This document shows, in pieces, positions 1 through 64,000 of a DNA stretch of 64,000 nt (position 1 is its first letter; the number at the start of each line of letters is the position of its first letter). This DNA is from Rhizobiales bacterium dw_265 (GTDB taxonomy: Bacteria; Pseudomonadota; Alphaproteobacteria; Micropepsales; Micropepsaceae). Both the position numbers and the translations under genes were made by a program. Where the stretch lies: NCBI GenBank assembly GCA_018449595.1, contig JAAVUU010000007.1, positions 62,001-126,000 on the forward strand, written 5' to 3'. The notes beneath the pieces were generated by a model. That model searched no databases. It worked only from the letters and a program-made list of their open reading frames with translations, and was not told the origin of the DNA.

Positions 1-823
1 ACACCTGCTCGGTGCCGCCGGGCGTGATCTGCAGGCCATAGGTGGCCGTGGCGTCCGAGGTCGTGGTGCCGCCCTGCTGGGTCTTCTGGAAGCGGGTGGA
101 AAAGCCCGCCGCCGACAGCTGGCTGTTGATATAGGTGACGATGTTGGTGAGATTCAGCGTGCCCTGCACCTGCGACAGGTCGATCGGCACATTGGTGGTG
201 ACGCCGCCCTTCTTGATGCCGATGGTGAAGCTGCTGGACGCCGACACGCCGGGCAGCGCATTGGCGAGATTGGAATTGGTCACCAGTTGCTTGGTGGCAT
301 AGGTGAAATTGCTGAAGGCGATATTGGCGGTCGAACTGGTCGTGTTCGACGGCTTGAGGGCCTGCAAGTTGAAATTGTTGAAGCTGGTGGAGGTCAGATA
401 CTGCTGCACCTGCGCCAGGCCGGACTGGAAGCGGGCGTTCAGGCCGGCCAGCTGGCCGCTGGTCTCTGTCGGGCTCTGCGCCATCTTGGCGAGATAGGCC
501 AGGGTGTTGACCGCGCTGTAGATCGAGAAGAGCTTCTGGTTGTCCTGCTCCATCTTGCTGTCGCTGGTGGCGCCCGCGGCCAGCGGCACATTCGATGTGT
601 CCAGGAAGTTGGTGGTGCCCAGAACCTTGGCGTCCTGCGCCGCATCGTTGGTGTTGGGCGTATTCCAGGGCGGATTGTCGGCGGCGGTCGCGCCCTGGGC
701 CTGGGTCGCGGCCAGTTGCTGCTGCTGCATGTTGGCGGCGGCGATGGCCGACGGGCTGGCCGCCAGCTGGGACTGGTACAGCCCCAACAGCACAGACGAG
801 TCGATTCCGCCGATACTGGACAT
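1..823 (-). CDS. FlaEY-like flagellar-locus protein, partial (C-terminus beyond window)
   Basis: Reading frame open from an ATG at 823 to the window edge (274 codons visible, no stop), so the C-terminus is missing. The protein starts MSSIGGIDSSVLLGLYQ and is rich in Ser, Thr, Ala, Asn and Gln with no membrane segment and no Cys in the visible part. An early PPWNTP segment and a later stretch FNNFNLQAL recall flagellar axial proteins and the large FlaEY regulator found beside flagellin genes in Caulobacter. It is divergent from the TPR gene at 925 and shares a promoter region holding a CtrA-like box. The family assignment rests on composition and context, not on a decisive motif; a hook-associated or other filament-related protein is the alternative. 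Confidence 0.5.
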   Translation of the reverse strand, partial: MSSIGGIDSSVLLGLYQSQLAASPSAIAAANMQQQQLAATQAQGATAADNPPWNTPNTNDAAQDAKVLGTTNFLDTSNVPLAAGATSDSKMEQDNQKLFSIYSAVNTLAYLAKMAQSPTETSGQLAGLNARFQSGLAQVQQYLTSTSFNNFNLQALKPSNTTSSTANIAFSNFTYATKQLVTNSNLANALPGVSASSSFTIGIKKGGVTTNVPIDLSQVQGTLNLTNIVTYINSQLSAAGFSTRFQKTQQGGTTTSDATATYGLQITPGGTEQV

Positions 824-848
824 GGGGCCAAGGCTCGCATCGTCAGCG

Positions 849-864
849 TTAAAAGGGCGCTAAC
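849..864. promoter_or_regulatory. CtrA-like box between divergent flagellar genes
   Basis: The sequence TTAA-N7-CTAAC lies between the divergent starts at 823 and 925 and differs by one base from the CtrA consensus TTAA-N7-TTAAC known from alphaproteobacteria. CtrA controls early flagellar genes in Caulobacter, which fits both neighbours. Seen: the motif. Inferred: binding. Confidence 0.4.
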
Positions 865-924
865 GGACTGACATGAACTGCAAGTTTTACAGAGCTTTAA
901 CGCGGCCCGGGGCAAGGTTCGCGC

Positions 925-2433
925 ATGAGCGCTGCCTATCACACCGGCCTGAAACTGTCGTCCCAGGGACGCCATGTGGAGGCAATCGAACAATTCGAGC
1001 AGGCGCTGGCGATCCGCCCGGACGACGCCCACGTCTTGTTTGCCCTGGGCAATACGGCCCACCAGCTGGGCCTGACGGACGCAGCCGAACAATTCTATCG
1101 CCGGGTATTGGGTTTGGAGCCGGAACGGCTGGAAGCCATCATCAACCTGTCCAACCTGCTGCGCGCCGACGGGCAGTTCGACGCGGCCATCGCGCTGATG
1201 AAGCCGGCCCAGGCGCGCGCCCCCAAAAGCGCGGAACTGCACCTGACCATGGGCTCGGCCTGGCGGGAAAAGGGCGACGACCAGACCGCCATCGCCCATT
1301 ACCAGGCGGCGCTGCTGGCGCGGCCGGACTATGCCCCGGCCCTGGTCAACCTGGCCGACATGCTGTGCGACGCCGGCAAACGCGACCAGGCCCGCATCCT
1401 GTACGACAAGGCCATCAAGGCCGATCCCAAGAATCCGCAGGCGCGGCTGAACCGGGCCATCCTGCATCTGCTGAACGGCGACTTGAAAGACGGCTGGCGC
1501 GACTATGCCGCGCGGGTGGACGTGCCCAACAAGGTCCCGGTCACGCAACTTCGTGCGGCGGCCTGGACCGGCGACAGCCTGAAAGGCAAGCGCCTGCTGG
1601 TGCGGGCCGAACAGGGCGTGGGCGACCAGATCCTGTTCGCCTCCATGATTCCCGACCTGGCCGAACGCGCCGCGCAAGAAGGCGGCAGCGTGATCCTGGA
1701 ATGCGAGCCCCGGCTGGTATCGATGTTCGCCCGCTCCTTCCCCGGCGTGACGGTGAAGCCGGCCAATATCAAAAATATCGGCGGGGTGCCGGTCGCCGAT
1801 TACGGCTGGTTGAAAAGTGTGGGCGGCGCCAATGCCGTCACCCTGATGGGCACCCTGCCGCGCCATCTGCGCAGCAACTGGGACAGCTTCCCCAAGCCGC
1901 ATACCTTCCTGACGCCGGATGCCGATGAAGTGGCGCGCTGGAAGACGGTCTTTGGCGGCAACGGCAATCGCGGCGAAACCAAGATCGGCATCTGCTGGCG
2001 CAGCGGCAAGGCCGGCGGCCATCGCGCCATCCAGTATGCGCCGCTGGCGGCCTGGGGCACTTTCCTGCGCGATACCGACGCCACCTTTGTCAGCGTGCAG
2101 TATGACGCCACGCCGGACGAGATCGCCTTCCTGGAAGAGATCAGCGGCAAGACCATCATCGTGCCGCAGGGCATCGACCAGAAGAATGAACTGGACCGCG
2201 CCTGCGCCCTGCTGGCGGCGCTGGATGTGGCGATCAGCGCGCCGACCGCCGTATCCTGGCTGTCGGCCGGCGTGGGCACGCGCACGCTGAAGGTATTGTA
2301 TGGCCTGAGCTGGACGGCGCTGGGCCGCGACTATGAACCCTTCGCGCCGTCCTGCCAGTGCGTCATGCCCAAGCAGTTCGGCGACTGGTCGAACGTGTTC
2401 GACCAGGTGAAGCGCTTTACAAGGCGTGCTTGA
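925..2433 (+). CDS. TPR protein with GT-B-like C-terminal domain (FlbA/FlmG-type flagellin modification)
   Basis: A 502-residue protein. Residues about 1-190 hold five or so tetratricopeptide repeats (typical motifs such as GNTAHQLGLTDAAEQFYRR and PDYAPALVNLADML). From about residue 220 the motif RAEQGVGDQILFASMIPDL opens a domain like the glycosyltransferase half of TPR-heptosyltransferase-like proteins. The same architecture occurs in Caulobacter FlbA and FlmG; FlmG is a flagellin-binding TPR glycosyltransferase. Its place next to sugar-nucleotide enzymes and two flagellins supports a role in attaching a nonulosonic-acid-type sugar to flagellin in the cytoplasm. Its 3' end overlaps the convergent sugar gene by 17 bases. 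The exact orthology (FlbA or FlmG) is not settled. Confidence 0.75.
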   Translation: MSAAYHTGLKLSSQGRHVEAIEQFEQALAIRPDDAHVLFALGNTAHQLGLTDAAEQFYRRVLGLEPERLEAIINLSNLLRADGQFDAAIALMKPAQARAPKSAELHLTMGSAWREKGDDQTAIAHYQAALLARPDYAPALVNLADMLCDAGKRDQARILYDKAIKADPKNPQARLNRAILHLLNGDLKDGWRDYAARVDVPNKVPVTQLRAAAWTGDSLKGKRLLVRAEQGVGDQILFASMIPDLAERAAQEGGSVILECEPRLVSMFARSFPGVTVKPANIKNIGGVPVADYGWLKSVGGANAVTLMGTLPRHLRSNWDSFPKPHTFLTPDADEVARWKTVFGGNGNRGETKIGICWRSGKAGGHRAIQYAPLAAWGTFLRDTDATFVSVQYDATPDEIAFLEEISGKTIIVPQGIDQKNELDRACALLAALDVAISAPTAVSWLSAGVGTRTLKVLYGLSWTALGRDYEPFAPSCQCVMPKQFGDWSNVFDQVKRFTRRA

Positions 2434-4258
2434 GAGGAAGGCGGGTGACCGCCAGCGCCGCTGACAGATCGGCGGCGATGCGGACGGCGCCCTGGCCGTC
2501 CATCAGCGACAGCGCCGCGTTGCGCATGTCGCGCCGCGCCAGCGGCTTGTTCAGCAGCCATTGCACGGTGCGGGCGATCTCGGCGTCGGACACCGTGGCG
2601 GCCTCGCCCAGCGAAATCCCCATCCCGGCATCGGCAAAGGCCGTTGCCGAGCGGGCATGTTCGGGGCTGATGCCCAGATAGATGGCGGGAATGCCCGACG
2701 CCGCCAGTTCATAGGCGGTGACGCCAAAGGCGCACAGCGCCACATCGGCGCCGGCATATTCGATGGACAGATCCTCCGCGCCTTCGACCGTCTCGTAATT
2801 CTTTTTCAGCGCCACCAGGCCGCGCGCGACGCTCGCCGCATCCTTCATGCCGGTACCCACGACAAAGCGGATGCGGAAGACCGAATCCAGCGGCGCCAGC
2901 GCCTTGGCCATGCGCAATGTCAGGCCATGGGGATCGCTGCCGCCCATCGCCACCAGCACGGTGGGGCGCCCCGCCGGACGATCGCCAGATCGGCCGGCCA
3001 TTGAACCAACAGCAGGCGCGCGGCTGGGCGATACGGCATTGGGATTGAGGCCCAGCAGCGCCCATTCCCACCCCAATCGCGGCAAAGTGTGGGAGCCGGA
3101 CCAGTCCAGCGCCACCGCGCCCGGCACCGGCGGATAATAGGCATAGTCGGCGGCCAGGCGGCGGTCATGGCCGTCGTCAATCACCGCCGTCACGGCGACG
3201 CCGCGCTTGAGTTTTTCCAGTTCGGCGCGGCCGGGACCGTCACGGCCATCCAGCAGCAGCAGGTCGGGGCTATTCGCATCGACAAGCGTTTGCAGATCGG
3301 ATGCGCCCTGCAGCATCGCCACCGCGAAACCGGCGCGGCGAATCGGCAGGGCCGCGTCCTCGCTGCCATTGAGGGCAAACAGCGCCCCGATGCCTTCGCG
3401 GTCGCGCAGGCTCCGCGCCAGGGCCACCATGCGCTTGACATGGCCATAGCCATATTTTCCGCCGCCATCGCAGCGGATCAGGGCGAGGCCACCGGCAGGT
3501 CTTATCGGTTTCTGCTTCACATGGGCGTTAATGCGGCTCAGTTCCGGCTCCCGCTCCAGCAGCAGCAGCAGGTCGGCCAGCACCGCCTCGCCGGCGCGGG
3601 CATCGATGCGGGCATGCACCGCCTCGACAAAGGCCAGGTCGTCGGGGGTGTCGATGGTGAGGCGGCCGCCCTTTTTCGCCAGCGGCGGCCAGGGCGCCGC
3701 GCGCACGATCTTCACAAAACCGGGGTGCAGCTTGAAATAGCCGGTGACGTGTTCCTTCGCCGCCGGATCATGGGCGGCATCCATCATCAGCCGGTCCAGG
3801 GCGCGGCGGCTGAACGGGTCCACGCCCTCATGGGCGCATTCCGCCCCTTCTTCCATCAGGACATAGTCGCCGTCCTGCTCGATCAGGGTGGCGACCAGGT
3901 GATCCACGAAACCCGCATCAATGAAGGGGGCGTCGGACGACACCCGCACGATGATGTCGGCATCCAGCTTTTCGGCGGCGCGGGCATAGCGCGCCAGCAC
4001 ATCGTCTTCCGGGCCGCGCACCACCATGACGCCTTCGGCATTGCACCATTCCACGATGGCGGCGTCGGCGGGATTGACCGTGGTGGCGACCGCGATGTCT
4101 TCCACCAGCCGGCAGGCCTTGAGGCGATGCACGATGTGCCACAGCAGCGGCTTGCCGGCGATGGGCTTGAGCACCTTGCCGGGCAGGCGCGTGGAACCCA
4201 TGCGCGCCTGGATCACGGCGACGACACGGATGTTCTCACGGGCATAGGCCTGGCGCAT
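2417..4258 (-). CDS. Fused SpsF-like cytidylyltransferase and SpsG/PseG-like glycosyl hydrolase
   Basis: A 613-residue two-domain protein. Residues 10-240 are an SpsF-type nucleotidyltransferase (COG1861 style) with IQARMGSTRLPGKVLKPI near the N-terminus and RGPEDDVLARY further on. Residues 260-600 match SpsG/PseG, the hydrolase or GT-B-fold enzyme that removes UDP from a trideoxy-sugar nucleotide; the conserved GYGHVKR carries the His expected in the active site, and VAMGGSDP marks the second Rossmann half. These normally separate proteins act in pseudaminic or legionaminic-type sugar synthesis. A low-complexity Arg/Pro/Gly linker of about 20 residues sits between the two Rossmann halves. 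The other pathway enzymes (PseB, PseC, PseH, PseI types) are not in this window. It likely feeds the neighbouring flagellin glycosylation. Confidence 0.8.
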   Translation of the reverse strand: MRQAYARENIRVVAVIQARMGSTRLPGKVLKPIAGKPLLWHIVHRLKACRLVEDIAVATTVNPADAAIVEWCNAEGVMVVRGPEDDVLARYARAAEKLDADIIVRVSSDAPFIDAGFVDHLVATLIEQDGDYVLMEEGAECAHEGVDPFSRRALDRLMMDAAHDPAAKEHVTGYFKLHPGFVKIVRAAPWPPLAKKGGRLTIDTPDDLAFVEAVHARIDARAGEAVLADLLLLLEREPELSRINAHVKQKPIRPAGGLALIRCDGGGKYGYGHVKRMVALARSLRDREGIGALFALNGSEDAALPIRRAGFAVAMLQGASDLQTLVDANSPDLLLLDGRDGPGRAELEKLKRGVAVTAVIDDGHDRRLAADYAYYPPVPGAVALDWSGSHTLPRLGWEWALLGLNPNAVSPSRAPAVGSMAGRSGDRPAGRPTVLVAMGGSDPHGLTLRMAKALAPLDSVFRIRFVVGTGMKDAASVARGLVALKKNYETVEGAEDLSIEYAGADVALCAFGVTAYELAASGIPAIYLGISPEHARSATAFADAGMGISLGEAATVSDAEIARTVQWLLNKPLARRDMRNAALSLMDGQGAVRIAADLSAALAVTRLPLKHAL

Positions 4259-4350
4259 TAACCAAATCTAAAGCCGGTATGGCTAAGAAGGCGTTAACGG
4301 CGGCCTCAAGCAGCAAAGCGATAGGCCATCGAAAAAGTGGAACGCATGCC

Positions 4351-5283
4351 ATGAGCCACGCCGCATCGCCTTCGGAATTCCTGCAGGACGGCAAGCATCA
4401 CGGGCCGCGCATCACCCAAGCAAAAGGCCATGACGTGATCGAGTGTTTCGATTGCGGTTTCAGGCATGTGCTGCCCCTGCCCGAACCCGCCGCGCTGGAG
4501 CGCGAATACCGCGAAAATTATTACGCCGTGGAAAAACCCGACTTCATCGCCTTTGCCGGCGAGGACCAGCCCTGGTTCGAACTGTCCCAGAATGACCGGC
4601 TGGAACTGTTTGAAAAGCTGCTGCCCGCGTCGCGCAGGCGTTTGCTGGACATAGGCTGCGGCCCCGGCTTTTTCCTGGCCCAGGCGATCAAGCGCGGCTG
4701 GGAGGCCCATGGCGTCGAGCCGTCGCGCCAGGCCGCCGCCCATGCCAGTTCGCTGGGCGCCGCCATCACCGAGGGCTTTTTCAACGCGCAAAGTGCCGCC
4801 GCGCTGGGCAAGTTCGACGCCGTCAACCTGACCAATGTGCTGGAGCATGTGCCCGACCCCATCCAGATCCTGACCCGGGCCATCGGCCTTCTGGACAAGG
4901 GCGGCGTGCTGTGCGCCTGCGTGCCCAACGATTTCTCGCCCTTACAATTTGCAGCCCGCGCTGTTGCACAAACAGGCGACTGGTGGCTGGCGCCGCCGCA
5001 TCACCTCAACTATTTCGATTTCGATGCGCTGGATGGGCTGCTGACGCGCCTGGGACTCAGCGTCACCGAGCGCACCACCAGCTTTCCCATGGAAGCCTTT
5101 GTGATGATGGGCGACAATTATATCGGCGACCCGGTGCTGGGGCGCGCCTGCCACAACAAGCGCAAGCGCTTCGATTTCGCCTTCGAGGCGGCGGGACTGA
5201 AAGAGACGCGGCGCGATTTCTACCGCGCTTTGGCCAAGCTGGGCATCGGGCGCGAAGCGGTGGTGATCGCGGTCAAACCGTGA
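4351..5283 (+). CDS. Class I SAM-dependent methyltransferase, flagellin locus
   Basis: 310 residues from the ATG at 4351 (MSHAASPSEF); an upstream in-frame ATG at 4279 would add 24 poorly conserved residues. Near the start, ECFDCGFRHV looks like half of a zinc-binding site, as in methyltransferases acting on nucleotide sugars or glycans. The SAM site is LLDIGCGPGFFLAQ (motif I), followed by NVLEHVPDP and GGVLCACVPND. The Methyltransf_23 type is common in surface-polysaccharide and flagellar glycan loci. The ATP-grasp gene follows after seven bases, so the two are co-transcribed. Substrate unknown; methylation of the flagellin sugar is the inference from context. Confidence 0.7.
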   Translation: MSHAASPSEFLQDGKHHGPRITQAKGHDVIECFDCGFRHVLPLPEPAALEREYRENYYAVEKPDFIAFAGEDQPWFELSQNDRLELFEKLLPASRRRLLDIGCGPGFFLAQAIKRGWEAHGVEPSRQAAAHASSLGAAITEGFFNAQSAAALGKFDAVNLTNVLEHVPDPIQILTRAIGLLDKGGVLCACVPNDFSPLQFAARAVAQTGDWWLAPPHHLNYFDFDALDGLLTRLGLSVTERTTSFPMEAFVMMGDNYIGDPVLGRACHNKRKRFDFAFEAAGLKETRRDFYRALAKLGIGREAVVIAVKP

Positions 5284-5290
5284 CCCGGCC

Positions 5291-6076
5291 ATGAGCAAGA
5301 CGCTCCTCATCATCTCGGGACAGCCGCAAGCCGCCGCCGTCGCCCAGCGCGCCAAGGCGATGGGCCATACCGTGGTGATTTCCGATGCCGATCCCCAGGC
5401 GCCGGGCTTTGCCTTCGCCGATTCCTGCCTGATCGCCGATGTCCAGGGCGCGCCGGAAACCGCCGCCGCGGCCGAACGATACAGCCGCAAGATCCGCCGC
5501 ATCGACGGCGTGGTGCTGATGGCCGATGCGGCGCTGACCGCCGCCACGGTGACACAGCGGCTGCGCCTGCCGGGCCTTGCCCTGCATGTCGCCGAACTGG
5601 CCGCCGACCGGCTGGCGGTGCGGCGCAGCTTCCAGTCCGCCGGCGTGGCGACGCCCTGGTTCGCGGAAATCTCCACCCCGCAGGAATTGCAGCGCGCCAT
5701 CATCGCGCGCGGCCGCGACCTGACGATCAAGCCGGTGGAAAATCGCGGCCCCGAAGGCGTGACCCGGCTGTCGGAGGTCGAGGATTTCGGCGCGGCCTTT
5801 CTTGCGGCCCGCGCCGCCTCGCCGGCCGAGCGGGTGATGGTGGAGCAAGGCAATGGCATGCCGGTCGCGGGCCTGATGCGGGCAGGAGAATGCCTGATGG
5901 AAGCCGATGATGGCACCCGCCTGGCGCTGGGCCGCGCCGCCTGCGCGCTGGGTATCAGCGATGGCCCGGTGACGGCCGAGGTGGTCGGCCCACAGATCGG
6001 CGATATGTCGCCGCGGCTGGCGCTGGATGGCGCGCTGCTGGACGCCGCCATCCGCCAGGCTTTGGGCGAGGGCTGA
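5291..6076 (+). CDS. Short ATP-grasp-like protein, probably lacking the C-terminal catalytic part
   Basis: 261 residues. The N-terminal about 110 residues form a pre-ATP-grasp Rossmann-like domain (LLIISGQPQAAAVAQRAKAMG and a Rossmann-like strand VVLMADAALTA). The ATP-grasp lid follows with LTIKPVENRGPEGVTRL and RVMVEQGNGMPVAG, which correspond to the ATP-binding Lys loop and the adenine-contacting Glu strand. ATP-grasp ligases of this type usually run to about 400 residues and end with metal-binding Asp/Glu/Asn motifs; here the protein stops soon after a degenerate segment PQIGDMSPRLALDG. It lies seven bases after the methyltransferase gene and is followed by a strong terminator. It may be a degenerate ligase, a binding subunit, or a specialised enzyme. 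Confidence 0.6.
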   Translation: MSKTLLIISGQPQAAAVAQRAKAMGHTVVISDADPQAPGFAFADSCLIADVQGAPETAAAAERYSRKIRRIDGVVLMADAALTAATVTQRLRLPGLALHVAELAADRLAVRRSFQSAGVATPWFAEISTPQELQRAIIARGRDLTIKPVENRGPEGVTRLSEVEDFGAAFLAARAASPAERVMVEQGNGMPVAGLMRAGECLMEADDGTRLALGRAACALGISDGPVTAEVVGPQIGDMSPRLALDGALLDAAIRQALGEG

Positions 6077-6080
6077 AATA

Positions 6081-6116
6081 GCGAAGGGTGCAAGCCCCCC
6101 GGCTTGCACCCTTCGC
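6081..6116 (+). terminator. Rho-independent-type terminator after the ATP-grasp gene
   Basis: A perfect 16-base-pair stem (GCGAAGGGTGCAAGCC and its complement) with a CCCC loop, four bases after the stop codon at 6076 and followed by TTTCCC. Clear hairpin; termination is inferred. Confidence 0.8.
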
Positions 6117-6192
6117 CTTTCCCACCAGTAAGGATTCCCTTCGCCCCGGGGCAGACGCCGCATTCTTACGGTCGTCCGGCAGCGGTTGACAT

Positions 6193-6216
6193 GGGGCGGT
6201 ACCTTCGCACCGCCCC
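6193..6216 (-). terminator. Terminator of flagellin gene 1
   Basis: Stem GGGGCGGT / ACCGCCCC with an eight-base loop, about ten bases downstream of the flagellin stop on the minus strand. No T-run follows, so it could also act as an mRNA-stabilising hairpin. Confidence 0.55.
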
Positions 6217-6225
6217 TGCCGTGGC

Positions 6226-7059
6226 TTAACCTTGGAACAGAGACAGAATGGTCTGCGGCGCCTGATTGGCGATGGACAGAGCCTGAACGCCCAGCTGCTG
6301 CTTGACCTGCAGCGACTGCAACGAAGCGCTTTCCTGCGCCATGTTGGCGTCGACCAGGTTGCCGATGCCCTGGGTCAGGGTGTCGGACAGCTTCTGGGCG
6401 AAGGTCGCCTGGATCGAGAACTTCGCAGCGCCCGACGACAGCTTGGCAAGAGCCGAGTTGACGTTGGTCAGCGAGGCCTGGATCGTGGCGACCAGGGTCG
6501 AGGCCTTGGCCTGGGTCGAGATCGTGGCCGTGGACGTCAAGGTCACGATGGTCCCGGACAGGCTCATGTTCTGGGACGCCGTGGTGATGCGGCGGCTGCC
6601 GTCGGCGGACGCCAGGGCGGTGACCGAGTTGGTCGAGCCGTCCACCAGATTGAAGCCATTGAACACCGCGTTCTTCACGATCGTCGTGATCTGGTCACGC
6701 AGAGCGGTGAAGTTGGAGTTCAGCGCCTGACGGCTCGCGGTATCCAGCGAGGAGTCAGCCGCAGACAGGGCCTTGGTCTTGAGCTGAATGAGCAAATCCG
6801 AAATCGACTGGCCCGCCGACAGGGCGACGTCGATGGAGGAAGTGCCGTTGTTGATGGAGTTGATCACCGAGGTATAACCGGCGACCGCACCGCGCTGGTT
6901 CTGGGCGATCGCATAGACCGCGCCGTCATCGCGGGCATCGGCGACTTTCAGGCCGCTGTTGATGGCCGACTGGGTCTTGTCCAGCTGGCCCTGGGTGGCC
7001 GAAAGGTACTGCAGCGCGGTATTGGCCGCGTTGTTCGTGTTGACGCTAAAACCTGACAT
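6226..7059 (-). CDS. fliC: Flagellin (copy 1)
   Basis: 277 residues from the ATG at 7059, preceded by GGAGAGACC as ribosome binding site; a longer frame to 7119 is not supported. The protein has only the conserved D0/D1 helices: N-terminus MSGFSVNTNNAANTALQYL, an RGAVAGYTSVINSINNG segment, and the C-terminal heptad region LGVQALSIANQAPQTILSLF. The variable D2/D3 domain is missing, as in Caulobacter-type short flagellins. Ser/Thr-rich stretches in the middle are candidate O-glycosylation sites. It is about 85 percent identical by eye to copy 2 and has its own sigma-54-type promoter and terminator. Confidence 0.95.
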   Translation of the reverse strand: MSGFSVNTNNAANTALQYLSATQGQLDKTQSAINSGLKVADARDDGAVYAIAQNQRGAVAGYTSVINSINNGTSSIDVALSAGQSISDLLIQLKTKALSAADSSLDTASRQALNSNFTALRDQITTIVKNAVFNGFNLVDGSTNSVTALASADGSRRITTASQNMSLSGTIVTLTSTATISTQAKASTLVATIQASLTNVNSALAKLSSGAAKFSIQATFAQKLSDTLTQGIGNLVDANMAQESASLQSLQVKQQLGVQALSIANQAPQTILSLFQG

Positions 7060-7120
7060 ATTGGTCTCTCCGTTCTGGTATCGAGCATTGCTCTTGGGCG
7101 TTTTGCCCGCCTGACCCATT

Positions 7121-7135
7121 TCAAACAGCGTGCCG
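7121..7135 (-). promoter_or_regulatory. Sigma-54-type promoter of flagellin 1
   Basis: Minus-strand CGGCACG-CTGT-TTGA matches TGGCACG-N4-TTGC with one mismatch in each half and correct spacing. It lies about 60 bases upstream of the start codon at 7059, the same distance as the matching element before flagellin 2. Class IV flagellin genes in Caulobacter use sigma-54. Confidence 0.6.
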
Positions 7136-7189
7136 GAATAAATTCAGATTCGGTCAACCATCGTTTTTCCGCAGCCTCGGAAAATAACG

Positions 7190-7259
7190 CCCGGCGAGAA
7201 TTACCGGGCGGCCGGGACGACCCGGCAGAAATTGCCGGACGGGGAAATTTTTGCCGGGC
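7190..7259. promoter_or_regulatory. Iterated GCCGG half-sites, candidate enhancer (FlbD/NtrC-type)
   Basis: Three imperfect palindromes occur in 70 bases: CCCGGCGAGAATTACCGGG, CCCGGCAGAAATTGCCGG and GGGGAAATTTTTGCCGGG. They lie 55-140 bases upstream of the sigma-54-type promoter of flagellin 1, the normal position for a sigma-54 activator. In Caulobacter the activator FlbD binds GC-rich ftr elements near flagellar promoters; resemblance to those is from memory and needs checking. The rest of the 7060-7469 gap holds no ORF I can support. Confidence 0.45.
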
Positions 7260-7414
7260 GCGGTCGGCAATTCCTTCCACTTTTCATAAAAAGGGCGCGT
7301 GAAATTTCCAGCGATTCCGCGGAAAAACCTGCTTCGCCACGGGACAGGCGGATGCTTAACAAGAATGAAGGGTAGCGCCCGGCGCTCCCCTTGCAACGTC
7401 CGCGCGCAAGCAAA

Positions 7415-7440
7415 AAGGGCGGGGCAAAAGCCCCGCCCTT
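7415..7440 (-). terminator. Terminator of flagellin gene 2
   Basis: Stem AAGGGCGGGGC / GCCCCGCCCTT with a four-base loop, followed on the minus strand by TTTG. A classical intrinsic terminator placed 30 bases after the stop codon at 7470. Confidence 0.85.
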
Positions 7441-7469
7441 CCCGATGCCTCCTTGAAGGAGCGTTGGTC

Positions 7470-8306
7470 TTAGCCGCTCTGGAACAGCGACAGGATGGTC
7501 TGCGGCGCCTGGTTGGCGATCGACAGAGCCTGCACGCCCAGCTGCTGCTTGACCTGCAGCGACTGCAACGAGGCGCTTTCCTGGGCCATGTTGGCGTCGA
7601 CGAGATTGCCGATGCCCGCCGTCAAGGTATCCGACAGTTTCTGGGTGAAGCTCGCCTGGATCGAGAACTTCGCGGAACCGGACGACAGCTTGGCGAGGGC
7701 CGAGTTGACGTTGGTCAGCGAACTCTGGATCGTGTTGATCAAGGCCGAAGCCTTGGCCTGGGTGGAGATCGTGGACGTGGACGTGATCGTCACGATCGAA
7801 CCCGACAGGCTCATGTTCTGGGCCTGGGCCGTGATGCGGCGGGTGCCGTCCGCGGACGCCAGGGCCTGAACCTGATTGGTCGAACCGTCAACCAGATTGA
7901 AATTGTTGAAGACCGCGTTCTTGACGATCGTGGTAATCTGATCGCGCAGAGCCGTGAAGTTCGCGTTCAACGCCTGACGGCTCGCCGTATCGATGGACGG
8001 GTCAGCCGCAGCCAGCGCCTTGGTCTTCAACTGGATCAACAGGTCCGAAATCGACTGGCCCGCGGAAAGAGCGACGTCGATGGCGGACGAACCGTTATTC
8101 AGGCTGTTGATCACGGACTGATAACCGGCCACAGCGCCGCGCTGGTTCTGGGCGATGGCGTAGATGGCGCCATCATCCTTTGCATCCGCGACTTTGAGAC
8201 CGCTGTTAATCGCCGACTGGGTCGCATCGAGCTGACCCTGGGTCTGGCTGAGATACTGCAGCGCGACTGCCGCGCCGTTGTTGGTGTTGACGCTGAAACC
8301 TGACAT
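7470..8306 (-). CDS. fliC: Flagellin (copy 2)
   Basis: 278 residues, start ATG at 8306 with the ribosome site CGGAGAATGCC. Same D0/D1-only organisation as copy 1, from MSGFSVNTNNGAAVALQYL to IANQAPQTILSLFQSG. Differences between the copies are concentrated in the middle and are mainly conservative, such as Val/Ile exchanges. The secreted filament subunit is probably modified by the sugar enzymes upstream, with FlbT controlling its mRNA and FlaF aiding its secretion. A sigma-54-type promoter lies 72 bases upstream. Confidence 0.95.
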   Translation of the reverse strand: MSGFSVNTNNGAAVALQYLSQTQGQLDATQSAINSGLKVADAKDDGAIYAIAQNQRGAVAGYQSVINSLNNGSSAIDVALSAGQSISDLLIQLKTKALAAADPSIDTASRQALNANFTALRDQITTIVKNAVFNNFNLVDGSTNQVQALASADGTRRITAQAQNMSLSGSIVTITSTSTISTQAKASALINTIQSSLTNVNSALAKLSSGSAKFSIQASFTQKLSDTLTAGIGNLVDANMAQESASLQSLQVKQQLGVQALSIANQAPQTILSLFQSG

Positions 8307-8377
8307 GGCATTCTCCGTTTACTGGTGGTGGACCACGCGTTCTGCGGGCCCTTGGGCAATGAACCCGCAGAGGCTTT

Positions 8378-8393
8378 TGCAACCGCTGTGCCA
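8378..8393 (-). promoter_or_regulatory. Sigma-54 promoter of flagellin 2
   Basis: Minus-strand TGGCACAGCGGTTGCA fits the consensus TGGCAC-N5-TTGCA perfectly, with the GG and GC dinucleotides ten bases apart as required. The predicted transcription start gives a 5' leader of roughly 60 bases. Confidence 0.8.
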
Positions 8394-8475
8394 TCCCGTT
8401 AACCCGATAAATAGTTGATTTTGCTGGATTAATTTCCTTAATGTGGCCGGGCGCATTAGGCATGAAGTTCCGACA

Positions 8476-8535
8476 CGGAATATTTTGCCGATACCATCCT
8501 GCATTTGCCGGACTCGAGCCCGGCATTCCGCCGGG
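8476..8535. promoter_or_regulatory. Candidate enhancer upstream of flagellin 2
   Basis: The motifs GGAATATTTTGCCG, GCATTTGCCGG and the palindrome CCCGGCATTCCGCCGGG occur 85-145 bases upstream of the sigma-54 promoter. They share the TTTTGCCG(G) core with the elements before flagellin 1, suggesting the same activator serves both genes. The remainder of the 8307-8719 gap holds a palindromic repeat and a terminator but no gene. Confidence 0.45.
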
Positions 8536-8558
8536 CGACCCTCAACACACACCAGCTT

Positions 8559-8663
8559 CCTTCCCCCGCGGGCGAAGCGACGCGCGGGGGAAGGTGTCGC
8601 AACGAGGGTGAGTAGCGACAGCGTACGAACGCGAAGCCGACCGAGCTGCGACGGATGGGGGTC
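8559..8663. repeat. Palindromic dispersed repeat, family B-like (degenerate copy)
   Basis: A 5' hairpin CCTTCCCCCGCG / CGCGGGGGAAGG is followed by GTGTCGC, GCGAAGCCGACCGAG and a closing GGATGGGGG. The layout matches the two family B copies inside lptE and ybeY, but the sequence is more diverged. It lies between the flagellin 2 enhancer region and the flaF terminator. Confidence 0.5.
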
Positions 8664-8670
8664 AAACAAA

Positions 8671-8695
8671 AAAGCCGGCGCTAGGCACCGGCTTT
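8671..8695 (-). terminator. Terminator of the flbT-flaF operon
   Basis: Stem AAAGCCGG / CCGGCTTT with a nine-base loop; on the minus strand it is followed by TTTGTTTG. It sits 25 bases downstream of the flaF stop. Confidence 0.8.
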
Positions 8696-8719
8696 TCCGA
8701 TTCAGATACAGACCGTCGG

Positions 8720-9067
8720 TTAGCCGGCCTGCAAACCCTGCATGATATTGCGGTTGATCTCGATCAGCGGGTCCAGCGGCGCCTTTTCGCGCGTCACGCT
8801 GCGGGAGTATTTCGACACCCACAGGGAGAGCGAGATGATCTTGGCGCGCACGTCCTGGGTCAGGGTGTTGCGATCGTCCATGCAGTCGGCGGCCAGTGTC
8901 CGCCACAGCCGCCGGTTCCAGTCCAGCGCCTCGACCAGCGGGGTGCCGCTGGCGTTGGTTGCCTTGGCAGTCATCAGCGCGCCGGTAACCTGGCCGAACA
9001 GCCGGTATTCGGTGACGCGGGGGTCCTCGGTCGCGGCCTGCGCGGCCCTGTAGGCATTAAGGCTCAT
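8720..9067 (-). CDS. flaF: Flagellar biosynthesis regulator FlaF
   Basis: 115 residues, the usual family length. It starts MSLNAYRAAQAATEDPRVTE and contains the conserved ALDWNRRLWRTLAADC segment of FlaF. In Caulobacter and Brucella FlaF is needed for flagellin synthesis or secretion and acts together with FlbT; in Caulobacter it interacts with flagellin. The start codon lies inside the 3' end of flbT (11-base overlap), so translation is probably coupled. A terminator follows. Confidence 0.93.
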   Translation of the reverse strand: MSLNAYRAAQAATEDPRVTEYRLFGQVTGALMTAKATNASGTPLVEALDWNRRLWRTLAADCMDDRNTLTQDVRAKIISLSLWVSKYSRSVTREKAPLDPLIEINRNIMQGLQAG

Positions 9068-9452
9068 AGCTGAGACGCTCCTGTTCGAATTCGTAAAGCT
9101 TGCGGCAGGCGATCAGCGCCTTGTAATAAGAGCCCTGGGCGACATCGCGGCTGATGTCGACGCAAGCCCCCAGCACCGCCGGGGTCTTGAGCGCGCCCAT
9201 GAACTCGGTCATGCGCAGGGCAAATTCATTGTAGGGCTCTTCGCTGGTCTCGCCGTCCAGATACATCATCATGATGGCGAGATAGATGCGCCGCGCCGGG
9301 GTATTGGCGTTTTCCGGCTGCATGATGTCCTTTTCGCGCAGCACACAGGCCTTGTTCTGGATCACCAGGCTGGTGCGCTTGTCGCCATTGGCCAGAACCG
9401 CGCCATTGAGCACGAATTTCTCGCCCGGCTTTAACGACAATTTCAGCGGCAT
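9057..9452 (-). CDS. flbT: Flagellin mRNA regulator FlbT
   Basis: 131 residues beginning MPLKLSLKPGEKFVLNGAV, with VIQNKACVLREKDIM and ARRIYLAIMMMYLD typical of FlbT. The family binds the 5' leader of flagellin mRNA and represses translation (Caulobacter) or aids flagellin synthesis (Brucella) until the hook is complete. The ribosome site AAGGAAGGGG precedes the ATG. It forms an operon with flaF and faces away from the flagellin genes' own promoters, which gives the usual post-transcriptional checkpoint. Confidence 0.93.
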   Translation of the reverse strand: MPLKLSLKPGEKFVLNGAVLANGDKRTSLVIQNKACVLREKDIMQPENANTPARRIYLAIMMMYLDGETSEEPYNEFALRMTEFMGALKTPAVLGACVDISRDVAQGSYYKALIACRKLYEFEQERLSYEP

Positions 9453-9528
9453 GACGCCCCTTCCTTCTTGATCGGAAGCGACGATAGACCCGAGGCGTTA
9501 ATAAAAGCCTGACGCTTTCGGCCTTTGT

Positions 9529-9544
9529 GTTTACCAAAGGTTAG
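9529..9544 (-). promoter_or_regulatory. Weak CtrA-like box upstream of flbT
   Basis: Minus-strand CTAA-N7-TAAAC differs by one base in each half from TTAA-N7-TTAAC and lies about 80 bases upstream of flbT. Suggestive only. Confidence 0.25.
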
Positions 9545-9572
9545 GCATGGAAAGCCGCCCTGCCCGCGGCTT

Positions 9573-9884
9573 TCAGTCCAGCACGAAGACGAAGGGACGA
9601 CCGCGCGATTTGGGCTTCCAGCCCGCCGCCATGGCGGCCCGGATATCGCTTTGCAGCCGGTGCGGATCGGGCATCGGCCGCTCCGTCTTGCCGCCGGGCA
9701 TCTCCTGGAAGGGGTATTCCAGCACCAGTTCGCGGCGATTCTCGTCGGCGCGCTCCACCGACAGGCGCAGCCCCATATGCGCGCCCTTCGGGTCCCACAT
9801 CTGTTCGCTTTTCAGGCTCCAGCGCAGCGGAAAACCCTCGACGGTCAGTTCACCGCCCAGTTCGCGCTTTTTCCGCCTGGTCAC
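9573..9884 (-). CDS. Conserved-looking small protein in the ATP-grasp/transglutaminase operon
   Basis: 103 residues, start GTG overlapping the stop of the transglutaminase gene (GTGA), so translation is coupled. No known domain is recognised. The protein is basic at both ends (MTRRKKRELGG; WKPKSRGRPFVFVLD) with no signal peptide or membrane segment, and has a strand-rich middle (LRLSVERADENRRELVLEY). As the last gene of the operon it could be a substrate, an adaptor or a small partner of the amidoligase-like enzymes. Function unknown. Confidence 0.7.
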   Translation of the reverse strand: MTRRKKRELGGELTVEGFPLRWSLKSEQMWDPKGAHMGLRLSVERADENRRELVLEYPFQEMPGGKTERPMPDPHRLQSDIRAAMAAGWKPKSRGRPFVFVLD

Positions 9885-10846
9885 TGCTGCTGTTGCTGCT
9901 GCTGGTGATACAGCCGTTCCGGCATCGAGGGCGTCGGCGACGGCGTCGCCATGGGGCGCGCCACCTTGAGGAAATCCTCGTGCCGCACCGGCGCCTGGGT
10001 CGGCTCCAGCGACACCGCTATCGACAATTCGCTGTCCGCGCCGCCCTTATAGGTGCCGCGCGTCGGCGGCACATCGGCATAGTCGCGGCCCACCGCGGCG
10101 CGGATATGGCGCTCGCCCGCCATGATATTGTTGGTGGGATCGAACCCCACCCAGCCCAGCGACGGCAGATAGGCTTCCACCCAGGCATGGGTGGCGTCGG
10201 CGGCGGAGCGGTCGTGGCTGCCCTTGTGATAGAGATAGCCGGAGACATAGCGGGTGGGGATGCCCCATTCGCGCGCGACCGCCGTCATGATGTGGGCGAA
10301 GTCCTGGCAGACGCCCCGGCGCTGTTCCAGCGCCACCTCGATGGGCGAGTTCACCTCGGTGACGCCGCTTTCATAGTCGAAGGAATCGTAGATGCCGCGC
10401 TGCAGGGTGCGCAGCGCCGTCATGGGATCGCCCACCGGCTTTTCCAGATCCGCGATCTTCATGAAGGCTTCCAGTTCCTGGGAAGGCCGCGCGAATTTCG
10501 ACGGCTCGATCATGTCGAAATGATCGTCGGTGAGGTTGAAACTGTTGTAGCGGCCCCATTCCAGCGGATCGAGCGTCTCGGGCCAGGCCGGCATGAAGCC
10601 GATCTCCACCGTGGCCTGGGCCTCGATGCGCAACTCTTCATGCTCGCGCAGAAGATTGAAGTGATAGACCGCGTTGCCCAGGTGATCGGTATAGGCATAA
10701 AGCTGGGCACGGGGATTGGTGGAAATCTGGAAGGAGCGCAGGGTCTGCGGCCCTTCCGAGCGCGGCTGCATGCGCAATTCCATCACCGACTCGCGCACCG
10801 GCGCGGAATAGCGGAAACGGGTGACATGGCGGATGGAATAGAACAT
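9881..10846 (-). CDS. Transglutaminase-like cysteine protease/amidase with poly-Gln tail
   Basis: 321 residues. An N-terminal beta domain (FYSIRHVTRFRYSAPVRES) precedes a transglutaminase core with the catalytic Cys in EQRRGVCQDFAHI, His in DATHAWVEAYLP and Asp in VGFDPTNN. This COG1305 subtype is regularly linked to alpha-E and circularly permuted ATP-grasp proteins. The chain ends with seven consecutive Gln codons directly before the stop, an unusual tail for an enzyme whose relatives act on Gln side chains. It is cytoplasmic (no signal peptide). The start codon overlaps the alpha-E stop by one base and the next gene overlaps by four, so this is a tight operon. Confidence 0.9.
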   Translation of the reverse strand: MFYSIRHVTRFRYSAPVRESVMELRMQPRSEGPQTLRSFQISTNPRAQLYAYTDHLGNAVYHFNLLREHEELRIEAQATVEIGFMPAWPETLDPLEWGRYNSFNLTDDHFDMIEPSKFARPSQELEAFMKIADLEKPVGDPMTALRTLQRGIYDSFDYESGVTEVNSPIEVALEQRRGVCQDFAHIMTAVAREWGIPTRYVSGYLYHKGSHDRSAADATHAWVEAYLPSLGWVGFDPTNNIMAGERHIRAAVGRDYADVPPTRGTYKGGADSELSIAVSLEPTQAPVRHEDFLKVARPMATPSPTPSMPERLYHQQQQQQQ

Positions 10847-11787
10847 CAGAGAACCGTCTCCGCGCCATAAGTGATGTACGACGCATACAGCGCTTTATGG
10901 ATTTGTTCGCATTGCTTTGTGATGTCGGCGATGAAGCCGGCGACGCCGCCCGACATCAGTTCGTCCACCTGGCCGAAATCCACCGCCGATTTCAACCGGC
11001 CCGCCAGCCGTTCCACCGCCGCGCGCCGCGCCGGCGGCGCACCCGGCGCCACCCGCGCCAGCGCCTCGGACATGCGGTCCACCGAAAAGCAGATGGAATG
11101 GGGGAATTCGGAATCGAACAGCAGGAATTCGGCGATCTTCTGCGGCCGGATCGAGGCGGTATATTCCTTGGTGTAGGGCTCCCAGGCGCTGCAGAATTTC
11201 AGCAACACCAGCCAGTCGAAATATTTGGGACCGTTTTCGCTCTGGGCAGCGGTGAAATGCAGGTCCAGCAACCGGCCCAACTGCTGCACCCGCTCGATAT
11301 GGCGGCCCAGTTCCAGGAAGTACCAGCCCTCACCATGGCTGAGGGTGGAATAGGTGACGCCTTCCAGGGCGTGCATTTCCTCCAGCGCCTCGCGGAACAG
11401 CCGCGCCGGGGTATGGACCCAGATGGAATCCATGGTCACCGGCGTCAGCCGCAGATACAGGCGGTTGAGATTTTCCCACACCTCGTTGGACAGTGCCTCG
11501 CGCACTTGCCGCGCATTGTCGCGCGCCAGTGCCAGGGAGGTGATGAGGGAGGAATCATTGTCGCGTTCGAAGGCCAGCCGCTTGGTGATGGCGAAGGCAT
11601 CCAGATGCGAGGGGGCGGTCTTTTCCCCGGTCAGCGCCTCGATCACCCGCGCCCAACTGGCGGCGGCATCTTCGGGCGTCTGTTCCACCATGGATTCCAG
11701 CTTGACCGCGATCAGCCGCGCGGTGTGCTCGGCCCGCTCGATATAGCGGGCCATCCAGTAGAGGGAATCGGCGACGCGGCTTAACAC
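10846..11787 (-). CDS. Alpha-E domain protein
   Basis: 313 residues from a GTG at 11787. The N-terminus SRVADSLYWMARYIERAEH is the hallmark of the all-helical alpha-E family (COG2307). The biochemical role is unknown; genomic studies of amidoligases proposed that alpha-E, the permuted ATP-grasp enzyme and the transglutaminase make or remove a peptide modification. No good Shine-Dalgarno precedes the GTG, and the palindromic repeat at 11792-11923 lies immediately upstream, so translation may depend on that structure. It overlaps the transglutaminase start. Confidence 0.9.
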   Translation of the reverse strand: MLSRVADSLYWMARYIERAEHTARLIAVKLESMVEQTPEDAAASWARVIEALTGEKTAPSHLDAFAITKRLAFERDNDSSLITSLALARDNARQVREALSNEVWENLNRLYLRLTPVTMDSIWVHTPARLFREALEEMHALEGVTYSTLSHGEGWYFLELGRHIERVQQLGRLLDLHFTAAQSENGPKYFDWLVLLKFCSAWEPYTKEYTASIRPQKIAEFLLFDSEFPHSICFSVDRMSEALARVAPGAPPARRAAVERLAGRLKSAVDFGQVDELMSGGVAGFIADITKQCEQIHKALYASYITYGAETVL

Positions 11788-11791
11788 GAAA

Positions 11792-11923
11792 TGTCATGGC
11801 CCGCCGGAGAGCGGGCCACCCAGTTGGGCGTAGCGCTGTACCGGCTCAGAATGAAATATCGAGACCGCATTGCCGACACCGGAACGATGTCACCTGGGTG
11901 GCCCGCATTTGCGGGCCATGACA
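11792..11923. repeat. Family A palindromic repeat, copy A1
   Basis: Outer inverted ends TGTCATGGCCCGC / GCGGGCCATGACA. Each end folds alone (GGCCCGC-N6-GCGGGCC on the left, GGCCCGC-ATTT-GCGGGCC on the right), and a middle arm pairs CACCCAG with CTGGGTG. It lies between the ATP-grasp gene and the alpha-E gene, both on the minus strand, so unlike the other copies it is inside an operon. Confidence 0.85.
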
Positions 11924-11947
11924 ATGAGGAGTTTGAAACACCGCGCA

Positions 11948-13468
11948 TCATTGCGACAGCACCCACGTATCTTTCGACCCGCCGCCTTGCGAGGAATTCA
12001 CCACCAGGCTGCCGCGCTTCAGCGCCACGCGGGTCAGGGCGCCGGGCACCAGCTTGGTTTCCGCGCCATGCAGGATGAAGGGGCGCAGATCGACATGCCG
12101 CGCCTCGATGCCGTTGCCGACAAAGGTGGGGGCGGTGGAAAGCTGGATGGTGGGCTGGGCGATATAGTTTTCCGGGTCGGCCTTGATCTTCTCGGCGAAA
12201 TCCTCGCGTTCCTTCTGCGAGGCGTGCGGGCCCACCAGCATGCCATAGCCGCCGGATTCGCCCACCGCCTTCACCACCAGCTTGTCGAGATTGGCCAGCA
12301 CATGCTGCAGCGACTTCTCCTCGCGGCACAGGAAAGTCTCGACATTGTCCAGGATCGGCTCTTCGGCCAGGTAATAGCGGATCAGCCGCGGCACATAGGC
12401 ATAGACCGCCTTGTCGTCGGCGACGCCGGTGCCCAGCGCATTGGCGATGATGACATTGCCGGCGCGATAGGCATTGAAAAGCCCCGGCACGCCCAGCGCG
12501 GAATCCTCGCGGAACACCAGCGGATCGATGAAATCGTCATCCACCCGGCGATAGATCACATCGATGCGCTTCAGGCCCGAGGTGGTGCGGGTATAGACGA
12601 CATTGTCGTTGATCAGCAGGTCGCGGCCTTCCACCAGCTCCACGCCCATCTGGCGCGCCAGGAAGGCATGCTCGAAATAGGCGCTGTTGAAGACGCCCGG
12701 CGTCAAGATGGCGATGGAAACGTCTTCGTGAAAAGGCACCAGCGAACGCAGGGTCGCCAGCAGTTCCAGCGGATAATGCTCGATGGGGCGCACCCCCATG
12801 GAACGGAACACCGCCGGGAAGGCGCGGCGCACCACATCGCGGTTGGCCAGCATGTAGCTGACGCCCGAGGGCACCCGCAGATTGTCTTCCAGGACGACGA
12901 ACTCGCCCCTTTCGTTGCGGATCAGGTCGCTGCCGCAGATATTGACATAGGCGCCATGGGGCACCGGCAAGCCGCGCATCTCGCGGCGGTAATGCTTGGA
13001 GCCATAGATCATCGAGCGCGGGATCACGCCGTCCTTCAGCACCCGCCCGTCGTTGTAGATATCGCGCAGGAACAGGTTCAGGGCATGGATGCGCTGGGTA
13101 AGCCCCGCTTCCAGCCGCGACCATTCCGGCGCGGTGATGACGCGCGGGATCAGATCGGTCGGGATGATCCGTTCGGTGGCGCGGTTGTCGCTATAGACGG
13201 TGAAGGTGATGCCCTGGTGCAGGAAGCTCTGTTCGCAGGCCTGCTGGCGGCGGTTCAATTCCTCCAGCGGCAGGGTGGCAAGCCGCGCATCTATCGCGGC
13301 ATAGGGCGCTCGCGCCTGGCCCCCCGGGGTGAACATCTCGTCATAGGGCTTGCCCAGCGCATATTGGGCATAGGGCTCATCCTGGCCGGGACGCGAAGCA
13401 CGGCCGGGCGCGGCGACGATATCGGGTCCGCCAAAGTCTTCGGTATTCGCGAAAGCTTCATGCTGCAT
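11948..13468 (-). CDS. Circularly permuted type 2 ATP-grasp protein
   Basis: 506 residues from the ATG at 13468 ([11 protein letters not shown]). The COG2308 family is recognised from [35 protein letters not shown], the permuted ATP-grasp core [16 protein letters not shown] and [16 protein letters not shown]. It is predicted to join a carboxylate and an amine using ATP. It is the first gene of the operon with alpha-E, transglutaminase and the 103-residue protein. An in-frame ATG at 13504 would add twelve residues without conserved features. Substrate not known for the family. Confidence 0.9.
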
Positions 13469-13708
13469 GCGCGAAGTCTGCACACAGGGCGGGGGGTCCC
13501 GCAAGCACTGCTTTTGTTTTGGGATAATGCGTTTTGGCGGCGCCCGGTTGGCCTTTATCTTTTGGGATTGGAGCGGGCGGAAGCGCGGTCTGCCGACGCA
13601 CTTCCGCCCACTCCTTCCAAGGCCAGTGGCTCGACGCCGGGGAAGGTCAAGCGGCTAGCCGGAACAGGGGCAGGTGGGCCTGCCCGCATGCAATTACAGG
13701 TTGTAACT

Positions 13709-13727
13709 CTTGCCAGTAAATGGCAAG
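13709..13727 (-). terminator. Hairpin downstream of hemD
   Basis: Stem CTTGCCA / TGGCAAG with loop GTAAA, 32 bases after the hemD stop. No T-run. The gap 13469-13758 also holds a GGGCGGAAG / CTTCCGCCC stem (13575-13609) and presumably the promoter of the ATP-grasp operon; no gene is seen there. Confidence 0.45.
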
Positions 13728-13758
13728 TTAACGGCGGAATTATTTGCAGATTTCGAAT

Positions 13759-14481
13759 TTATTCCACCAGCGCGAGCATGGCCGCCTGGTTGGGCCGGGC
13801 CGCCACCGCCACCCGCGAGAAGGCGATTTCCGCCAGCGCCGCCGCCGTGGCGGGGCTGATGCACAAGGCCGCCAGTCCGCCGGTCGGCAGGCCGTCCGCC
13901 AGCACGCCGAACACCCGCGCGCTGCGGGCCGAGAAAAACATCGCGGCATCCAGCGCGCCCCGGTTCAAGGCATCGCGCGCCGCATCGGGCAGCCGCGTCG
14001 CGGTCTCCATGTGATAGAGCGAACAGCGCCGGATCTTGAAGCCGCGCAGGCTGAGATTTTCCGCCAGCGTTCCCGGCGCTTCCCTGCCGCAGACATGCAG
14101 CAGCGCGCCCTTGCCCTGCGCCGCCCAGCGCGAGGCCGCCAGCGCCAGGTCCTTGGCATCGCCATCGGCGCTGCGCACGTCGTCAAAACCGGCCCTGTGC
14201 GCTTCTTCCGCGGTCTGCGGCCCCACCGCGAAGACCGAAAGATCGCGCCTGGGGCTGCGCCGCGCAAAGGCGCGCACGCCGTTGGCGCTGGTGGCCAGCA
14301 GCGCCTGCACGTCGTCCAGCACCGGCATGACATCGTCGTGGAAATGCGGCTCCAGCAACGGCGCCAGCAGGGCCTGGTGGCCCTTTTCGGCCAGCCTGGC
14401 GGCGATCTGCTCGCCATCTTCCTGGGGACGGGTAACTAAGACTCTCAATTGTCGCTCCGGCTGCCGCCTGCGCTCCGGCAT
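13759..14481 (-). CDS. hemD: Uroporphyrinogen-III synthase
   Basis: 240 residues if started at the ATG at 14481; a TTG ten codons downstream, just before [12 protein letters not shown], is an alternative. Typical HemD features are [18 protein letters not shown] at the N-terminus, [13 protein letters not shown], and [19 protein letters not shown] near the end. It cyclises hydroxymethylbilane to uroporphyrinogen III in tetrapyrrole synthesis. It is divergent from tsaD with 48 bases between the starts, a common alphaproteobacterial arrangement. A much longer overlapping frame is only the antisense of tsaD. Confidence 0.85.
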
Positions 14482-14529
14482 GTCCCGATATCTTTGCCGC
14501 AGCGGCATTTGCGCGTAAAGCAGCGGCCC

Positions 14530-15603
14530 ATGACACACAAGCCTTTGGGCAAGCCCCTCACCATCCTGGGCATCGAGACCAGCTGCGATGAAACCGCGGC
14601 GGCGGTCGTGCGCGGCGCCGCGCCGGGGCCCGGTATGATTTTGTCCAACATCGTGTTCAGCCAGGTGGAGGCGCATGCCCCCTATGGCGGCGTGGTGCCG
14701 GAGATCGCCAGCCGCGCCCATCTGGAAATCCTGGACGACATCATCGAACGCGCCCTGGCCGAGGCGAAGGTGGGTTTGGCGGAGGTGGACGGCATCGCCG
14801 CCACCGCCGGGCCCGGACTGATTGGGGGCGTGATGGTGGGATTGACCACGGCCAAGGCGTTGGCCCTGGCCGCCGGCAAGCCGCTGATCGCGGTCAACCA
14901 CCTGATGGGCCATGCCCTGACGGCGCGGCTGACCCATGGGGTGGAATTTCCCTTTTTGCTGCTGCTGGTGTCGGGCGGGCATTGCCAGCTGGTGGGCGTG
15001 GGCGGGCCCCTGGAAAATGGAAAATGGGACTTCCGCCTCTATGGCTCCACCATTGACGATGCGGTGGGCGAGGCCTTCGACAAGACCGCCAAGATACTGG
15101 GCCTGCCCTATCCCGGCGGGCCCCAGGTGGAGCAGGCGGCGAAATCGGGGAATCCGCGCGCCTATGACCTGCCCAGGCCGCTGGTCAGCGGCCACAATGC
15201 CCGCAAGAGTGCCGATTTCTCATTTTCCGGCCTGAAAACGGCGCTGCGCCAGCTGGCGCAAGGCGGCGTGGACGTGGCGGACGCCAGCGCCTCGTTCCAG
15301 GCGGCGGTGATCGATATCCTGCGCGACCGCACCCGCATCGCGATGCAGATGTTCCGCGCCGATTTTCCGGGAGGAAATGTGCTGGTGGTGGCCGGTGGCG
15401 TGGCCGCCAATCAGGCGATCGGCGCGGCGCTGGAAAAGCTTTGCCGGGAAGAGGGCTTTGTCACCCGCATCCCGCCTCCCGGACTTTGCACCGACAATGC
15501 GGCGATGATCGCCTGGGCGGGAGTGGAACGGCTGTCTGCCGGCAGTGGCGACGACCTTTCGGTATCACCTAAGGCACGGTGGCCGCTGGCCACCATGCCT
15601 TGA
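14530..15603 (+). CDS. tsaD: tRNA N6-threonylcarbamoyladenosine synthase subunit TsaD
   Basis: 357 residues. It starts at [20 protein letters not shown] with the family signature [13 protein letters not shown]. Metal-binding and substrate motifs include [13 protein letters not shown] and [10 protein letters not shown]. TsaD transfers the threonylcarbamoyl group to A37 of ANN-reading tRNAs together with TsaB and TsaE; tsaB is at 43.2 kb here. The longer frame from 14449 would run into the divergent hemD start and is not used. Confidence 0.95.
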
Positions 15604-15613
15604 TCGCCGGTCA

Positions 15614-15739
15614 TCAGATGGTGGCGGCCAGGGTGACGATGCCGAGCACGCCGACAAGGGCGATGGTGGCGGCATTGAACGCTTCGGTGATGAAGGCATT
15701 CACGGGGCTGGCCGGCTGGGAGATACGGAGGTTGGTCAT
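15614..15739 (-). CDS. Small membrane protein, 41 residues
   Basis: A short frame with ATG at 15739 and a ribosome site AAAAGGAAC at the proper distance. The protein begins MTNLRISQPASPVNAFITEA and ends with one hydrophobic helix (TIALVGVLGIVTLAATI). It is convergent with tsaD, whose stop lies ten bases away. The region upstream (15740-16017) is visibly AT-richer than the surroundings and probably carries its promoter and that of xthA. No family recognised; single-helix proteins of this size often act as regulators of membrane complexes. Confidence 0.5.
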   Translation of the reverse strand: MTNLRISQPASPVNAFITEAFNAATIALVGVLGIVTLAATI

Positions 15740-16017
15740 GTGATGTTCCTTTTCAAAATTGATGGCGAGAGACTTGTATCGCAAGCTACCGTGTTACGCA
15801 AGGTATCTTGCAATATATTTTATCCCTTTTGGGGAACTCTCTGTTGCACCGCGATATAGGCCACCGAGCTGTGCATTTCAATGAATGAAAGCCATGCGTT
15901 TTGCGAATGCCATTGTGGCGAAATGAGGTATAAACCTTTGAAGTATATGATATCGAAATTAAATTGCGCGGGCCGCCTGATTACGACGCGGTTGCAGCAT
16001 ACCAGGGGCCGGAATCC

Positions 16018-16821
16018 ATGAAAATCGCCACCTGGAACGTCAATTCGGTTCGATTCCGGGCCCAGCTGGTGACCCGTTTCCTGCGCGATGAGCAGCCGGA
16101 CGTGCTGTGCCTGCAGGAGACCAAGGTGGAGAATGGGCTGTTTCCCGCCCTGCCCTTCCACAAGCTGGGCTACACCCATCAGGCGATCCACGGCCAGAAG
16201 GCCTATCACGGCGTGGCGGTGCTCTCGAAAATCCCTTTTCGCACCTCTGGCCGCGAAACCGGGGTTCAGGATTTCTGCCGCGAGGGCCATGCCCGCCATA
16301 TGGGCGTGACCCTGGCGAACGGCGTGGAGTTGCACAATTTCTATGTTCCGGCGGGCGGCGATATTCCCGATCCCGTGCAGAACCCCAAGTTCGACCACAA
16401 GCTGCACTTCCTGGCGGAGATGGAGAAATTCTTCGCCCGGCGGAAGGCCAAAAGCGACCCGGTGATCCTGGTCGGCGACCTCAATGTCGCGCCGCTGGAA
16501 AATGACGTGTGGAACCACAAGCAGCTTCTGGGCATCGTCAGCCATACGCCGGTGGAAACCCGGCTGCTGGGCGAGGTCCAGGCGGCCTTCGACTGGACCG
16601 ACACGACGCGCCACTTCGTGCCGCCGGAGGAGAAAATCTATTCCTGGTGGAGCTATCGCGCCGCCGACTGGGAAGCCAGCGACCGCGGCCGGCGGCTGGA
16701 CCATGTCTGGGCCAGTCCCGGCCTGAAAGCCGCGCTCAGGTCGCAAAAGATCGTCAGGAAGATGCGCGGCTGGCAGAAGGCCAGCGACCATGTGCCGGTG
16801 GTGGTGGAGTTTGACTTATGA
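16018..16821 (+). CDS. xthA: Exodeoxyribonuclease III
   Basis: 267 residues from the ATG at 16018 (MKIATWNVNSVRFRAQLV). Catalytic motifs of the EEP family are visible: Asn in TWNVNS, Glu in LCLQETKVE, the GDLNVAPLENDVWN loop, and SDHVPVVVEF at the C-terminus. It acts on abasic sites and 3'-blocked ends in base excision repair. The phosphatase gene follows after a short gap filled by a dispersed repeat. Confidence 0.93.
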   Translation: MKIATWNVNSVRFRAQLVTRFLRDEQPDVLCLQETKVENGLFPALPFHKLGYTHQAIHGQKAYHGVAVLSKIPFRTSGRETGVQDFCREGHARHMGVTLANGVELHNFYVPAGGDIPDPVQNPKFDHKLHFLAEMEKFFARRKAKSDPVILVGDLNVAPLENDVWNHKQLLGIVSHTPVETRLLGEVQAAFDWTDTTRHFVPPEEKIYSWWSYRAADWEASDRGRRLDHVWASPGLKAALRSQKIVRKMRGWQKASDHVPVVVEFDL

Positions 16822-16823
16822 AG

Positions 16824-16888
16824 TGGTCGCGCGACCTAACGCTGACGGTCGCGCAGCCGCGCTGCGCGACCTGCTGGGCCGACGCTCC
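16824..16888. repeat. Family C dispersed repeat, copy C1
   Basis: Begins TGGTCGCGCGACCT and ends GGGCCGACGCTCC, with an internal palindrome around GGTCGCGCAG / CTGCGCGACC. The same two ends, with variants, bound the copies at 43184-43230 and 56690-56736. It fills the whole gap between the xthA stop and the start of the phosphatase gene. Confidence 0.6.
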
Positions 16889-17497
16889 ATGAAGATCGCC
16901 CTGCTGCGCCATGGCCCGACGGAATGGAACGCGCAAGGCCGCGTGCAGGGCCATACCGACATTCCCCTGAGTGAAGTGGGCATGGCGAAGATGGCGGGCC
17001 TGCGCCTGCCCGACACCATCGCCACCACAAGCGTGTTCGTCAGCCCGTTGGTCCGCGCCCGCCAGACCGCGCGCCTGCTGGGCCTGCCCGATGACCGCAC
17101 CGACGCCCGGCTGATGGAACAGAATTGGGGCGCCTGGGAGGGCCTGACCCGCGAGGAGGTTTTCGCCCGCGACGGCGCGGATGCCTTCGTGAAAGCGGGC
17201 TCGGCGCATGGCGAGACCTTCCGCCCCGGCGGCGGGGAATCCACCGGCGAACTGCATGCCCGGGTGGCGGCGTTCCTGAAGGACGCGGCGCGCGAAGGCT
17301 TTTCCCACGACGTGGGGGACGCGGTCGTGGTGGCGCACCTGGGCGTGCTGCGCGCCGCCTATACGCTTGCGACCGGCTGGGACATGGCCACACCCATGCC
17401 CGCCGAACTGGATGTGTCGAAAATCCTGCTGCTGGAACTGGCGCGCGACGGCACGCCGTCGATCGCGGATTTAAATATCGATTTCGTTTCCACCTGA
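16889..17497 (+). CDS. Histidine phosphatase family protein
   Basis: 202 residues from the ATG at 16889. The phosphohistidine motif is LLRHGPTEWNAQGR; the second Arg is in VSPLVRARQTARLLG, and the C-terminal His is in VVVAHLGVLRAAY. Members include phosphoglycerate-mutase-like and alpha-ribazole phosphatases; the substrate cannot be told here. Family C repeat DNA supplies the sequence in front of the start codon, and no clear Shine-Dalgarno is seen. Confidence 0.88.
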   Translation: MKIALLRHGPTEWNAQGRVQGHTDIPLSEVGMAKMAGLRLPDTIATTSVFVSPLVRARQTARLLGLPDDRTDARLMEQNWGAWEGLTREEVFARDGADAFVKAGSAHGETFRPGGGESTGELHARVAAFLKDAAREGFSHDVGDAVVVAHLGVLRAAYTLATGWDMATPMPAELDVSKILLLELARDGTPSIADLNIDFVST

Positions 17498-17501
17498 AAG
17501 C

Positions 17502-17556
17502 TGAATCCCGGCTCGCGCTTCGCGTTGCCGCGCAACGCTCGCCGGCCGGGATGACA
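17502..17556. repeat. Family A-related short palindromic repeat
   Basis: Ends GAATCCCGGC / GCCGGGATGACA with hairpins between. It lies between the convergent phosphatase and CHAD genes, resembles the longer copy at 32956-33090, and may serve both genes as terminator. Confidence 0.6.
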
Positions 17557-17558
17557 GG

Positions 17559-18521
17559 TTATGTGGTCCAGAACGGCGTGACGCGCTCGAATTTCTCGTA
17601 GCGCTTCAGGGCCTGCTTGATGGCGCCGGGCACCTGCGCCCCGTACCAGCCCACCATGGCGCCGGCGGCGAAGCGCATGGCGCCGTCATCGTCCTTCTTC
17701 CTGGCCGTTTCGCGCACCACATCGCCCACCACCGAACGCACATTGGCGACATCGTTGAGGTCGCCCAGATGGTTCTGCAGGGCGCGCACCTTTTTCAGAT
17801 AGGCCGACACTTCGCCCTTGGGATAGAGCGGCGCGAAGAATTCGGCGGTGTAGCGCAGCTTCTTCAGGGCGATGCGCAGCCGGTGCATGTCGCCTTCTTC
17901 CTCGGAGCGGGCGATCCTGCCGCGCTTCTTGACCCGCCGGGCCTGGCGATCCAGCATCCGCGCCGCCGTCCTGGGCAGGCGATGATCGCGGGTCAATGGC
18001 AGCTGCGACGCGGCCAGCGCCGCCACATCGTCCAGGAACAGTTCGAAATCGCCCGCCTGCACACAGGCCGCCGCCGCCGCCCAGGCCAGGTCGCGCGCCT
18101 CCTCGGCGCGGGCGCGCAAGGCCAAAAGACCATCGCCCACGCCGGAGCGCGGCTTGCCGGTCATCAGCTTTTCCACAAACACGTCCAGGTCGCGGGCCGG
18201 GGCCAGCCGGCCGGAGAGAATCTTGGCGCGGCCGCGCAGGTCTTCCAGCCATTCCTGGCCGAACTCCCGCCCAAAGGCGCCCAGCGCCACTTCCAGCCGC
18301 CGGAACGCCACCCGCAACTGGTGCAACCCTTCCACCGAGCGGCCCGTCCGCAAGGTGGCGGCATTGGCGGTGATCTGGGCCAGGCAATCCGACAGGGTGG
18401 CGCGGAAGGCTTCTTCCGGCCGCATGCGCCGGGCAACATAGGTGGGCGCAGGCTTGACCGGCTTGACCGGGCCAAGGGTGCGGCGGGTGAGGGAATGTAC
18501 CGAAGCGCGGGGATCGTCCAT
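17559..18521 (-). CDS. CHAD domain-containing protein
   Basis: 320 residues from the ATG at 18521 (MDDPRASVHSLTRR). The CHAD helical repeat is recognised from VEGLHQLRVAFRRLEVALGAFG and MHRLRIALKKLRYTAEFFAPLY, where His and basic residues line a surface that in other CHAD proteins binds polyphosphate. Usually CHAD follows a CYTH domain; here it stands alone with a basic N-terminal segment. A cytoplasmic polyphosphate-binding role is inferred from the family. Confidence 0.85.
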   Translation of the reverse strand: MDDPRASVHSLTRRTLGPVKPVKPAPTYVARRMRPEEAFRATLSDCLAQITANAATLRTGRSVEGLHQLRVAFRRLEVALGAFGREFGQEWLEDLRGRAKILSGRLAPARDLDVFVEKLMTGKPRSGVGDGLLALRARAEEARDLAWAAAAACVQAGDFELFLDDVAALAASQLPLTRDHRLPRTAARMLDRQARRVKKRGRIARSEEEGDMHRLRIALKKLRYTAEFFAPLYPKGEVSAYLKKVRALQNHLGDLNDVANVRSVVGDVVRETARKKDDDGAMRFAAGAMVGWYGAQVPGAIKQALKRYEKFERVTPFWTT

Positions 18522-18619
18522 CCGCGATCCTAGCGTCAATTTTTGCCGCGCTTCAATCGTGCCGGAGCGGAGGCGCGAGCCGGAGCGGCCAAAATCAAGG
18601 CGAACATGTGGATACCGCG

Positions 18620-19393
18620 TCAATCGTGCTCGGACACCGGGCGTGTTGGTAACCCGGCTTTTGCCAGCGCCGCCTTCGCCTGCGCGATGCTGACTTCGCC
18701 GAAATGGAAGATCGAGGCCGCCAGCACCGCGCTGGCATGGCCTTTTGTGACGCCGTCCACCAGATCCTGCGCGTTGCCGACGCCGCCGGACGCGATCACC
18801 GGCACGGACACGGCATCCGACACCGCACGGGTCAGCGCCAGGTCATAACCGGATTTCACCCCGTCACGGTCCATCGAGGTCAAAAGGATTTCGCCCGCGC
18901 CATAGGCGGTGAGCTTTTGGGCATGTTCCACCGCGTCGATGCCGGTGGCTTTGCGCCCGCCATGGGTGAAGATTTCATACTTGCCGTTGCCCACGCCCTT
19001 GGCGTCGATTGCGGCGACGATGCACTGGCTGCCGAATTTCTCCGCCGCCTCCTTGACGAATTCCGGGCGCGTGACGGCGGCGGTGTTGATCGAAACCTTG
19101 TCGGCGCCCGCCAGCAACAGGGCGCGAATATCTTCCAGGGTGCGCACGCCGCCGCCCACGGTCAGCGGCATGAAACAGACTTCCGCCGTGCGGCGCACCA
19201 CATCCAGCAAGGTGCCGCGATTTTCGTGGGAGGCGGTGATGTCGAGGAAGCAAAGCTCATCGGCCCCGGCCTTGTCGTACAGGATCGCCTGCTCCACCGG
19301 ATCGCCGGCATCGCGCAGGCCCTCGAAATTCACGCCCTTGACGACGCGGCCATCCTTCACATCCAGGCAGGGGATCACGCGGACTTTCAACAT
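18620..19393 (-). CDS. hisF: Imidazole glycerol phosphate synthase subunit HisF
   Basis: 257 residues. TIM-barrel signature residues are clear: [20 protein letters not shown] at the start with the first catalytic Asp, then [20 protein letters not shown] and the second catalytic Asp in [14 protein letters not shown]. HisF uses ammonia from HisH to form IGP and AICAR. The usual partner hisE is not next to it but at 35.4 kb. The gene follows holA with a 16-base gap on the same strand. Confidence 0.96.
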
Positions 19394-19409
19394 GAGAAGA
19401 TAGGCAGCA

Positions 19410-20435
19410 TTACATGCGCCCCTTCGCCATGGCGGCGATGTTCATCAAAGCGCGCCCGGTCACCGCCTCGGCGGGGACGGCGGTGGTGCGGGTCAGCGCT
19501 TCGGCTTCCAGCAGCATGTCCAGCGCCTCGCCCAGCCGGTCGCTGTTCCAGCGCTGGGCCTGGGCCTTGAACGATGTGGTGCGCGAAAAATGCACCGGCG
19601 GGCGCAGGCGCTTCATCACCTCGTCAATGCTGGAGCCACGGGCCGCGCTTTCGCGCGCCTGCAGCAGTTTCTGGAAATGGCCCATGGCGCTGCGGATCAC
19701 CTGCGCCGGCTGGGTGTCGGATACCCAGAGGCGCTCCAGTTCGCGATCCAGCTTCGCCAGATCGCCCGCGCCCGCCGCGTCGCAGGCGGATTCGCTGCGC
19801 GCTTCCGCCTCGTCGCCCATCACCGCGCGCACATCTTCCAAAGTCACCTGTTTGTGGCCGTGCATATAGAGCAGCAGCTTCTCGATCTCGCGCCGTGTGA
19901 CGCCGCGATCCGAGCCCAGCCGCGACACCGCGTCTTCCAGGGCATCGGGCGCGATCGAAAGTCCTTCGGCCCGCAGCGCATCACGCACCACATCGGCCAG
20001 GTCGCGCAGCGAGTCGGGATAGCACTGGATGGCGGCGGCGGTCTTGTGGCCGTCAAAGACCTTGCGCAAGACGCTGGTCTTGGCCAGGTCGCCCGCCTCG
20101 ATCACGATCAACGAATCGCCCTTCGGATCGTCGAGAAAAGATTCAAACAATTCCGCCAGGTCGTTGCCCGCGCCGCGCACCCGCACGGTGCGCCGCCCGC
20201 CCATCATCGAAATCGCGGCGGCCTCGTCGGCCAGCCGCGCCGGATCGGCCTGCAACACGGCTTCGTTCAGGTCCACGGTGTTGAAGGGATCGGTCAGGTC
20301 CGGCGTCACCGTTTTCAGCAGCTTTTCGGCGCGTTCCTGCACCAGGCCGGCATCGGGGCCATAAACCAGCGCCATCACCAGCCCCTTGGGCGGGCTGACG
20401 ACATACTTGTCGGCTTCGTGGCTCTTGACGATCAT
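19410..20435 (-). CDS. holA: DNA polymerase III subunit delta
   Basis: 341 residues with the delta-subunit pattern [19 protein letters not shown] near the N-terminus, a central [20 protein letters not shown] and the helical C-terminal collar domain ([19 protein letters not shown]). HolA is the clamp-loader wrench that opens the sliding clamp. Its start overlaps the lptE stop by four bases; leuS-lptE-holA is a conserved order in alphaproteobacteria. Confidence 0.92.
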
Positions 20436-20989
20436 TTGTGCTGCCGGAACCAGACGCCCAGGTCCAGGCGGATGCGTTCGGCCATGTCCTGCGCCGCGCG
20501 CTTGGCGGAATCCTGCTGCGCCGACAAGGTGGCATAGGGCGACTGCACCACGTTATAGGCCGACAATTCGCTCTGGGTGCCGCTGGTCAGCACATTGCCT
20601 GCCGCGTCGGTCAAAGTGTATTTGGCGTTCAGGGTGTCGTTGTAGCGGGTGATGGTGGCGTCGTTCTGCAGCGCGATGCCCTGGCTGGCCTCGTTGATGG
20701 TGATCTTGAGGCGATATTTCTTGCCCGCCTCCCTGCCGTCGGACTGCAACAGCTCGATCAGGCTCTCGCGCATCTCATAGCCGTCACGCTCGGGGATGGG
20801 CTCGACAAAGATCTGGGCCATCTGCGGCGCGACCTGGCCGCCATACATGGGATGAAAACCGCAACCGGCCAGCAGCACACACAGCGCGGCGGCGGCGAGC
20901 TTTCCTCCCCGCGCGCGCGTAAGCGCGCTTAAAGCGGGGAGGTGGCCGTAGCAGCGCTTGCGATGCGAAGGCCGGAGGGGCGAAGTCAT
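20432..20989 (-). CDS. lptE: LPS-assembly lipoprotein LptE with repeat-derived N-terminus
   Basis: 185 residues. A lipobox LLAGC follows a hydrophobic stretch KLAAAALCV, and GFHPMYGG after the Cys is typical of LptE, the outer-membrane lipoprotein plugging LptD. The start ATG overlaps the leuS stop (ATGA), fixing the start. The first about 29 residues before the signal helix are encoded by a family B palindromic repeat, so the signal peptide has an unusually long, Arg-rich leader. An original start nearer the hydrophobic core was probably displaced by the repeat. Confidence 0.88.
20904..20985. repeat. Family B palindromic repeat inside lptE
   Basis: A hairpin CCTCCCC...GGGGAGG is followed by GGTGGCCGTAGCA and GCGAAGGCCGGAGGGG. 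The same blocks in the same order, read on the other strand, occur at 38659-38778 within ybeY. It is translated as part of LptE without breaking the frame. Confidence 0.8.
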
Positions 20990-23553
20990 GCCACGATATT
21001 CACAATGCGGTTGGGCACAACGATCACCTTCTTGGGCGTCTTGCCCTCCAGGGCGCGGATCACGCCCTCCTGTTCCAGCGCCACGGTCTCGACGATTTTC
21101 GCGTCGGTGTCTTTGGCGATGCTGAATTCCGCGCGCCGCTTGCCGTTGACCTGGACCGCCAGCACGACCTGGTTGGAACTGGTCAGCGCCGGATCATGCC
21201 GGGGCCAGGGGCTTTGCACCACCAGCTTTTCATGGCCCAGCGCCCGCCAGCAGCTTTCCGCCAGATGCGGCATCATCGGCGCGGCCAGCAGCACCAGTGC
21301 CTCCAGCGCCTCGCGGCGGGCGGAGCCGTCGGCCTTGGCAGCGTCCGAGATGGCATTGGCGAGCGTGTAAAGCGCCGCCACGGCGCGGTTGAAGCGCAGG
21401 CCCGCAAGATCGTCGGTGACGGCGGCAATGGCCTTGTGGGTGGCGGCGCGCAGCGACTGCGATATTTCGTCATCGGCGCTGATTGGCAGCTTTAGGCGGT
21501 CTACCACTGGATGCTCAAGGCCTTCCGCCTCTGTCACCAGCCGCCAGACACGGTTGACGAAACGCCAGCAGCCCTCGACGCCGGATTCCGACCAGTCCAC
21601 GTCGCGTTCCGGCGGGCTGTCCGACAGCATGAACCAGCGGATGGCGTCGGCGCCATAGGACTCGATCATCCGCATCGGCGGCACGACGTTCTTTTTCGAC
21701 TTGGACATCTTCTCCGACGCGCCCACCGTGATTTCGGTGTCGCTGGCGGTGAGGAAGGCCTTGCCGTCGCGCTTCTCGATCTGGTCCGGCAGCAGATAGG
21801 CGCCATCGGGCCCGGTATAGGTTTCGTGGGTGACCATGCCCTGGGTGAACAGGCCGGCGAAGGGCTCGTCCAGTTTCACAAAGCCGGTCTCGTGCATGGC
21901 GCGGGTGAAGAAGCGCGAATAGAGCAGGTGCAGGATGGCGTGCTCGATGCCGCCGATATACTGGTCCACCGGCAGCCAGTAATTCACCGCGTCATGGTTG
22001 ATCGGATCGGCCGCGAACGGATCGGTGAAGCGGGCGAAATACCAGGACGAATCCACGAAAGTGTCGAGGGTGTCAGTCTCGCGCCGCGCCGCGCCCCCGC
22101 AAGTGGGGCAGGTGACCTTGGTGAAAGTCGGGTGCGCGTCCAGCGGATTGCCATGCACCTGGAAATCCAGGTCCTGCGGCAGCTTCACCGGCAACTGGTC
22201 TTCCGGCACCGGCACCACGCCGCACGTCTCGCAATGGATCATGGGGATGGGACAGCCCCAGGCGCGCTGGCGCGAGGCCAGCCAGTCGCGCAGGCGGTAG
22301 TTCACCGTGCGCTCGCCGATGCCCGCCGCATCCAGCCGCCTTGTGACTTCGTCTTTCGCCGCGTCCACCGTGAAGCCGTCCAGGAAACGCGAATTGGCCA
22401 GGCGGCCGGGGCCGGTATAGGCCTCCTTGCCGATGGTGAAACTCTTGGGGTCTTCCCCTTCGGGCACCACCACCGGGGTTACGGCGAGATTATATTTGCG
22501 GGCGAAATCCAGGTCGCGCTGGTCGTGCGCCGGGCAGCCGAAGATGGCGCCGGTGCCGTACCCCATCAGCACGAAATTCGCCACCATCACCGGCAGCTTC
22601 CAGTCGGGATCGAAGGGATGCGCCGCCGTCAGGCCGGTGTCATAGCCCAGCTTCTCGGCCTTTTCGATTTCGGCCTCGGCGGTGCCGGTCTTGCGGCACT
22701 CCGCGATAAAAGCCTCCAGCTTGGCGTCGGTTTTCGCCAGTTCCTGGGTCAGCGGATGTTCGGGCGACAGCGCCACGAACGATGCACCGAACAGGGTGTC
22801 GGGCCGGGTGGTGAAGACATCCAGCTTTTCACTGTTTGACAAAGTGAACTGGAAGCGCAGGCCCTCGCTGCGCCCGATCCAGTTCTTCTGCATCAGCCGC
22901 ACTTTTTCCGGCCAGCGCTCCAGTGTGTCCAGCGCCGCCAGCAGTTCTTCGGAAAAAGCGGTGATGCGGAAAAACCATTGCGACAGCTTGCGCCGCTCGA
23001 CAATGGCGCCCGACCGCCAGCCGCGCCCGTCGATCACCTGCTCGTTGGCGAGCACGGTCATGTCCACCGGGTCCCAGTTGACATCGGCTTCGCTGCGATA
23101 GACCAGCCCGGCCTTGTAGAAAGCCAGGAACAGCTTCTGCTGCTGGGCGTAATATCCCGGATCGCAGGTGGCGAACTCGCGACTCCAGTCAATCGCCAGG
23201 CCCAGCGCTTTCAACTCGGCGCGCATGGCGTCGATGTTGGCATAGGTCCAGTCGCGCGGATTGACGCCGCCGTCGCGCGCCGCGTTTTCCGCCGGCAGGC
23301 CGAACGCATCCCAGCCCATCGGATGCAGCACCGCGAAGCCTTGCGCGCGCTTGAAGCGGGCGATGACGTCGCCCATGGTGTAGTTGCGCACATGCCCCAT
23401 ATGGATGCGCCCGCTGGGATAGGGGAACATCTCCAGCACATAGCATTTGGGCTGGCCCGCCGCCGCCTCAAGCGTCGGCGTCGCGAACAGCGCGCGCGCC
23501 TCCCATTCCTGCTGCCAGTGTTTTTCGGATTCCTTGGCGTTGTAACGCGCCAT
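20986..23553 (-). CDS. leuS: Leucyl-tRNA synthetase
   Basis: 855 residues from the ATG at 23553, which has GAGGTGA as ribosome site; a GTG three codons upstream is possible. The HIGH motif is [15 protein letters not shown] and the KMSKS motif is [11 protein letters not shown]. The editing domain and Cys-rich zinc segments ([14 protein letters not shown]) are present. It charges tRNA-Leu. The upstream DUF3576 lipoprotein gene ends ten bases before the ATG. Confidence 0.98.
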
Positions 23554-23563
23554 GCGCGTCACC

Positions 23564-24022
23564 TCAGCCGCTTTGGCCCAGGGTGGCGAGGCGCAGCTCG
23601 CGGGCGCGGGTCAGGATGGAATCTTCCAGCTTGTGCGCCGTGTCGGGGCTGGGCGTGGCGTCCTGCCAGACATTGCCGTTACGGGTCTGGCGGAACACCA
23701 CCACCTTCAGGCCGTCGGCGCGCAGGGTGCGGTCCATGATGTAGACCGTCACCTTCAGCCGCTCGTCCGGGCTGGTGGGCGCGACATACCATTCCGAGAT
23801 GATGACGCCGCCGAAGGGATCGGCCGAGGTCAGCGGCAGGAAGGACAGCGTGTCCAGCGAGGCATGCCAGAGATAGGAATTGACCCCCAGGGTCATGCGC
23901 GACGAGCCGCTGGCGATGCCGGTGCCGGTGTCCATGTCCTTGGAGCCGTCATTGGACGAGCCGCAGCCAGCCAAGGCGGGCGCCAGGACAAGCGCACAAA
24001 ACAGGGCGGGCAGAACTCGCAT
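23564..24022 (-). CDS. DUF3576 domain lipoprotein
   Basis: 152 residues from the ATG at 24022. A signal peptide ([20 protein letters not shown]) ends in a lipobox with Cys. The rest contains [20 protein letters not shown] and [21 protein letters not shown], the pattern of the alphaproteobacterial DUF3576 family. It is regularly found just upstream of leuS and the LPS gene lptE, which suggests an envelope role, but none is established. Confidence 0.85.
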
Positions 24023-24164
24023 GGGGCGTGTTTTCCTTGGGGGGCGCGCGAGGGCGCGCCACATCCAAGGGCTTATAGCGGCGGGGGGGCTGGCGTGCAA
24101 CGGCGGCCGCTTGCGCGGACGCTGCCGGTTTGGCTTATTCTGGAAGGACTTAAGGGATTTCCCA

Positions 24165-25337
24165 TTGCTGTCCTGTAAGAATTGGGCGGTATTGGCCGCG
24201 GGCCTGCTCGCCGCCGGACCAGTCTGTGCCGATACGCTGACGCTGCCGCCCTGGACCATGCCGGTTGGCGATGCGACCCTGCGGCTGGATGGCATGGCCG
24301 ATGGCGCCCTGTTCGGGCCGTCCGACCGGGATGGCGCCCAGGTCAGCGGCGCGCTCAGGGCCATGCCGGAAATCCGGCGCGACTATGACAGTGGGCTTTC
24401 GCTGGGGGTTGGCGGGACATTTGCCGCCACCGATCCGCTGTCGCGCGGCCGTTATGACGGCGATGCGATCGAGCGGCTGGCGGGCACCGCCAGGACCGGG
24501 CTGGGCACAGTCGAGATCGGGCTGACCGATGGCGCGGGCTATGCCCTGGCGGTAACGGGCCCGAAAGTGGATACCGGCGTGTCGCTGGAAGACCCGCGCA
24601 CAAGCTTTTTCCGCGATCCCAACACCGGCCACGCGGTCACCGACCTGTTCGCGCTGCGCACGGCGGTGGGCGCGTCCAGCAATTACGCCAAATTCGTCTA
24701 TACCAGCCCGGAAGTGTTCGGCGTGCAGCTCGCGCTGTCCTTCACGCCCACCGAGGGCAAACAGTTGCCCTTTCTGCAGGCGGGACCGCATCTGCCGGGG
24801 CGGCAGGCCGATATCTGGGAGGCGGCGCTGCGTTATTCCGACGAAGTGGGACCTGTGACCCTGTCGGCCTATGGCGCGCTGGCGGAAGGCCGGGCCGAAC
24901 ACAAGCTGCCGGGCCAGGAAGGTGTCAGCGACCTGGGCGCGGGCCTGCGCGCCGACTATCCCCTGACCGAGGAAATCGGCGTGTCGCTGGGCGGTTCCTA
25001 CCGCCAGAGCAACGCCTATGGCTTTGACATCAATCGCGCGTATCAGACAGGCACCACACGGGCGGCGCATATATCCGGCGGCGTGACTTACGATGCCTGG
25101 GCCGCCGGACTGGAATATGGCACCGGCGTCGGCGATGCAGTCGCCGTGTTGCCGCGCCTGGGACAGACCGGGCTGGAAGCCTCGCTGGGCTATACGCTGT
25201 CCAGCAGTGCGGCGGTCAGTGGCGGCTGGCAGCATCTGCGCTATGGCCGCGGCAGCGGCGTTTTCTACAACGGCTTGCCGCAGTTGAAGATGGACGCAGT
25301 TTATCTGCATCTCAATCTGAAGACCTCAGAGCAGTGA
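24165..25337 (+). CDS. Gram-negative porin
   Basis: 390 residues if translation starts at the TTG at 24165, which has AAGGGA eight bases upstream and gives a good signal peptide (NWAVLAAGLLAAGPVCADT). No ATG is available until inside the mature part. The body alternates amphipathic beta strands (such as GLGTVEIGLTDGAGYALAV and GVGGTFAATDP) and ends QLKMDAVYLHLNLK in porin style. A general outer-membrane channel of the Porin_4 type; solute unknown. The 3' end overlaps the convergent ThiE-like gene by 12 bases. The 142-base gap to DUF3576 must hold both promoters. Confidence 0.75.
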   Translation: MLSCKNWAVLAAGLLAAGPVCADTLTLPPWTMPVGDATLRLDGMADGALFGPSDRDGAQVSGALRAMPEIRRDYDSGLSLGVGGTFAATDPLSRGRYDGDAIERLAGTARTGLGTVEIGLTDGAGYALAVTGPKVDTGVSLEDPRTSFFRDPNTGHAVTDLFALRTAVGASSNYAKFVYTSPEVFGVQLALSFTPTEGKQLPFLQAGPHLPGRQADIWEAALRYSDEVGPVTLSAYGALAEGRAEHKLPGQEGVSDLGAGLRADYPLTEEIGVSLGGSYRQSNAYGFDINRAYQTGTTRAAHISGGVTYDAWAAGLEYGTGVGDAVAVLPRLGQTGLEASLGYTLSSSAAVSGGWQHLRYGRGSGVFYNGLPQLKMDAVYLHLNLKTSEQ

Positions 25338-25835
25338 CCCAATGGCGGCGATGCCGCTGAAAGCCGGTCCCAGCAATGCGGCATTGCGGGCGGCGACCCC
25401 GCCCAGGGCATAGACCGGAACGGGTGCATGATTGGCAATGAGGGCAGCACGCACTGGGGTCAGGGGCATTGCGTCTTTGTGGCTGGTGGTGGCGAAGACC
25501 GGCGACAGGAACACCGCATCAAGACCGCCCGCCTGCATCAGCGCGCGCAGCGAATGCGCCGAGGCGGTGATGATCCAGTCGGGGCGGCGCACCCGCCAGT
25601 GCGATGCCTCGCGCATGCGCCTTTCGGGCAGATGCAGCCCCGCGGCACCGACGGCCAAGGCCAGCGCGGGATCATCGGCGATCAGCAACGGCGCGATGCC
25701 GTGCAGGCTTTCCGCCACTCTGCGGCGTGCCCCGGCATCGCGGCCGCGCACCACCACCACACTGCCGCGCGGCAGGCGGCGTGCCGCGCCGGCCCAGTCG
25801 GCCTCGCGGTCATCGGTCATCAGGACCAATGGCAT
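25326..25835 (-). CDS. ThiE/TenI-like thiamine phosphate synthase family protein
   Basis: 169 residues from the ATG at 25835, clearly shorter than ordinary ThiE (about 210). The TIM-barrel fragment shows LLIADDPALALAVGAAGLHLPE, ITASAHSLRALMQAG, DAVFLSPVFATTSHKDA and PVYALGGVAARNAALL, which correspond to the phosphate-binding and pyrophosphate-side loops of ThiE and TenI. The first barrel elements are reduced, so it may be a TenI-like or divergent synthase. It is divergent from yggS with 43 bases between starts. Confidence 0.75.
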   Translation of the reverse strand: MPLVLMTDDREADWAGAARRLPRGSVVVVRGRDAGARRRVAESLHGIAPLLIADDPALALAVGAAGLHLPERRMREASHWRVRRPDWIITASAHSLRALMQAGGLDAVFLSPVFATTSHKDAMPLTPVRAALIANHAPVPVYALGGVAARNAALLGPAFSGIAAIGSLL

Positions 25836-25878
25836 GTGCGGATTGAGCCTGTGCTGGTGATTGGATAGGTTCGCGGCC

Positions 25879-26544
25879 ATGAGCATTTCCGAAAATCTGG
25901 CCGATATACTGGCGCGCATCGCCGCGGCGCGAAAGGCGGCAATCGCGCCCGCGCCGGAAACGAAACTGGTGGCGGTGTCCAAGACCGTTGCCGAAGCCGG
26001 CATCCGCGAGGCATTGGCGGCGGGCCAGCGTATTTTCGGCGAGAACCGCGTGCAGGAGGCGCAGGCGAAATTCCCGGCGCTGAAAAGCGAATTTCCCGAC
26101 CTGGAATTGCACTTGATCGGGCCCCTGCAGACCAACAAGGTCAGGGAAGCCGTGGCGCTGTTTGACGTGATCCAGACCCTGGACCGGGAGAGGCTGGCCG
26201 ACGCGCTGGCGGCGGAACGCGACAAGTCGAGCCGCTGTCCTCGCCTGTTCATCCAGGTCAATACCGGCGAGGAACCGCAAAAGGCGGGCGTGTTGCCGCG
26301 CGACGCCGCCGCGCTGATTGCCTATGCGCGGGAGAAAAACCTGCCGCTGGTTGGCCTGATGTGCATTCCCCCCGCCGGTGACGATGCCGCGCCGCATTTC
26401 GCGCTGTTGCTGAAGCTGGCGCGCGAACATGGGCTGGACAATCTCAGCATGGGGATGAGCGGCGACTTCGAACTGGCGGTGAAGTTCGGAGCGACCCATG
26501 TCCGCGTCGGCAGTGCGATCTTCGGATCAAGGCCACAGATCTGA
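25879..26544 (+). CDS. YggS family pyridoxal phosphate homeostasis protein
   Basis: 221 residues from the ATG at 25879. Conserved features: LVAVSKTVAEAGIREAL with the PLP Lys, FGENRVQEAQAKF, ELHLIGPLQTNKVREAV, LSMGMSGDFELAVKFGATHVRVGSAIFG. The family (YggS/PLPBP) binds PLP without catalysis and balances vitamin B6 and amino-acid pools. A family A repeat follows seven bases after the stop. Confidence 0.94.
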   Translation: MSISENLADILARIAAARKAAIAPAPETKLVAVSKTVAEAGIREALAAGQRIFGENRVQEAQAKFPALKSEFPDLELHLIGPLQTNKVREAVALFDVIQTLDRERLADALAAERDKSSRCPRLFIQVNTGEEPQKAGVLPRDAAALIAYAREKNLPLVGLMCIPPAGDDAAPHFALLLKLAREHGLDNLSMGMSGDFELAVKFGATHVRVGSAIFGSRPQI

Positions 26545-26550
26545 TTTTTC

Positions 26551-26662
26551 TGTCATGGCCCGGCGTCGCTACGCGCTGGACGCGCTAGCGACCGGAGCCA
26601 TCCAGGGCAACAAACACCGGCTCCTCCGGTTCTGGATGGCCCACGTAAAGTGGGCCATGACA
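26551..26662. repeat. Family A palindromic repeat, copy A2
   Basis: Outer ends TGTCATGGCCC / GGGCCATGACA, a middle arm CCATCCAG / CTGGATGG, and extra arms around GTCGCT / AGCGAC. It fills the gap between convergent yggS and the L,D-transpeptidase gene, so it can work as a bidirectional terminator. Confidence 0.85.
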
Positions 26663-26669
26663 TGTCGCG

Positions 26670-27176
26670 CTATTTCACGACCAGCCGATCGCCGGCCTGA
26701 AGCTGCGCCAGCGCGGCGCGGGCATCGCCCAGGGCCAGCGCCACGCAGCCCGCCGTGGGCGCGTAATCGGGCCGCGCCAGGTGCAGGAAGATAGCGCTGC
26801 CTTTGCCCCGCACCACCGGATCGTCATTATAGCCCAACACCGCCACCAGGTCGTAGAGAGGATCGAAGCGCCACATCTCCTCATGGCTGGCGACATAGGG
26901 CAGCTTCACCAGCCGGTTATAGTTGGGATCGTCCGGCGCATCGCACCAGCCGTCATCGGGCCGGATCGCCTGCAGCGGCAGGATGGTTTGCGGCTTTTCG
27001 ATCCGGTCGGGCCGCCACAACAGCTTGCGGAAGGCCCAGCGGCCGACGGGCGTGATGCCGTCGCCCTCGCCGCGCTTGACGGCGATACCGCCCTTGCCCA
27101 CGGCGCAGCGGCGCGCGCCCTGGCCCCAGTCCAGCCAGGTGGTGGCATCCGCATGGGCGGTGACGGTCAGGTCCAT
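26670..27176 (-). CDS. L,D-transpeptidase (YkuD) family protein
   Basis: 168 residues without a signal peptide. The catalytic motif is seen as IFLHLARPDYAPTAGCVAL, with His and the TAGC Cys. Single-domain YkuD proteins of this kind crosslink or edit peptidoglycan or attach proteins; lack of an obvious export signal is usual for this subgroup and leaves localisation open. The hypothetical gene at 27192 is on the same strand 15 bases upstream. Confidence 0.88.
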   Translation of the reverse strand: MDLTVTAHADATTWLDWGQGARRCAVGKGGIAVKRGEGDGITPVGRWAFRKLLWRPDRIEKPQTILPLQAIRPDDGWCDAPDDPNYNRLVKLPYVASHEEMWRFDPLYDLVAVLGYNDDPVVRGKGSAIFLHLARPDYAPTAGCVALALGDARAALAQLQAGDRLVVK

Positions 27177-27191
27177 GCCACAGCTATAGCG

Positions 27192-27779
27192 TCAGTTGAC
27201 GCTGGCGAACACCGGCTGCGGCGCGGCGGCCATGGATTGGCGATAGGCATAGAGGGCGCGGTTGGCCATGTCGCCGTTGATGCCCTTGGCGGCCAGAGCG
27301 CTGGCAAAGGCCCCGGCATCTGGTGTGTTGGCAGCCACAGCCTGCGCGGCGGACGGCAGGCCGGGAAGATCGGCGGACGGCAGCGAGGCATCGGCGGCAA
27401 TGACGGCGGGCTGGACCTTGGCGCTGGCGACACCGACCGTGTCGTCGCCCTTCAGCCAGGCCAGCGCGGTGTCCTCGGGGCTCTTGCCGGTAATGGCTTC
27501 AAAGGCGACACCGGCGACCGATGCCGCCGCCCCCCACAGCCCGCCATACAGGGCATCGCCCGCGATCTTCTCCACCGTGCCGATATGTTCGCCGGTGATG
27601 GCGCGATAAATGGTTCCCACAACCGGCAGATGCTGCAGCGGGTTCACGATATCCAGGACGTGATGAAAGAAACTTTCGCCATCATCGCCGGTGCCCGGTT
27701 GCGGCACGGGCGCGCCATGGACACCGGCGGGGGCCGGCGAGAAGACCATGGCATGGTAGATGGGGCTGTAAACGCTCAT
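27192..27779 (-). CDS. Hypothetical protein with alphaproteobacterial-type central segment
   Basis: 195 residues. A central region, VLDIVNPLQHLPVVGTIYR followed by ITGEHIGTVEKIAGDALYGG and a Gly/Ala-rich hydrophobic stretch, is a pattern I associate with conserved alphaproteobacterial proteins of unknown function. The ends are Pro/Ala-rich and low in complexity. It may contact membranes through the GGLWGAAASVAGVAF segment. Co-directional with the L,D-transpeptidase gene and divergent from the response regulator. Confidence 0.7.
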   Translation of the reverse strand: MSVYSPIYHAMVFSPAPAGVHGAPVPQPGTGDDGESFFHHVLDIVNPLQHLPVVGTIYRAITGEHIGTVEKIAGDALYGGLWGAAASVAGVAFEAITGKSPEDTALAWLKGDDTVGVASAKVQPAVIAADASLPSADLPGLPSAAQAVAANTPDAGAFASALAAKGINGDMANRALYAYRQSMAAAPQPVFASVN

Positions 27780-27928
27780 CCCTGCAATCGTAGCAAGCAG
27801 CGCGCCAGATAAATTTTCCGCGCTATTGCTGGAATTTCATCCGGGTACGGCGCGGGATGACCGGCAAGATTTGCCGCCCGCCCACCGCAGGTCTAAGTTT
27901 CGCCACCCCAAACTGTTTGAACCCGTTG

Positions 27929-28573
27929 ATGCCGACCCGAATCCTTTTGGCCGAAAGTGACGATGTGCTGCGCGCCAGCCTGGCCGAGCAGCTTCAGCAT
28001 GAAGGCTTTGACGTGACCGCGGTGCGGCTGGCCGATGATGCCAGGTCCGCCGTCGGGGCGGCGCCATTCGCCTTTGCCATCATCGCGCATCCCCTGGCGC
28101 AGACCGATGGCGATATGCTGGCGGTGGCGTTGCGCGACCAGGGACTGTCCTGCCCCGTGCTGCTGCTGACCGAAGGGGAGGCCGCGACCCATCAGGAATC
28201 CCTGGCCAAGCCGTTCCGCTTTTCGGCGCTGCTGGCGCGGCTGCATGCGCTGTCCACCCATCACGGCACCGCCGAGGATGCCGTGGTGCGGATCGGCCCC
28301 TATACCTTCCATCCCAGCGCCAAGATGCTGCAGGCCGACGGCCGAAAGGTGCGGCTGACCGAGAAGGAAACCAATATCCTGAAGTTCCTGCATGCCAGCG
28401 CCGGCACCGTGCCGCGCGATATCCTGTTGCACGAGGTGTGGGGCTATGGCCCGGCGGTGGCCACCCACACCCTGGAAACCCATATCTACCGCCTGCGCAA
28501 GAAGATCGAGGAAGACCCCGGCAAGGCGCAGATTCTGCTCACCGAAGGTGGTGGCTACCGGCTGAGCGCCTGA
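27929..28573 (+). CDS. OmpR-type response regulator lacking the phosphoacceptor Asp
   Basis: 214 residues from the ATG at 27929. A receiver domain (about 1-115) keeps the acidic pocket (AESDDVLRASL), the Thr (VLLLTEGE) and the Lys (ESLAKPFRFSALL), but the strand that should end in Asp reads FAIIAHPLAQTDGD, putting His where Asp is expected. The C-terminal winged helix is intact (VRLTEKETNILKFLHAS; HEVWGYG; LETHIYRLRKKIEEDP). This predicts a DNA-binding regulator working without phosphorylation at the usual site. No histidine kinase is nearby. Confidence 0.88.
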   Translation: MPTRILLAESDDVLRASLAEQLQHEGFDVTAVRLADDARSAVGAAPFAFAIIAHPLAQTDGDMLAVALRDQGLSCPVLLLTEGEAATHQESLAKPFRFSALLARLHALSTHHGTAEDAVVRIGPYTFHPSAKMLQADGRKVRLTEKETNILKFLHASAGTVPRDILLHEVWGYGPAVATHTLETHIYRLRKKIEEDPGKAQILLTEGGGYRLSA

Positions 28574-28656
28574 CCGAACACCGTTCACGAACTCCAGAGG
28601 CCCCCCTCTGCGCGAAGCGCCTCAGGAGCCGGAGGCGTTAATTTAAAAAAATCTTG

Positions 28657-28672
28657 TTTAACGCCCGTTAAC
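28657..28672 (+). promoter_or_regulatory. CtrA-like box upstream of the class A PBP gene
   Basis: TTTA-N7-TTAAC, one mismatch from TTAA-N7-TTAAC, in an AT-rich stretch 24 bases before the start codon. If real, peptidoglycan synthesis would be tied to the cell cycle. Confidence 0.35.
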
Positions 28673-28695
28673 CAGCGCGCTTCTAGAACTGCGGG

Positions 28696-30750
28696 ATGGC
28701 GAAAAAGCCCACCCGCCCGCCCGCCGCACCGCCGCCCAAAACCGGCGGCCCGCGCACGCGCGGCGGCGCGCACGCGCCCAATCCCACCTCGCGTCCGGCC
28801 ACGGCGCATGTCGAATCCGCCCCGCCGCGCCCCGCCAGGCGCAAATCCACCTGGCCCTATGTGCTGGCGATGCTGGGCGCCTGGGGCGTGATCTTCGGCG
28901 GGCTGTTCTTCTCGCATTTCCTGTCCGGCCTGCCCGATGTGCGCAACCTGATGATCAACGGGCCGTCGCAGGACATCACCATCCTGGACGATCGCGGCCG
29001 CCAGATCGCGCGGCGCGGGTTGACGCAGGGCCAGATGGTCAGGGTCGAGGATTTGCCGGATTACGTCTCCAACGCCTTCATCGCCATTGAAGACCGCCGC
29101 TTCCGCTCGCATCTGGGCATCGATCCCATCGGGCTTGCCCGGGCGGCGGTGCAGAACATGATGACCGGGCATGTGGTGCAGGGCGGCTCGACCCTGACCC
29201 AGCAGCTGGCCAAGAACCTGTTCCTCAGCCCCGACCGCAATTTCGAGCGCAAGGCGCAGGAAGCGATGCTGGCGCTGTATCTGGAGCGGCGCTATTCCAA
29301 GAACCAGATCCTCACCCTGTATCTCAACCGCGTTTACTTCGGCGCGGGGGTGTTCGGCATCGAGGCGGCGTCGGAGAAATTCTTCGGCAAGCATGCGTCC
29401 GAGCTTGGCCTGACCGAGGCGGCGATGATCGCCGGCAGCGTCAAGGCCCCGGCGCGCTACAATCCGCTGTCCGACATCGATGCGGGGCTTGCCCGCGCCC
29501 AGCTGGTGCTGAAGGCGATGCAGGAGGCCGGCTTCATTGATGCAAACACGCGGAGCCTGGCGGCGGCGACGCGGCCGCGCATCGTGCGCGCCAACGGCAC
29601 GCCGGGCTCCGGCTGGTTCGCCGACTGGGTTCAGGCGCATCTGAGTGAACTTGTCGGCCCCGGCAGCGAGCCGATCATTGTCGAGACCAGCTTCGATCTT
29701 GAGACACAGGCTTTGGCGGAACGCGCCATCGCCAATGGCCTGGCGGCGGAAGGCGAAAAATACAATGCCAGCCAGGCCGCGCTGGTGGCGATGACCCCCG
29801 ATGGCGCGGTGCGCGCCATGGTCGGCGGCCGCGCCTATGAGAATTCCGGTTTCAACCGCGCCACCGATGCCTCGCGCCAGCCGGGTTCTGCCTTCAAGCC
29901 CTTTGTCTATCTGACGGCGCTGGAACATGGCCACACGCCGGACGACACGGTGAATGACGGGCCGGTGGACATCCATGGCTGGAAACCGACCGACTTTGAA
30001 GGCCATTTCAAGGGCGAGATGCCGCTGATCCAGGCCTTTGCGGAATCCTCCAACTCGGTGGCGGCGCAACTGACCGCCGAAGTGGGCGCCAAGGAAGTCG
30101 CCCACACGGCGCACCGGCTGGGCATCGCCTCGCCGCTGGCGGAAGTGTCGTCGCTGGCGCTGGGCACCTCCGGCGTGACGCCGCTGGAACTGACCGGCGC
30201 CTATGCGCCTTTTGCCAATGGCGGCAGCGGGGTGCAACCCTTCGGCGTGCTGCGGATCAAGACCCGCTCCGGCAAGATTCTCTACGAGCACAAACCGCCC
30301 GCCACCGGCGCGGTGATGAGCGTCAACGACAATATCGCCATGACCCGGCTGATGAGCGAAGTCACCGCCACCGGCACCGGCAAGGCGGCGCGGCTGGACG
30401 GACGCCCGACCGCCGGCAAGACCGGCACTACCCAGGATTTTCACGACGCCTGGTTTGTCGGCTTCACCGCCGACCTGGTGTGCGGGGTGTGGATGGGCAA
30501 TGACGACAACACGCCCATGGTGAAGGCGACCGGCGGCACCCTGCCGGCCCGCATCTTTCAAAGCTTCATGACCGATGCCGAACAGAACATGCCGGTGCGG
30601 CCGCTGACCGGCAGCACCCTGTTGGTGGCGGCGGAAACACCCGTTGCGACGGACCCAGTGGGCGCGCCGGTGACGCAGAACGAAAGCGAGCCCGCCAGGA
30701 AGCCGGACGCCTTCCAGAAACTGCTGAATGGATTGTTCGGCGGGACCTAA
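28696..30750 (+). CDS. Class A penicillin-binding protein (PBP1 type)
   Basis: 684 residues. A Pro/Arg-rich cytoplasmic tail precedes one membrane helix ([19 protein letters not shown]). The GT51 glycosyltransferase shows [16 protein letters not shown] and [15 protein letters not shown]. The transpeptidase shows the SxxK motif in [13 protein letters not shown], SxN in [11 protein letters not shown] and KTGT in [15 protein letters not shown]. It polymerises and crosslinks peptidoglycan in the periplasm. An AT-rich leader with a CtrA-like box lies in front. The 3' end overlaps the convergent YgjP gene by four bases. Confidence 0.95.
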
Positions 30751-31535
30751 GCTTTGGATGCCGCGTAGCGCTGTATCTCGCGCCCGTTAATTTTCAGCCA
30801 GTCCTGCGGCCCGTCAAGGTCGGCGACCAGGGTCTTCACATGCGCCCAGAAGCGCGCGCTGTGGTTCATCTCGCGCAGGTGCGCCACTTCATGCGCCACG
30901 ACATAATCCAGCACGAAATCCGGCGCCAGGATCAGCCGCCAGGAAAAGGACAGCGACCGCGCCGACGAACAGGAGCCCCAGCGGCTGGCGGTGTCGCGCA
31001 CCGTGATCCGCGACGGCTTGACGCCCAGCCGGGCGGCATGATGCAGGGCGCGAATTTCGAAGGTCTTGCGCGCCTCGGCCTTGAGGAAGTCCAGCACCCG
31101 GCGCGGCGCATGCGCCTGGCGCCCACGCACCCAGATCACGCCATCCGCACACCAGACCGGCGCCGGCCCGGGACGGGGGGCGGAACGGATTTCATGGTCC
31201 GCGCCGCGAAATGGAATGACCGCGCCCGGCATCAGGTCCACCGCGCCCGGCGCCTTGGCCAGCTGGCGCACGATCCAGTCCTTCTCGCCGCGCGCGAATT
31301 CCAGCGCATGGGCCAGGCCGCGGCGCGTCGGCGCGGTGACGCTGACCTCGCCGGTGGCGGGATTGACCTTGACGATCATGCGCCGGGCGCGCGGATTGAG
31401 GCGCAACCGCACTTCCAGCATGCGGCCGTCGATCTTCAGCAATTCGTGGCGGATCGCGCCGTCTCGCTTTTTCACTTGTGCGGCTTTAGGATTGGGCGCC
31501 GCTTTAGACTTGGCGCCGAACAGGGATTTCAACAT
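30747..31535 (-). CDS. YgjP/SprT-like zinc metalloprotease family protein
   Basis: 262 residues. The N-terminal beta domain [20 protein letters not shown] is followed by the metallopeptidase core [18 protein letters not shown] and the zinc motif [20 protein letters not shown], the pattern of YgjP (DUF45). Function in bacteria is poorly known. The start codon CAT shares two bases with the ATG of the divergent VOC gene, so each gene's ribosome site lies in the other's coding region; the site here is weak. Confidence 0.88.
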
Positions 31536-31956
31536 GTCACAACGTCCGCGATTTCATCTGGCGTTTCCGGTTCGTGACCTGGGCGAGGCGCGCGCCTTTT
31601 ACGGCGAATTGCTCGGCTGTCCCGAAGGCCGCTCGAGCGAGGAATGGGTGGACTTCGATTTCTTCGGCCATCAGATCGTCGCCCATTTAAGCCGGGATGA
31701 GGCCGGACATAAAGCGCATAATCATGTCGATGGTGAGGCAGTTCCCGTGCGTCATTTCGGTGCGATCCTTTCGATGGACGCATGGCGGGAACTGGCGGCG
31801 CGCCTCACCGAACGCGATACCCGATTTATCATAGAGCCGGGCATCCGCTTCGCGGGCCTGCCGGGCGAACAGGCGACATTGTTCTTTCTCGATCCCTCCG
31901 GCAATGCGCTGGAGTTCAAGGCTTTCCATGATGACTCCGCGATCTTTGCGCGCTGA
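31534..31956 (+). CDS. VOC (glyoxalase-like) family protein
   Basis: 140 residues from the ATG at 31534, with CAGGGA seven bases upstream. The two beta-alpha-beta-beta-beta halves are visible: FHLAFPVRDLGEARAFYGELLGC and HFGAILSMDAWRELAARL, ending in TLFFLDPSGNALEFKAF with the metal-ligand Glu of the fold. Similar proteins act as dioxygenases or lyases; substrate unknown. The end overlaps dsbB, so both are likely cotranscribed with coq7. Confidence 0.85.
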   Translation: MSQRPRFHLAFPVRDLGEARAFYGELLGCPEGRSSEEWVDFDFFGHQIVAHLSRDEAGHKAHNHVDGEAVPVRHFGAILSMDAWRELAARLTERDTRFIIEPGIRFAGLPGEQATLFFLDPSGNALEFKAFHDDSAIFAR

Positions 31957-32395
31957 ACGCACGGCGCAGTTCGTCGGCGCGGTGTCGCTGGCGCTGATAC
32001 TGGGCGCTCTGGGCTTTCAGTATCTGATCCATCTGGTGCCGTGCGAGATGTGTCACTGGCAGCGCTGGCCGCTGATCGCCGCCGCCGTCATCGGCCTGAT
32101 CGGCGTGCAGGTATTGCAGAAAAACGCGCGGCTTCTGGCGGCGCTGTGCGTGCTGCTGGCCGCCCTGTCGGGCGGCATCGCCCTCTATCAGACCGGCATG
32201 CAGCTGGGGATATTGCCGGGACCGGCCGCCTGCACCGTGGCGCATGCCTATGTGATGGGCTCCAACGCGCCGCCGCCGGAAGTCAGTTGCAATGTCGTGA
32301 CCTGGAGCCTGTTCGGCCTGTCGCTGGCGGCCTATAATGCCATCTTCTCGCTAGGCACCGCCGTAATTGGCGCGTTCATGTTGGTACGCAAATGA
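31928..32395 (+). CDS. dsbB: Disulfide bond formation protein B
   Basis: 155 residues with four membrane helices. The first periplasmic loop carries the redox pair in LVPCEMCHWQRWP and the second loop has Cys residues in AACTVAHAY and EVSCNVV. DsbB reoxidises DsbA using ubiquinone. Start at 31928 or the next ATG three bases on, inside the VOC gene. Its stop overlaps the coq7 start (ATGA), which places a quinone-using and a quinone-making enzyme in one operon. Confidence 0.92.
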   Translation: MMTPRSLRAERTAQFVGAVSLALILGALGFQYLIHLVPCEMCHWQRWPLIAAAVIGLIGVQVLQKNARLLAALCVLLAALSGGIALYQTGMQLGILPGPAACTVAHAYVMGSNAPPPEVSCNVVTWSLFGLSLAAYNAIFSLGTAVIGAFMLVRK

Positions 32396-32949
32396 CACGC
32401 AAGCCCAAGCCCTCGGCACCCGGATCGCGCGCCGATATCGAATCCATGATCCGGGTGGATCATGCCGGCGAATATGGCGCGGTGCGCATCTATGAAGGCC
32501 AGCTTGCGGTGCTGAAACACCGCAAGGGCGCCGAACGCAGTGTTGCGATGATCGAGCACATGGCCGGGCAGGAACAGCAGCACCTCAAGGCGTTCGACCG
32601 GCTGGTGAATGAGCGCCGGGTGCGGCCCACAGCGCTGGAGCCGGTGTGGCGCATCGCCGGTTTCGCGCTGGGCGCGGCCACCGCGGCCCTGGGCGAGAAG
32701 GCGGCCTTTGCCTGTACCGCCGCCGTCGAGGAAGTGATTGACGAACATTATGGGACACAGATCGCGGCGCTGGACGCGGGCCAGGACCCGGCCTTGAAGG
32801 CGGCGGTGGAAGACTTCCGCGCCGACGAAGCCGCGCATCGCGACACCGCGATCGCGCAAGGCGCCGAGCAGGCGCCGGGTTACAAATTGCTGAGCGCGAC
32901 CATCAAGGCGGGTTGCCGGATTGCGATCAAGCTGTCGGAGCGGATTTAG
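32392..32949 (+). CDS. coq7: Demethoxyubiquinone hydroxylase (Coq7)
   Basis: 185 residues. Diiron ligands are visible as Glu in DHAGEYGAVRIYEGQ, ExxH in IEHMAGQEQQHLK, Glu in AAVEEVIDEHYG, and ExxH in RADEAAHRD. It hydroxylates the demethoxy-ubiquinone ring in the last steps of ubiquinone synthesis at the membrane surface. Coupled to dsbB by a four-base overlap. Confidence 0.95.
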   Translation: MTRKPKPSAPGSRADIESMIRVDHAGEYGAVRIYEGQLAVLKHRKGAERSVAMIEHMAGQEQQHLKAFDRLVNERRVRPTALEPVWRIAGFALGAATAALGEKAAFACTAAVEEVIDEHYGTQIAALDAGQDPALKAAVEDFRADEAAHRDTAIAQGAEQAPGYKLLSATIKAGCRIAIKLSERI

Positions 32950-32955
32950 CCTTCC

Positions 32956-33090
32956 TGTCATTCCCGGCGAGAGCCGCGCGCATGCGCGGATCGAGGGAAG
33001 GGGACTCAGGCTTTCGGTACCTGGCAGATTTCGACAGCCTGGGTTCCCTTCCCCTCACGATGCTGGCGCATCGTTCGGCCGGGAATGACA
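32956..33090. repeat. Family A-related palindromic repeat, long variant
   Basis: Outer ends TGTCATTCCCGGC / GCCGGGAATGACA, with an inner arm GGGAAGGG / CCCTTCCC and further hairpins. It fills the gap between convergent coq7 and the HNH gene, the same context as copies A2, A3 and A4, but has CCGGGAAT in place of GGGCCAT. Confidence 0.8.
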
Positions 33091-33097
33091 GCAGCGC

Positions 33098-33682
33098 TTA
33101 TGGCTCCAGCTCCGAATCCCAGTACAGATAGTCCGCCCAGCTTTCGTGCAGGTAATTCGGCGGAAACTTGCGGCCATGCTCGCGCAGCTCGATCACCGTC
33201 GGCTGGTGCGGCTTGATGCGCGGATGCATCTTGGCCTGGTTGGGCATGCGCCCGCCCTTGGTCAGGTTGCAGGGGCTGCAGGCGGTGACGATATTTTCCC
33301 AGGTGGTGCGGCCGCCACGCGAACGCGGTATGATATGGTCAAACGTCAGATCCTTGGGATCGCCGCAATACTGGCATTCGAACTCGTCGCGCAGGAAAAC
33401 ATTGAACCGGGTAAAGGCGGGGCGGCGCGCGGGGCGGATATAGGTCTTGAGCGACACCACCGAGGGCAGGCGCATCTCGAAGCGCGCCGAACGCACCACC
33501 CGGTCATATTCCTCCAGGATCGTCACCCGTTCCAGGAACACCGCCTTGATCGTGTCCTGCCACGACCACAGCGACAGCGGGTAATAGCTCAGGGGGCGGT
33601 GATCGGCATTCAGCACCAGCGCCGGGCAATGGGGGCTGGCCCCGCCGCGAAAGGCGGTGGTGGCGGCTGCTGCGGCTAACAC
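33098..33682 (-). CDS. HNH endonuclease family protein
   Basis: 194 residues. A zinc-ribbon-bracketed HNH core is clear: CQYCGDPKDLTFDHIIPRSR, then GGRTTWENIVTACSPCN with the Asn and second Cys pair. The N-terminal half (LVLNADHRPLSYYPLSLWSW) is typical of a widespread chromosomal subgroup not tied to restriction or phage. Role unknown, probably in nucleic-acid repair or processing. Confidence 0.9.
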   Translation of the reverse strand: MLAAAAATTAFRGGASPHCPALVLNADHRPLSYYPLSLWSWQDTIKAVFLERVTILEEYDRVVRSARFEMRLPSVVSLKTYIRPARRPAFTRFNVFLRDEFECQYCGDPKDLTFDHIIPRSRGGRTTWENIVTACSPCNLTKGGRMPNQAKMHPRIKPHQPTVIELREHGRKFPPNYLHESWADYLYWDSELEP

Positions 33683-33781
33683 GGAAGAAATCCTGTGAAG
33701 GCGATTCTCCTTGGCAGTCCGGTGTAAGTCCGTCCGATGGTAGAGGCAGGCTCTATCCTGCTCAAGAGTTTAGCCGATTCG

Positions 33782-34474
33782 TCATGACGGTTTGTAGACG
33801 CAGCGTATCGGGCCGGTGCTTTTCAACAAGCCGCGAAAGGCCAGGTTGAGGAATTGCCCCGCCAGGGCCAGCCCTTCGGGGTCAATGCCATGGCCCATGC
33901 CGGCGGCCAGGTGCCATTGCACCGCCGCCCCCGCCAGGCCCAGTTGGGCGGCGGCAAGGAACATGGCCTGGGGCGGGATGACCTGGTCGCTGTCGCCATG
34001 GGTCAAAAGGATCGGCGGGATATCTTCCTCAGGCGGGGGACCGGCGAGAAGTCCCGAAAAGCCCACAATGGCGGCGGGGCGGACCTTGCGCCGCGGGCCG
34101 ACATGCAGCGACAACATGGTGCCCTGGCTGAAGCCTGCCAGCGCCAGATTCTCCGGCGGCAGGCCCAGCCGCGCCAGTTCGCCGTCCAGATAGTCGTCCA
34201 GCGCGGGGCCGGCGGCTTCCACGCCCTTGCGCATTTCATGCGGGTCAAGGCGCGAGATGGGAAACCACTGATAACCGGGGCCGCCGGGAACGCGGCTGGG
34301 CGCATTGGGCGCGGCAAAGGCGACCGTCGGCAACAGGCCCTGCCAGTGCTGCGCCAGGCCGATCAGGTCATTGCCGTCGGCGCCATAGCCATGCACCAGC
34401 ACCACCAGATGGGTAGCGGGGCCTTTGACGGGAGCAAGCGTGGGGCCGGCCAATCTTGAACCTGAAAGTGCCAT
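33782..34474 (-). CDS. Phospholipase/carboxylesterase-type alpha/beta hydrolase
   Basis: 230 residues. The oxyanion region is LVVLVHGYGADGNDLIGLAQ, the nucleophile elbow is ALAGFSQGTMLSLH, the Asp is in THGDSDQVIPP and the His in GMGHGIDPEG. This is the pattern of the COG0400 esterases. Cytosolic, with a broad acyl-ester substrate range in known members. Divergent from gluQ with 28 bases between. Confidence 0.9.
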   Translation of the reverse strand: MALSGSRLAGPTLAPVKGPATHLVVLVHGYGADGNDLIGLAQHWQGLLPTVAFAAPNAPSRVPGGPGYQWFPISRLDPHEMRKGVEAAGPALDDYLDGELARLGLPPENLALAGFSQGTMLSLHVGPRRKVRPAAIVGFSGLLAGPPPEEDIPPILLTHGDSDQVIPPQAMFLAAAQLGLAGAAVQWHLAAGMGHGIDPEGLALAGQFLNLAFRGLLKSTGPIRCVYKPS

Positions 34475-34502
34475 GCGAAGGTCTATGCGCTAAAATCGCG
34501 TC

Positions 34503-35318
34503 ATGATTGTCACAAGGTTCGCACCCAGTCCAACCGGCCTGCTGCATCTGGGCCATGCCTATGCCGCCATCACCGCTTACGAGTGCGGCGACGACTTCCT
34601 GCTGAGGATCGAGGATATCGACAAGGGCCGTTCGCGCGACGGGTTCATCCAGGCGATCTTCTTCGACCTGAAATGGCTGGGCCTGAGCTGGGACGAACCG
34701 TCGCTGCGCCAGTCCAGCCGCATGACCGCCTATGCCGAGGCGCTGGCGAGCCTGAAGGCGCTGGGCCTGGTCTATCCCTGCTTCTGCACCCGCGCCGAGA
34801 TCGCCGCCGAGGTGGCGCGGGCGGGAGAGGCGCAGCATGGGCCTGATGGGCCTCTGTACCCCGGCACCTGCAAGCTGTTGCCGAAGGAAGAGGGCTTGCG
34901 CCGGATGGCGCGTGAGAATTTCGCCCTGCGGCTGGATGTGACCAAAGCGGCGGCGTTGACCGGCCCGCTGCGCTTTCTGGAGCATGGCCATCGCCATCCG
35001 GTTGACCCGTTGCGGTTCGGCGACATCGTGATCGCGCGCAAGGACATGCCGACCTCCTATCATCTGGCCGTGGTGGTGGATGACGCCTTTCAACGCGTCA
35101 CCCTGGTGACGCGCGGCGAAGACCTGTTGCCCGCCACGCATATCCAGCGGCTTTTGCAGGCCCTGCTGAAATTGCCGGAGCCGGCCTATGCCCATCACGC
35201 GCTTGTGCTGGATGCGCAGGGCCGGAAATTCTCCAAACGCGACGGGGCCGTGGCCTTGCAGGCGTTGCGCGAGGCGGGCGCCACACCGTCCGACATAAGA
35301 GCGAGAATCGGGCTGTGA
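34503..35318 (+). CDS. gluQ: Glutamyl-Q tRNA(Asp) synthetase
   Basis: 271 residues, the size of GluQRS: the catalytic half of GluRS without an anticodon-binding domain. Motifs are RFAPSPTGLLHLGHAYAA (HIGH type) and GRKFSKRDGAVAL (KMSKS type), and zinc ligands appear in YPCFCTRAE and YPGTCK. It attaches glutamate to queuosine at position 34 of tRNA-Asp. Confidence 0.94.
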   Translation: MIVTRFAPSPTGLLHLGHAYAAITAYECGDDFLLRIEDIDKGRSRDGFIQAIFFDLKWLGLSWDEPSLRQSSRMTAYAEALASLKALGLVYPCFCTRAEIAAEVARAGEAQHGPDGPLYPGTCKLLPKEEGLRRMARENFALRLDVTKAAALTGPLRFLEHGHRHPVDPLRFGDIVIARKDMPTSYHLAVVVDDAFQRVTLVTRGEDLLPATHIQRLLQALLKLPEPAYAHHALVLDAQGRKFSKRDGAVALQALREAGATPSDIRARIGL

Positions 35319-35351
35319 AGGCGCGGCGCGAACAAAAGTGAAACGAAACCA

Positions 35352-35369
35352 TGTCCAATTTTTTGGACA
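35352..35369. promoter_or_regulatory. Perfect TGTCCAA palindrome before hisE
   Basis: TGTCCAA-TTTT-TTGGACA lies 25 bases upstream of the hisE start. It could be an operator or a weak hairpin ending the gluQ transcript. A related palindrome, TGTCCAA-CGCGT-TTGGAC, occurs at 50688-50705. Confidence 0.4.
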
Positions 35370-35393
35370 GGCAAGCCATGCTATGGCTGAACC

Positions 35394-35711
35394 ATGACCG
35401 GACTGGACAGACTTTTCGCCACCATCGCCGCCCGCCGGGGCGGTGACCCCGCCCAATCCTACACCGCCAGGCTGCTGGCGGACGGGATCGAGACATGCGC
35501 CAAGAAATTCGGCGAGGAAGCGGTGGAGGTGGTGATCGCCGCCGTCCAGCGCGACAGAACCGAACTGGCCAAGGAATCGGCGGATGTTCTCTATCACCTG
35601 GCGGTGCTGTGGGCCGCTGGCGGGCTGACCCCGGACGATGTCTACAAGGTTCTGGAAAGCCGCGAAGGCCAGTCGGGCCTGGCTGAAAAAGCGGCCCGCC
35701 CGAAAACCTGA
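35394..35711 (+). CDS. hisE: Phosphoribosyl-ATP diphosphatase
   Basis: 105 residues with the MazG-like core: SYTARLLADGIETCAKKFGE, EEAVEVVIAA and KESADVLYHLAVLW, supplying the Glu/Asp metal ligands. It hydrolyses PR-ATP to PR-AMP, the second step of histidine synthesis. It is separated from hisF (18.6 kb) and follows gluQ on the same strand. Confidence 0.94.
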   Translation: MTGLDRLFATIAARRGGDPAQSYTARLLADGIETCAKKFGEEAVEVVIAAVQRDRTELAKESADVLYHLAVLWAAGGLTPDDVYKVLESREGQSGLAEKAARPKT

Positions 35712-35717
35712 GCCGGT

Positions 35718-35735
35718 GCGACGAACGCACGTCGC
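35718..35735 (+). terminator. Small hairpin between convergent hisE and XRE genes
   Basis: Stem GCGACG / CGTCGC with a six-base loop just after the hisE stop. Short and without T-run; weak evidence. Confidence 0.3.
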
Positions 35736-35748
35736 GGAAGAACCGCGC

Positions 35749-36162
35749 CTAGTGTTTTTGATCTTCTTCTTCGGCCAGGCTCTTGACCAGGTCGAGGACG
35801 CGCTTGCGCACCTTCGTGTCCTTGATCTTCATGAAGGCCAGGCTGAGTTGCAGGCCCTCGCCGCTGGAAACGAATTCCATCACCGGCGGCGCGCCTTCCG
35901 GCTCGCTCATGCCGGGCTGGCCCGCCAGCTGCGTCGCCACGCCTTCGTAGAAGAAATCCACCGGCACATTGAGAATCCGCGAAACTTCGAACAGGCGGCC
36001 GGCGCCGATGCGATTGACGCCCTTCTCGTATTTCTGAACCTGTTGAAATGTAAGACCCAGAAGATCGCCCAAGCGCTCCTGACTCATGCCGATCAGCATG
36101 CGCCGGATGCGCACGCGATTGCCGACCTGGATATCGATGGGATTGGCTTGCTTCTTGGGCAT
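35749..36162 (-). CDS. XRE-family transcriptional regulator of the lnt locus
   Basis: 137 residues from the ATG at 36162 (MPKKQANPIDIQVGNR). The helix-turn-helix is MSQERLGDLLGLTFQQVQKYE, of which VQKYEKGVNRI is the recognition side. A helical C-terminal part follows (LSLAFMKIKDTKVRKRVLDL). This family is widespread in alphaproteobacteria and commonly sits after lnt; in many genomes metK follows, which it does not here. The gap to lnt is 84 bases. Confidence 0.88.
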   Translation of the reverse strand: MPKKQANPIDIQVGNRVRIRRMLIGMSQERLGDLLGLTFQQVQKYEKGVNRIGAGRLFEVSRILNVPVDFFYEGVATQLAGQPGMSEPEGAPPVMEFVSSGEGLQLSLAFMKIKDTKVRKRVLDLVKSLAEEEDQKH

Positions 36163-36246
36163 GTCACTCAAATCATCTGGTGGGCCGGAACTTGCCCCAT
36201 CTATCGTGCAACGCAAACAATTAATTTCAGCCCACGGAGGGAAGGC

Positions 36247-37785
36247 CTAGCGTCGCCCCAACACAAAGGCGCCGAACACTGCAGTAACCAAAAAAGCCAG
36301 AAAAACAAGGTCGCCAAACCGTGCATAGAGCGTGGCGGGCAAAGCGCCGGGAAGCGGGGAATCCACAACGCCCAACTTGTTCAATTCCAGCTTTGTCCGT
36401 ACCCGGCCGTTCCCGTCGATCACGGCGCTGATGCCGGTATTGGCGGCGCGCGCGATGGGCAGGCCCTCCTCGATGGCGCGCACCCGGGCGATCAGGAAAT
36501 GCTGGTGCGGCCCGGCCCAGGGGCCGAACCAGGAATCATCGGTGACGTTAACGAACCAGCCGGGGCGCGGTTCGGCGGGATCGGTGACGGCGTGCGGAAA
36601 GATCACCTCATAGCAGATTAAGGGCGTCATGGCGGGCGCGCCCGACAGCGCGATGACATGGGGATGATCGCCGGCGGCAAAGCCATCGCCCATCGTCAAT
36701 TGGTTGACGCCAATCGCGCGCAACAGCTTCGCCAGGGGCAGATACTCCCCAAACGGCACCAGATGGAACTTGTCGTAGATGTCCGGCAGCGACAGATGGG
36801 GACCGAATACATAAAGGCTGTTGAAGGCGGCGATGCCGGTGGCGCCCACATCCACCCGCGCCGAGCCGGTCATCACGGTCTGGCCGCGCGCCGTGAAAAG
36901 CCCGATCTGGTCCAGCGCCCCGGGCGAGCGGGCGACGGCGAAGCCGGTAGCCGCTTCCGGCCAGATGATGTGCGTGGGCAAGCCGGGCTGAATACTGAGT
37001 TCAACCAGACGCCGCCAGTTGCGCAACATCAGGCCGCGAACATATTTTTCCGCTTGCGGGATATCGGGTTGTACCAGCCGCAGCCTTACACCCCCAATAT
37101 CCTTAACGGGTGTGGCCGCGAGACGGTACACGCCGAAACTCCAGAGCGCGGCGAAAAGCAGCAGCAGTACCACCGGCGTTTTCCAACGCGCCGTGAACAG
37201 TTCCGCCAGTGACGCTCCGAACAGGATTGTCAGGAATGACAAGCCGTAAACACCCATCAGGCTGACCGACTGCAGCACCGCCAGGGACGCGCCCCAACCA
37301 TAGCCTGGCAGGTTCCAGGGAAAGCCGGTCAGGATGTGGCCGCGCAGCCATTCGCACGCCGCCATCGTTACCGCGAAGACAAGAATGCGTGCCGCGCCCG
37401 GCTGCCAGAAATACACCGCCATGCCGCAAGCCAGCGCCCCGAACAGGCCGAGCCCCGCCGTCAGCCCCACCAGCGCGAACGGCATCTGCCAAAGGTGATT
37501 GCCGGGATCGACCAGGAAGGCGTAGCCGATCCAGTGCAGGCCAACCAGGAACTGGCCGAAGCTGAAGGCCCAGCCCGTGGCGGCGGCGGCGCGCACTGGC
37601 CCTGGGCCGGCATCGGCGCCATCCAGCAGCAGCACCAGCACGGCATAGCCCAGCAGCAAGGCAGGAAAGATATTCAAAGGCGCAAAGGCGGTGGCCGATA
37701 TCGCACCGGCCGCGAAGGCCAGCAGCAACCGCCGCCAGCCGGCCAGGCCGCGCAGCCATTCGCCCGTCCGGGTCAGCGCCGTCAT
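36247..37785 (-). CDS. lnt: Apolipoprotein N-acyltransferase
   Basis: 512 residues with several N-terminal membrane helices and a periplasmic nitrilase domain. The catalytic triad is visible: Glu in IIWPEAATGFAV, Lys in YDKFHLVPFGEYLPL and Cys in PLICYEVIFPHAV. Lnt adds the third acyl chain to lipoproteins such as LptE and the DUF3576 protein of this window. The start overlaps the end of the corC-type gene by four bases. Confidence 0.96.
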   Translation of the reverse strand: MTALTRTGEWLRGLAGWRRLLLAFAAGAISATAFAPLNIFPALLLGYAVLVLLLDGADAGPGPVRAAAATGWAFSFGQFLVGLHWIGYAFLVDPGNHLWQMPFALVGLTAGLGLFGALACGMAVYFWQPGAARILVFAVTMAACEWLRGHILTGFPWNLPGYGWGASLAVLQSVSLMGVYGLSFLTILFGASLAELFTARWKTPVVLLLLFAALWSFGVYRLAATPVKDIGGVRLRLVQPDIPQAEKYVRGLMLRNWRRLVELSIQPGLPTHIIWPEAATGFAVARSPGALDQIGLFTARGQTVMTGSARVDVGATGIAAFNSLYVFGPHLSLPDIYDKFHLVPFGEYLPLAKLLRAIGVNQLTMGDGFAAGDHPHVIALSGAPAMTPLICYEVIFPHAVTDPAEPRPGWFVNVTDDSWFGPWAGPHQHFLIARVRAIEEGLPIARAANTGISAVIDGNGRVRTKLELNKLGVVDSPLPGALPATLYARFGDLVFLAFLVTAVFGAFVLGRR

Positions 37786-38654
37786 TTGGCCGCGTCAGCC
37801 AGCGGCGGCAGGATGATGCGCAACTTGCGCACCCGGCGCGGATCGGCCTCCAGCACCTGGAACTCCGCGCCATTGGGGTGAACGACGATCTCCCCGCGCT
37901 GCGGCACCCGCCCCAGCAGCGAGGTCACCAACCCGCCCAGGCTGTCTATGTCCTGTTCGCCATCGGCGACCAGCAGGTCGCGCCCGGTCTGTTCGCGGAA
38001 ATCGTCGAGTTCCATGCGCGCATCGGCGATGAAGCCGTCGCCATCGGGCTTGATGACGGCGGGCGCCTCGTCATGCTCGTCGGCAATGTCGCCCACGATC
38101 TCCTCGATGATATCCTCGATCGAGACCAGCCCGTCGGTGCCGCCATATTCGTCGATCACCAGCGCCAGATGGGTGTGGCTGGCCTGCATCTTCAGCATCA
38201 GGTCCAGCGCCCGCATCGAGGGCGGCGCGAACAGGATGGGGCGGATCAGGGCCGTCATCTGGGCCTGGGGCGACAGGCAATAGGCACCGTCGGGTTCGGG
38301 CTCCAGCAGACCCAGCACATCCTTCACATGAATCAGGCCGGTGGGATCGTCCAGGGTTTCGGCAAAAACCGGCAGGCGGGAATGCTGGGCTTCGCGAAAC
38401 ACCTTCAGCAGGTCGGCCAGGCCGGTGCCCTGTTCCACCGCGATGATCTCGGCGCGCGGCACCATGACATCGGCCACCTTCAACTCGCCGAACCGCAGCA
38501 GGTTGCCCAGCATGATCCGTTCCTGCGCTTCCAGCGCGGGGGACTCGCGTTCGCTTTCCTCGATCACCTCTTCCAGGCTTTCGCGGATGGCGGCGGCATC
38601 GGCGTCCTGGCCGGTAAGTTTCTGCAGCAGGCGGCGGATGGGGTGGTCGCTCAC
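37782..38654 (-). CDS. CorC/HlyC-type CBS-domain protein
   Basis: 290 residues from a GTG that overlaps the ybeY stop (GTGA). No membrane domain. Two CBS motifs (KVADVMVPRAEIIAVEQ; ILFAPPSMRALDLMLKM) are followed by a transporter-associated C-terminal domain (DGFIADARMELDDFREQTG; HPNGAEFQVLEADPRRVR). The family is linked to magnesium/cobalt efflux and to ribosome-associated YbeY; ybeZ-ybeY-ybeX-lnt is a conserved order, and this is the ybeX position. Confidence 0.92.
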   Translation of the reverse strand: MSDHPIRRLLQKLTGQDADAAAIRESLEEVIEESERESPALEAQERIMLGNLLRFGELKVADVMVPRAEIIAVEQGTGLADLLKVFREAQHSRLPVFAETLDDPTGLIHVKDVLGLLEPEPDGAYCLSPQAQMTALIRPILFAPPSMRALDLMLKMQASHTHLALVIDEYGGTDGLVSIEDIIEEIVGDIADEHDEAPAVIKPDGDGFIADARMELDDFREQTGRDLLVADGEQDIDSLGGLVTSLLGRVPQRGEIVVHPNGAEFQVLEADPRRVRKLRIILPPLADAAK

Positions 38655-39219
38655 TTTGCCCCCTCCGGCCTTCGCACGCCCCGCGCGCTTGCGCGCGAAT
38701 AATTCAGGGGCGCTTCGCGCCCAGGCGTGCTACGGCCACCTCCCCCATGCAAGCGCGCTACCGCGCGCGCGGGGGAGGACGATACCGGCGCATAAGGATC
38801 GGCGATGCCCAGCCGCTTGAGGATCTTCACTTCCAGCGGCTCCATCACCCTGGCGTCGGCGTCGGTTTCGTGGTCATGGCCCGCCAGATGCAACACGCCA
38901 TGCACCGTGAGGTGGACGGCATGATCGGCCAGTCGCTTGTCCGCCGCCAGGGCTTCCTTTTTGGTCACGCCATAGGCGATGGCGATGTCGCCCGCATATC
39001 CCGTTTCGCCGGCAGGAAAAGACAGGACGTTGGTCGGCTTGTTCTTGCCGCGGAAGTCACGGTTCAGCCGTTTCAGCCGTGCATCATCGGCCAGCAGCAC
39101 AGTGAACCCGCCGCGCAGCTTCGCCGCCTTGCGTGCCGCTTCCGCCGCTTGTTCCAACCGTGCCGTCAGCCCGCGATGCCTGCGCCAGGCCGGGTCTTCG
39201 ACCACCAGTTCGATCCCGC

Positions 39220-39223
<4 letters not shown>
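38651..39223 (-). CDS. ybeY: Endoribonuclease YbeY with repeat-derived C-terminal tail
   Basis: 190 residues. The zinc motif HLTVHGVLHLAGHDHETD (three His) and FRGKNKPTNVLSFPAGE identify YbeY, needed for 16S rRNA 3' maturation. The conserved part ends near ILKRLGIADPYA; the remaining about 42 residues, rich in Arg, Gly and Pro, are encoded by a family B palindromic repeat that runs to the stop. The stop remains coupled to the next gene. Whether the tail affects activity is unknown. Confidence 0.93.
38659..38778. repeat. Family B palindromic repeat inside ybeY
   Basis: On the minus strand a hairpin CCTCCCCC...GGGGGAGG is followed by GGTGGCCGTAGCA, an extra palindromic insert around GCGCGCAAGCGCGC, and GCGAAGGCCGGAGGGGG. 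The framing blocks match the copy in lptE. It adds about 42 codons to ybeY without a frameshift. Confidence 0.8.
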
Positions 39224-40154
<931 letters not shown>

Positions 40155-40158
<4 letters not shown>

Positions 40159-41453
40159 GCCAGCACTCCATGCAGGCTGTTGGCGGTGCGGCGGGTGACG
40201 CGCACATCCGCCACCTGGCCCACCAGTTCGCCGCGCGCCGTAACATGCACCGGCTGCAGATAGGGCGTGCGGCCCATGATCTGGCCGGCATCGCGCGCCG
40301 GCTTTTCGAACAGCACCGGCACGATCCTGCCGATCTGGGAATCGTCGAAGGCATATTGCTGGGCCAGAAGCAGCTTCTGCAGCACGTCCAGCCGCGCTGC
40401 TTTCACGTCTTCGGGAATCTGCTTGCGCAAGGTCGAAGCCGGTGTTCCGGGGCGTTTGGAATATTTGAAGGAGAAGGCGGTGGCATAGCCGATGTCACGC
40501 ACCAGCCGCACCGTGGCGTCGAAATCGGCATCGCTTTCGCCGGGAAAGCCGACAATGAAATCCGAGGTCATGGCGATGTCGGGCCGCTGCTGCCGGATGC
40601 GGTCCACCAGGCGGCGATAATCGTCGGCCTTGTGCTGACGGTTCATCGCCTCCAGCACGGCATCCGAACCCGACTGCACCGGCAGATGCAGATAGGGCAT
40701 CAGCTTGGGATTGTCCCGATGCGCCAGGATAAGATCGTCACCCATGTCGCGGGGATGGCTGGTGGTGTAGCGGATGCGGGCCACGCCTTCGATTTCGGCG
40801 ATTGCCTCACACAGTTTCGCCAAAGACCAGCCGTCGCCGTCATAGGCGTTGACGTTCTGGCCCAGCAGCACGATCTCCCGCGCGCCTTTATCAGCCAGTT
40901 GGCGCGCTTCCGCCAGAATGGCCTGGGGCGGGCGGGACTGTTCCGAGCCGCGCGTGTAAGGCACCACACAGAAGGTGCAGAACTTGTCGCAGCCTTCCTG
41001 CACCGTCAGGAAGGCGCTGACGCCGCTGCTGCTGGGCGCGGGGATGGAATCGAATTTCTCCAGCGCCGGGAAATCGGTTTCCAGCGCAGCGCCAGACTGG
41101 CGCGCGGTGCGGGCGATCATCTCCGGCAGACGGTGATAGGATTGCGGCCCCACCACCAGGTCCACCGCCGGCTGGCGCGCCACGATCTCGGCGCCCTCGG
41201 CCTGGGCGACGCAGCCCGCCACCGCGATCAGCATGCCGGAGTTTTCACGCTTGAGCTGCTTCAAGCGGCCCAGTTCGGAATAGACCTTCTCGGCGGCCTT
41301 TTCGCGGATATGGCAGGTGTTGAGGATCACCAGGTCGGCGCCCTCGGGCACGTCGGTCGCGGCATAGCCCAGCGGCGCCAGCAGATCCGCCATCTTGGCG
41401 GAGTCGTAGGCGTTCATCTGGCAGCCGTAGGTCTTGACGAAAAGCTTCTTCAT
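40155..41453 (-). CDS. miaB: tRNA-2-methylthio-N6-dimethylallyladenosine synthase MiaB
   Basis: 432 residues. N-terminal cluster Cys residues begin in [15 protein letters not shown], the radical-SAM motif CxxxCxxC is in [17 protein letters not shown], and a C-terminal TRAM domain ends the protein. It adds the methylthio group to i6A37 of tRNAs. First gene of the miaB-ybeZ-ybeY run; the plsC gene is 15 bases upstream. Confidence 0.97.
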
Positions 41454-41468
41454 GCCAGGCCGGATTTA

Positions 41469-42248
41469 TCAGGCGCGACCGGCGAGTGCCAGCGCTTGTC
41501 CCTGCCGCACCAGCGATTCCGCCCGTTTTGCCAGGCTTTTGCGGTCCATTTGGTCCAGGCTTAGGGGGGCATGGAACTGCACCACCACATCCAGCGGCCC
41601 CGCCAGCAGCGCCTCCCACAGATGCGGCACCATCTCCATGTCGCCATACCAGGCAAACAAAGGCCGGTTTTCCCGCCCCATCGGCAGGCCGTGCAGGCCG
41701 GTATAAGCCACCGAAACCGGCTGCACCTTGACATGCTGGCCGTTCGCCAGCCGGGCCTCGGCGGCGCCGAACAGCGCGCTCTTGAAGGGCAAGACCGTGT
41801 TGCCGTCATGGCTGGTGCCTTCAGGAAACAGCACCAGCGCATCGCCTTGCAGCAACCGTTCCTGGATGGCGTCGCGGACATCGCCGGTCCTGGCACGGCT
41901 GGCGCGTTCGACAAAGACGGTGCGCTGCAGCCGCGCCAGGGTGCCGAACAGCGGCCAGCGCGCGATCTCGGCCTTGGCGACAAAGGAGATGGGGGCCGCC
42001 GCCGAGAAGATGATGATGTCGGCCCAGCTGGTATGGTTGGCGACCATCAGCACGCCCTGGCCGGTCACCGGCTTGCCCACCAAGGTAAGGCGGACGCCGA
42101 AGATCCGCGCCACCCAGCGGTGATACCAGTGCGGGAAGCTGCGCGCGGCGGGGCTGCGCAGCTTTATCAGCAGCCACTGCACCGGCATCAGGGGCAGCGT
42201 GAAAAGCAGGAATGCCGCGATGATGGCGACCGCGCGAAGCCGTGGCAT
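41469..42248 (-). CDS. plsC: 1-acyl-sn-glycerol-3-phosphate acyltransferase family protein
   Basis: 259 residues. An N-terminal membrane helix is followed by the acyltransferase motifs VANHTSWADIIIF (HX4D), FVERASRAR and LFPEGTSHDGNTVLPFKS. It acylates lysophosphatidate in phospholipid synthesis, or is one of its paralogs (an ornithine-lipid OlsA type cannot be ruled out). Located between fur and miaB in the usual alphaproteobacterial order. Confidence 0.88.
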   Translation of the reverse strand: MPRLRAVAIIAAFLLFTLPLMPVQWLLIKLRSPAARSFPHWYHRWVARIFGVRLTLVGKPVTGQGVLMVANHTSWADIIIFSAAAPISFVAKAEIARWPLFGTLARLQRTVFVERASRARTGDVRDAIQERLLQGDALVLFPEGTSHDGNTVLPFKSALFGAAEARLANGQHVKVQPVSVAYTGLHGLPMGRENRPLFAWYGDMEMVPHLWEALLAGPLDVVVQFHAPLSLDQMDRKSLAKRAESLVRQGQALALAGRA

Positions 42249-42260
42249 TACGACTTCATC

Positions 42261-42683
42261 TTATGACGTCGGGGGCTTGCGGTTCTTTGGAACGCCATAA
42301 AGTTCCAGCCGGTGGTCGATCAGTTCAAAGCCCAGCTCTTCCGCCACCCGGCGTTGCAGCTTTTCGATCTCCTCGTTGCGGAACTCGATCACGCTGCCGG
42401 TCGCCACATCTATCAGGTGATCGTGATGGGATTCCGGCACTTCCTCATAGCGCGAGCGGCCGTCGCGGAAGTCGTGGCGTTCCAGGATGCCGGCGTCCTC
42501 GAACAGCTTGACGGTGCGATAGACGGTGGCGATGGAGATATGCGGGTCAATCGCGCTGGCGCGGCGATAAAGCTCCTCCGCATCGGGATGGTCGGCGGCG
42601 TCCGATAGCACCCGCGCGATCACGCGGCGCTGGTCGGTCATGCGCAGGCCTTTGTCTACACAAAGCTTTTCGATACGGGTCAC
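42261..42683 (-). CDS. fur: Fur/Mur family metal-responsive regulator without CxxC sites
   Basis: 140 residues. The winged helix contains TDQRRVIARVLSDAADHPDA and HISIATVYRTVKLFEDAG; the metal region reads EVPESHHDHLIDVATGSVIEF. The position after HHDHLI where many Fur proteins carry Cys is Asp, and there is only one Cys in the whole protein, near the N-terminus. This is the usual state of alphaproteobacterial Fur/Mur, which lacks the structural zinc cysteines and may respond to manganese or iron. Confidence 0.9.
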   Translation of the reverse strand: MTRIEKLCVDKGLRMTDQRRVIARVLSDAADHPDAEELYRRASAIDPHISIATVYRTVKLFEDAGILERHDFRDGRSRYEEVPESHHDHLIDVATGSVIEFRNEEIEKLQRRVAEELGFELIDHRLELYGVPKNRKPPTS

Positions 42684-42715
42684 GGAAAATTCCCGGGAGC
42701 GGAAGGGCTGTCAGC

Positions 42716-43192
42716 CTAGGCGAATTTCGCGGGCAGCGAAAGCCTGAGCACCAGCGCATCCCCGCTCCCGGAATTACCGGAATCGGAGCCGTAATAGCCC
42801 TTGCGATCGCCGACCTTGGTGAAACCGAGCCCGGCGTACAAGGCCAGGGCGGCCGGATTTTCGGTCCCCACTTCCAGGAACATCGCATCCGAGCCTGCGT
42901 CCCGTGCCCTTTTTATGGCAGCCTGCAACAAGGCGCGCCCAAGTCCGCGGCCACGGGCCTCGGGGCGCACCGCCAAGGTGAGAATTTCCGCTTCGCCGCC
43001 CGCCGCGCGCGCCAGCACAAAGCCATCGCCATGGGCATAGGCAAAAGTGCCCGGCGTCACCAGCAGCGCGCTGATCGCGGCGGCATCCCAGGGGTCGGGA
43101 AAACAGACGGCATGCAGCGCCGCCAACTCATGGGTGCCCGCGACGGGATTGAAGGCTGAGATTTCAAACAGGCTCTTTTTTTCTGGTCGCAC
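42716..43192 (-). CDS. rimI: Ribosomal-protein-alanine N-acetyltransferase
   Basis: 158 residues from a GTG at 43192. The GNAT acetyl-CoA loop is LTLAVRPEARGRGLGRALLQ and the C-terminal strand LEVGTENPAALALYAGLGF is typical of RimI. It is linked to tsaB as in many bacteria. The GTG and the first codons (VRPEKKS) lie in a family C repeat whose other end supplies the tsaB stop, so the native N-terminus may have been rewritten; no good ribosome site precedes the GTG. Confidence 0.9.
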   Translation of the reverse strand: MRPEKKSLFEISAFNPVAGTHELAALHAVCFPDPWDAAAISALLVTPGTFAYAHGDGFVLARAAGGEAEILTLAVRPEARGRGLGRALLQAAIKRARDAGSDAMFLEVGTENPAALALYAGLGFTKVGDRKGYYGSDSGNSGSGDALVLRLSLPAKFA

Positions 43193-43230
43193 GGCCTACG
43201 CCTTCGCTTCACTGGGCTGGCCGATGCTCC
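43184..43230. repeat. Family C dispersed repeat, copy C2 (tsaB end / rimI start)
   Basis: Runs from TGGTCGCACGGCCTACG to GGCCGATGCTCC. It aligns to the 56690-56736 copy (opposite strand) over 47 bases with six mismatches by eye. It encodes the last residues of TsaB ([10 protein letters not shown]), the TsaB stop, and the start codon plus two codons of RimI. Confidence 0.75.
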
Positions 43231-43864
43231 TGCCCCCCGGCAGTTTGGCGTCGGGGGCCCGCAGATACAGCGGTCCCGGCGCTTCGCGCGTCGCCGGGCG
43301 CCGCGACGCCAGCCGCGCCACCCACAAGGCATCGGGCTGGCGGACGCTGGACAACGTGAAGCCCAGCGTCTCTTGCGCCGTTGCCGCGCCGGTGCCGGCC
43401 AGGGCGCAGGGGCCGAAGGCGCGGATGCGCGCGATGGCCTCCGCGAAAGCCGTCACCATCGGCTGCTGCACAATTTCGTCTCCGTCCCGCAGCAGAAGAT
43501 AGGCTTCGTCGCGGCGCGCGTCATGGATGACGGCGGCTTTGGACAATCCGGTTTCCTCCCGCGCGGCGGCGGCGATGGCCTCCAGGGTGGTGATGCCGGT
43601 CAGCGGAATTTTCAGCGCCAGACGAAGCCCGCGCATGAAGGCCAGCCCGACCCGCTGGCCGGTGAAAGTGCCCGGGCCGGTGGTGACGGCCAGGCGGTCC
43701 AGCGTAGAAAATTCCACCCCCGCCATGGCTTCTTGCACCATCGGGGCCAGCCGTTCGGCATGGCCCCGGTCCATGGCTTCAAAGATGTGGGCAACGACCC
43801 GCCCACCGTCGAGCAGCGCGACAGAGCATCCGCCCAGCGCGGTATCGACAGCCAGCAGGGTCAC
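43196..43864 (-). CDS. tsaB: tRNA threonylcarbamoyladenosine biosynthesis protein TsaB
   Basis: 222 residues from a GTG overlapping the upstream stop (GTGA). It starts [19 protein letters not shown] and contains [20 protein letters not shown], typical of TsaB, the inactive TsaD paralog that scaffolds the t6A complex. The C-terminal [10 protein letters not shown] is written by a family C repeat. tsaD is at 14.5 kb. Confidence 0.94.
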
Positions 43865-44463
43865 AGAATCTTGCAGGCTTCGTCGAAGCTGAGGCGCGGA
43901 TTGCGCGGAAACACGCCCGCCGGATCGCCATAGCCGATGCTGCAGAGGAAGTTGGATTTGATGGCGGTGCCGGCGAAGAATTCCTGGTCCACGCCGGCAT
44001 TGTCGAAGCCCGACATGGGGCCGCAGTCCAGCCCCAGTGCCCGCGCCGCGATGATGAAATACGCGCCCTGCAGGCTGGAGTTGCGCAAGCCCATGGTGTT
44101 CAGCAATTCGGTCTTGCCGGTCAGCCCGTCCTTCAGCTTGGGCTGGTGGGGAAACAGCCTGGGCAGGGTCTCGGGGAAATCCAGGTCATAGCCGATGATG
44201 GCGGTGGCGGGCGCCGCCGCCACCTTATCGACATTGCCGGGGCTGAGATGCGGCTTCAGCCGCGCCTTGGCTTCCGGCGTGGTGACAAAGTAGAGCCGCG
44301 CCGGGGTGGAATTGGCCGCCGTCGGCCCCCAGCGCATCAGGTCATAGATCGCCATCAGCATGGCGTTGCTGACCGGCTTGTCCTGCCACTTGTTCTGGGT
44401 GCGGGCGCTGCGGAACAGCGTGTCCAGGTCGGTGTCGCTGATGGCGTGATGCGGCTCGGACAT
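43861..44463 (-). CDS. Malonic semialdehyde reductase (RutE/HadB-like nitroreductase family)
   Basis: 200 residues from the ATG at 44463. The FMN-binding pattern is [17 protein letters not shown] at the start, [33 protein letters not shown] and [20 protein letters not shown]. It is very like the RutE subgroup, which reduces malonic semialdehyde, though no rut genes are near. Starts two bases after the nfu stop and overlaps tsaB. Confidence 0.85.
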
Positions 44464-44465
44464 GG

Positions 44466-45023
44466 TCAGACCGCCTCGACCGCGGTCACTTCGGGCACAT
44501 AATGGCGCAGCATGTTCTCGATGCCGTTCTTGAGCGTCATGGTCGAGGACGGACAGCCGGCGCATGAACCCTGCAGGTGCAGCGAGACGATGCCGCTTTC
44601 GCCGTCGAAGCCCCGGAAGATGATGTCGCCGCCATCCTGCGCCACGGCGGGACGCACCCGCGTCTCGATCAGTTCCTTGATCTGGCCGACGATCTCGCTG
44701 TCGGCGTCGCTGAAATGCTCATCCGTTTCCTCCGCGCCGCCTTCCAGCAGCGGATGGCCGTGGGTGAAATGCTCCATCACCGCGCCCAGGATGGCGGGCT
44801 TGAGATGCTTCCAGTCGCCGTCGCGCTTGGTGACCGAAATGAAATCGCTGCCGAAGAACACCCGGCTGACTTCGGGAATGACGAACAGCGCCTTGGCCAG
44901 CGGTGAGCGCCCAGCCGAACCGGCGTCGGGGAAATCGGCCACCCCACCCTCGCCCATCACCTCGCGGCCGGGCAGGAATTTCAGGGTGGCGGGATTGGGG
45001 GTGGATTCGGTCTGGATGAACAT
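44466..45023 (-). CDS. NifU-type iron-sulfur carrier (NFU1-like)
   Basis: 185 residues. An N-terminal Nfu_N domain ([20 protein letters not shown]) is followed by the NifU C-terminal domain with the cluster-binding CAGC in [20 protein letters not shown]. This two-domain form is shared by alphaproteobacteria and mitochondria (NFU1) and delivers 4Fe-4S clusters, for example to lipoyl synthase and MiaB-type enzymes. It heads the long minus-strand block. Confidence 0.94.
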
Positions 45024-45096
45024 GGCAATCGGCCCGGAAACGCTTCCTTTAAATGAACCCTGAGGCGGCGAGCATCAAGGCTTTGCGAGGATATAC

Positions 45097-45142
45097 TTTT
45101 ACCCGGATGATATTGACGGCTGTATTATACCCGGATAGATAT
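45097..45142 (+). promoter_or_regulatory. Two direct TACCCGGAT-N-ATAT repeats before DUF2239
   Basis: TTTTACCCGGATGATAT and TTATACCCGGATAGATAT lie with their ACCCGG cores 28 bases apart, and the second ends six bases before the start codon of the DUF2239 gene. No Shine-Dalgarno is present. The pair looks like a tandem operator that overlaps the promoter or leader, with a protein binding on nearly the same helix face twice. Confidence 0.5.
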
Positions 45143-45147
45143 CTGGC

Positions 45148-45639
45148 ATGCTCTATGCGGCCTTCTCCGGTTTTGTCCGCCTCGCCTCCGGCTCCCTGCC
45201 CGAAGTCTATGCCGCCTGCCACGAACGGCCGGATGCGCTGATCTTCGACAGCCGAACCGGACGGATGGTGGATATTGACCCCCGCTTTCCGCCCCGCGAC
45301 GACGCGCCCAAGCCCGGCCGCCCCAGGCTGGGCGTGACGGCGCGGGAGGTCACCCTGCTGCCGCGCCACTGGGACTGGCTGGCGACCCGGCCGGGCGGGG
45401 CGTCGGTGGCGCTGCGCAAGCTGGTGGAGGAAGCCAGCCGCAATCCCAAGGCCCGCCAGCGGCAGTTGCGCGATGCCGCCTATCGTTTTGCCACCGTCCT
45501 TGTGGGCGATGCGCCGGGCTATGAGGAGGCGATGCGGGCGCTCTATGCCGGCCAGGGCGAGGACTTCGCCGCCCATATCGAGGCCTGGCCGCCGGATGTG
45601 CGGGCGGAGCTTGAGAAAATGACCGCCGAAGCGTTTTAA
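45148..45639 (+). CDS. DUF2239 family protein
   Basis: 163 residues. Recognised by [37 protein letters not shown] and [18 protein letters not shown]2239 proteins are often regulated stress or metal-linked proteins of unknown function; the [18 protein letters not shown] motif resembles part of a DNA-binding ArdK/MucR-like or YlxR-type fold only vaguely, so no function is given. The transcript appears nearly leaderless behind two operator-like repeats. The end overlaps the convergent DUF1674 gene by four bases. Confidence 0.85.
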
Positions 45640-45830
45640 AAGTCGGAGATGATGCCCTTCTTCTCCCAGTCGCCATAGCGCGTGGGTTCGGGGCCTTTGG
45701 GGCCGCCCAATTCCGGCGGCAATTCCAGCTTAACTTCCTTGGCGCGGCGCGCCTCGGCTTCGGCATTGGCGCGGGCGGCGGCCTCGGCGATGCGGGTAGC
45801 GACTGGGTTTTTGGTTTCTTGATCGGCCAT
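45636..45830 (-). CDS. DUF1674 protein (SDHAF4-like succinate dehydrogenase assembly factor)
   Basis: 64 residues. The C-terminal signature [18 protein letters not shown] followed by SDF is the DUF1674/SDHAF4 motif. In mitochondria and alphaproteobacteria it binds flavinylated SdhA during complex II assembly. The N-terminal half is an Ala/Glu/Arg-rich helix. The last Cys of the usual RCSDF ending is replaced (GIISDF). Confidence 0.88.
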
Positions 45831-45867
45831 GGATCGAGATTACATCTTCCGGGATGGAGAGAAAACG

Positions 45868-46737
45868 ATGAATACCCTGCGTACCGGCATCCTGATGGCG
45901 CTGTTGACCGGCCTGTTCCTGGCGGTGGGCGCGGTGATCGGCGGCGGCACCGGCGTGATGATCGCCTTTGTCCTGGCGCTGGCGACCAACCTGTTCGCCT
46001 ATTGGAATTCCGACAAGGTGCTGCTCTCGATGTACGGCGCGCGCCAAGTGGATGCGGTGAGCGAGCCCGGCCTGTATGGCCTGGTGCAAAGGCTGGCGGC
46101 GGAGGCGAAGCTGCCCATGCCCAAGGTCTATATCACCGAAAATCCGCAGCCCAATGCCTTCGCCACCGGGCGCGATCCCGATCATGCCGCGGTCTGTGTC
46201 ACCACCGGGCTGCTGGCGCAGGTCAACCAGGAAGAACTGGCGGGCGTCCTGGCGCATGAACTGGGGCATGTGAAGCATCGCGATACCCTGACCATGACGA
46301 TGGTGGCGGTGATGGCGGGGGCGATTTCCATGTTGGCCAATATGGCCTTCTTCATGGGCGGCGACCGCCGGAACAATCCGCTGGGGCTGGCGGGCATGCT
46401 GCTGGTGACCCTGCTGGCGCCGGTGGCGGCCATCCTGGTGCAGGCCGCAATCTCACGGTCGCGCGAGTTCGAGGCCGACCGCGCCGGGGCCGAAATCACC
46501 GGCCGGCCGCTGTGGCTGGCCTCGGCACTGGGCCAGATCGAGCGCAGCGCGCGCGGCATCGAAAATTATCCCGCCGACGCCAATCCGGCCACGGCGCACA
46601 TGTTCATCGTCAATCCGTTGCATGGCGGCATCAGCGGGTTGTTCGCCACCCATCCCTCGACCGAGGAACGCATCGCCCGGCTGCGGGCGATGGCAGGGGC
46701 AAACGCTGCGCCAGTCCGCAAGGGGCCTTGGGGTTAA
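45868..46737 (+). CDS. htpX: Membrane zinc metalloprotease HtpX
   Basis: 289 residues from the ATG at 45868, which has GGAGAG upstream; the in-frame ATG at 45829 lacks a ribosome site. Two N-terminal helices, the zinc motif [13 protein letters not shown], two more helices, and the third ligand in [12 protein letters not shown] define HtpX. It degrades misfolded inner-membrane proteins. The rsmB gene follows after 25 bases. Confidence 0.95.
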
Positions 46738-46762
46738 GCGTTCCTTCCTCTAAACACCCGGC

Positions 46763-48031
46763 ATGACTGACACCGGACTTCCAGCCCGCAGGGCGGCGCT
46801 CGCCATCTTGTCCGGCGTGCTGCAGAAACGTCGCCCGCTGGACGCGCAGCTGGAACAGCTTGCGGGCCTTCAGCCCCGCGATGCCGGTTTTGCCCGCGCC
46901 CTGGCCAGCCAGACCCTGCGCCATCTGGGGGCGCTGGATGCGGTGTTGCGCAAATTCCTCGCCAAGCCGCTGGCGCCGCACAAGGCGGGCGTGACCAGCG
47001 AGATCCTGCTGCTGGGCGCCTGCGAATTGCTGATCCTGAAAGTCCCGGCCCATGCCGCGGTGGATGCGGCCAACACGCTGGCGGCGAAAGACGCCAAGGC
47101 GGTGCATTTCAAGCCGCTGATAAACGCGGTGCTGCGCAAGGTCGCGCGCGAAGGCGAGGCGGTGCTGTCGGGCCTGGACCGCGAGCGGCTGGCGACGCCC
47201 GACTGGCTGTGGACGCGCTGGAGCATGCACTATGGCGCGGCCACCGCGCGCCTGATCGCCCGCGCGCATCAGCAGGAAGCGCCCACGGACATTGTTCTGA
47301 AAGCGCCCGGCACGACGCATCCCCAGAGCACGGCGCTGTTCAGTATGGTGCGCCGGCTGACCGCGGAGGGCCGGATCGAGGACCTGTCCGGTTTCGCCAA
47401 CGGCGGCTGGTGGGTGCAGGACGCCGCCGCCGCGCTGCCGGCAACCCTGCTGGGCGATGTCGCGGGCAGGACAGTGATCGACCTGTGCGCCGCGCCGGGC
47501 GGCAAGACGCTGCAGCTTGCGGCGGCGGGCGCGAAAGTGATCGCGGTGGAGATTGACGCGGCGCGCGCCGAACGTATTCGCGAAAACCTGGCGCGCACCA
47601 AGCTCGACGCCGAGATCGTCGTCGCCGACGCGCGGGACTTTCATGCCACCGCGCCATTCGTGCTGGTTGACGCGCCCTGCACCGCCACCGGCACCATCCG
47701 CCGCCATCCCGACCTGCCCTGGATCAAGGGCGCGGCCGATGTCACGGTATCGGCGGCGGCGGCTTACGAGATTCTGGAAGCGGGCGCGGCCCTGGTCGAG
47801 CCCGGCGGCATTCTGGTCTTCGCCGTCTGCTCGCTGGAGCGCGAGGAAGGCGAGGAACAGATCGCGGGCTTCCTGGCGACGCATCCCGAATTCGCGCGGA
47901 TGCCGCTGACGGCGGAGGATGTGTTCGGCCACGAAGAATGGATCACGCCGGACGGCGACCTGCGCACCCTGCCGTTCCAGCTGGATGGCGGCATGGACGG
48001 TTTTTATGCGGCGCGGTTGAAAAGGCTCTAG
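46763..48031 (+). CDS. rsmB: RsmB/NOP family rRNA (cytosine-5) methyltransferase
   Basis: 422 residues. An N-terminal NusB-like RNA-binding domain (LAILSGVLQKRRPLDAQLEQ) is followed by the SAM-binding motif VIDLCAAPGGKTLQLAA and the two catalytic Cys motifs, VDAPCTATGTIRRHPDL and VFAVCSLEREEGEEQ. The subgroup methylates C967 of 16S rRNA. htpX-rsmB order is common in alphaproteobacteria. A family A repeat follows the stop. Confidence 0.93.
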   Translation: MTDTGLPARRAALAILSGVLQKRRPLDAQLEQLAGLQPRDAGFARALASQTLRHLGALDAVLRKFLAKPLAPHKAGVTSEILLLGACELLILKVPAHAAVDAANTLAAKDAKAVHFKPLINAVLRKVAREGEAVLSGLDRERLATPDWLWTRWSMHYGAATARLIARAHQQEAPTDIVLKAPGTTHPQSTALFSMVRRLTAEGRIEDLSGFANGGWWVQDAAAALPATLLGDVAGRTVIDLCAAPGGKTLQLAAAGAKVIAVEIDAARAERIRENLARTKLDAEIVVADARDFHATAPFVLVDAPCTATGTIRRHPDLPWIKGAADVTVSAAAAYEILEAGAALVEPGGILVFAVCSLEREEGEEQIAGFLATHPEFARMPLTAEDVFGHEEWITPDGDLRTLPFQLDGGMDGFYAARLKRL

Positions 48032-48037
48032 CTTTTT

Positions 48038-48117
48038 CGTCATGGCCCGGCTTGTCCGGGCCATCCAGTTTCCTTCGTGAAACAAAACTGGATCGCCCGC
48101 ATAAAGCGGGCGATGAC
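48038..48117. repeat. Family A palindromic repeat, copy A3 (compact)
   Basis: Three consecutive hairpins: ATGGCCCGG / CCGGGCCAT, ATCCAGTTT / AAACTGGAT and TCGCCCGC / GCGGGCGA. The outer ends are CGTCAT and ATGACG. It separates the convergent rsmB and coiled-coil genes. Confidence 0.85.
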
Positions 48118-48128
48118 GATGGTGAGGA

Positions 48129-50183
48129 TCAAAGCCGCCCCAGCGCATAGGCGATGGTCAGGTATACCTTGCCGGTATCCGCCGACAGCAGCGTCGAGGT
48201 CAGCAGGCCGCCGCCATCGCCTTCCTTCGCCCGCGCCAGCAAGGTCTCGAATTCCGCCAGATAGGCATCGGCGGCGGCGTGAAAGCGCTTGTCGTCGCGA
48301 TACAGCGTGGTGATGCGGTCCACCGCATCGCCGTCAATCGCATCCGCCAGCCGCCGCGCGAACACGGCGCGGTCGCCCGCCAGATAACGCTTCCAGTCCT
48401 CGTCGCCCGGCTGGGCCGTATCCAGCGCCGACAGGTCGATCGCCATGTCGGCCAGCGCCAGTTCCAGCGCCCCCAGGGTGGCGGCAGTGTCCAGATTGGA
48501 TTTTTCGGCGCGCGGCAGGCGCTCGCCCTGTTCGGCGGCTTCCAACAGCGCCTTCATGTCCCAGCCCGCGCCGGCATCCTTGCGCCGGACCTCCGGCTTC
48601 CTGGCGGTCAGCTTGCGCGCCAGGCCCTTCAAGCCGTCGCTTTCCGGCGCGGCCTCCGGCTTCATCGGGCCGCCGGAGCCCGTGGCGGGATCGGGCGCGG
48701 TGACCTTCTGCGTCGAGCGCGCGTGCAGCGTTGACATGGTGCGGGCCGACAGATCGAGAATCTGCTCGGTCTCCGCCGCCATCATCTGGCGCACCCGCCG
48801 CGCCTCTTCCTGCGCCAGGCCGGGCAGGCGGATCAGGTGCTTTTCGACATCGCGGGTGGTTTCGGCCAGCAGGGACCGGATCTTGCCGGCCTCGGTGCTC
48901 ATCTCGCCCGCAGTGCGCAGCAGCCGCTCGCATTCCGCCATCGCCTCGCCCACCAGCAGCCGCGCATCATGCTTGGCCTGGGCGGCGCTTTCACCAATCA
49001 GAGTCCGCGCGCCATCGCCCGCATCCTTCATCGCCGCCGACAGGCTGGCCAAGACGCCCGAGGCCGCCTCGCTGGTTTCCTTCAACCGCTCGGCCTCGCG
49101 GGCGAAAGCCCCGGTCAGTTGCGCGGCGCGGTTGGCGGCATTGGCCATGATGAGTTCCAGATGGCGTTCGGCATCGCCGGTCACGGTCTCGAACTTGCGC
49201 GCTTCCCCGCCCAGGGCCTCGATGGCGGCTTCCATGCCCGTGCGCTGCTGCGACAGCGCGCCTTCGAAAATCTCGCTTTCGTCCTTCAGCTTCTGCATCA
49301 GTTCCTGCATCTGGCTGCGATGCTTTTCCTGACGCGCCAGCACGAATTCGGCGCGGCCCATGGCGCTGTCGGCCACGTCTTCAATGCGCTTGGCCTGGAC
49401 CTCCAGCGACTTGGCGGCTTCCAGCGGCGACTCGGCGGCGGCGGTGATGGCGGCGCGGAATCCGGCGGCCTGCACATCCAGCGACTGGGTCGCCATCTTC
49501 AAGGTGCCTTCGGCGGATTCCATCATCGCCCGCAGTTGCGCGGTGCGCCCCGCCACGGTTTCGCCGGCCCGGCTGGCGGCATCGCCCAGGCTGTCGCCCA
49601 GGCTTTCGATGCGGGCGTTTTCCTGGTTCAGGCGGGCGGCGATGGTTTCCCCGCGCACCTGGGCGCGCGCGCCGGCATCGTCCAGGGTGGCGATCTGCTT
49701 TTCCAGCACCGCTTCCAGGGTGCGCATGCGCTGGAAGGCGACATCAAGCCCGGTGTTCAACCCGTCCAGTTCGCGGCGCACGGCGCGGGCCAGCCGCGCG
49801 GCATTGTTGGCGGCGGTGTCGTCGGCGGCGAACAGTCTTTCACTCGCAACCAGAAGCGTGCGGGTGGCATCGGTCATGGCGGCGCTGCGGGCCAGCGATC
49901 CGGCGATGGCGAGAAACAGAAAGGGCGGCAGCAAAGTGCCCGCCGCGATCAGCGCCTTCAGCGCCAGCGGCGCGGCGACCAGCCCCTGCGGCCCCAGATA
50001 GCCCCAGGCAAAGGCGGCGCAGGTGCCCACCCAGAACAGCGACAGCACCCCCGCCGCGCCCAGCGCAACCGCGCCAAAGCGGCTGGGCCGCAGCCGGGGC
50101 ACGGGCGCCGCCACGGGGACGGCCTGGGTATTCGCGACCGCCGGGGTTTCCCGCGGGACCGTCTGCCCGAATGTCCGCGCCAT
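48129..50183 (-). CDS. Membrane-anchored long coiled-coil protein (possible polarity or division factor)
   Basis: 684 residues from the ATG at 50183. Two membrane helices near residues 35-100 (VALGAAGVLSLFWVGTCAAF; ALIAAGTLLPPFLFLAIAGS) precede about 350 residues of coiled coil rich in Ala, Glu and Arg. The C-terminal about 130 residues are a separate domain ending LLTSTLLSADTGKVYLTIAY, which I recognise as shared by alphaproteobacterial proteins of unknown function. The layout resembles Caulobacter TipN (two helices plus long coiled coil), but orthology is not shown. It is divergent from the Hpt gene. Confidence 0.75.
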   Translation of the reverse strand: MARTFGQTVPRETPAVANTQAVPVAAPVPRLRPSRFGAVALGAAGVLSLFWVGTCAAFAWGYLGPQGLVAAPLALKALIAAGTLLPPFLFLAIAGSLARSAAMTDATRTLLVASERLFAADDTAANNAARLARAVRRELDGLNTGLDVAFQRMRTLEAVLEKQIATLDDAGARAQVRGETIAARLNQENARIESLGDSLGDAASRAGETVAGRTAQLRAMMESAEGTLKMATQSLDVQAAGFRAAITAAAESPLEAAKSLEVQAKRIEDVADSAMGRAEFVLARQEKHRSQMQELMQKLKDESEIFEGALSQQRTGMEAAIEALGGEARKFETVTGDAERHLELIMANAANRAAQLTGAFAREAERLKETSEAASGVLASLSAAMKDAGDGARTLIGESAAQAKHDARLLVGEAMAECERLLRTAGEMSTEAGKIRSLLAETTRDVEKHLIRLPGLAQEEARRVRQMMAAETEQILDLSARTMSTLHARSTQKVTAPDPATGSGGPMKPEAAPESDGLKGLARKLTARKPEVRRKDAGAGWDMKALLEAAEQGERLPRAEKSNLDTAATLGALELALADMAIDLSALDTAQPGDEDWKRYLAGDRAVFARRLADAIDGDAVDRITTLYRDDKRFHAAADAYLAEFETLLARAKEGDGGGLLTSTLLSADTGKVYLTIAYALGRL

Positions 50184-50318
50184 CTGTAAGTCCGTGAATC
50201 TGCCCGCCTTTTGCGATTTAAGCATGAAATGGGACAGTTTCACACCGGCAAAACAGCCAATTAACGTCGCTTTAGCCGTGCCGGGGCCAGAATGGAGGAC
50301 TTTCGGAAAGAGCCTGCC

Positions 50319-50666
50319 ATGTCCGATGCCCCCGTCGATCTCGCCCACCTCGCCCGCTACACCGGCGGCGACAAGACCCTGAATGCCGAAATCCTCAAGC
50401 TGTTCGACGGCCAGGTTTCCGACATGGTCGGCCAGTTGCTGGGCCTGCTGGAGGCTCGCGACGCGCGCAAATGGCGCGAAGTCACCCACACCATCAAGGG
50501 CGCGGCGCGCGGCATCGGCGCCTTCGCCATGGGCGACGCGGCCGCCGCCGCCGAGCCGGTCGACCCCGCCACCAGCCCCGACCGGGCGGTGCAGGTGATC
50601 GAAACGCTCAGGGTCGAAGGCGAGGCGGTGCAGCAGTTCATCGCCGCTTATCTGCGCGCGGCCTGA
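50319..50666 (+). CDS. Hpt domain phosphotransfer protein
   Basis: 115 residues from the ATG at 50319 with GGAAAG upstream (an ATG at 50292 would add nine). The four-helix Hpt domain carries the phosphoacceptor His in VTHTIKGAARGIGAFAMGD. Single-domain Hpt proteins shuttle phosphate between hybrid kinases and response regulators. No kinase is adjacent; the neighbour is the coiled-coil protein. Confidence 0.85.
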   Translation: MSDAPVDLAHLARYTGGDKTLNAEILKLFDGQVSDMVGQLLGLLEARDARKWREVTHTIKGAARGIGAFAMGDAAAAAEPVDPATSPDRAVQVIETLRVEGEAVQQFIAAYLRAA

Positions 50667-50687
50667 GCGGACAGCGACGTTCGCGCC

Positions 50688-50705
50688 TGTCCAACGCGTT
50701 TGGAC
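50688..50705 (+). terminator. Hairpin after the Hpt gene (also a TGTCCAA palindrome)
   Basis: TGTCCAA-CGCGT-TTGGAC, 21 bases after the stop. It can be a weak terminator, or an operator related to the one before hisE. The rest of the gap to 50917 shows no gene; an ATG-proximal GGGGAG serves the next gene. Confidence 0.35.
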
Positions 50706-50917
50706 GCGCCCATACGGCAAGCCGCTGATCGCGCCGGCAAAGCCGATTTCAATTTCGCTTCTTTTTTCAACCCCTCCCCCGTTATCTAACGGGGACAGGC
50801 CACGCCGCATCCTGTTCAAGCGCGCAGTTTTAGCATGCCATGCTTTTGTTGGCGTGTTGGATAGTAAGCAACTGAGATTCCTCTAAGCTGACCTCTCAAC
50901 AAAGACTGGGGAGTCTC

Positions 50918-51514
50918 ATGCGGACAGTGCTGCTTGCGGTCGCAGCCGCAATCTCGGTGCCGTTGTTAATATTGAATTGGATAGCCGCGTTCGGGGGCGG
51001 CATATGGCTTCTAGTTATTGGGCAATGGCGATTGGTCATAGAAGGCGTCGTCGCGATGATTGGCGCGGCGATCTTGCTTCCCATAGTTTTAATTGTTGCC
51101 AATTTTATTGCATCCCCCGCAGTTAGCTTAGGCAACAAGTCGCGTTGGTTAGTCTACCCGTTCCTGTTTTTGGGAGGACTTTTTACGTTCTACATTCTCG
51201 CGAACTGGTGCGTCTTAGTCTTCGATATGTTGGTGAACAGAGACCATGGTACGGTGTGGCCCTACGCGCTTTGGGCATATGCTGTGGCGACAACGCCGTG
51301 GACCTCGATGCTGCAACGAGACGTTCGCCGTAACCCGCGCTCTAGAGGGCTAATCTGGCTTTCGGCGTCGCAGTTGGGCGCCTTTGGCATTCTGATCTCA
51401 GTCTTTGTCGGAAATGGCTTCCAACCCGAAGGTGGAATGTCGCTATTTTTCACTCCGTTCGCGCTCCTTGGTATGTTGATGGGATACGTCGCATCAACTC
51501 AGCGAACGATTTAA
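50918..51514 (+). CDS. AT-rich orphan membrane protein
   Basis: 198 residues with about six hydrophobic helices (for example IWLLVIGQWRLVIEGVVAMI and FTFYILANWCVLVFDMLV), and a clear ribosome site GGGGAG. No family recognised. Base composition and codon use (TTA, AGA, GTT, CGT) differ visibly from all neighbours, so it was probably acquired recently. Right after it lies the chorismate mutase tail fragment. Confidence 0.7.
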   Translation: MRTVLLAVAAAISVPLLILNWIAAFGGGIWLLVIGQWRLVIEGVVAMIGAAILLPIVLIVANFIASPAVSLGNKSRWLVYPFLFLGGLFTFYILANWCVLVFDMLVNRDHGTVWPYALWAYAVATTPWTSMLQRDVRRNPRSRGLIWLSASQLGAFGILISVFVGNGFQPEGGMSLFFTPFALLGMLMGYVASTQRTI

Positions 51515-51525
51515 GTATTAAGATG

Positions 51526-51606
51526 TCAGGACTTCCCGTCGAACGCCCCGAACTCATGGCGGATGGATTGTTCGATCAGGATGCGCCGCTCCGGTTCGGC
51601 GATCGC
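51526..51606 (-). pseudogene. Chorismate mutase C-terminal fragment (26 codons with stop)
   Basis: The minus strand encodes AIAEPERRILIEQSIRHEF then GAFDGKS and a stop. The intact gene at 52640 ends AIAEPVWRTLIEQSIRHEF, EAFDHKA, stop. Twenty of 26 residues agree, and the homology extends a few bases past the stop. The fragment has no start of its own. It lies in the same orientation as the intact copy, about 1.1 kb away, with the secreted-protein gene between them. Confidence 0.8.
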
Positions 51607-51608
51607 TG

Positions 51609-52562
51609 CTAATACCCGCCCAGTTCCTTCTTCATCACATAGGCGATGGAGGCGCGTTCGCCGAGATAGGAACGCCCGGCATCCATCTTGTAGAGGCCGC
51701 GCAGATAGGTGGCGTCAATGTCGGTGAGGCCTTCCGGCTGCGTGCCGGCGGCGCAGCCCGAGGCCAGCAGGTTGGTGATGGTCGGCACATCCCGGCAGAC
51801 GTCATAGGTTTCGGCCTGCGACAGCGCGAGCATGGCGATATAGTCGGCCAGCGCACCGATCTCGCGGCCCGCGATCTTGCCCGTATCCACCACGATGATG
51901 GCGGTGGTGAATTCGCTTTTCAGCCCGTTGCCGATGGCGCGGTTGCCGCTCACCCGCAGGTTGGGGAGCCCGGCCAGGCCACCGAGCGCGCCCCCGTCCG
52001 CGCCATGCGTGCTCATCACGCCATAGCCAAGATCGCCGCTGGCCAGGTCGGCGGTGATGAAGCCGTCGAAATCTTCGGTCGCGGTCGAGTACCAGGCCTG
52101 GATGGGCAGGCGCATGGTGGCGATGCGCTCCGCCTGCGGCCGGTAATGAAAGCCCAGCAGCGAAGGGCGTTTGGCGCGGATGAAATCCAGCAGCGCCTGC
52201 GGCTGGGCCGTCGCCAGGACCAGCAGATCGGGGCGGCAGGGCTCGGCGGTGTCCAGCGGCGCGCCCGCCAGCATCGCGGCGCGGAGGATGCGCTGGGTCA
52301 CGAACTGATTGAACTGGGGCGACAGGCCGATGGTCAGCGGGCAGATGCCGGTCTTCCAGCGCGCGATCTTGCCCAGCAAGGGCGTGGGCGCGGCATGGGT
52401 GACGATGAAATCATCCAGCGCCCTTTCCGGACGCTGCGCCGGCGCGGTCACGATCACGCTTTCGACGGTGGGGTCTTGCGGCGCCTGGGTCTGGGCCAGG
52501 GTCTGAGCAAGGGCCGCGGACGCCGCCAGAAGCGCGGCACTGGCAATAAGAGTGAGCTTCAT
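51609..52562 (-). CDS. Secreted protein of unknown function
   Basis: 317 residues from the ATG at 52562, with a very strong ribosome site (GGAGGAGGC). The signal peptide is MKLTLIASAALLAASAALAQ. The mature part has ALDDFIVTHAAPTPLLGKIA, WKTGICPLTIGLSPQFNQFV and DYIAMLALSQAETYDVCRDV, and two Cys pairs that could form disulfides. I have seen similar proteins in sphingomonads and relatives, but no function is known. Probably periplasmic. Confidence 0.7.
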   Translation of the reverse strand: MKLTLIASAALLAASAALAQTLAQTQAPQDPTVESVIVTAPAQRPERALDDFIVTHAAPTPLLGKIARWKTGICPLTIGLSPQFNQFVTQRILRAAMLAGAPLDTAEPCRPDLLVLATAQPQALLDFIRAKRPSLLGFHYRPQAERIATMRLPIQAWYSTATEDFDGFITADLASGDLGYGVMSTHGADGGALGGLAGLPNLRVSGNRAIGNGLKSEFTTAIIVVDTGKIAGREIGALADYIAMLALSQAETYDVCRDVPTITNLLASGCAAGTQPEGLTDIDATYLRGLYKMDAGRSYLGERASIAYVMKKELGGY

Positions 52563-52639
52563 GCCTCCTCCTACATTTGTGGTCGCCGGAAGGCTGCGCC
52601 CAATTCCGCTCAATTGTTTGTCGCCCCTATGAAGCGATA

Positions 52640-52954
52640 TCAGGCCTTGTGGTCGAAGGCCTCGAACTCGTGGCGGATGGACTGTTCGATCAGGGTGCGC
52701 CACACCGGCTCGGCGATGGCGGGCGACAGCCCGGCGGCGCGGGCCCGGGCCAGCACCTTGGTCACCACATCCTCGACCCGGGCGGGATCGCGCACTTCAT
52801 GGCGGCCGGTCTTCAGCACCGCCGCCCGCTCGATATAGCTCTGGCGCACCGCCAGCATCGCCACCAGCCGGGCATCCAGCGTGTCTATCGCCAGGCGCAG
52901 TTCGGCCATGGAAAGGCAGGAATCGGGCGGCTTCAGGGGGGCGTCGTCTTGCAT
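52640..52954 (-). CDS. Chorismate mutase (AroQ type)
   Basis: 104 residues from the ATG at 52954. The helical AroQ pattern is MAELRLAIDTLDARLVAMLA, RQSYIERAAVLKTGR and RDPARVEDVVTKVLARARA, with Arg and Lys residues for the active site, ending WRTLIEQSIRHEFEAFDHKA. It converts chorismate to prephenate, or acts as an isochorismate-pyruvate lyase-like paralog. Divergent from the ferredoxin reductase with 99 bases between. Confidence 0.9.
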   Translation of the reverse strand: MQDDAPLKPPDSCLSMAELRLAIDTLDARLVAMLAVRQSYIERAAVLKTGRHEVRDPARVEDVVTKVLARARAAGLSPAIAEPVWRTLIEQSIRHEFEAFDHKA

Positions 52955-53005
52955 CGCAGCACTGTTATAGGCGGGGCTTGTTGCACTGGCTATTTTTACA
53001 TATAA

Positions 53006-54093
<1,088 letters not shown>

Positions 54094-54094
<1 letters not shown>

Positions 54095-54402
54095 TGAAGA
54101 TCATCGCCACCGACCGCAACGGCAAGGTTCATGAACTGGAAGGCCGCGACGGCTGGAGTGTGATGGAAATCCTGCGCGACGGCGGGCTGGACATCGCGGC
54201 GGAATGCGGCGGGGCCTGCGCCTGCGCCACCTGCCATGTTTACGTCAATGACGGCTGGTTCGAGAAGCTGCCCGCGCCGTCCGAGGCCGAGATTGACATG
54301 CTGGACATGGCCCTGGCGGTCGAGCCCAATTCGCGTCTGTCCTGCCAGGTGATCTGCAGCGACGAAACCGACGGCATCAAAGTAACAGTTGCCCCCGAAT
54401 AG
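54094..54402 (+). CDS. 2Fe-2S ferredoxin, adrenodoxin type
   Basis: 102 residues. Cluster ligands are in AAECGGACACATCHVYV and SRLSCQVIC, the Isc/adrenodoxin spacing (C-X5-C-X2-C-Xn-C). The protein starts MKIIATDRNGKVHELEG. It takes electrons from the reductase encoded just before. Confidence 0.95.
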
Positions 54403-54504
54403 CTGTCATTTTCCAATAATACTGCCGTCATAATCGCAACTTCGCGGCCTTGCCCGAACCCGCGCAAGGAAATTACCCTTTGCCGCTTTCGAAGGGGATT
54501 TTCC

Positions 54505-56334
54505 ATGCTTGACCGCCGTTCGGCCCTGAAAACCGGGGCCGCCGCCCTTGCTGTTTCCGCGATGCCTGCCGCCGCCGCGCCCGGCGGTGCCCTGAACACC
54601 CTGTTCGACCAGTTCATGAAGGAAAGCCTGGACCTGTCGCCGGTGACCGTGACGGGGCTGGGTTTGGACAAGGGCGCGCGCTTCGCGCAGAAAAGCCTGA
54701 TCGACGACACCTCGCTGGCCGGCATCGCCAAATTGAAGGATGTGCAGACCAGCCAGCTCAAGCGGCTGAAGGCGTTTCCCCGCGGCTCCGTCTCCGGCAT
54801 GGACCAGCTGAATTACGATGTGGTGCTGTATGCGCTGCAGACGGGCGACGATGCGGCGCGGCGCTATAATTACGGCCCGGTCAGCGCCGGCCAGCCCTAT
54901 ATCCTCAGCCAGTTGAGCGGCAACGCCGTCAACACCCCGCCCTTCCTCGACACCCAGCACACCATAGAAACCAGGGCCGACGCCGAGGCCTATGTGGCGC
55001 GGCTGGGCGCCTTCGCCGCCGCGATGGACCAGGAGATCGAAGTCACCCGCCATGACATGGGCGAGGGCGTGATCGCGCCGGACTTCGCGCTGGCCAAGCT
55101 GCTGCTGCTGCAGACCAAGCTGCGCAGCCCCTCGCCGGAAAATTCGCCCCTGACCGAATCGGTCGTGCGCCGCACCAGGGACAAGAAGATCGCGGGCGAC
55201 TGGGGCACGCAAGCGGCCAAGGTGGTCAAGGACAAGGTCTATCCGGCGCTGGACCGCCAGATCGCCCTGATCGGGGAGATGCAGAAAAAGGCCACCCATG
55301 ACGCGGGCTGCTGGAAGCTGCCCAAGGGCGAACAGTATTACCGCGACTCGCTGGTCTATTGGGCCACCACCGAGATGTCGCCGGAAGAGATCAACAGGAC
55401 CGGCATGGAGATCATCAAGGATCACACCGCCAGGATCGACGCCATCATGAAGGCGCAAGGCATGACCAGGGGCACGGTCGGCGAGCGGCTGGCGGCGATG
55501 TACAAGGACCCCAGGCAGCTTTACGCTAACACCGACGCCGCCAAGGAAAAGCTGATCGCCGACCTGAACGAAAAGGTGAAGGTGGTGCGTTCCAAGCTGC
55601 CCAAGCTGTTCGTCACCCTGCCCAAGGCCGATGTGGTGATCATGCGGGTGCCCAAGAATATCGAAGCCTCGCAGCCCGGCGGCTATTACAATCCTCCGTC
55701 GCTGGACGGCAAGCGCCCCGGCATCTACTGGATCAACCTGCGCGACACCGCCGAGGTGCCGCGCTGGGTGCTGCCGACGCTGACCTTCCATGAGGCCATT
55801 CCCGGCCATCACATGCAGATCTCCATCGCCAACGAGACCAGGCTGCCCCTGATCCGCAAGGTGCTGGGTTTCTCGGCCTATATCGAGGGCTGGGCGCTGT
55901 ATGCCGAACAGGTGGCCGACGAGATCGGCATGTATGACAACGATCCCTTCGGCCGCATCGGCCAGCTGCATGATTCCATGTTCCGCGGCGTGCGCCTGGT
56001 GGTGGACTCAGGCATGCACGGCCTGAAATGGAGCCGCGAAAAGGCCCTGAAATTCTATATCGACACCCTGGGCAATCCCGAAACCGAGGCGGTGACTGAA
56101 ATCGAACGCTATTGCGTATGGCCGGGCCAGGCCTGCAGCTACATGCTGGGCAAGCTGGAATTCCTCAAACAGCGCGAGCGGGCGAAGCAGGCGCTGGGCG
56201 CCAAATTCGACATCCGCAAATATCACGACACCATGCTGGTCAGCGGCGCGGTACCGCTGGCGCTGATGCCGGGCCTGGCCGACCGCTATATCGCCGGGGC
56301 CGGGACGCAGGCCCGTCAGCCCAGCGCCAGATAG
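54505..56334 (+). CDS. DUF885 family metallopeptidase-like protein, exported
   Basis: 609 residues. The N-terminus MLDRRSALKTGAAALAVSAM contains a twin-Arg-like export motif (DRRSALK) and Ala-rich signal. The zinc motif typical of DUF885 is TFHEAIPGHHMQISIAN, with a downstream Glu in YIEGWALYAEQVADEIGMY. DUF885 proteins are predicted carboxypeptidase-like enzymes of the periplasm; substrates unknown. Its end overlaps the small minus-strand membrane protein by 19 bases. Confidence 0.9.
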   Translation: MLDRRSALKTGAAALAVSAMPAAAAPGGALNTLFDQFMKESLDLSPVTVTGLGLDKGARFAQKSLIDDTSLAGIAKLKDVQTSQLKRLKAFPRGSVSGMDQLNYDVVLYALQTGDDAARRYNYGPVSAGQPYILSQLSGNAVNTPPFLDTQHTIETRADAEAYVARLGAFAAAMDQEIEVTRHDMGEGVIAPDFALAKLLLLQTKLRSPSPENSPLTESVVRRTRDKKIAGDWGTQAAKVVKDKVYPALDRQIALIGEMQKKATHDAGCWKLPKGEQYYRDSLVYWATTEMSPEEINRTGMEIIKDHTARIDAIMKAQGMTRGTVGERLAAMYKDPRQLYANTDAAKEKLIADLNEKVKVVRSKLPKLFVTLPKADVVIMRVPKNIEASQPGGYYNPPSLDGKRPGIYWINLRDTAEVPRWVLPTLTFHEAIPGHHMQISIANETRLPLIRKVLGFSAYIEGWALYAEQVADEIGMYDNDPFGRIGQLHDSMFRGVRLVVDSGMHGLKWSREKALKFYIDTLGNPETEAVTEIERYCVWPGQACSYMLGKLEFLKQRERAKQALGAKFDIRKYHDTMLVSGAVPLALMPGLADRYIAGAGTQARQPSAR

Positions 56335-56444
56335 CCCAGGAGGCCGATCAGCAGCCAAAAGCCGCCCAGAACGACGAAAATGAACGTGGGGCTGACGTCG
56401 TCCACAAGGACGAGGTCCTGGTCATGGGAAGAGACATCGGGCAC
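56316..56444 (-). CDS. Small single-helix membrane protein, 42 residues
   Basis: Start GTG at 56444 with AAGGGAGAA upstream. An acidic head (PDVSSHDQDLVLVDDVSP) is followed by a single helix TFIFVVLGGFWLLIGLLGYL. No family recognised. An AT-rich stretch with TTTTTTTTG and TTGTATCAAAG in the region above probably holds the promoter. Convergent with and overlapping DUF885. Confidence 0.5.
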   Translation of the reverse strand: MPDVSSHDQDLVLVDDVSPTFIFVVLGGFWLLIGLLGYLALG

Positions 56445-56637
56445 GGCGTTCTCCCTTAAATTTTTTTTGTTTGTATCAAAGTATTGCGAGGGCGCCGCCC
56501 GCCGGCAAGCAATGTTTGTGTGTGCGGCACAGCAAAACATGCTGCGGTGCAAGGGGATGCGGGATGCCGGCGCGATGGACCTCGGCCACCGCAGATGACA
56601 AGCTGTCCATCGGGCTGACTTTCAGAAATCTCCTCCT

Positions 56638-56763
56638 GTGACCGTCGCGCACGTCTATACCGTTGCCTTCCAGGGCATTGATGCGCGCCGGAGCATCGGC
56701 CAGGCGAGCGCAGCGAAGCCGTCGGCCGTGCGACCATTGAAAAATACGAGCGGGCTTCGATGA
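56638..56763 (+). pseudogene. Chimeric leader ORF: diverged comM head joined to a family C repeat
   Basis: A 41-codon frame from GTG 56638 to a TGA that overlaps the comM ATG (ATGA). Codons 1-17 read MTVAHVYTVAFQGIDAR against MTVAHVYTVAFQGIEAR of comM: one conservative residue change but 12 silent codon changes. The following codons come from a family C repeat. No Shine-Dalgarno precedes the GTG; the sequence there is CTCCTCCT, the complement of one. Either a remnant of a foreign comM or a translated leader. The stretch 56445-56637 shows no other gene. Confidence 0.65.
56690..56736. repeat. Family C dispersed repeat, copy C3 (upstream of comM)
   Basis: On the minus strand it runs from TGGTCGCACGGCCGACGG to GGCCGATGCTCC and matches copy C2 with six mismatches in 47 bases by eye. 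It lies in opposite orientation to C2 within the window and ends 23 bases before the comM start. Confidence 0.75.
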
Positions 56764-58271
56764 CGGTTGCCCATGTCTACACCGTCGCTTTTCAAGGGAT
56801 CGAAGCCCGCGAAGTCGATGTGCAGGTGCATATCGGCGACGGCGGCAATGGCGTGATGACCATTGTCGGGCTGGCCGACAAGGCGGTGGCGGAAAGCCGC
56901 GAACGGGTGCGCTCCGCGCTGGCCTCCATCGGCCTGGCGCTGCCCTTCAAGCGCATCACCGTCAATCTCGCGCCTGCCGACCTGCCCAAGGAAGGCTCGC
57001 ATTACGACCTGCCCATCGCGCTGGGGCTGCTGGCGGCGATGGGGGTGATCCCGGCCAGCGAGATGGCAGGCTATGTCGCGCTGGGCGAACTGTCGCTGGA
57101 TGCGGCGGTGACGGCGGTGGCCGGTGTCCTGCCCGCGGCGCTGGCGGCGTCGGAGCAGAATCGCGGCCTGATCTGCCCCGCCGCCTGCGGCCCGGAAGCG
57201 GCCTTCGCGGGCGGCATCGAGATACTGGCGACGCCGTCGCTGATCGCGCTGGTCAATCACATGAAGGGCGCCAGCGTGCTGACGCCGCCGGTGCCGCGCC
57301 TTGTGGAGGCGGCGCGCGGCGTGCCCGACCTGCGCGACGTCAAGGGCCAGGAGACCGCCAAGCGGGCGCTGGAGATCGCCGCCGCCGGCGGCCACAACCT
57401 GTTGATGATCGGGCCGCCCGGGGCGGGCAAGTCCATGCTGGCGCAGCGGCTTCCCGGCCTGCTGCCGCCCCTGGATGCGCGCGAGGCGCTGGAGATTTCC
57501 ATGATCCGCTCGCTGGCGGGCGAGTTGAACGGCGGCGCGATCTCGCGCACCCGGCCGTTCCGCAATCCGCATCATTCCGCCTCGATGGCGGCGCTGGTGG
57601 GCGGCGGGCTGAAGGTGAAGCCGGGCGAGGTGTCGCTGGCGCATCTGGGGGTGCTGTTCCTGGATGAACTGCCGGAGTTCCAGCGCGGGGTGCTGGACAG
57701 CCTGCGCCAGCCGATCGAGACCGGCGAGGCGGTGGTGGCGCGCGCCAATGCCCATCTGCGCTATCCGGCGCGCTTCCAGTTGATCGCGGCGATGAATCCC
57801 TGCCGCTGCGGCTATCTCAGCGACCCGGCGCAAGGCTGCGGCCGCGCGCCGAAATGCGCCAGCGATTACCAGTCGCGCATTTCCGGCCCCCTGTTCGACC
57901 GCATCGACATGCATGTCGAGGTCGCGGGCGTCACCGCCGCCGACCTGGCCTTGCCGCCCGCCGCCGAGGGCAATGCCGAAGTGGCCGGGCGGGTGGCGGC
58001 GGCGCGGCAGCGTCAGCGCGACCGCTTCGAAGGCCACGCCATCCGCACCAATGCCGAGGCCGAAGGCGAAGTACTGGACCGCATCGCCAAGCCCGATGCG
58101 GCGGGATCGAAACTGCTGACCGAGGCGGCGGAGCGCATGAAGCTGTCGGCGCGCGGCTATCACCGGGTGCTGAAAGTGGCGCGCACCATCGCCGACCTGG
58201 CCGGCACCGATGCGGTGGCGAAAGCCCATATCGCCGAGGCCCTGAGCTATCGCCGCCTCACCCATATCTAG
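56760..58271 (+). CDS. comM: ComM/YifB family AAA+ Mg-chelatase-like ATPase
   Basis: 503 residues. An N-terminal Lon-protease-like fold (GLADKAVAESRERVRSAL; LPKEGSHYDLPIALGLLAAM) is followed by the AAA+ motor with Walker A MIGPPGAGKSMLAQRLPG and Walker B GVLFLDELPEFQRGVLD, zinc-type Cys residues in NPCRCGYLSDPAQGCG, and the Mg-chelatase C-terminal domain. ComM is a branch-migration helicase that aids integration of DNA during natural transformation. The upstream region duplicates its own first 17 codons in diverged form. Confidence 0.96.
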   Translation: MTVAHVYTVAFQGIEAREVDVQVHIGDGGNGVMTIVGLADKAVAESRERVRSALASIGLALPFKRITVNLAPADLPKEGSHYDLPIALGLLAAMGVIPASEMAGYVALGELSLDAAVTAVAGVLPAALAASEQNRGLICPAACGPEAAFAGGIEILATPSLIALVNHMKGASVLTPPVPRLVEAARGVPDLRDVKGQETAKRALEIAAAGGHNLLMIGPPGAGKSMLAQRLPGLLPPLDAREALEISMIRSLAGELNGGAISRTRPFRNPHHSASMAALVGGGLKVKPGEVSLAHLGVLFLDELPEFQRGVLDSLRQPIETGEAVVARANAHLRYPARFQLIAAMNPCRCGYLSDPAQGCGRAPKCASDYQSRISGPLFDRIDMHVEVAGVTAADLALPPAAEGNAEVAGRVAAARQRQRDRFEGHAIRTNAEAEGEVLDRIAKPDAAGSKLLTEAAERMKLSARGYHRVLKVARTIADLAGTDAVAKAHIAEALSYRRLTHI

Positions 58272-58341
58272 GCGCTTGGCTTCCGCCCCGAACCGCCCTT
58301 AGGCTGGACCTTGGCGTGGGGCGCCAACGACGGACGAGCCT

Positions 58342-58932
58342 TTGACCATCGCGGTCAGACTTCCCTCCGATTCGACGCGGCGCCTGGGCAGCGCCGCGCT
58401 GGTGCTGTTGCTGCACTTGCTGCTGCTGCTGGGCTTGCTGCGCGCCGTCACCTTGCCCGCCGCCCCGCCACACGCCACGGCGCGGGAGATGTTCCTGCAC
58501 TTCCTGCCACGGTTGAAATCCGCGCCGGCCCGGCAGGCCGCGCCGCCCGCACCGGCATCAACGCCCAGCCGCGTGATATCCGTGGCGCCACCGCCAGCCG
58601 CAGTCACACCACCCAGCCTGTCCGGCATCGGCCAAAACCTGTTCGGCTGCGCCCCGGAAAATCTTGGCAATCTTTCGCCCGAACAGCGCGCCCATTGCAC
58701 AAACGGCCTGGCGCGGCCCGACGACAGCGCGATGATCGAACCGCCAAGCCATGTGAAAGACCCGCAGCGCAGCGCCGCCGAGATGGCGACCAAGAACCGG
58801 CCGGGCCGCATTCCCTGCACTTACATCACGGTGGACAAGGGTCAGGGCACCGCCGTGCCGGCTGTCAACCTGATCTGCCTGGGCAGCGGCCTGCTCAACG
58901 GCTTCGGCCCGCTGAACGGACTGGAGCACTAA
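58342..58932 (+). CDS. Membrane-anchored Pro-rich hypothetical protein
   Basis: 196 residues from a TTG at 58342; no ATG is available before the helix. An N-terminal helix (AALVLLLHLLLLLGLLRAV) anchors a periplasmic Pro/Ala-rich region and a C-terminal part with four Cys (LFGCAPENLGNLSPEQRAHC; PCTYITVD; LICLGSGLL) that may form two disulfides. It resembles TonB-like proteins in layout only. Follows comM by 70 bases on the same strand. Confidence 0.65.
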   Translation: MTIAVRLPSDSTRRLGSAALVLLLHLLLLLGLLRAVTLPAAPPHATAREMFLHFLPRLKSAPARQAAPPAPASTPSRVISVAPPPAAVTPPSLSGIGQNLFGCAPENLGNLSPEQRAHCTNGLARPDDSAMIEPPSHVKDPQRSAAEMATKNRPGRIPCTYITVDKGQGTAVPAVNLICLGSGLLNGFGPLNGLEH

Positions 58933-59024
58933 CGGAACCATTGTTCCGGTGTTGCCGTTGTCATCCCTTGATTGATGGGTCAGCTCCCCTCCGGGTCGCT
59001 GACCGGACATTGGAGAGGACGAGA

Positions 59025-59252
59025 ATGAAACCGATCATGATTCTGGGCGTGGTTCTGATCCTGGCCGGCGTTGGCGGGCTGGTGTTCCGCAGCGTGCACT
59101 GGACCGAGACCAAGAATGTGGTGGATGCCGGGCCGATCCAGATCAATCACGAGGAAGATCACAGCGTCTGGATTCCCACCGCCGCCGGGATCATCGCCGT
59201 GGTGGCGGGCATCGGGCTGGTGTTCGCGGGGCGTGGCGCGACGGGCCGCTAG
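59025..59252 (+). CDS. Small two-helix membrane protein (possibly DUF3185-like)
   Basis: 75 residues with ATG at 59025 and a GGAGAGG ribosome site. Two helices (MILGVVLILAGVGGLVF; AGIIAVVAGIGLVFAG) flank a short loop, VVDAGPIQINHEEDHSVWI. Similar small proteins are common near envelope genes and often annotated DUF3185; this link is from memory. A hairpin GGTCAGC / GCTGACC lies upstream and a terminator follows. Confidence 0.65.
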   Translation: MKPIMILGVVLILAGVGGLVFRSVHWTETKNVVDAGPIQINHEEDHSVWIPTAAGIIAVVAGIGLVFAGRGATGR

Positions 59253-59259
59253 GCCCGGC

Positions 59260-59282
59260 AAATCCGTCCTGCGGACGGATTT
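59260..59282 (+). terminator. Terminator after the two-helix protein gene
   Basis: Perfect ten-base stem AAATCCGTCC / GGACGGATTT with a TGC loop, eight bases after the stop. The A/T ends make it bidirectional in form. Confidence 0.75.
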
Positions 59283-59422
59283 GAGCGACACGCGCGCCGA
59301 GCTTGGGCGAGGCGCCGGAACGCAAGAACGCCTAGTTTCGCTGCAGCCGCGAAGGCGCTTGGGTTTGCGGCGCGCCGCACTTCCTGGCTATCATCTCCCC
59401 ATAATTTCTCAGGGAGAAACAC

Positions 59423-59959
59423 ATGAAATCCGTCGCCAAGGCTTTTCTGGGTGCGGCCTTTGCCTTGGGCTGCGGCGCCACCGGCCATGCCCTGGCGCAG
59501 GGCGATCCCAAGGTCGGCACCACCGTCAACGATCCCATCGGGCCCAAGCCCGACCCCTCGCAGGTTCCCGTCGTCCTGCCCAAGGACATCAAATGCACCG
59601 GCCAGGAAGGCGTGCAGCAGATGTGCTACATCCATGGCGATCCGGCCAACCCTGGGCCCTATACCGTGATCTACAAATGGTGGCCCGGCCATTTTTCCAA
59701 GCCGCATTACCACAACAACGTGCGCTGGGCCTATGTGATCTCGGGCACCTGGTGGGTATCGACGAGCAAGGTCTATGACGAGCGCACCACCTATCCGGTG
59801 CATGCAGGCTCGGTGGCGACCGACAATCTCAAAGCTATCCACTGGGACGGCGCGCGCACCGGCGAAAAAGAGCCCGCCGTGCTGATCCTGTCGGGCACCG
59901 GGCCCAACACCACCCAGCAGGTGGACGAGAACGGCAAGGACAGCGGCCCGCCGCGCTGA
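59423..59959 (+). CDS. Exported cupin-fold protein
   Basis: 178 residues with ribosome site CAGGGAG and signal peptide MKSVAKAFLGAAFALGCGAT...ALA. The cupin core has metal-type residues in FSKPHYHNNVRWAYVISGTW and PVHAGSVATDNLKAIHWDG. Similar periplasmic cupins are widespread and of unknown substrate. A strong hairpin follows the gene. Confidence 0.8.
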   Translation: MKSVAKAFLGAAFALGCGATGHALAQGDPKVGTTVNDPIGPKPDPSQVPVVLPKDIKCTGQEGVQQMCYIHGDPANPGPYTVIYKWWPGHFSKPHYHNNVRWAYVISGTWWVSTSKVYDERTTYPVHAGSVATDNLKAIHWDGARTGEKEPAVLILSGTGPNTTQQVDENGKDSGPPR

Positions 59960-59989
59960 CGCCGCAAATCATGTTACAGTTGCACGATG

Positions 59990-60023
59990 CGCCGCCCGGC
60001 CTCTATCAGGGGTCCGGGCGGCG
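59990..60023 (+). terminator. Terminator after the cupin gene
   Basis: Ten-base stem CGCCGCCCGG / CCGGGCGGCG with a 14-base loop, followed by TGTTGTTG. Convincing hairpin with only a weak T-run. Confidence 0.65.
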
Positions 60024-60044
60024 TGTTGTTGAGGGGCTTTGCCA

Positions 60045-60263
60045 ATGCATGAAGACAAGCCGCCGCGGGGGCGGGGATTCCATCCGGTCTATCTTTTCCT
60101 GGCTGTTCCCTATGCCGCCTGGGTGTGGCCGCCCTTCTACAACCGGCTGACGCCCATACTGTGGGGCATTCCCTTTTTCTATTGGTGGCAGGTGTTCGGC
60201 ATCTTCCTCACCGCCGCCTGCATCCTGCCGGTCTATCTGCATGAACAGGGCCGCGGCAAATGA
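60045..60263 (+). CDS. DUF3311 small membrane subunit
   Basis: 72 residues from the ATG at 60045 (GAGGGG upstream). Two helices, YLFLAVPYAAWVWPPFYNRL and PFFYWWQVFGIFLTAACILP, match the DUF3311 pattern. Such genes almost always precede a sodium:solute symporter, as here with a four-base overlap, and are taken as a small subunit or folding partner. Confidence 0.85.
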   Translation: MHEDKPPRGRGFHPVYLFLAVPYAAWVWPPFYNRLTPILWGIPFFYWWQVFGIFLTAACILPVYLHEQGRGK

Positions 60264-61813
60264 GTGCCAGCCCTGTTACAATCGCCGTCTTTGCGGTGCT
60301 GTTCGTCGGCGTCGCCCTGCTGGGCTTTCTGGGATCGCGCTGGCGCGCCGGCGACCTGTCCCAGCTGCATGAATGGGGCCTGGGCGGGCGCAGCTTCGGC
60401 ACCCTGGTCACCTGGTTTCTTTTGGGCGGCGATCTCTATACCGCCTATACCTTCATCGCCGTGCCGGCCCTGATGTTCGGCGCCGGCGCCGCCGGCTTTT
60501 TCGCCGTGCCCTATGCCGCGCTGATGTATCCCATCCTGTTCCTGGCATTTCCGCGGCTGTGGTCGGTGGCGCACAAACATGGCTACATCACCGCCGCCGA
60601 TTTCGTGCGCGGCCGCTTCGGTCATCGCGGCCTGGCGCTGGCCATCGCCGTGACCGGGCTGGTCGCGGTGATGCCCTATATCGCGCTGCAGCTTGTGGGC
60701 ATGCAGGTGGTGATCGCGGCGCTGGGGCTGGACTATGTCGTCGCCCTGCCGCTCCTGGGTCCTGTGTCGGTGCCGCTGCTGGCGGCCTTTGGCGTGCTGG
60801 CGGCCTTTACCTATACCTCGGGCCTGCGCGGCACCGCCCTGATCGCGGTGGTCAAGGATCTTCTGGTCTATGTCACCGTGCTGGCCGCGATCGTCATCAT
60901 CCCGTCGGAACTGGGCGGTTATGACAAGGTGTTCGCCGCCATGCCGGCCAAGCAGTTGCTGCTGGCGCCGGCCCCGGCGGGCAACCTGGGCGCGGGCTTT
61001 GCCTATGTCACCCTGGCGCTGGGATCGTTGCTGGCGCTGTTTCTCTATCCCCATTCGGTGACAGGGCTGCTGTCCTCGTCCTCGCGCCATGTCATCCGGC
61101 GCAATGCCATGGTGCTGCCCGCCTATTCGGTGGCTTTGGCGCTGATCGCGCTCCTGGGCTACATGGCGGTGGCGGCGGGGGTGAAGGCGATGCCGGAATA
61201 TGCCGCCGGCTTCAAAAGCTTCGGCAACAATTTCGCGGTGCCGGCGCTGTTCCTGCACATGTTCCCGGCCTGGTTCTCGGGCCTGGCCTTTGCCGCCATC
61301 GCCATCGGCGCGCTGATGCCGGCCTCGATCATGGCCATCGCCTGCGGCAACCTTTTCACCCGCAACATCTTCAAGGAGTATCTCGCGCCCGATTGCACGC
61401 CGCAGGCCGAGGCGCGCGTCGCCAAGCTGGTGGCGTTCGCCGCCAAGCTGGGGGCGCTGTTCTTTGTGCTGGAATTGCAGACGGCCTATGCCATCCAGCT
61501 GCAATTGCTGGGCGGCATCTGGATCTGCCAGACGGTGCCCGCCGTGCTGCTGGCGCTGTATGTACGGCTTGATCCGCGCGCGCTGCTGGCGGGATGGGCG
61601 GCGGGCGTGGGCCTGGGCACCTGGATGGTGGTGGAGCTGGGCTTCAAGAGCAGCACCTATCCGCTGCATCTCTTCGGGCTGACGGTGCCGTGCTATGCGG
61701 CGATCAGCGCGTTGGTCGCCAACCTGGCGGTCAGCTTTGCGCTGACCTGGGCCTTGCGCGCGGCGGGCAGCGTTTCGGCGCGCGATGAAACCGTGGCGGC
61801 GGATTATGTTTAG
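60260..61813 (+). CDS. Sodium:solute symporter family transporter (monocarboxylate type)
   Basis: 517 residues with about 13 helices. SSS features include DLSQLHEWGLGGRSFGTLVT, FLLGGDLYTAYTFIAVPALM and GLAFAAIAIGALMPASIMAI. With DUF3311 this is the layout of MctP-like importers for pyruvate, lactate or acetate. Substrate not determined. A family A repeat ends the transcript. Confidence 0.88.
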   Translation: MSASPVTIAVFAVLFVGVALLGFLGSRWRAGDLSQLHEWGLGGRSFGTLVTWFLLGGDLYTAYTFIAVPALMFGAGAAGFFAVPYAALMYPILFLAFPRLWSVAHKHGYITAADFVRGRFGHRGLALAIAVTGLVAVMPYIALQLVGMQVVIAALGLDYVVALPLLGPVSVPLLAAFGVLAAFTYTSGLRGTALIAVVKDLLVYVTVLAAIVIIPSELGGYDKVFAAMPAKQLLLAPAPAGNLGAGFAYVTLALGSLLALFLYPHSVTGLLSSSSRHVIRRNAMVLPAYSVALALIALLGYMAVAAGVKAMPEYAAGFKSFGNNFAVPALFLHMFPAWFSGLAFAAIAIGALMPASIMAIACGNLFTRNIFKEYLAPDCTPQAEARVAKLVAFAAKLGALFFVLELQTAYAIQLQLLGGIWICQTVPAVLLALYVRLDPRALLAGWAAGVGLGTWMVVELGFKSSTYPLHLFGLTVPCYAAISALVANLAVSFALTWALRAAGSVSARDETVAADYV

Positions 61814-61825
61814 CCACCGCTAAAC

Positions 61826-61952
61826 TGTCATGGCCCGCCGGAGAGCGGGCCACCCAGTTGGGTTGAGTGAAGTGGCTGCCGAACGGAATATCGATTCTTC
61901 TTCGATATTCTTGCGGTGTCATCTGGGTGGCCCGCTTTTGCGGGCCATGACA
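61826..61952. repeat. Family A palindromic repeat, copy A4
   Basis: The left arm is identical to copy A1 over TGTCATGGCCCGCCGGAGAG and further into CACCCAGTTGGG; the right arm is GGTGGCCCGC...GCGGGCCATGACA. The middle differs and folds as CGATATTC-type arms. It lies between convergent symporter and pstB. Confidence 0.88.
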
Positions 61953-61964
61953 ATGAGAGTGGGA

Positions 61965-62768
61965 TCAGCCGAAGCGGCCGGTGATGTACTGTTCGGTGCG
62001 CTTGTTGTCCGGCGCGGTGAAGATCTTCTCGGTCGGGCCGTATTCGACCAGTTCGCCCAGATACATGAAGGCGGTATAGTCGCTCGACCGGCTGGCCTGC
62101 TGCATGTTGTGGGTCACGATCACGATGGTGTAATCGGCGGCCAGTTCCTCGATCAGTTCCTCGACCTTGGCGGTGGAGATCGGGTCCAGCGCCGAGCAGG
62201 GCTCGTCCATCAGGATCACTTCCGGCTTGGTCGCCACGCTGCGCGCGATGCACAGGCGCTGCTGCTGGCCGCCCGACAGCGACAACCCGTTGGCGCTCAG
62301 CTTGTCCTTGACCTCGCCCCACAGCGCGGCGCGGGTCAAAGCGTGTTCGACGCGGCCATCCATCTCGGACTTGGGGATGCGCTCATACAGTTTGATGCCG
62401 AAAGCGATGTTGTCATAGATGGACATGGGGAACGGCGTCGGCTTCTGGAACACCATGCCGACGCGGGCGCGCAGCAGGTTGAGATCCTTGGTCTTCAGCA
62501 GGTTCTCGCCGTCCATCACGATCTCGCCCTCGGCGCGCTGGGCCGGATAGAGTTCGAAGATGCGGTTGATGGCGCGCAGCAGCGTGGACTTGCCGCAGCC
62601 CGACGGGCCGATGAAGGCGGTGACCTTGCGCTCCATCAGGGGCAGGGTGATGTTCTTGAGCGACTTGTGGTCGCCATAGAAGAAGCTGAGATCCTTGATG
62701 TCGATCTTGACCTTCTCGGCGCCCGCGGCGGCACTGTGTTCCGGGGTCAGGTGAACGGCGGTATCCAT
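61965..62768 (-). CDS. pstB: Phosphate ABC transporter ATP-binding protein
   Basis: 267 residues. Walker A is [18 protein letters not shown], signature [16 protein letters not shown], Walker [14 protein letters not shown], and the H-loop [12 protein letters not shown]. Typical PstB with [15 protein letters not shown]. It powers high-affinity phosphate import with PstA and PstC. Confidence 0.97.
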
Positions 62769-62770
62769 GA

Positions 62771-63610
62771 TCAGGTCCGTTTCTTTTCAAGCACGCGTGC
62801 GAGGATCGACAAGGTCAGCACCGTGGCGGTGACCAGCAGGGCGCCGGCCCAGGCCAGGGTGTGCCAGTCTTCATAAGGCGACAGGGCATATTGGGCGATG
62901 ACCACCGGCAGGCTGGCGATGGGCGCGTTCATGTTGGTGCTGGGCTGGGTATTGCCCAGGGCGGTGAACAGCAGCGGCGCGGTTTCGCCGGAAATGCGCG
63001 CCACCGCCAGCAGCACGCCGGTCATGATGCCGGCCTGGGCCGCCTTCCAGGTCACCGACTTGATGACAAAGCTCTTGGGCGCGCCCAGGGCGCTGGCGGC
63101 TTCGCGCAGGCCGTTGGGCACCAGCAGCAGCATGTTCTCGGTGGTGCGGACCACCACGGGGACCACGATCACCGCCAGCGCGGCGGCACCGGCCCAGCCG
63201 GAGAAATGCCCCATCGGCACCACCACGATCTCATAGATGAACAGGCCGATGATGATCGAAGGCGCCGACAGCAGGATGTCGTTGACGAAGCGCACCACGA
63301 AAGCCAGCCGGCCGTGCCTGGCATATTCCGCCAGATAGGTGCCGGCGAACAGGCCGATGGGCGTGCCCACCACCACCGCCGCCACGCTCATCATGACGCT
63401 GCCGATGATGGCGTTGGAAAGGCCGCCCTTGGAGCCGGGCGGCGGCGTCGGCATGGTGAACAGATCGGGCGACAGGGACGAGATGCCGTCCTTGAGCAGC
63501 GCGAACAGGATGAAGCCCAGCCAGACCAGGCCGAACAGGGCGGTGCCCAGCGAGAAGGCGATGAAGAGATAGTTGGTGATGCGGCGGCGCAGATAGAGGG
63601 TCTGGTTCAT
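62771..63610 (-). CDS. pstA: Phosphate ABC transporter permease PstA
   Basis: 279 residues with six helices. The permease EAA loop is [40 protein letters not shown] and [20 protein letters not shown] are typical of PstA. It overlaps pstC by one base and pstB follows after two bases, a tight operon. Confidence 0.95.
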
Positions 63611-64000
63611 TACTTGCCCTTCCCGGCTTCCATGCGGCGCAACATCATCTGCGCGCAGGCCAGCACGATGAAGGTGATGACGAAGAGCAGCAACCCGGCC
63701 TCGATCAGGGAGGCGGTGTAGAGCGGGGTGGTGGCTTCGCTGAACTCATTGGCGATGGTGGCCGAGATCGAGGTGCCCGGATCGAACAGCGAGGGGCTGA
63801 TCTTGTGGGCGTTGCCGATCACGAAGGTGACCGCCATGGTTTCACCCAGGGCGCGGCCCAGGGCCAGCATGCAGCCGCCGACCACGCCGGTGGAGCAGAA
63901 GGGCAGGCAGACCCGCCACATCACTTCCCAGCTGGTGGAACCCAGGCCATAGGAGGCTTCCTTCAGGACGCTGGGCACGGTTTCCAGCACATCGCGGGTA
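63610..64000 (-). CDS. pstC: Phosphate ABC transporter permease PstC, partial
   Basis: The last 129 residues are present; the N-terminus is past the window end. The EAA loop is [20 protein letters not shown], followed by [20 protein letters not shown] and [18 protein letters not shown], all standard for PstC. A PstS gene would be expected farther upstream, outside the window. Confidence 0.93.

Follow-up and report, generated by a model that had tools for sequence, protein, structure and literature searches.

Does a single gene of an alphaproteobacterium encode two enzymes of nonulosonate synthesis that normally occur as separate proteins, and which pathway would such a chain serve? The question is raised by an open reading frame at positions 2417–4258 (minus strand) of the window, a stretch of 64,000 nucleotides from Rhizobiales bacterium dw_265. 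The frame encodes 613 amino acids, in which an SpsF-type cytidylyltransferase precedes a PseG-type UDP-sugar hydrolase, as judged by the open frame itself, Pfam and NCBIfam matches, and homologous full-length chains. With a probability of about 0.8, the product is a bifunctional enzyme that serves a nonulosonate pathway of the pseudaminic-acid-like type; its reactions we infer from sequence.

In the scheme that we propose, PseB and PseC would make a UDP-linked diamino-dideoxy sugar, from which the PseG-type half would strip UDP. A separate short NeuB would condense the freed sugar with phosphoenolpyruvate to a nine-carbon acid, which the SpsF-type half would link to CMP for activation. This CMP-sugar would probably be handed to a neighbouring TPR glycosyltransferase and from there to the flagellins encoded next door. 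The single chain would combine the step before NeuB with the step after it.

Integrity of the Fusion Gene

The fusion frame runs uninterrupted from ATG to stop. The pattern of G+C content by codon position is much alike across the SpsF half, the linker and the PseG half. In comparison with an 81%-identical relative (L006), dN/dS is 0.081/0.697 for the SpsF half and 0.201/0.729 for the PseG half, so that purifying selection acts on each of them. An AlphaFold model of the fusion (pTM 0.60) contains two confident domains joined by a low-confidence linker and lends no support to a shared tunnel; the channelling or co-localisation that the original prediction read into the fusion is no more than a possibility. 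The linker spans residues about 246–257 (3488–3523, minus strand), with pLDDT below 50 at 247–255, and its length differs among relatives. A scan for a promoter and a terminator at 4150–4400 gave no match.

A frameshift or an assembly join had been named in the original prediction as an event that would undo it. One relative (G027) does have a stop inside its own copy, yet the chance that the fusion is an artefact of this sort is practically negligible. Coding pattern and selection speak against it, and the same intact chain is present in at least 9 of 385 genomes of the class, the window genome counted, as well as in further contig loci from other assemblies. A chance open frame was likewise set aside.

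The SpsF-Type Half

The N-terminal domain (residues about 10–245; 3524–4231, minus strand) matches Pfam CTP_transf_3 over residues 13–214 with 102.5 bits, passing the gathering cut-off of 22.6. The nearest solved structure is 6oew, both by sequence (E 7.3e-22) and in a comparison with the model of this half (Z 26.7, rmsd 2.6, 236 residues). Across 19 fusions, the stretch QARMGSTRLPGK has seven invariant residues, four that differ in a single row apiece, and T23, which differs in six. Q17, A18, R19, M20, R24, G27, K28, D109, D203 and D207 are invariant; we take the Q17–K28 motif to be the CTP-binding motif. The half scores 23.3 bits against PseF TIGR03584, under the equivalog cut-off of 205.7. 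PF02348 finds KdsB, the fusion and one further match under the cut-off in the same genome; KdsB aside, the fusion is thus the only cytidylyltransferase there over the cut-off.

The PseG-Type Half

The C-terminal domain (residues about 258–602; 2453–3487, minus strand) has a GT-B fold and matches NCBIfam PseG TIGR03590 over residues 260–529 (E 7.4e-24) with 84.8 bits, under the curated equivalog cut-off of 153.55. Its best profile match is PseG of Campylobacter jejuni (3hbm, E 8.6e-23), which PseG halves reach by profiles only: in PDB searches, the window's PseG half alone found MurG only (E 0.0065), and that of another fusion (L021) gave no match at 0.01. The model of the half resembles PseG 3hbn (Z 24.7, rmsd 3.0, 271 residues), in a GT-B fold that is common to many transferases, and ranks MurG 3s2u above it (Z 29.0, rmsd 2.6, 311 residues). 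The GxGHxxR motif of PseG is kept, with G270, G272, H273 and R276 invariant in the 19 fusions. The codon of His273 in GYGHVKR lies at 3440–3442 (minus strand), and this residue aligns with the catalytic His17 of 3hbm. The domain is thus like the C. jejuni enzyme in motif and fold, whereas the latter is a single domain of 282 residues. The earlier claim that one 613-residue chain holds both domains with their motifs intact has been borne out by the single open frame, the family matches and the conserved residues.

Since the TIGR03590 cut-off is not reached and MurG stands above PseG by fold, we infer the hydrolase activity of this half. It could instead be a glycosyltransferase, so that the chain would make a CMP-sugar and the GT-B domain would transfer another sugar. 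The top structural matches (MurG and other GT-B transferases), the domain's greater length than C. jejuni PseG and the MurG match by sequence alone would suit such a role. It nevertheless appears improbable, given the best profile match to PseG, the retained motif, and the presence of PseB, PseC and NeuB in a genome where no protein other than the fusion belongs to the PseG family.

Distribution of the Fusion

SpsF and PseG had been described as normally separate, and this agrees with what was collected: there are 44 rows of unfused SpsF, and a separate PseG frame lies in the short flanks at 10 of these 44 loci. The fusion is, however, not unique to the window. Many relatives with the same chain would, according to the original prediction, make it a known architecture, and it turned out to be conserved in a set of alphaproteobacteria. 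No description of an SpsF-PseG fusion was found in the literature searched, which comprised titles and abstract openings, most subscription journals being outside its scope.

The class survey, in which up to three candidates were scored per genome, gave at least 13 of 385 genomes for both fusion kinds (see below) together. The class sample contains five genomes of the same genus, and for two of them, G239 and G320, no fusion is among the matches listed. In a survey of 398 genomes of the phylum with profile A2, only the window's genome (G000) and G037 match almost the whole profile, and partial matches to both halves occur in G658 and G680. Within the 27 loci L072–L098, both domains share one frame only in L083 (G680). 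No fusion outside the class was seen in the loci drawn from these 398 genomes, where a more divergent one could escape the profile. Two candidates were rejected: locus L058, whose match spans residues 10–599, encodes each domain in a frame of its own, and plasmid record H1, the sole record with one place covering at least 80% of the query, contains two separate genes.

Linkage to Other Pathway Genes

One shared pathway for the two activities, as originally proposed, is well supported by gene order in relatives. NeuB lies directly upstream of the fusion on the same strand at 16 of 24 loci of relatives with the upstream side in view, which becomes 14 of 22 when each contig is counted once (L006 shares its contig with L037, and L007 with L043). 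Of 12 distinct junctions measured, 11 show the two genes overlapping by 1–19 nt, with start codons picked by alignment. The remaining eight loci (L012, L013, L035, L038, L039, L041, L048 and L049) have no NeuB directly upstream. Five loci (L104, L105, L106, L107 and L110) hold PseC, PseB, NeuB and the fusion together. Since the window organism's own NeuB, PseB and PseC sit on a different contig from the fusion and eight of the 24 loci are without an adjacent NeuB, the operon argument rests on the other relatives.

Co-occurrence in the class sample points the same way. Ten of the 385 genomes have a short NeuB at E ≤ 1e-60; nine of these, the window's among them, carry the intact fusion, and in the tenth (G227) the contig ends within it. 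An ATP-grasp ligase is present in all ten.

Whole-genome searches placed the other pathway genes outside the window, as had been foreseen, at least for NeuB, PseB and PseC, which are all on contig C15. PseB scores 511.1 bits (cut-off 407.75) and PseC 425.6 bits (cut-off 423.5). Beside them is the sole NeuB-family match of the genome, with 287 amino acids; it reaches 155.7 bits against PseI (cut-off 340.25) and is also under the NeuB cut-off. The SAF domain gave no match in this NeuB or in that of L036, the two of this kind scanned. The same contig encodes an IlvB-like protein of 584 amino acids, an SDR, and an ATP-grasp ligase with an amino-acid-ligase C-domain. For PseH, another gene that the original prediction proposed to locate, there are four weak GNAT matches, none over 93.1 bits. 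The PseH model passes the cut-off in just one of 14 control genomes and may therefore miss divergent members; PseH is over the cut-off in none of 11 genomes with the window-type fusion. With a SAF-less NeuB, an amino-acid-ligase-like ATP-grasp protein, a thiamine enzyme, a reductase, methyltransferases and no recognisable PseH, the make-up of the cluster is unusual.

Flagellin as the Probable Acceptor

Convergent with the fusion is a gene at 925–2433 (plus strand), kept beside it in many relatives. Its product of 502 amino acids is a TPR and glycosyltransferase-like protein that resembles FlmG and is a candidate flagellin glycosyltransferase. TPR_2 scores 76.6 bits (cut-off 27), other TPR families match too, and the model places TPRs at residues 1–200. 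The glycosyltransferase likeness comes from fold only, in that the C-terminal part of the model matches GT9 3tov (Z 18.3, rmsd 3.4, 270 residues) and no glycosyltransferase family matches by sequence at 0.001. The sole PDB matches of this part, 5le2–5leb, were taken for chance because of their design-style chain names.

On the other side, a SAM-dependent methyltransferase gene (4279–5283, plus strand; Methyltransf_23, 82.8 bits) is divergent from the fusion and occurs in the cluster of many relatives. Next to it, a shortened ATP-grasp protein of 261 amino acids (5291–6076, plus strand) is what is left of a ligase of some 407 amino acids, with LAL_C2 and an inner segment missing. Full-length copies exist in relatives and in the same genome at C15 (L059:11097-12305), so the shortened copy was rejected as the working ligase. 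Two flagellin genes follow on the minus strand, at 6226–7119 (297 amino acids) and 7470–8306 (278 amino acids), both with Flagellin_N and Flagellin_C.

Flagellins and the TPR glycosyltransferase lie near the fusion not only in the window, but also in L038, L041, L109 and L110, and in L104, L107 and L134 the cluster has flagellin matches nearby. The sugar most likely would serve flagellin glycosylation. That it goes mainly to a surface polysaccharide is unlikely in view of these neighbours, even though clusters contain a sulfotransferase and a GH57-like protein and Bacillus subtilis offers a precedent. There, SpsF and SpsG have their role in the spore crust, and both are needed to make or deliver the nonulosonate, according to the accessible part of the report (PMC7439481). 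By name they are the same two kinds of enzyme as in the fusion; unlike it, they come from separate genes and concern legionaminic acid on spores, not flagellin.

A closer parallel is Caulobacter, likened here by description. As far as the sections of the report at hand go, flmC, for a cytidylyltransferase, is directly upstream of flmD, for the PseG step; both work together with NeuB, and the flagellin glycosyltransferase FlmG combines TPR and glycosyltransferase parts (PMC7591256). Gene order thus equals domain order in the fusion, NeuB is needed, and the window has a candidate of the FlmG type. In contrast to the window, FlmC and FlmD are separate proteins and the full Pse pathway includes FlmH.

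A Second Kind of Fusion

Four other class genomes, a lower bound within the 385, encode an SpsF-PseG-acetyltransferase chain (L015, L016, L017 and L021). As in the window, SpsF precedes PseG in one chain and a NeuB gene is adjacent. Unlike in the window, there is a third, GNAT domain, the PseG part is over its cut-off, and no ATP-grasp ligase was found (0 of 4). Of the NeuB proteins beside this kind, that of L099 was scanned and is a canonical PseI with SAF; those of the other three loci are 88–93% identical to it.

For the PseG half, a single origin of all fusions is rejected (p-AU 5.7e-54); for the SpsF half it is not (p-AU 0.119). The trees left out same-contig duplicates, rows truncated where a contig ends, KdsB, the broken copy L012, and rows that fell below the coverage or bit limits. 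In the tree without L083, used for the p-AU test, two long branches meet; with L083 included, the window's kind no longer forms one clade in the PseG tree. As judged by the trees, the PseG half of the acetyltransferase-bearing fusions is of separate origin from that of the window. With two PseG lineages joined to SpsF, each beside a NeuB gene, a physical assembly of PseG, NeuB and SpsF is a direct idea for a test.

Which Nonulosonate?

The product may be plain pseudaminic acid (Pse5Ac7Ac), with an unrelated GNAT in the role of PseH, a divergent NeuB, and extra genes that decorate the finished sugar. We regard this as possible, at something short of even odds. PseB and PseC both score above the respective cut-offs, the four weak GNAT matches are available, and the PseH model may overlook such proteins. 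The consulted part of the Caulobacter report adds that FlmH itself is only 26% identical to PseH, and that a mutant without FlmH and two paralogs does not phenocopy the loss of NeuB, FlmA, FlmB or FlmG (PMC7591256). In Shewanella oneidensis, a flagellin unit of 274 Da has been read as Pse with one acetyl, in the portion of the report available (PMC3765264). Against plain Pse5Ac7Ac stand the lack of PseH over the cut-off in the fusion genomes and the SAF-less NeuB (window genome and L036). Ligase and short NeuB, moreover, go together in ten of ten genomes, while the other fusion kind has an acetyltransferase domain, a canonical PseI with SAF (as scanned in L099) and no ligase.

We tentatively suggest, without giving it the better half of the odds, that the fusion marks a distinct, PseH-less nonulosonate route. 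In place of an acetyltransferase, the ATP-grasp ligase would acylate the amine left free on the PseC product, or on the finished sugar, with an acid built by the thiamine enzyme, the reductase and the methyltransferases. This bulky substrate may be what the PseG half and the SAF-less NeuB are tuned to, which, if true, would account for both being under the canonical family cut-offs. SpsF would have been fused to two different PseG lineages, once per route.

Gene content of this type has a counterpart in Shewanella oneidensis sfmABCDE, which encodes a NeuB-like protein of 290 amino acids, a thiamine enzyme of 581, a reductase, a methyltransferase and an ATP-grasp protein (PMC3765264). The C15 NeuB, IlvB-like protein, SDR and ATP-grasp ligase, together with the window's methyltransferase, resemble this set. 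The Shewanella genome also holds PseB and PseC homologs, and no clear PseH, PseG, PseI or PseF is reported in the sections at hand, which, in contrast to the window's genome, mention no fusion (PMC3765264).

The fusion alone is a modest finding, since both halves are known enzymes. It is useful because it offers candidates in one frame for PseG and PseF, for which that report, in its accessible part, names no clear orthologs in an sfm-type pathway (PMC3765264), and because fusion, SAF-less NeuB and ligase co-occur in the class sample. This co-occurrence is a genetic handle on a nonulosonate pathway. A similar set is found in the pDCAR1 cluster of Solidesulfovibrio carbinolicus (L068), with a short NeuB, methyltransferases, FabG, a split transketolase and an ATP-grasp protein. 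Unlike in the window, PseF (over its cut-off) and PseG are separate genes there, and this PseG is 36% identical to the window's PseG half.

Domain Architecture and Distribution of the Fusion

The gene at 2417-4258 of the window (minus strand) is a single intact frame from ATG to stop, and its product bears out the original prediction of two domains in one 613-residue chain, an SpsF-type cytidylyltransferase followed by a PseG-type UDP-sugar hydrolase. The N-terminal half is a cytidylyltransferase (CTP_transf_3 at residues 13-214, 102.5 bits), the closest solved structure being 6oew from Leptospira. The C-terminal half matches the PseG model at residues 260-529 with an E-value of 7.4e-24 and 84.8 bits, below the curated cut-off of 153.55. 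A family profile built from eight PseG-type domains ranks C. jejuni PseG (3hbm, E 8.6e-23) first among solved structures; its His17 is aligned with His273 in the GYGHVKR motif of the fusion. The AlphaFold model (mean pLDDT 85.6, pTM 0.60) has a low-confidence linker at 247-255. Structure comparison reveals a GT-B fold in the C-domain, which resembles MurG 3s2u (Z 29.0, rmsd 2.6, 311 residues) and PseG 3hbn (Z 24.7, rmsd 3.0, 271 residues); the N-domain resembles 6oew (Z 26.7, rmsd 2.6, 236 residues).

Most likely, the fusion holds the predicted UDP-hydrolysis and CMP-activation steps on either side of NeuB, and one chain would thus flank the NeuB reaction. Published parallels are Caulobacter flmC-flmD with NeuB and FlmG (PMC7591256) and B. 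subtilis SpsF and SpsG (PMC7439481).

The possibility that a frameshift or assembly join had created the fusion is contradicted by the same stop-free chain in at least 13 of the 385 genomes of the class, a count that excludes G027 (internal stop) and G227 (fragment at a contig end). Taken with further loci and purifying selection on both halves, this led us to reject an artefact. Relatives do carry the same fusion, a case that the original prediction had raised: the window's kind (SpsF-PseG) occurs in at least nine class genomes, namely the window's own (G000), G140, G004, G238, G137, G123, G116, G368 and G014. Another kind, SpsF-PseG-acetyltransferase, occurs in at least four (G340, G165, G263, G037). 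Among the matches listed in this survey, the fusion was not found in the same-genus genomes G239 and G320.

Extra copies lie in contig loci L035-L051, part of them truncated at contig ends; L037 is on the same contig as L006, and L043 on that of L007. A contig labelled as an Acidobacteria MAG (L047) bears a fusion of 77% identity, flanked by the same genes, and is perhaps a mis-binned alphaproteobacterial contig. The gene of G027 (L012/L111) is broken within the PseG half; the genome yields two matches to the NeuB family and none to the ligase. Divergent fusions in G680 (L083/L110) and G658 (L109) belong to the same cluster type, close to rows of flagellin genes, and their PseG half is weak (42.7 bits in L083).

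Gene Neighbourhood

Of the 24 loci with a visible upstream side (22 distinct contigs), 16 (14 contigs) have NeuB directly upstream of the fusion. Among 12 distinct junctions measured, 11 show the two genes overlapping by 1-19 nt; in L040, 93 nt separate them. NeuB is not directly upstream in L012 (the broken copy), L013, L035, L038, L039, L041, L048 and L049. L039 has a full-length ATP-grasp ligase and lacks a short NeuB next to the fusion, but a longer gene of the NeuB family lies about 1.8 kb past it.

The order in L106 and L107 is PseC, PseB, GH57, ATP-grasp, SDR, transketolase C, transketolase N, methyltransferase, sulfotransferase and methyltransferase, then divergent NeuB-fusion, followed in L106 by a convergent TPR-glycosyltransferase. 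Other loci hold most of this set, with IlvB instead of transketolase in L104 and L105 and a different arrangement in L104, L109 and L110. PseB, PseC, NeuB and the fusion share one locus in L104, L105, L106, L107 and L110, and likewise, as far as the contig end, in L134 (G227). The sulfotransferase-like gene present in full clusters (L036:5310-6128) may point to a sulfated glycan; no match to it was seen in the window's initial 16 kb.

The window carries a reduced cluster of TPR-glycosyltransferase, fusion, methyltransferase, shortened ATP-grasp and two flagellins. Its ATP-grasp (5291-6076) has 261 aa vs. about 407 in relatives, is devoid of the LAL_C2 domain, and looks like a decaying copy of a gene present in full on contig C15. 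L038 and L041 resemble the window and likewise have a shortened ATP-grasp; a methyltransferase match is absent there. The TPR protein (925-2433, plus strand) is modelled as TPR repeats with a GT9-like GT-B part (3tov, Z 18.3, rmsd 3.4, 270 residues), which is consistent with an FlmG-like role; the protein may glycosylate flagellin. Beyond it lies a gene for a large protein of about 960 aa (window 1-823, minus strand; L062:9942-12824), and a similar gene adjoins in several relatives. Two small genes after the flagellins (8720-9452, minus strand) resemble those for FlaF and FlbT.

The Remaining Pathway and a Possible PseH-Less Route

The window spans positions 62001-126000 of contig C19 of G000. 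Contig C15 of the same genome encodes PseB and PseC, each over its own cut-off, a 287-aa NeuB that lacks SAF, an IlvB-like thiamine enzyme and a reductase. It also carries the complete ATP-grasp, LAL_C2 included, as well as genes for a GH57-like protein and another TPR protein. The GH57-like protein (L059:3942-5852, about 637 aa) is retained in many clusters alongside PseB and PseC. The second TPR protein (L059:6728-8479, 583 aa, an FlmG-like size) adjoins an aldo/keto reductase scoring 243.9 vs. the KidO cut-off of 244. Apart from the fusion, G000 yields no PseG-family match; the one other cytidylyltransferase over cut-off is KdsB, and a third match falls below. PseH gave four weak matches only in this genome, which is no proof of absence, since the model exceeds its cut-off in just 1 of 14 control genomes.

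At a self-chosen threshold of E <= 1e-60, NeuB was detected in 10 and ATP-grasp in 11 of the 385 class genomes. The ten NeuB genomes, which fall under seven family codes and are not independent draws, comprise G227 and the nine that carry the window's kind of fusion. Each of the ten has ATP-grasp, and G320 has ATP-grasp alone. Given this dependence and the choice of threshold, the Fisher value for the co-occurrence serves as a guide only. Across 16 selected genomes (E <= 1e-20), ATP-grasp accompanies the window's kind in 11/11, a figure that takes in the divergent G658 and G680 with their weak PseG half, and was found neither with the other kind (0/4) nor in G027. PseH over cut-off was seen in 0/11, 1/4 and 0/1, respectively. 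This co-occurrence and the contrast between the two kinds support a nonulosonate route in which the amino-acid ligase would substitute for PseH. We consider this proposal tentative, with the odds somewhat against it; PseH can be too divergent to detect, as FlmH illustrates (PMC7591256).

The make-up of the cluster is shared with the Shewanella sfm genes, for which orthologs of PseH, PseG, PseI and PseF are reported as missing (PMC3765264). A Solidesulfovibrio plasmid bears largely the same cluster, but with PseF and PseG unfused. On this plasmid, pDCAR1 of S. carbinolicus, a PseG-family protein (L068:5953-7032) is annotated as acylneuraminate cytidylyltransferase and has no cytidylyltransferase family match.

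Origin of the Two Fusion Kinds

The other kind comprises 755-786 aa, with a GNAT acetyltransferase as third domain (4/4) and a PseG part exceeding the cut-off (197-210 bits). A NeuB-family gene adjoins these fusions; one of them, in L099, was scanned and proved to be a canonical PseI that includes the SAF domain (481.3 vs. 340.25 bits), and those of the remaining three loci are 88-93% identical to it. With the divergent L083 excluded, the window's kind forms a single clade in the trees of both halves (support 100/99 and 99/96). A single clade for both kinds is rejected in the PseG half (p-AU 5.7e-54) and not rejected in the SpsF half (p-AU 0.119). The former result indicates that the PseG part, at least, was fused on two occasions, from separate lineages. 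A separate PseG frame lies within the flanks of 10 of 44 unfused SpsF loci, in some of them directly downstream (e.g., L054, L055 and L097), an arrangement from which the fusions probably arose.
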